Assembly (NCBI GenBank): GCA_002686955.1
Contig: NYZA01000084.1
Span: forward strand, 1 to 7,780
DNA length: 7,780 nt
Source: Gemmatimonadota bacterium
GTDB taxonomy: Bacteria; GCA-2686955
Direction of reading: 5' to 3'
Shown here: positions 1 through 7,780 of the stretch, piece after piece
Position numbering within the stretch: position 1 is the first letter of the stretch
Layout of the letters: each line of letters begins with the position of its first letter
The notes under the pieces: generated by a model
What the model saw: the letters and a program-made list of their open reading frames with translations, nothing else
Databases searched by the model: none
What the model was told of the DNA's origin: nothing
Made by a program: the position numbers and the translations under genes

Positions 1-1382
1 CCGGCGCCCGGCTTGGCCAACAATTCATGCACGTCGGATGAAAGGTTTGCGAGCTTTTCGTCGGCGGCAATAGCGACTTCCGCCAAGTAGTGATCAATCG
101 CGCGCGCAGCCTGGACTCGATGGAACTCATTCCGAATCCCGGGGAACGCAGCGCCGAGTCCCACGGCGGCCACAAGGCCACCGACGACCGCGATCTCACG
201 AAATCGCAGTCGCAGCCATCCCGTCGCCCGGCGACGCCGATTCGGAAGAAGTGCCCGCGGTCGAAGTCCCCGTTGGAGACAACGGACATCCAATGCGAGC
301 GCCTCCGCGGAGGCGTAGCGGTCCTCGGCCCTGAGCTCGAGGCAACGATAGAGGACGGCTCGGAAACCGTTCGACAGTCGTGTCGAGGAAGAGTTGGACG
401 AGTGGGGATAAGGACGACAGGGACGAGCACCAACTCCGCCCTCGCCCCACGGCAGTTCTCCCATGACGGTCTCGAAGAGCACGACTCCGAACGCGTGGAT
501 ATCCGCCGGCGGGCCGACTCGACTGGAGTCGCGAAACTGCTCAGGAGCCGCATAGGCGGGGGTTCCGACGAATCCTCCCGCGATCGAGATGGGGCCGCTG
601 GCGGGCGCGGTCGCGAATCCCAAATCGGCGAGAACGGCTCGGCCGTCGGAGCGCAGCAGGATGTTCGAAGGCTTCACGTCCCGGTGCACGACTCCACGAC
701 GATGGAGGGCCGCGAGAGCCCCGGCGATGGGGAGGAGGAGTGCAATCGCCTCGGGAACCTCCAACGGCCCGGCCGCGAGTCTGTCGTGCAGGCTTCTCTC
801 GGCGAGTTCGAAGATCCCGAACTCATGCCCTTGCCACTGGCGACGGGCCAGGCATCGAACCAGAGCGGGATTCTCAAGTTCCGAACCGAGATCCAGTTCC
901 CGAGCGAAGCGGCTTCGGTCGTGGGGATTGGCTCCAAGGCGAAGCAACTTCAGCGCGCGTCGCTCCCCTCGGGGAAGCTCGGCTACCTCGTACACCTCGG
1001 CACACGCTCCTTCCGCGATCAGTCTCACTACCTCCCATTCGCCGACACGGGTTCCCGGTCGGAGCGCGGTGCGGCGAGACGGTGCGTCCGCGGGCTCCGA
1101 AGGGTCCTCTTCCGGGGGTTCACACGGGGAAGCGCTGGGCGACAGCGACTCCCGAACAAGCATCGCGAGCACCGCGGGGTTTACACCGGGGAACTCGGCT
1201 CGGAGCTCGTCGAGGGGCTCGCGTCTCGAATCCACCCTCGCGAGGAGCAGCATGCTGATGCCCTCGGCTTCGTCTAGCCCGATCTCGTTCCGCGCCAGCG
1301 CGCGCCGCATGGCGACGTGCAGAGCCTGCCGATCTATCGAAGCCCCCGGAGTCCCAAGGTCATCGTCGCCGTCACCGATCAT
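1..1382 (-). CDS. Membrane Ser/Thr protein kinase (Hanks type), C-terminus beyond the window
   Basis: Protein kinase that should phosphorylate Ser/Thr on target proteins from the cytoplasmic side of the membrane. I translated 460 codons open from the ATG at 1382 to the left edge; no stop codon is reached, so the gene is partial. Kinase domain about residues 112-372: ATP-binding lysine K145 (RALKLL), helix-C glutamate E162, catalytic loop HRDVKPSN (233-240; D235, K237, N240), metal-binding DLG (253-255, in place of DFG), activation-segment GTPAYAAPEQ (273-282), DIHAFG (294-299) and R355. The catalytic residues are intact, but the glycine loop is IAEGACAEVY (122-131), with Ala at the first and third glycine positions. 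A basic stretch (about 381-395) precedes one transmembrane helix (about 397-413); the start of an outer domain follows. About 110 residues before the kinase domain are helix-prone, then acidic and proline-rich, and not recognised. An in-frame stop at 1389-1391 limits the start to ATG 1382 or the later Met25; only a weak GGGACGAG lies upstream. The kinase call is firm; substrate and signal are unknown. Confidence 0.95.
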   Translation of the reverse strand, partial: MIGDGDDDLGTPGASIDRQALHVAMRRALARNEIGLDEAEGISMLLLARVDSRREPLDELRAEFPGVNPAVLAMLVRESLSPSASPCEPPEEDPSEPADAPSRRTALRPGTRVGEWEVVRLIAEGACAEVYEVAELPRGERRALKLLRLGANPHDRSRFARELDLGSELENPALVRCLARRQWQGHEFGIFELAERSLHDRLAAGPLEVPEAIALLLPIAGALAALHRRGVVHRDVKPSNILLRSDGRAVLADLGFATAPASGPISIAGGFVGTPAYAAPEQFRDSSRVGPPADIHAFGVVLFETVMGELPWGEGGVGARPCRPYPHSSNSSSTRLSNGFRAVLYRCLELRAEDRYASAEALALDVRCLQRGLRPRALLPNRRRRATGWLRLRFREIAVVGGLVAAVGLGAAFPGIRNEFHRVQAARAIDHYLAEVAIAADEKLANLSSDVHELLAKPGA

Positions 1383-1435
1383 CCACGCTCACTCGTCCCA
1401 GGGAAATACACGCAATCTCACATGAGGAACCGCGG

Positions 1436-1480
1436 CGATTTGAGCGCAGGCGCAGTGGGGCTGCGTCGAGCATCAAATCG
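1436..1480. repeat. Nested inverted repeat upstream of the kinase gene
   Basis: A perfect 8-base inverted repeat, CGATTTGA (1436-1443) and TCAAATCG (1473-1480), is extended inward by GC/GC with one bulged A at 1472. Inside it sits a second stem, GCGCAG (1450-1455) with CTGCGT (1461-1466, one G-T wobble), around a TGGGG loop. It ends 53 bases before the kinase start codon, so it could be a structured mRNA leader or a pair of operator half-sites. No known regulator site was recognised. Confidence 0.4.
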
Positions 1481-1532
1481 GTGCGAGTGGCGAAGGATAA
1501 GGTCAACAGGCGCACAGTGAATCGCGAATCGA

Positions 1533-1560
1533 CCGGCGAATCATGGTCGTTCGTCGCCGG
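1533..1560 (-). terminator. Possible hairpin terminator after the CotH gene
   Basis: A 7-base perfect stem, CCGGCGA (1533-1539) with TCGCCGG (1554-1560), encloses a 14-base loop. It lies 14 bases beyond the CotH stop codon in the direction of transcription. No T-run follows on the minus strand, so it is not a canonical intrinsic terminator; it may only stabilise the 3' end or be chance in GC-rich DNA. Confidence 0.3.
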
Positions 1561-1574
1561 TAAGGGAAGCCCGA

Positions 1575-4349
1575 TCAAGGCAACTTCGTCACCTCGAGCG
1601 CATCCACCGACTCGACCAGACCTTGCCACGCCCCGACGCGCAGCTCGTAGCTCCCGGTGCCCGCGGGCGCGGCACCCGGCACCTCTTGCACAAGTGGCGC
1701 CGTCACGAAGCCGAGCGCCGGAACCTCCACCGAAAGCGGTCCCTGTATCGGCTCCATTTCGGTGTCTCCAATTAGCGCCGCGGTCCAGGCGTCCGTGGAG
1801 GTGGTGACGAAGCCGCGATTGAAGATCGACGCCTGCAGCGAGAAGCTCCCTCCTTCCGCCGGCAGCTCCACCGGCACCTCGTTCGGCGCCGCCACCGCGA
1901 CCGATCCGCCGATCCCGTTGTGCTGCTCCGGTGAAGGCGCGACCTGCTCCGACCAGGCGCCCAGACCATCGGCCTCCCTCGCGCGCGAGAGGTCGGTTCC
2001 CTGCGGACCGAAGCTCAGGGTATCGAGGACGACCTCGCCGCCTGGGCCGTAGAGCCCAACGAACTCTCCACTCTTGCTCAGCTTGAAAGGTGCGTGCAGC
2101 CCGGAATCCCCGCCGTCGTCGTCAGCCCAAATGAGCAGGTAGCCGCCGCCCGGGATCACGCTGCCCGCCGGCAGACTCCATTGCGTCGGCGCATTCGGAT
2201 CATCGCTCATGCAGAATCCGGTGAGATCGAAATCCACATCGCCCAGGTTGGCCAGCTCGATCCAGTCGTCGTACTCACCCTCCGCGTCTTGAAGTGTCGT
2301 CTCGTTGTCGGCCAACAGCTCGTTGACCGTGATTGCCGGGCGGCCAACAAAGCTCAGTGCGTGATAGGCGCTCTCGGGGGCACCGGACGGAAGTGTCGCT
2401 TCCCCCCCCTCTCCGTCTTCGACGCGGACGTAGTAGGCGATCGTAGTATTCATCGCCTGCCCAGGAATCGCTGTGCTCCAGATTCCGTCCGATTCGACCA
2501 TCGGTAGCGCGATCGATCCGCTCCCGGCATCGTAGATCAGATCCACGAATTCGATCGGCGCGCTTGTCTCCGTGACCCACGCATCGACTTCGACCGGGCG
2601 ATTCGGAGCAGGGAAGAGCGGGCTCGCAACAACTCGATCGATTCGCGGAGGGAAGGCATCGGAATTGGGCTCGTCCGGCGTTGCGGGAATGGCGCCGATC
2701 CAGGGGCTACCGTCGGTGTAGCGACCCCATGCGGCGTCCGGATCGAGCCGATCGAAGCTAAGATGGTCGAGCAGATCCTCATCCGGCGTGAAGAGAAAGA
2801 GCTCTTCGCCGACATCGTTCAGGGCAAATGGTGCATGCAACGCACCCTGGGCGGGTGTGGAATCCAGCCACAGCAAGAGACGCCCCCAGGCCGGCAGAAC
2901 GGCGTCGGCCGGCAGCACCCAACGAAAAGGATCGCTATGATCATCGGTCAAGCCGCACCCTTCCAGCGACACTTCTTGCCCCGTGGCGTTGTAGATTTCG
3001 ACGTAGTCGTCGAACTCCCCAAATTCATCGCTGAGCGTAGCTTCGTTGTCCGCCATGAGCTCATTGACGAAAACGTACTGCGGATCGAGCAACGAATCGA
3101 TCTCGGGCTGCAGGGCGGCGATACGATTCCCGACGAACGATTTCAGGCCGTAGTATCGATCGAATCCAAAACCGACATCCTCTTCGAGCCCCTGATCGAA
3201 CCAGGAGTTCGGAAACTGTTTGTTCGGATCGGCATAGACGTGAGCGCGCACCACATCCGCGATGCGGTCGATACGGGCGTCCATGTCGTCTTGCGTCCAA
3301 CGCGTGCTCAGAAGATCGTGCATATGTCGCAAGTAGATCTCTCTGTATAGATCGACCTCGAGCAGACGATCGACCAGAGGCCGGGAAGGGTTGTTCGTCC
3401 AGAGAGCGCTCATGTTCTCGAATCCGCCAGGTGGGGGTTGGATGTTCCTCGTGAAGCTCCCAAACGCCATATTCTCATCCCAGGGGATGTGCACGAAGCG
3501 CCCTTGATCGTCCCGCCGGTACATGTAGTAGTTGTGCCCAGACCCTTCGTAGGAATCGAGACTCACCAGAGCGATCTGAAGAGCATGGTGGCGGAGCCAA
3601 GTGTCGACATCGAATTGCGGGGCCAGGGAATCCGCCAACGACTCCAGGTCGGTGTTGTTTATCTCGTCGATCAGATCGATCAGATCGGAGTAGTCGTTCT
3701 CTTCTTCGTTGGTTTCGAGCACGTAGCGGCTTTCATAGGGCTCTTGCTCCGATCCAAGCCAGGTGAAATCGGCGTTCCGTTCACCCTCCCAGAGATTGCC
3801 GTCCTCCCCGGAATCGAAATGGATCTCCGTCCATGTGCCCGTCACGGTCTCCACAATTGTGTAGAAGCCGATGAGCTCTCCGTTCACTCGAAGGTCGGCG
3901 AAGCCGGTGCGGCATCCCACGCCGATCTCCCGCAGCAGCTCGTACGAGACCGCCTCGCGAATCAACGTCGGATCTTTGAATCCGTTGTTCAACATGATCG
4001 AAGGGAGACCGTCGAGCGTCTGGTCCTCACGGTACTCGCCGAACTTGATGCGAAAAGGCTTCTTGATCCCCGGATGCGTGTAGGACGAATTCCCCTTGAA
4101 GCGAACCCCGACCGAGTCGATCAGCACTCCGTCCACACTGAAGCTCCCCGCCGCGTAGGTCGCCGTCTCGTAGTTGTCCTCGAGCACCTCGAACCAGTCT
4201 TCGAAATCGAAATCGATAGCGATCTCGTGCACGACGCTGTTGTCGAGAAGCTCCTCCTGGGTAGTTTCATCGGTTAGCGGGAGATGCGTAGCTCCAAACG
4301 CCGCTGTGGCGCAAAACAACGACGAGAGAAGTCGGGCCGATCCGATCAT
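1575..4349 (-). CDS. Secreted CotH kinase-family protein with two lamin-tail domains
   Basis: Exported 924-residue multidomain protein. Residues 1-20 form a signal peptide ending FGA, cleavage likely before THLP. The CotH domain spans about 35-420: RFKGNSS (83-89), KKPFRIKF (96-103), LRVNGELIGFY (153-163) with E167, then D265, HNYYMY (272-277) and IPWDENMAFG (288-297). D265 and D291 presumably match the two catalytic aspartates of Bacillus subtilis CotH, an atypical protein kinase of spore-coat proteins, so phosphotransferase activity is possible but unproven. Lamin-tail domain 1 (426-553) and domain 2 (672-800) are internal homologues with an Ig/FN3-like segment between them (about 566-667); residues about 815-920 look like another beta-sandwich. 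No C-terminal sorting motif or membrane helix is seen, so it is probably secreted or surface-associated. An AGAGG Shine-Dalgarno 8 bases upstream supports the ATG at 4349. It appears to be transcribed alone: 192 bases separate it from the kinase downstream, and the next gene upstream is divergent. Substrate unknown. Confidence 0.93.
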   Translation of the reverse strand: MIGSARLLSSLFCATAAFGATHLPLTDETTQEELLDNSVVHEIAIDFDFEDWFEVLEDNYETATYAAGSFSVDGVLIDSVGVRFKGNSSYTHPGIKKPFRIKFGEYREDQTLDGLPSIMLNNGFKDPTLIREAVSYELLREIGVGCRTGFADLRVNGELIGFYTIVETVTGTWTEIHFDSGEDGNLWEGERNADFTWLGSEQEPYESRYVLETNEEENDYSDLIDLIDEINNTDLESLADSLAPQFDVDTWLRHHALQIALVSLDSYEGSGHNYYMYRRDDQGRFVHIPWDENMAFGSFTRNIQPPPGGFENMSALWTNNPSRPLVDRLLEVDLYREIYLRHMHDLLSTRWTQDDMDARIDRIADVVRAHVYADPNKQFPNSWFDQGLEEDVGFGFDRYYGLKSFVGNRIAALQPEIDSLLDPQYVFVNELMADNEATLSDEFGEFDDYVEIYNATGQEVSLEGCGLTDDHSDPFRWVLPADAVLPAWGRLLLWLDSTPAQGALHAPFALNDVGEELFLFTPDEDLLDHLSFDRLDPDAAWGRYTDGSPWIGAIPATPDEPNSDAFPPRIDRVVASPLFPAPNRPVEVDAWVTETSAPIEFVDLIYDAGSGSIALPMVESDGIWSTAIPGQAMNTTIAYYVRVEDGEGGEATLPSGAPESAYHALSFVGRPAITVNELLADNETTLQDAEGEYDDWIELANLGDVDFDLTGFCMSDDPNAPTQWSLPAGSVIPGGGYLLIWADDDGGDSGLHAPFKLSKSGEFVGLYGPGGEVVLDTLSFGPQGTDLSRAREADGLGAWSEQVAPSPEQHNGIGGSVAVAAPNEVPVELPAEGGSFSLQASIFNRGFVTTSTDAWTAALIGDTEMEPIQGPLSVEVPALGFVTAPLVQEVPGAAPAGTGSYELRVGAWQGLVESVDALEVTKLP
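1950..2336 (-). repeat. Second lamin-tail domain repeat within the CotH-family gene
   Basis: Encodes residues 672-800. It opens with VNELLADNETTLQDAEGEYD, continues DWIEL, and later has APFKLSKSGEFVGLY (753-767) and TLSF. These landmarks match domain 1 in order and spacing, indicating an ancestral internal duplication. Lamin-tail domains are Ig-like folds common on bacterial secreted proteins, usually as accessory or binding modules. Confidence 0.8.
2691..3074 (-). repeat. First lamin-tail domain repeat within the CotH-family gene
   Basis: Encodes residues 426-553, directly after the CotH domain. It opens with VNELMADNEATLSDEFGEFD, continues DYVEIYN, and later has APFALNDVGEELFLF (506-520) and HLSF. 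It shares these landmarks with the second copy at 1950-2336, but the two DNA copies have diverged clearly, so the duplication is old. Confidence 0.8.
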
Positions 4350-4357
4350 GATTCAAG

Positions 4358-4362
4358 CCTCT
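4358..4362 (-). promoter_or_regulatory. Ribosome binding site of the CotH-family gene
   Basis: AGAGG on the minus strand with 8 bases to the ATG at 4349. It fixes the start just before a clean signal peptide. Confidence 0.6.
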
Positions 4363-4379
4363 GTGCGGGTGGGTGAAGA

Positions 4380-4393
4380 GCAGGGATTCCTGC
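4380..4393. repeat. Short inverted repeat in the CotH gene upstream region
   Basis: GCAGG and CCTGC arms (4380-4384, 4389-4393) around a 4-base centre, about 30 bases upstream of the CotH start codon. It could be a small operator or leader hairpin. The rest of the 240-base divergent region (4350-4589) holds no gene, and I found no clear -35/-10 pair for either direction. Confidence 0.25.
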
Positions 4394-4539
4394 AATTGGA
4401 CGGCTGAGCGAGCGCTTCGGGTTACGCCACATCGCCCCGCGGCTCGTTCCTCGCCTTTCCACGGCAAACCGGCTTGTAACAGGAAAGCCCTCGCCTCCAT
4501 TTCTTAGCCAACCGCCCCGGACACACCGGATCGGCCCAT

Positions 4540-4556
4540 CCCGGCGAGCCGCCGGG
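4540..4556. repeat. GC-rich hairpin ahead of the small secreted-protein gene
   Basis: CCCGGC (4540-4545) and GCCGGG (4551-4556) form a perfect 6-base stem around GAGCC, followed on the plus strand by TTTC. It lies 33 bases before the ATG at 4590, in the probable leader. It could act as an attenuator-like or stabilising hairpin, or be chance in GC-rich DNA. Confidence 0.3.
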
Positions 4557-4571
4557 TTTCACCGCCTTGAC

Positions 4572-4579
4572 AAGAAAGG
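4572..4579 (+). promoter_or_regulatory. Ribosome binding site of the small secreted-protein gene
   Basis: AAGAAAGG with 10 bases to the ATG at 4590. A purine-rich site at usable spacing directly before a signal-peptide start is the main argument that this plus-strand frame is translated. Confidence 0.5.
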
Positions 4580-4589
4580 CAGACTCACA

Positions 4590-4871
4590 ATGCGTACTCG
4601 TACCCTTCTGAGCGTTCTCACCCTAAGTCTCGCGATCCCTCACAATCCCGCGCAGGCCGCTGTCTGCCCGCCCGATTTGGCGTTGGATGTCGCCTTGGTG
4701 GAGGATCTCACGATCGCCGCCAACGTAAACGAGTGGCAAACGCTTTTCCTCGACGCTTATGTGCCAAATGGCACTTTCATGGTCTACGTCCAGCTCGAAG
4801 CCGAATACGATAGCTCCACTCTGAGTGACGCGTTCTTCTTGGAAGCACGCCAACAAGGCGAGGCACAGTAG
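4590..4871 (+). CDS. Small exported protein of unknown function
   Basis: A 93-residue frame and the only plausible plus-strand gene here. Residues 1-23 look like a Sec signal peptide: basic MRTRT, hydrophobic LLSVLTLSLAI, then PAQA with likely cleavage before AVCPP. The mature part has one cysteine (C26) near its N-terminus and alternates polar and hydrophobic residues as beta-strands do, for example EWQTLFLDAYVPNGTFMVYV (48-67). That stretch loosely recalls the second half of jelly-roll carbohydrate-binding modules, where W-x-T...P is followed by strands; this is an impression, not an assignment. The mature domain is short for such a fold, so it may be a truncated remnant with an intact 5' end. 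It has a reasonable Shine-Dalgarno, is divergent from the CotH gene and is convergent with the PPTase gene, whose end lies 38 bases away. Its base composition seems less GC-rich than its neighbours. Confidence 0.5.
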   Translation: MRTRTLLSVLTLSLAIPHNPAQAAVCPPDLALDVALVEDLTIAANVNEWQTLFLDAYVPNGTFMVYVQLEAEYDSSTLSDAFFLEARQQGEAQ

Positions 4872-4873
4872 GT

Positions 4874-4900
4874 AGCTCGCGCAGATCCAAATGCGGAGCT
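4874..4900. terminator. Possible bidirectional hairpin between convergent genes
   Basis: AGCTC-CGC (4874-4878, 4880-4882, with G4879 bulged) pairs with GCG-GAGCT (4893-4900) around a 10-base loop, giving 8 base pairs. It occupies most of the 38-base gap between the small plus-strand gene and the end of the minus-strand operon, where a shared terminator is expected. No T-run is present on either side, so the call rests on stem and position only. Confidence 0.35.
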
Positions 4901-4909
4901 GATCCGGCG

Positions 4910-5521
4910 TCATAGGGCAACCTGAGAGCCAGTCGCGCGTCCGCAGTGCGCCGCCGCCCAAGCCAGCCACCGACCGTGGTGCGAGAGGCTCAGATCCACT
5001 GCGAGTGGCCGCTCGCTTCGACAGAGGCGCGGCGGTCGCGATCCAGAAATATGCAGCTCGTCGCCCTTGCCCAGCCACAGGCCCAAGTCCCTGAGCGCGT
5101 ACGCGCGAACAGCGGCCGAGTCATCGCCGCTCGACCGGCAAGAAGCAACATTAGAGAGGAACTCTCCGCGGCCGGAGCTCGCGACCGCGTGGATGCAATC
5201 TTCCAGACATCCAACTTGCAGAAATAGTCGCGATCCTACATGCGACACGGTCCCCCGAGCGGTCTTCCCGCGCCCATCATCAGCGAATTCGACCCGGAAG
5301 GCAGCCGGAGCGAATACCGTCTCGGGCACGAGCTTCTTCAGAAGCTTGTAGGCAGCCTCTTTCGCCGCCCAATGCATCCACAGCGCACGATGAGGATTGA
5401 CGCTCTCGGAGATACAGCGACGTTCTTCGGGCGCGAAGACCCGCATCATAAACCTGGGGTGCAGGTTCCCGATCTTGGTCTCGTCATCCCTCAAGTCGAC
5501 GACATCATTGCCGATCAGCAA
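4910..5521 (-). CDS. 4'-phosphopantetheinyl transferase
   Basis: Transfers the phosphopantetheine arm of coenzyme A to a conserved serine of a carrier protein; the ACP two genes upstream in the same operon is the obvious partner. From the chosen start the protein has 203 residues. It opens with LIGNDVVDL (2-10), holding the metal-binding aspartate region (D6), then RFMMRVFAPEE (23-33) and the family signature WAAKEAAYK (51-59; K54, E55, K59). The C-terminal part ends in a strand motif, VDLSLSHHGRWLAWAAA (175-191), seen in many members. The frame is open further up to an ATG at 5599, but homology begins at once with LIGND and upstream residues would be antisense-like coding inside the acyltransferase gene. 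The TTG at 5521, with GGAGA at 5531-5535, is therefore preferred; ATT at 5524 is an alternative. It overlaps the acyltransferase gene by 17 bases, which suggests translational coupling, and it is the last gene of the operon. Confidence 0.88.
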   Translation of the reverse strand: MLIGNDVVDLRDDETKIGNLHPRFMMRVFAPEERRCISESVNPHRALWMHWAAKEAAYKLLKKLVPETVFAPAAFRVEFADDGRGKTARGTVSHVGSRLFLQVGCLEDCIHAVASSGRGEFLSNVASCRSSGDDSAAVRAYALRDLGLWLGKGDELHISGSRPPRLCRSERPLAVDLSLSHHGRWLAWAAAHCGRATGSQVAL

Positions 5522-6260
5522 AATGGTCGTTCTCCAGGCGGACCAGGGTCTGCCCGATTCCACGCGCAGTCTCCCGCGCGCCTCGCAGGCCGGTCTCATT
5601 CGCGTCTGGCGTGATCAGTGCGAAGCGGACGCTGAACACTTGATCCCGGACAGGTAGAACCGTCTTCTCCACTTGCTTCTCGCCACGCAAATACACGCAG
5701 AGGATGCGGCAGCCTTCGACAGTGTTTGCGATGCCTCCCACTCCATAGCTCATACTATCGGCATCGACACGGCCGGTGACCGTTCGCCCACCCTCTGGAA
5801 ATATCATCACCAACTCCCCACGTTCCAGCAGCCAGCCGAGCTTTGCTAGGACGACACGTTGAGCCCTACGCTCCCCTCCCCGGCGAATCGGCAGGCATTT
5901 TCCCACATAGCAAAGTCCCTTCAACCAGACGCTCCGATAGAAATTCGCCTGCTCGGGTGTGTTCCAGGCGAAGAAACGGAAACCGGTGAGAAGCTGCCAC
6001 GGAGAGGAGATGGCCCACTGCACGAGGAGAGAATCGATCCAAGTCAGGTGATTCGGGCAGATGAGCACTGGTCCTTGTGTTTGCCGCAACAAGGCTCGCG
6101 CCTGGGCGCGCACGGCCGCCAACCGACGAATGCGGTAGCCCCGTACATGTCTCAGCCACAGCAAAGCCAAAGGCCACAACGGCAGCGCAGCGATCTGACT
6201 GATCCGACGCTGAATGTGCAGCGCATGGCGCTGGCGCCTAATCGATCTTGGCGAGTACAA
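5505..6260 (-). CDS. PlsC-family 1-acyl-glycerol-3-phosphate-type acyltransferase
   Basis: Membrane-associated acyltransferase of the lysophosphatidate acyltransferase superfamily. Numbered from the TTG at 6260 (251 residues): a hydrophobic segment near 23-36 (IAALPLWPLALLWL), the HX4D catalytic motif in NHLTWIDSLL (70-79; H71, D76), the CLPIRRGG region (122-129), and FPEGGRT (154-160), the acceptor-phosphate-binding FPEGTR-type motif. In this operon it probably transfers the chain made on the ACP to a lipid or other acceptor; a housekeeping role in phospholipid synthesis is possible but less likely given the context. The start is uncertain. The frame stays open to an ATG at 6356, but that would overlap the ACP gene by more than 110 bases and those residues look spurious. 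GTG 6275 and TTG 6260 are the reasonable choices, overlapping the ACP gene by 38 and 23 bases; no clear Shine-Dalgarno decides. Its 3' end overlaps the PPTase gene. Confidence 0.88.
   Translation of the reverse strand: MYSPRSIRRQRHALHIQRRISQIAALPLWPLALLWLRHVRGYRIRRLAAVRAQARALLRQTQGPVLICPNHLTWIDSLLVQWAISSPWQLLTGFRFFAWNTPEQANFYRSVWLKGLCYVGKCLPIRRGGERRAQRVVLAKLGWLLERGELVMIFPEGGRTVTGRVDADSMSYGVGGIANTVEGCRILCVYLRGEKQVEKTVLPVRDQVFSVRFALITPDANETGLRGARETARGIGQTLVRLENDHFADRQ
5531..5535 (-). promoter_or_regulatory. Ribosome binding site deciding the PPTase TTG start
   Basis: GGAGA on the minus strand, inside the 3' end of the acyltransferase gene, 9 bases from the TTG at 5521. No ATG or GTG exists in frame at suitable spacing, so this site supports the non-ATG start. 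Confidence 0.5.
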
Positions 6261-6486
6261 GTTCGGTGGCGTCACCGATCGTCGCGACTCTGTCAGCGGC
6301 TTCATCCTCGACCTCGATATCGAATTCATCTTCGAAGGCCAGCACGATGTCGACAAGACGCGCGGAGTTCACCTTGAGCTCGTCCAAGATCGATGTCTTC
6401 GCCGTGATCGTCGCCATCGCATCCATGTTCTTCACGAAGGGCCGTACAATCTCGACTACTTTGCTCATCACTTGCTCTTCGTTCAT
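6238..6486 (-). CDS. Acyl carrier protein with NSAR in place of the DSL motif
   Basis: An 82-residue phosphopantetheine-binding carrier protein that holds growing acyl chains as thioesters. It aligns without gaps to Escherichia coli AcpP through the central region: SILDELKVNSARLVDIVLAF (32-51), then EDEFDIEVEDEAADRV. The attachment serine is S41, equivalent to AcpP Ser36. The residues around it are unusual: N40 replaces Asp, A42 replaces Leu and R43 replaces Asp, so DSLD becomes NSAR. Otherwise the protein is acidic and of typical length. It starts 12 bases after the ketosynthase stop, with AAAGG (6494-6498) at 7-base spacing, and its end overlaps the probable start of the acyltransferase gene. 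The pairing with a ketosynthase and its own PPTase points to a dedicated pathway rather than general fatty acid synthesis. ATG at residue 7 is an alternative start. Confidence 0.92.
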   Translation of the reverse strand: MNEEQVMSKVVEIVRPFVKNMDAMATITAKTSILDELKVNSARLVDIVLAFEDEFDIEVEDEAADRVATIGDATELVLAKID

Positions 6487-6493
6487 TGCCTTG

Positions 6494-6498
6494 CCTTT
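6494..6498 (-). promoter_or_regulatory. Ribosome binding site of the acyl carrier protein gene
   Basis: AAAGG lies immediately after the TAG stop of the ketosynthase gene, with 7 bases to the ATG at 6486. The abutting stop and Shine-Dalgarno suggest that ribosomes finishing the ketosynthase feed the carrier protein gene. Confidence 0.6.
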
Positions 6499-7776
6499 CT
6501 ACGAATCCCAATGCTTGAACACCAGGCAGCAGTTTACATCGCCAAAGCCGAAACCGGCCTTGAGCATCACATTAAGGTCGTTGATTGCGCGCGAGCGATG
6601 CACGACGGAATCCGCGTAGGCATCGAGCCGCGCATGCAGATCATCACAGTTCACGGAGGCATGGAGGAAACGCTCACGAACCATCAGAATCGCGGCGATC
6701 GACTCGATTGCGCCGGCGGCGCCGAGTGCGTGGCCGATCAACGACTTGGTCGCGGTGATCGGGGGGAGCTCGGAGGGCTCGCGGCTGAGCGCTTCGGCCC
6801 AGTTCCGGAGCTCGAGGGGATCCGCCATGGTCGCGGTCAGATGCCCACTGATGGCGTCGACTTCTCGCGCGTCGATGCCTGCGTGACGCAGGGCGCCGCG
6901 GATGCAAAGTTGTACGCCTACCGGATTGGGCGCGGTCATGCTTCCCCCCTGGCGCTGCCCGCCACAGTTCACGTGGCCACCCAGAATCTCGGCGTGAATC
7001 GACGCGTTGCGCTCCAGAGCGCTCTCCAAACGCTCCAGCAACAACACACCGGCGCCGGCGGCGGGAACGAAACCGGTGGCGCTCGCGCTCATAGGCCGCG
7101 AGGCTCGGGCGGGACTCTCGTTGAAGCCTCGGGCCAGCACGCGCATCCCGTCGAAGCCCGCCCAGATATAGTGACTCGCACCTTCGACCGCGCCCGCGAG
7201 CATGCGGGTGGCGCCACCGCCCGCGATTCGTTCGGCGGCGACATGGATCGCTTCGGTTCCGGTCGTGCAAGCGCTGCTGTTGGTCGTGACCCGATTTCCA
7301 AGCCCGAACATCCCGCCGATCTTCGCGCTGACGCTGCTGGCCATCACCTGTTCGACGCAGGCGGAGCCCAGGCGGCGAACTCGCGCCGCGTCGGTGAAGG
7401 GCACCAGGCGTTCGCCCACGACATCGATGCCGCCGATACCCGTGCCGATTACCGCGCCGCATTCCCAATCCACCGCGTCATCATCCGGGCGTGGACGGTC
7501 AAGGCCACCGTCGCGCCAAGCTTCCAGTGCGGCGATGCCCGCGAATCTCATGCCGGAGCTCATGGCCATGAGCTCTTCTTGGGTGAAGAGGTCCTCGGCA
7601 ATGGTGTCGGTTCCCCGAGGCACTCCGGCGACCTGGCAACCGAACCCGAGCTCTTCCAGAAGATCGATCTTGCGGATTCCGGAGCGACCTTCGCGCAGCG
7701 ATTGCTCGAACTGGGTGACGTTATTGCCGTTGGGTGCTACGACGCCCAGGCCGGTGACGACGACGCGCTCTCTCAT
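6499..7776 (-). CDS. Beta-ketoacyl-ACP synthase (FabF-like, divergent clade)
   Basis: Condensing enzyme of 425 residues that joins an acyl unit to a malonyl-type extender on an ACP. It has the thiolase fold with a complete Cys-His-His set: C170 in SSACTTGTEA (167-176), H312 in SGHLTATMADPLE (310-322), and K344 plus H349 in TKSLIGHALGAAGAIE (343-358). The N-terminal VVVTGLGVVAPNG (5-17) and C-terminal GFGFGDVN (408-415) are also typical. It differs from housekeeping FabF at several motifs: the second histidine loop reads GHLTATMAD rather than HGTSTPxGD, the usual RDGFVxGxGAG region is ATGFVPAAGAG (233-243), and the end is GDVN rather than GGTN. All catalytic residues are present, so it is probably active and not a chain-length-factor partner, which lacks the cysteine. 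The ATG is 4 bases from the right edge, so its Shine-Dalgarno and any upstream operon genes are not visible. Product unknown. Confidence 0.94.
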   Translation of the reverse strand: MRERVVVTGLGVVAPNGNNVTQFEQSLREGRSGIRKIDLLEELGFGCQVAGVPRGTDTIAEDLFTQEELMAMSSGMRFAGIAALEAWRDGGLDRPRPDDDAVDWECGAVIGTGIGGIDVVGERLVPFTDAARVRRLGSACVEQVMASSVSAKIGGMFGLGNRVTTNSSACTTGTEAIHVAAERIAGGGATRMLAGAVEGASHYIWAGFDGMRVLARGFNESPARASRPMSASATGFVPAAGAGVLLLERLESALERNASIHAEILGGHVNCGGQRQGGSMTAPNPVGVQLCIRGALRHAGIDAREVDAISGHLTATMADPLELRNWAEALSREPSELPPITATKSLIGHALGAAGAIESIAAILMVRERFLHASVNCDDLHARLDAYADSVVHRSRAINDLNVMLKAGFGFGDVNCCLVFKHWDS

Positions 7777-7780
7777 GGCA

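Follow-up and report, generated by a model that had tools for sequence, protein, structure and literature searches.

A ketosynthase-ACP-acyltransferase-phosphopantetheinyl transferase gene run in Gemmatimonadota as part of a probable dedicated second type II fatty acid synthase

The window analyzed here is the whole of contig C84 (7,780 bases), which belongs to an incomplete draft genome (84.5%) of a Gemmatimonadota bacterium and ends 4 bases beyond the start of a ketosynthase (KS) gene. The open reading frames and the Pfam domains that they encode bear out the arrangement described in the earlier note, namely, four genes on one strand, here the minus strand, in the order KS, acyl carrier protein (ACP), acyltransferase (AT), and phosphopantetheinyl transferase (PPTase). 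The KS (6499..7776; Pfam ketoacyl-synt, 8.5e-33, and Ketoacyl-synt_C, 1.7e-23) is a 425 aa protein that was identified as FabF-like, albeit below the FabF family cut-off, by Pfam and NCBIfam searches along with residue and clade analysis. The gene for the 82 aa ACP (6238..6486; PP-binding, 1.3e-4) follows after exactly 12 bases, as previously noted. The start of the PlsC/GPAT-type AT gene (5505..6260; Acyltransferase, 1.1e-11) is uncertain: the longest open reading frame begins at TTG 6356, within the ACP gene, and TTG 6260, the likelier start, is assumed here, giving a 23-base overlap with the ACP gene. The dedicated PPTase (4910..5599; ACPS, 1.3e-12; motif GNDVVDL...WAAKEAAYK) starts at either ATG 5599 or TTG 5521, and accordingly overlaps the AT gene by 95 or 17 bases; both overlaps noted originally are thus present, with sizes that vary with the start codon chosen. 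A scan of the window for promoters and terminators produced no signal above chance.

The catalytic residues of the KS, Cys170-His312-Lys344-His349, are intact, and the C/H/K/H set is retained in all 74 sequences compared. The ACP contains the motif N-S-A in place of the D-S-L of the housekeeping ACP; both the Ser and the preceding Asn are present in 65 of 65 relatives. The AT carries the motifs NHLTWIDS and FPEGGRT, which are conserved in relatives (NHLT/DS and FPEG), and combines the NHX4D and FPEG motifs of the PlsC/GPAT superfamily with the LPLAT fold in a predicted AlphaFold2 model (pLDDT 92.6). The best structural matches of this model found with VIA-align were GPAT1 (Z 15.4) and PlsC (Z 14.3), with LpxM at Z 9.4, and plain Foldseek returned PatA as the only match; the score against the PlsC subfamily model TIGR00530 was 27.3 bits, under the cut-off of 102.95. 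Sequence searches of the AT and the PPTase against solved structures yielded nothing useful.

The gene order is retained in a sister genome, also an incomplete draft (83%), with identities of 76% for the KS, 78% for the ACP, and 63% for the AT, and in other relatives, and is thus not due to chance. The sister contig holds, in a single run, the C-terminus of FabH (bases 2-106), FabA, a FabZ-like protein, KS, ACP, AT, and PPTase, with no FabG between FabA and KS; the N-terminus of an enoyl reductase (ER), 60% identical, lies at the edge of another contig, that is, ER and FabH are on different contigs. A scan of GTDB genomes detected 80 relatives of the KS, representing at least 11 phyla; the estimate of rarity, 2 in 386, depends on the genome sample, which was random at the domain level. 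The usual order in the relatives is (FabD)-ER-FabH-FabA-(FabG)-FabZ-like-KS-ACP-AT-PPTase-(acyl-CoA carboxylase), with one KS per operon. Among the 37 loci (within L025-L084) with enough flanking sequence, FabH, the FabZ-like protein, and ACP are always present, followed by FabA (36), AT (35), PPTase (31), ER (24), FabG (22), carboxylase (18), and FabD (8). Several lineages show additional genes or losses. An LpxL-like acyltransferase is encoded downstream in 10 loci, mostly from Myxococcota, and an MMPL transporter downstream in some Flavobacteriales loci; in the Chlamydiota locus L087, the ACP is followed by a cyclopropane-synthase-like enzyme. The Bacteroidota relatives lack AT, have dropped FabA, and are often flanked by a type III polyketide synthase (PKS); in ten of these, a type III PKS and a methyltransferase adjoin an ER-FabZ-KS-ACP core.

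These comparisons revise the earlier statement that no reductive enzyme is visible at the locus: because the contig stops 4 bases before the KS, the "missing" enzymes reflect an assembly edge, and relatives encode ER, FabH, FabA, and the FabZ-like protein, and often FabG. A search of the same draft genome (84.5%) for orthologs of FabA, FabH, and ER found none and nothing is assembled upstream of the KS, so that these parts of the operon are deduced from the relatives. Many of the latter encode the full cycle (starter KS, ketoreductase, dehydratase, and ER) within the operon, with catalytic residues in place: in FabH, Cys in 42 of 44 sequences (the other two have gaps) and His and Asn in all 44; in FabA, His in 36 of 36 and Asp in 35 of 36 (one X), with one member exceeding the NCBIfam PRK05174 cut-off (193 vs 124 bits); in the FabZ-like dehydratase, His in 63 of 63 along with a conserved Glu. 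The consensus of 42 ER sequences, YaAVxAAK, corresponds to the Y-X6-K catalytic pair of the FabL/FabI type; FabL is the best-matching model, although its cut-off is not reached. No ER was found in the operon at 13 of the 37 loci and no FabG at 15, suggesting that the reduction steps may rely on borrowed enzymes or be incomplete in certain lineages.

The housekeeping genes fabD-fabG-acpP-fabF of the same genome are located on contig C197 (L111 7123-10758), not on C84, and a second PPTase is encoded on contig C171. Against the FabF model TIGR03150, the operon KS scores 269.7 bits (cut-off 493.75), whereas the other KS of this genome, on C197, reaches 602; the operon ACP is 34% identical to the housekeeping ACP of its own genome compared to 78% for the sister operon ACP. 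A canonical FabF above the cut-off was also found in 15 of 15 operon-bearing genomes tested. With a KS, an ACP, and a PPTase that are separate from the housekeeping set, the operon therefore most likely encodes a dedicated secondary type II fatty acid synthase (FAS-II) and not an aryl polyene cluster. The earlier proposal of a dedicated pathway accordingly stands; an ordinary fab locus in the flanks, which had been named as contrary evidence, was encountered only in part: the genes in the flanks are of the fab type but do not form the housekeeping locus. In the literature searched, we found neither a homologous operon tied to a known product nor a published description of an operon of this kind.

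Examination of the KS tree shows that the operon KSs are split from FabF and FabB by one branch (SH-aLRT 100), with FabB forming a long branch. The clade is marked by Gly272, Arg275, Leu313, and Asp413, equivalent to positions 265, 268, 304, and 402 of FabF, and the pocket position FabF 108 is occupied by Ile, not the Gly of FabB, in 51 of 75 KSs. The gate of the elongating KSs FabF and FabB consists of loop 1 with the motif GFGG and loop 2 with Asp265 (PMC7138838). The operon KSs do not fit this pattern: the combined change of Asp265 to Gly and Gly402 to Asp, resulting in loop 1 GFGD and Gly265, occurs in 73 of 73 members of the clade and in 0 of 19 housekeeping KSs, all 19 of which keep Gly402 and Asp265. 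Judging from these residues, the substrate gate of the KS appears to be rewired, and a change this strict provides a natural means of testing the present model for the selection of acyl-ACP substrates.

The interpretation that we favor, with a probability of about 0.7, is that the window covers the 3' half of an operon encoding a second, self-contained FAS-II, the finished chain of which is moved by the AT to a lipid acceptor. In the putative pathway, FabH would prime synthesis and the KS of the window would elongate the chain; a FabG, encoded in the operon or borrowed, would provide the ketoreductase step, and FabA and the FabZ-like dehydratase, together with the FabL-like ER, would complete each cycle on the private ACP, itself presumably activated by the operon's own PPTase. 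The PlsC/GPAT-type AT could then take the finished chain off the ACP and transfer it to a lipid acceptor, glycerol-phosphate-like or other. This chain is predicted to be mainly reduced, and FabA could add one cis double bond; the chain length, the acceptor, and the order of reactions are inferred. Most likely, the product is a special, largely reduced acyl chain built on its own ACP and esterified to a glycerol-type lipid, and it is probably attached to a membrane or envelope lipid.

Several other functions have to be considered. The operon might represent the unsaturated branch of ordinary membrane lipid synthesis, in which FabA makes the cis double bond and the KS takes the part of FabB to supply normal phospholipids. 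FabA, with its His and Asp kept, is indeed found in 36 of 37 loci and can exceed its family cut-off, and the cyclopropane-synthase-like enzyme of the Chlamydiota locus would need a cis double bond; nevertheless, we consider this unlikely given that a second ACP, PPTase, FabH, or acyltransferase would be superfluous in a FabA/FabB branch, that FabA is dropped in Bacteroidota, and that the KS groups apart from FabB (on its long branch) and mostly has Ile at position 108. Only slightly more plausible is the supply of an acyl chain for an outer-membrane glycolipid or lipid A, as by the rhizobial acpXL-lpxXL cluster with its very long chain, where a private ACP, KS, FabZ, and acyltransferase follow the same logic (PMC11901934). 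The downstream LpxL-like acyltransferases fit such a role, but the AT of the window is nearer to GPAT/PlsC (Z 14-15) than to LpxM and is not adjoined by an LpxL homolog, and the presence of FabH and ER implies that chains are made de novo instead of being elongated late.

An aryl polyene or related type II polyene pathway, with which the earlier note drew a comparison, shares the KS, ACP, lysophospholipid-type acyltransferase, and dehydratases, and the MMPL transporter of some Flavobacteriales would be compatible with it; the similarity of gene types thus holds, but the ER and FabH of the relatives and the single KS per operon, without a chain-length-factor partner, make this reading very improbable. 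Aryl polyene clusters encode an aromatic-starter ligase and a KS/chain-length-factor pair but no ER, and that of Escherichia coli also lacks its own PPTase (PMC8253772); no ApeH-type aromatic starter ligase or ammonia-lyase was detected among the conserved neighbor clusters scanned, which are a part of all neighbors. A role in providing precursors of biotin (pimeloyl-ACP) or of sphingolipids is extremely improbable: the biotin cluster of Desulfovibrio vulgaris does use a dedicated ACP, two FabZ-like proteins, FabG, and FabF (PMC10102598), but the fetched flanks of the 80 loci contain no homologs of bioA, bioB, bioD, or bioF/alpha-oxoamine synthase (tblastn with four E. coli Bio proteins, no match at 1e-5), and what is conserved there is a lipid acyltransferase.

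The presence of a dedicated second fatty acid synthase is usually a sign of special lipids in the membrane or envelope. More speculatively, the KSs described here, from at least 11 phyla, might constitute an elongating family in which the gating Asp was relocated from loop 2 (FabF Asp265) to the loop 1 hinge (FabF Gly402), accompanied by a lengthened loop 2 and by a Leu next to the catalytic His, and which drives a self-contained second FAS-II making an undescribed envelope lipid, with a lineage-specific end enzyme (acyltransferase, cyclopropane-synthase-like enzyme, or type III PKS). The operon is found repeatedly in phyla with few cultured members (Gemmatimonadota, Myxococcota, Acidobacteriota, Latescibacterota, and others), and a shorter form is present in cultured Flavobacteriaceae, so that strains already available can be used to look for the product. 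Among cultured relatives, Dokdonia pacifica DSM 25597 and a Leeuwenhoekiella strain possess the FabZ-like-KS-ACP core.

Compared to housekeeping FAS-II and PlsC, the reactions and folds are alike and the catalytic residues are intact, but the genes are separate, the KS scores under the FabF cut-off, the ACP motif is NSA rather than DSL, and the gating loops of the KS are changed. The rhizobial cluster acpXL-fabZXL-fabF2XL-fabF1XL-adh2XL-lpxXL similarly groups a private ACP, KS, dehydratase, and acyltransferase beside the housekeeping FAS-II; it elongates chains and includes two FabF, an alcohol dehydrogenase, and an LpxL-type acyltransferase, unlike the present operon with one KS of a different clade, FabH, FabA, ER (in relatives), PPTase, and a PlsC/GPAT-type acyltransferase. 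The aryl polyene clusters (ApeA-R) likewise combine KS, ACP, dehydratases, and a lysophospholipid-type acyltransferase in one operon, and differ in the starter ligase, the KS pair, and the lack of ER and, in E. coli, of a PPTase. The FAS-II clusters of anammox bacteria and Desulfotalea, proposed to be involved in the synthesis of ladderanes or polyunsaturated hydrocarbons, resemble the operon as an extra FAS-II with a divergent KS; a ladderane reading was rejected, those clusters having many FabF copies, phytoene desaturases, and radical SAM enzymes, and Kuenenia having no FabA. In phenolic-lipid systems (Azotobacter Ars, Streptomyces Srs), a dedicated fatty acid synthase, type I in the case of Ars, feeds a type III PKS. 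The type III PKS and methyltransferase beside the core in the ten Bacteroidota relatives are reminiscent of these systems, whereas the window and most relatives have the acyltransferase in place of the type III PKS.

The operon is most likely a second FAS-II system, distinct from the housekeeping fab set of the genome. The four same-strand genes proposed in the earlier note were all borne out, on the minus strand, encoding a ketosynthase (KS, 7776-6499), an acyl carrier protein (ACP, 6486-6238), a PlsC/GPAT-type acyltransferase (ending at 5505) and a phosphopantetheinyl transferase (PPTase, ending at 4910); the 12-base gap separates KS from ACP, and the two overlaps involve the ACP/acyltransferase and acyltransferase/PPTase pairs, their extent varying with the start codon chosen. 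The proposal of a dedicated pathway also stands: the same genome carries a separate housekeeping fabD-fabG-acpP-fabF locus (contig C197; FabF and ACP 49% and 64% identical, respectively, to the E. coli counterparts) and another PPTase (contig C171). The window ACP shares 34% identity with its housekeeping counterpart, and the window KS falls far below the curated FabF cut-off, which a FabF exceeds in 15 of the 15 operon-bearing genomes tested. In a quick-search tree, in which the E. coli FabB branch is long, a single branch with SH-aLRT 100 separates 73 operon KSs from 19 housekeeping ones. This genome also has another FabF-like ketosynthase gene (contig C48, 7180-8404; L112, 7153-8410), which is split over two overlapping frames, by either a gene frameshift or an assembly error.

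Past a gap of ~560 bases, the next gene on the operon strand (1575-4349, minus) encodes a 924-aa CotH kinase-like protein with lamin tail domains and is probably outside the operon. Between it and the PPTase gene lies a 93-aa ORF on the opposite strand (4590-4871, plus) that resembles a signal peptide at its start and has no Pfam match; a serine/threonine protein kinase domain protein (3-1382, minus) is truncated at the left contig end.

The lack of a visible reductive enzyme, remarked on previously, reflects an assembly edge, because the window is a complete contig that ends 4 bases from the KS start codon. Part of the missing upstream region is supplied by a sister genome of the same phylum, where contig C642 encodes the last ~35 residues of FabH, FabA, a FabZ-like dehydratase, KS, ACP, acyltransferase and PPTase. 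Contig C529, which presumably adjoins C642, has at its edge the N-terminus of an enoyl reductase (ER), 60% identical to the operon type, beside a divergent gene for a regulator that looks TetR-like by sequence. Both genomes are drafts, which restricts what can be seen of this lineage.

A single scan of the GTDB genome collection with short peptide patterns yielded 114 candidates, the best 80 of which were retained (KS 47-76% identical), so that the true spread is wider. These 80 loci span no fewer than 11 named phyla, led by Myxococcota (22), Bacteroidota (17), Gemmatimonadota (12) and Acidobacteriota (6), with smaller numbers in the rest and 9 loci that have no phylum assignment; all conservation figures apply to this set. 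The operon is sporadic, given that in a separate diverse sample no genome other than that of the window and its sister matched at E 1e-75 (2 of 386 genomes). Neighbour clustering, family scans and HMM mapping gave the order (FabD)-ER-FabH-FabA-(FabG)-FabZ-like-KS-ACP-acyltransferase-PPTase-(acyl-CoA carboxylase fusion). Among the 37 loci with adequate flanks (within L025-L084), FabH, FabZ-like and ACP are each present in 37, FabA in 36, acyltransferase in 35, PPTase in 31, ER in 24, FabG in 22, carboxylase in 18 and FabD in 8. In Myxococcota loci, including L029, L032 and L035, FolB (dihydroneopterin aldolase) and an LpxL-like acyltransferase recur downstream of the carboxylase, in some cases with radical SAM genes.

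The KS clade has marks of its own. Mindrebo et al. (PMC7138838) report that elongating ketosynthases are gated jointly by the GFGG loop 1 and Asp265 of loop 2, and that this Asp is present in every KS they compared except the actinorhodin KS. The FabF Asp265 to Gly and Gly402 to Asp changes occur in 73/73 operon and 0/19 housekeeping KSs in our alignment, suggesting that the gating aspartate was relocated from loop 2 to loop 1. The operon KSs also have Arg for FabF His268 and four residues inserted in loop 2, and 72 of the 73 have Leu for Gly304, which adjoins the catalytic His. In the 425-aa window KS, positions 265, 402, 268 and 304 correspond to Gly272, Asp413, Arg275 and Leu313.

Catalytic residues are retained throughout: KS Cys/His/Lys/His in 74/74 (with a gap in one additional row); FabH His and Asn each in 44/44, and Cys in 42/44 (two gaps); FabA His in 36/36 and Asp in 35/36 (one unknown residue); FabZ-like His in 63/63, with Glu also conserved; and ACP Ser in 65/65, in a motif that is always N-S-A/T, never D-S-L. 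The ER consensus YaAVxAAK contains a Y-X6-K pair, which marks enoyl reductases, not ketoreductases. The acyltransferase keeps the NHLT..DS and FPEG motifs, and the predicted model of the window protein (pLDDT 92.6) matches GPAT1 best (Z 15.4, 3.4 A over 225 residues), followed by PlsC (14.3), PatA (11.0) and LpxM (9.4); this points to a GPAT1/PlsC-like fold, a likeness that does not prove the acceptor.

Most likely, a private ACP-borne chain is made by a FAS-type cycle and handed to a glycerol-type lipid. The PPTase would charge the ACP, FabH would start the chain, the window-type KS would elongate it, ER and a ketoreductase would reduce it, FabA may introduce a cis double bond, and the acyltransferase would perform the transfer. 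In the sister genome's operon and in several Gemmatimonadota loci, which lack FabG, the housekeeping ketoreductase presumably takes this step. Loci differ in their end enzyme: a different PlsC-type acyltransferase occurs in five (in one case some way off), the ACP of a Chlamydiota locus is followed by a cyclopropane-synthase-like enzyme, and ten Bacteroidota loci lack the acyltransferase and carry, on the upstream side, genes for a type III PKS and a methyltransferase. This variation suggests that the operon is a module that supplies chains and whose end use can be exchanged. Flavobacterial loci L086, L088, L089, L092, L094, L096, L097, L099, L100 and L103 encode methyltransferase, type III PKS, enoyl reductase, FabZ-like, KS and ACP, in some cases preceded by an FAD oxidoreductase, and resemble a phenolic-lipid pathway equipped with a dedicated fatty acid synthase. 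Leeuwenhoekiella loci L095, L098, L101 and L102 are reduced to FabZ-like, KS and ACP, flanked by Met-zincin and nitroreductase genes.

No published account of the operon was found in the open-access literature searched. Comparison with PMC8253772 rejects an aryl polyene cluster, and the absence of bio genes among the 80 loci (best 80 of 114) argues against a cluster that supplies biotin synthesis as in Desulfovibrio (PMC10102598). The operon is also unlike ladderane-associated clusters (PMC2649909, PMC4790861). In principle, it is similar to rhizobial acpXL-lpxXL, with a private ACP, KS, dehydratase and acyltransferase (PMC11901934), but the different acyltransferase type, the single KS and the full starting and reducing set in its relatives rule out membership in that system.
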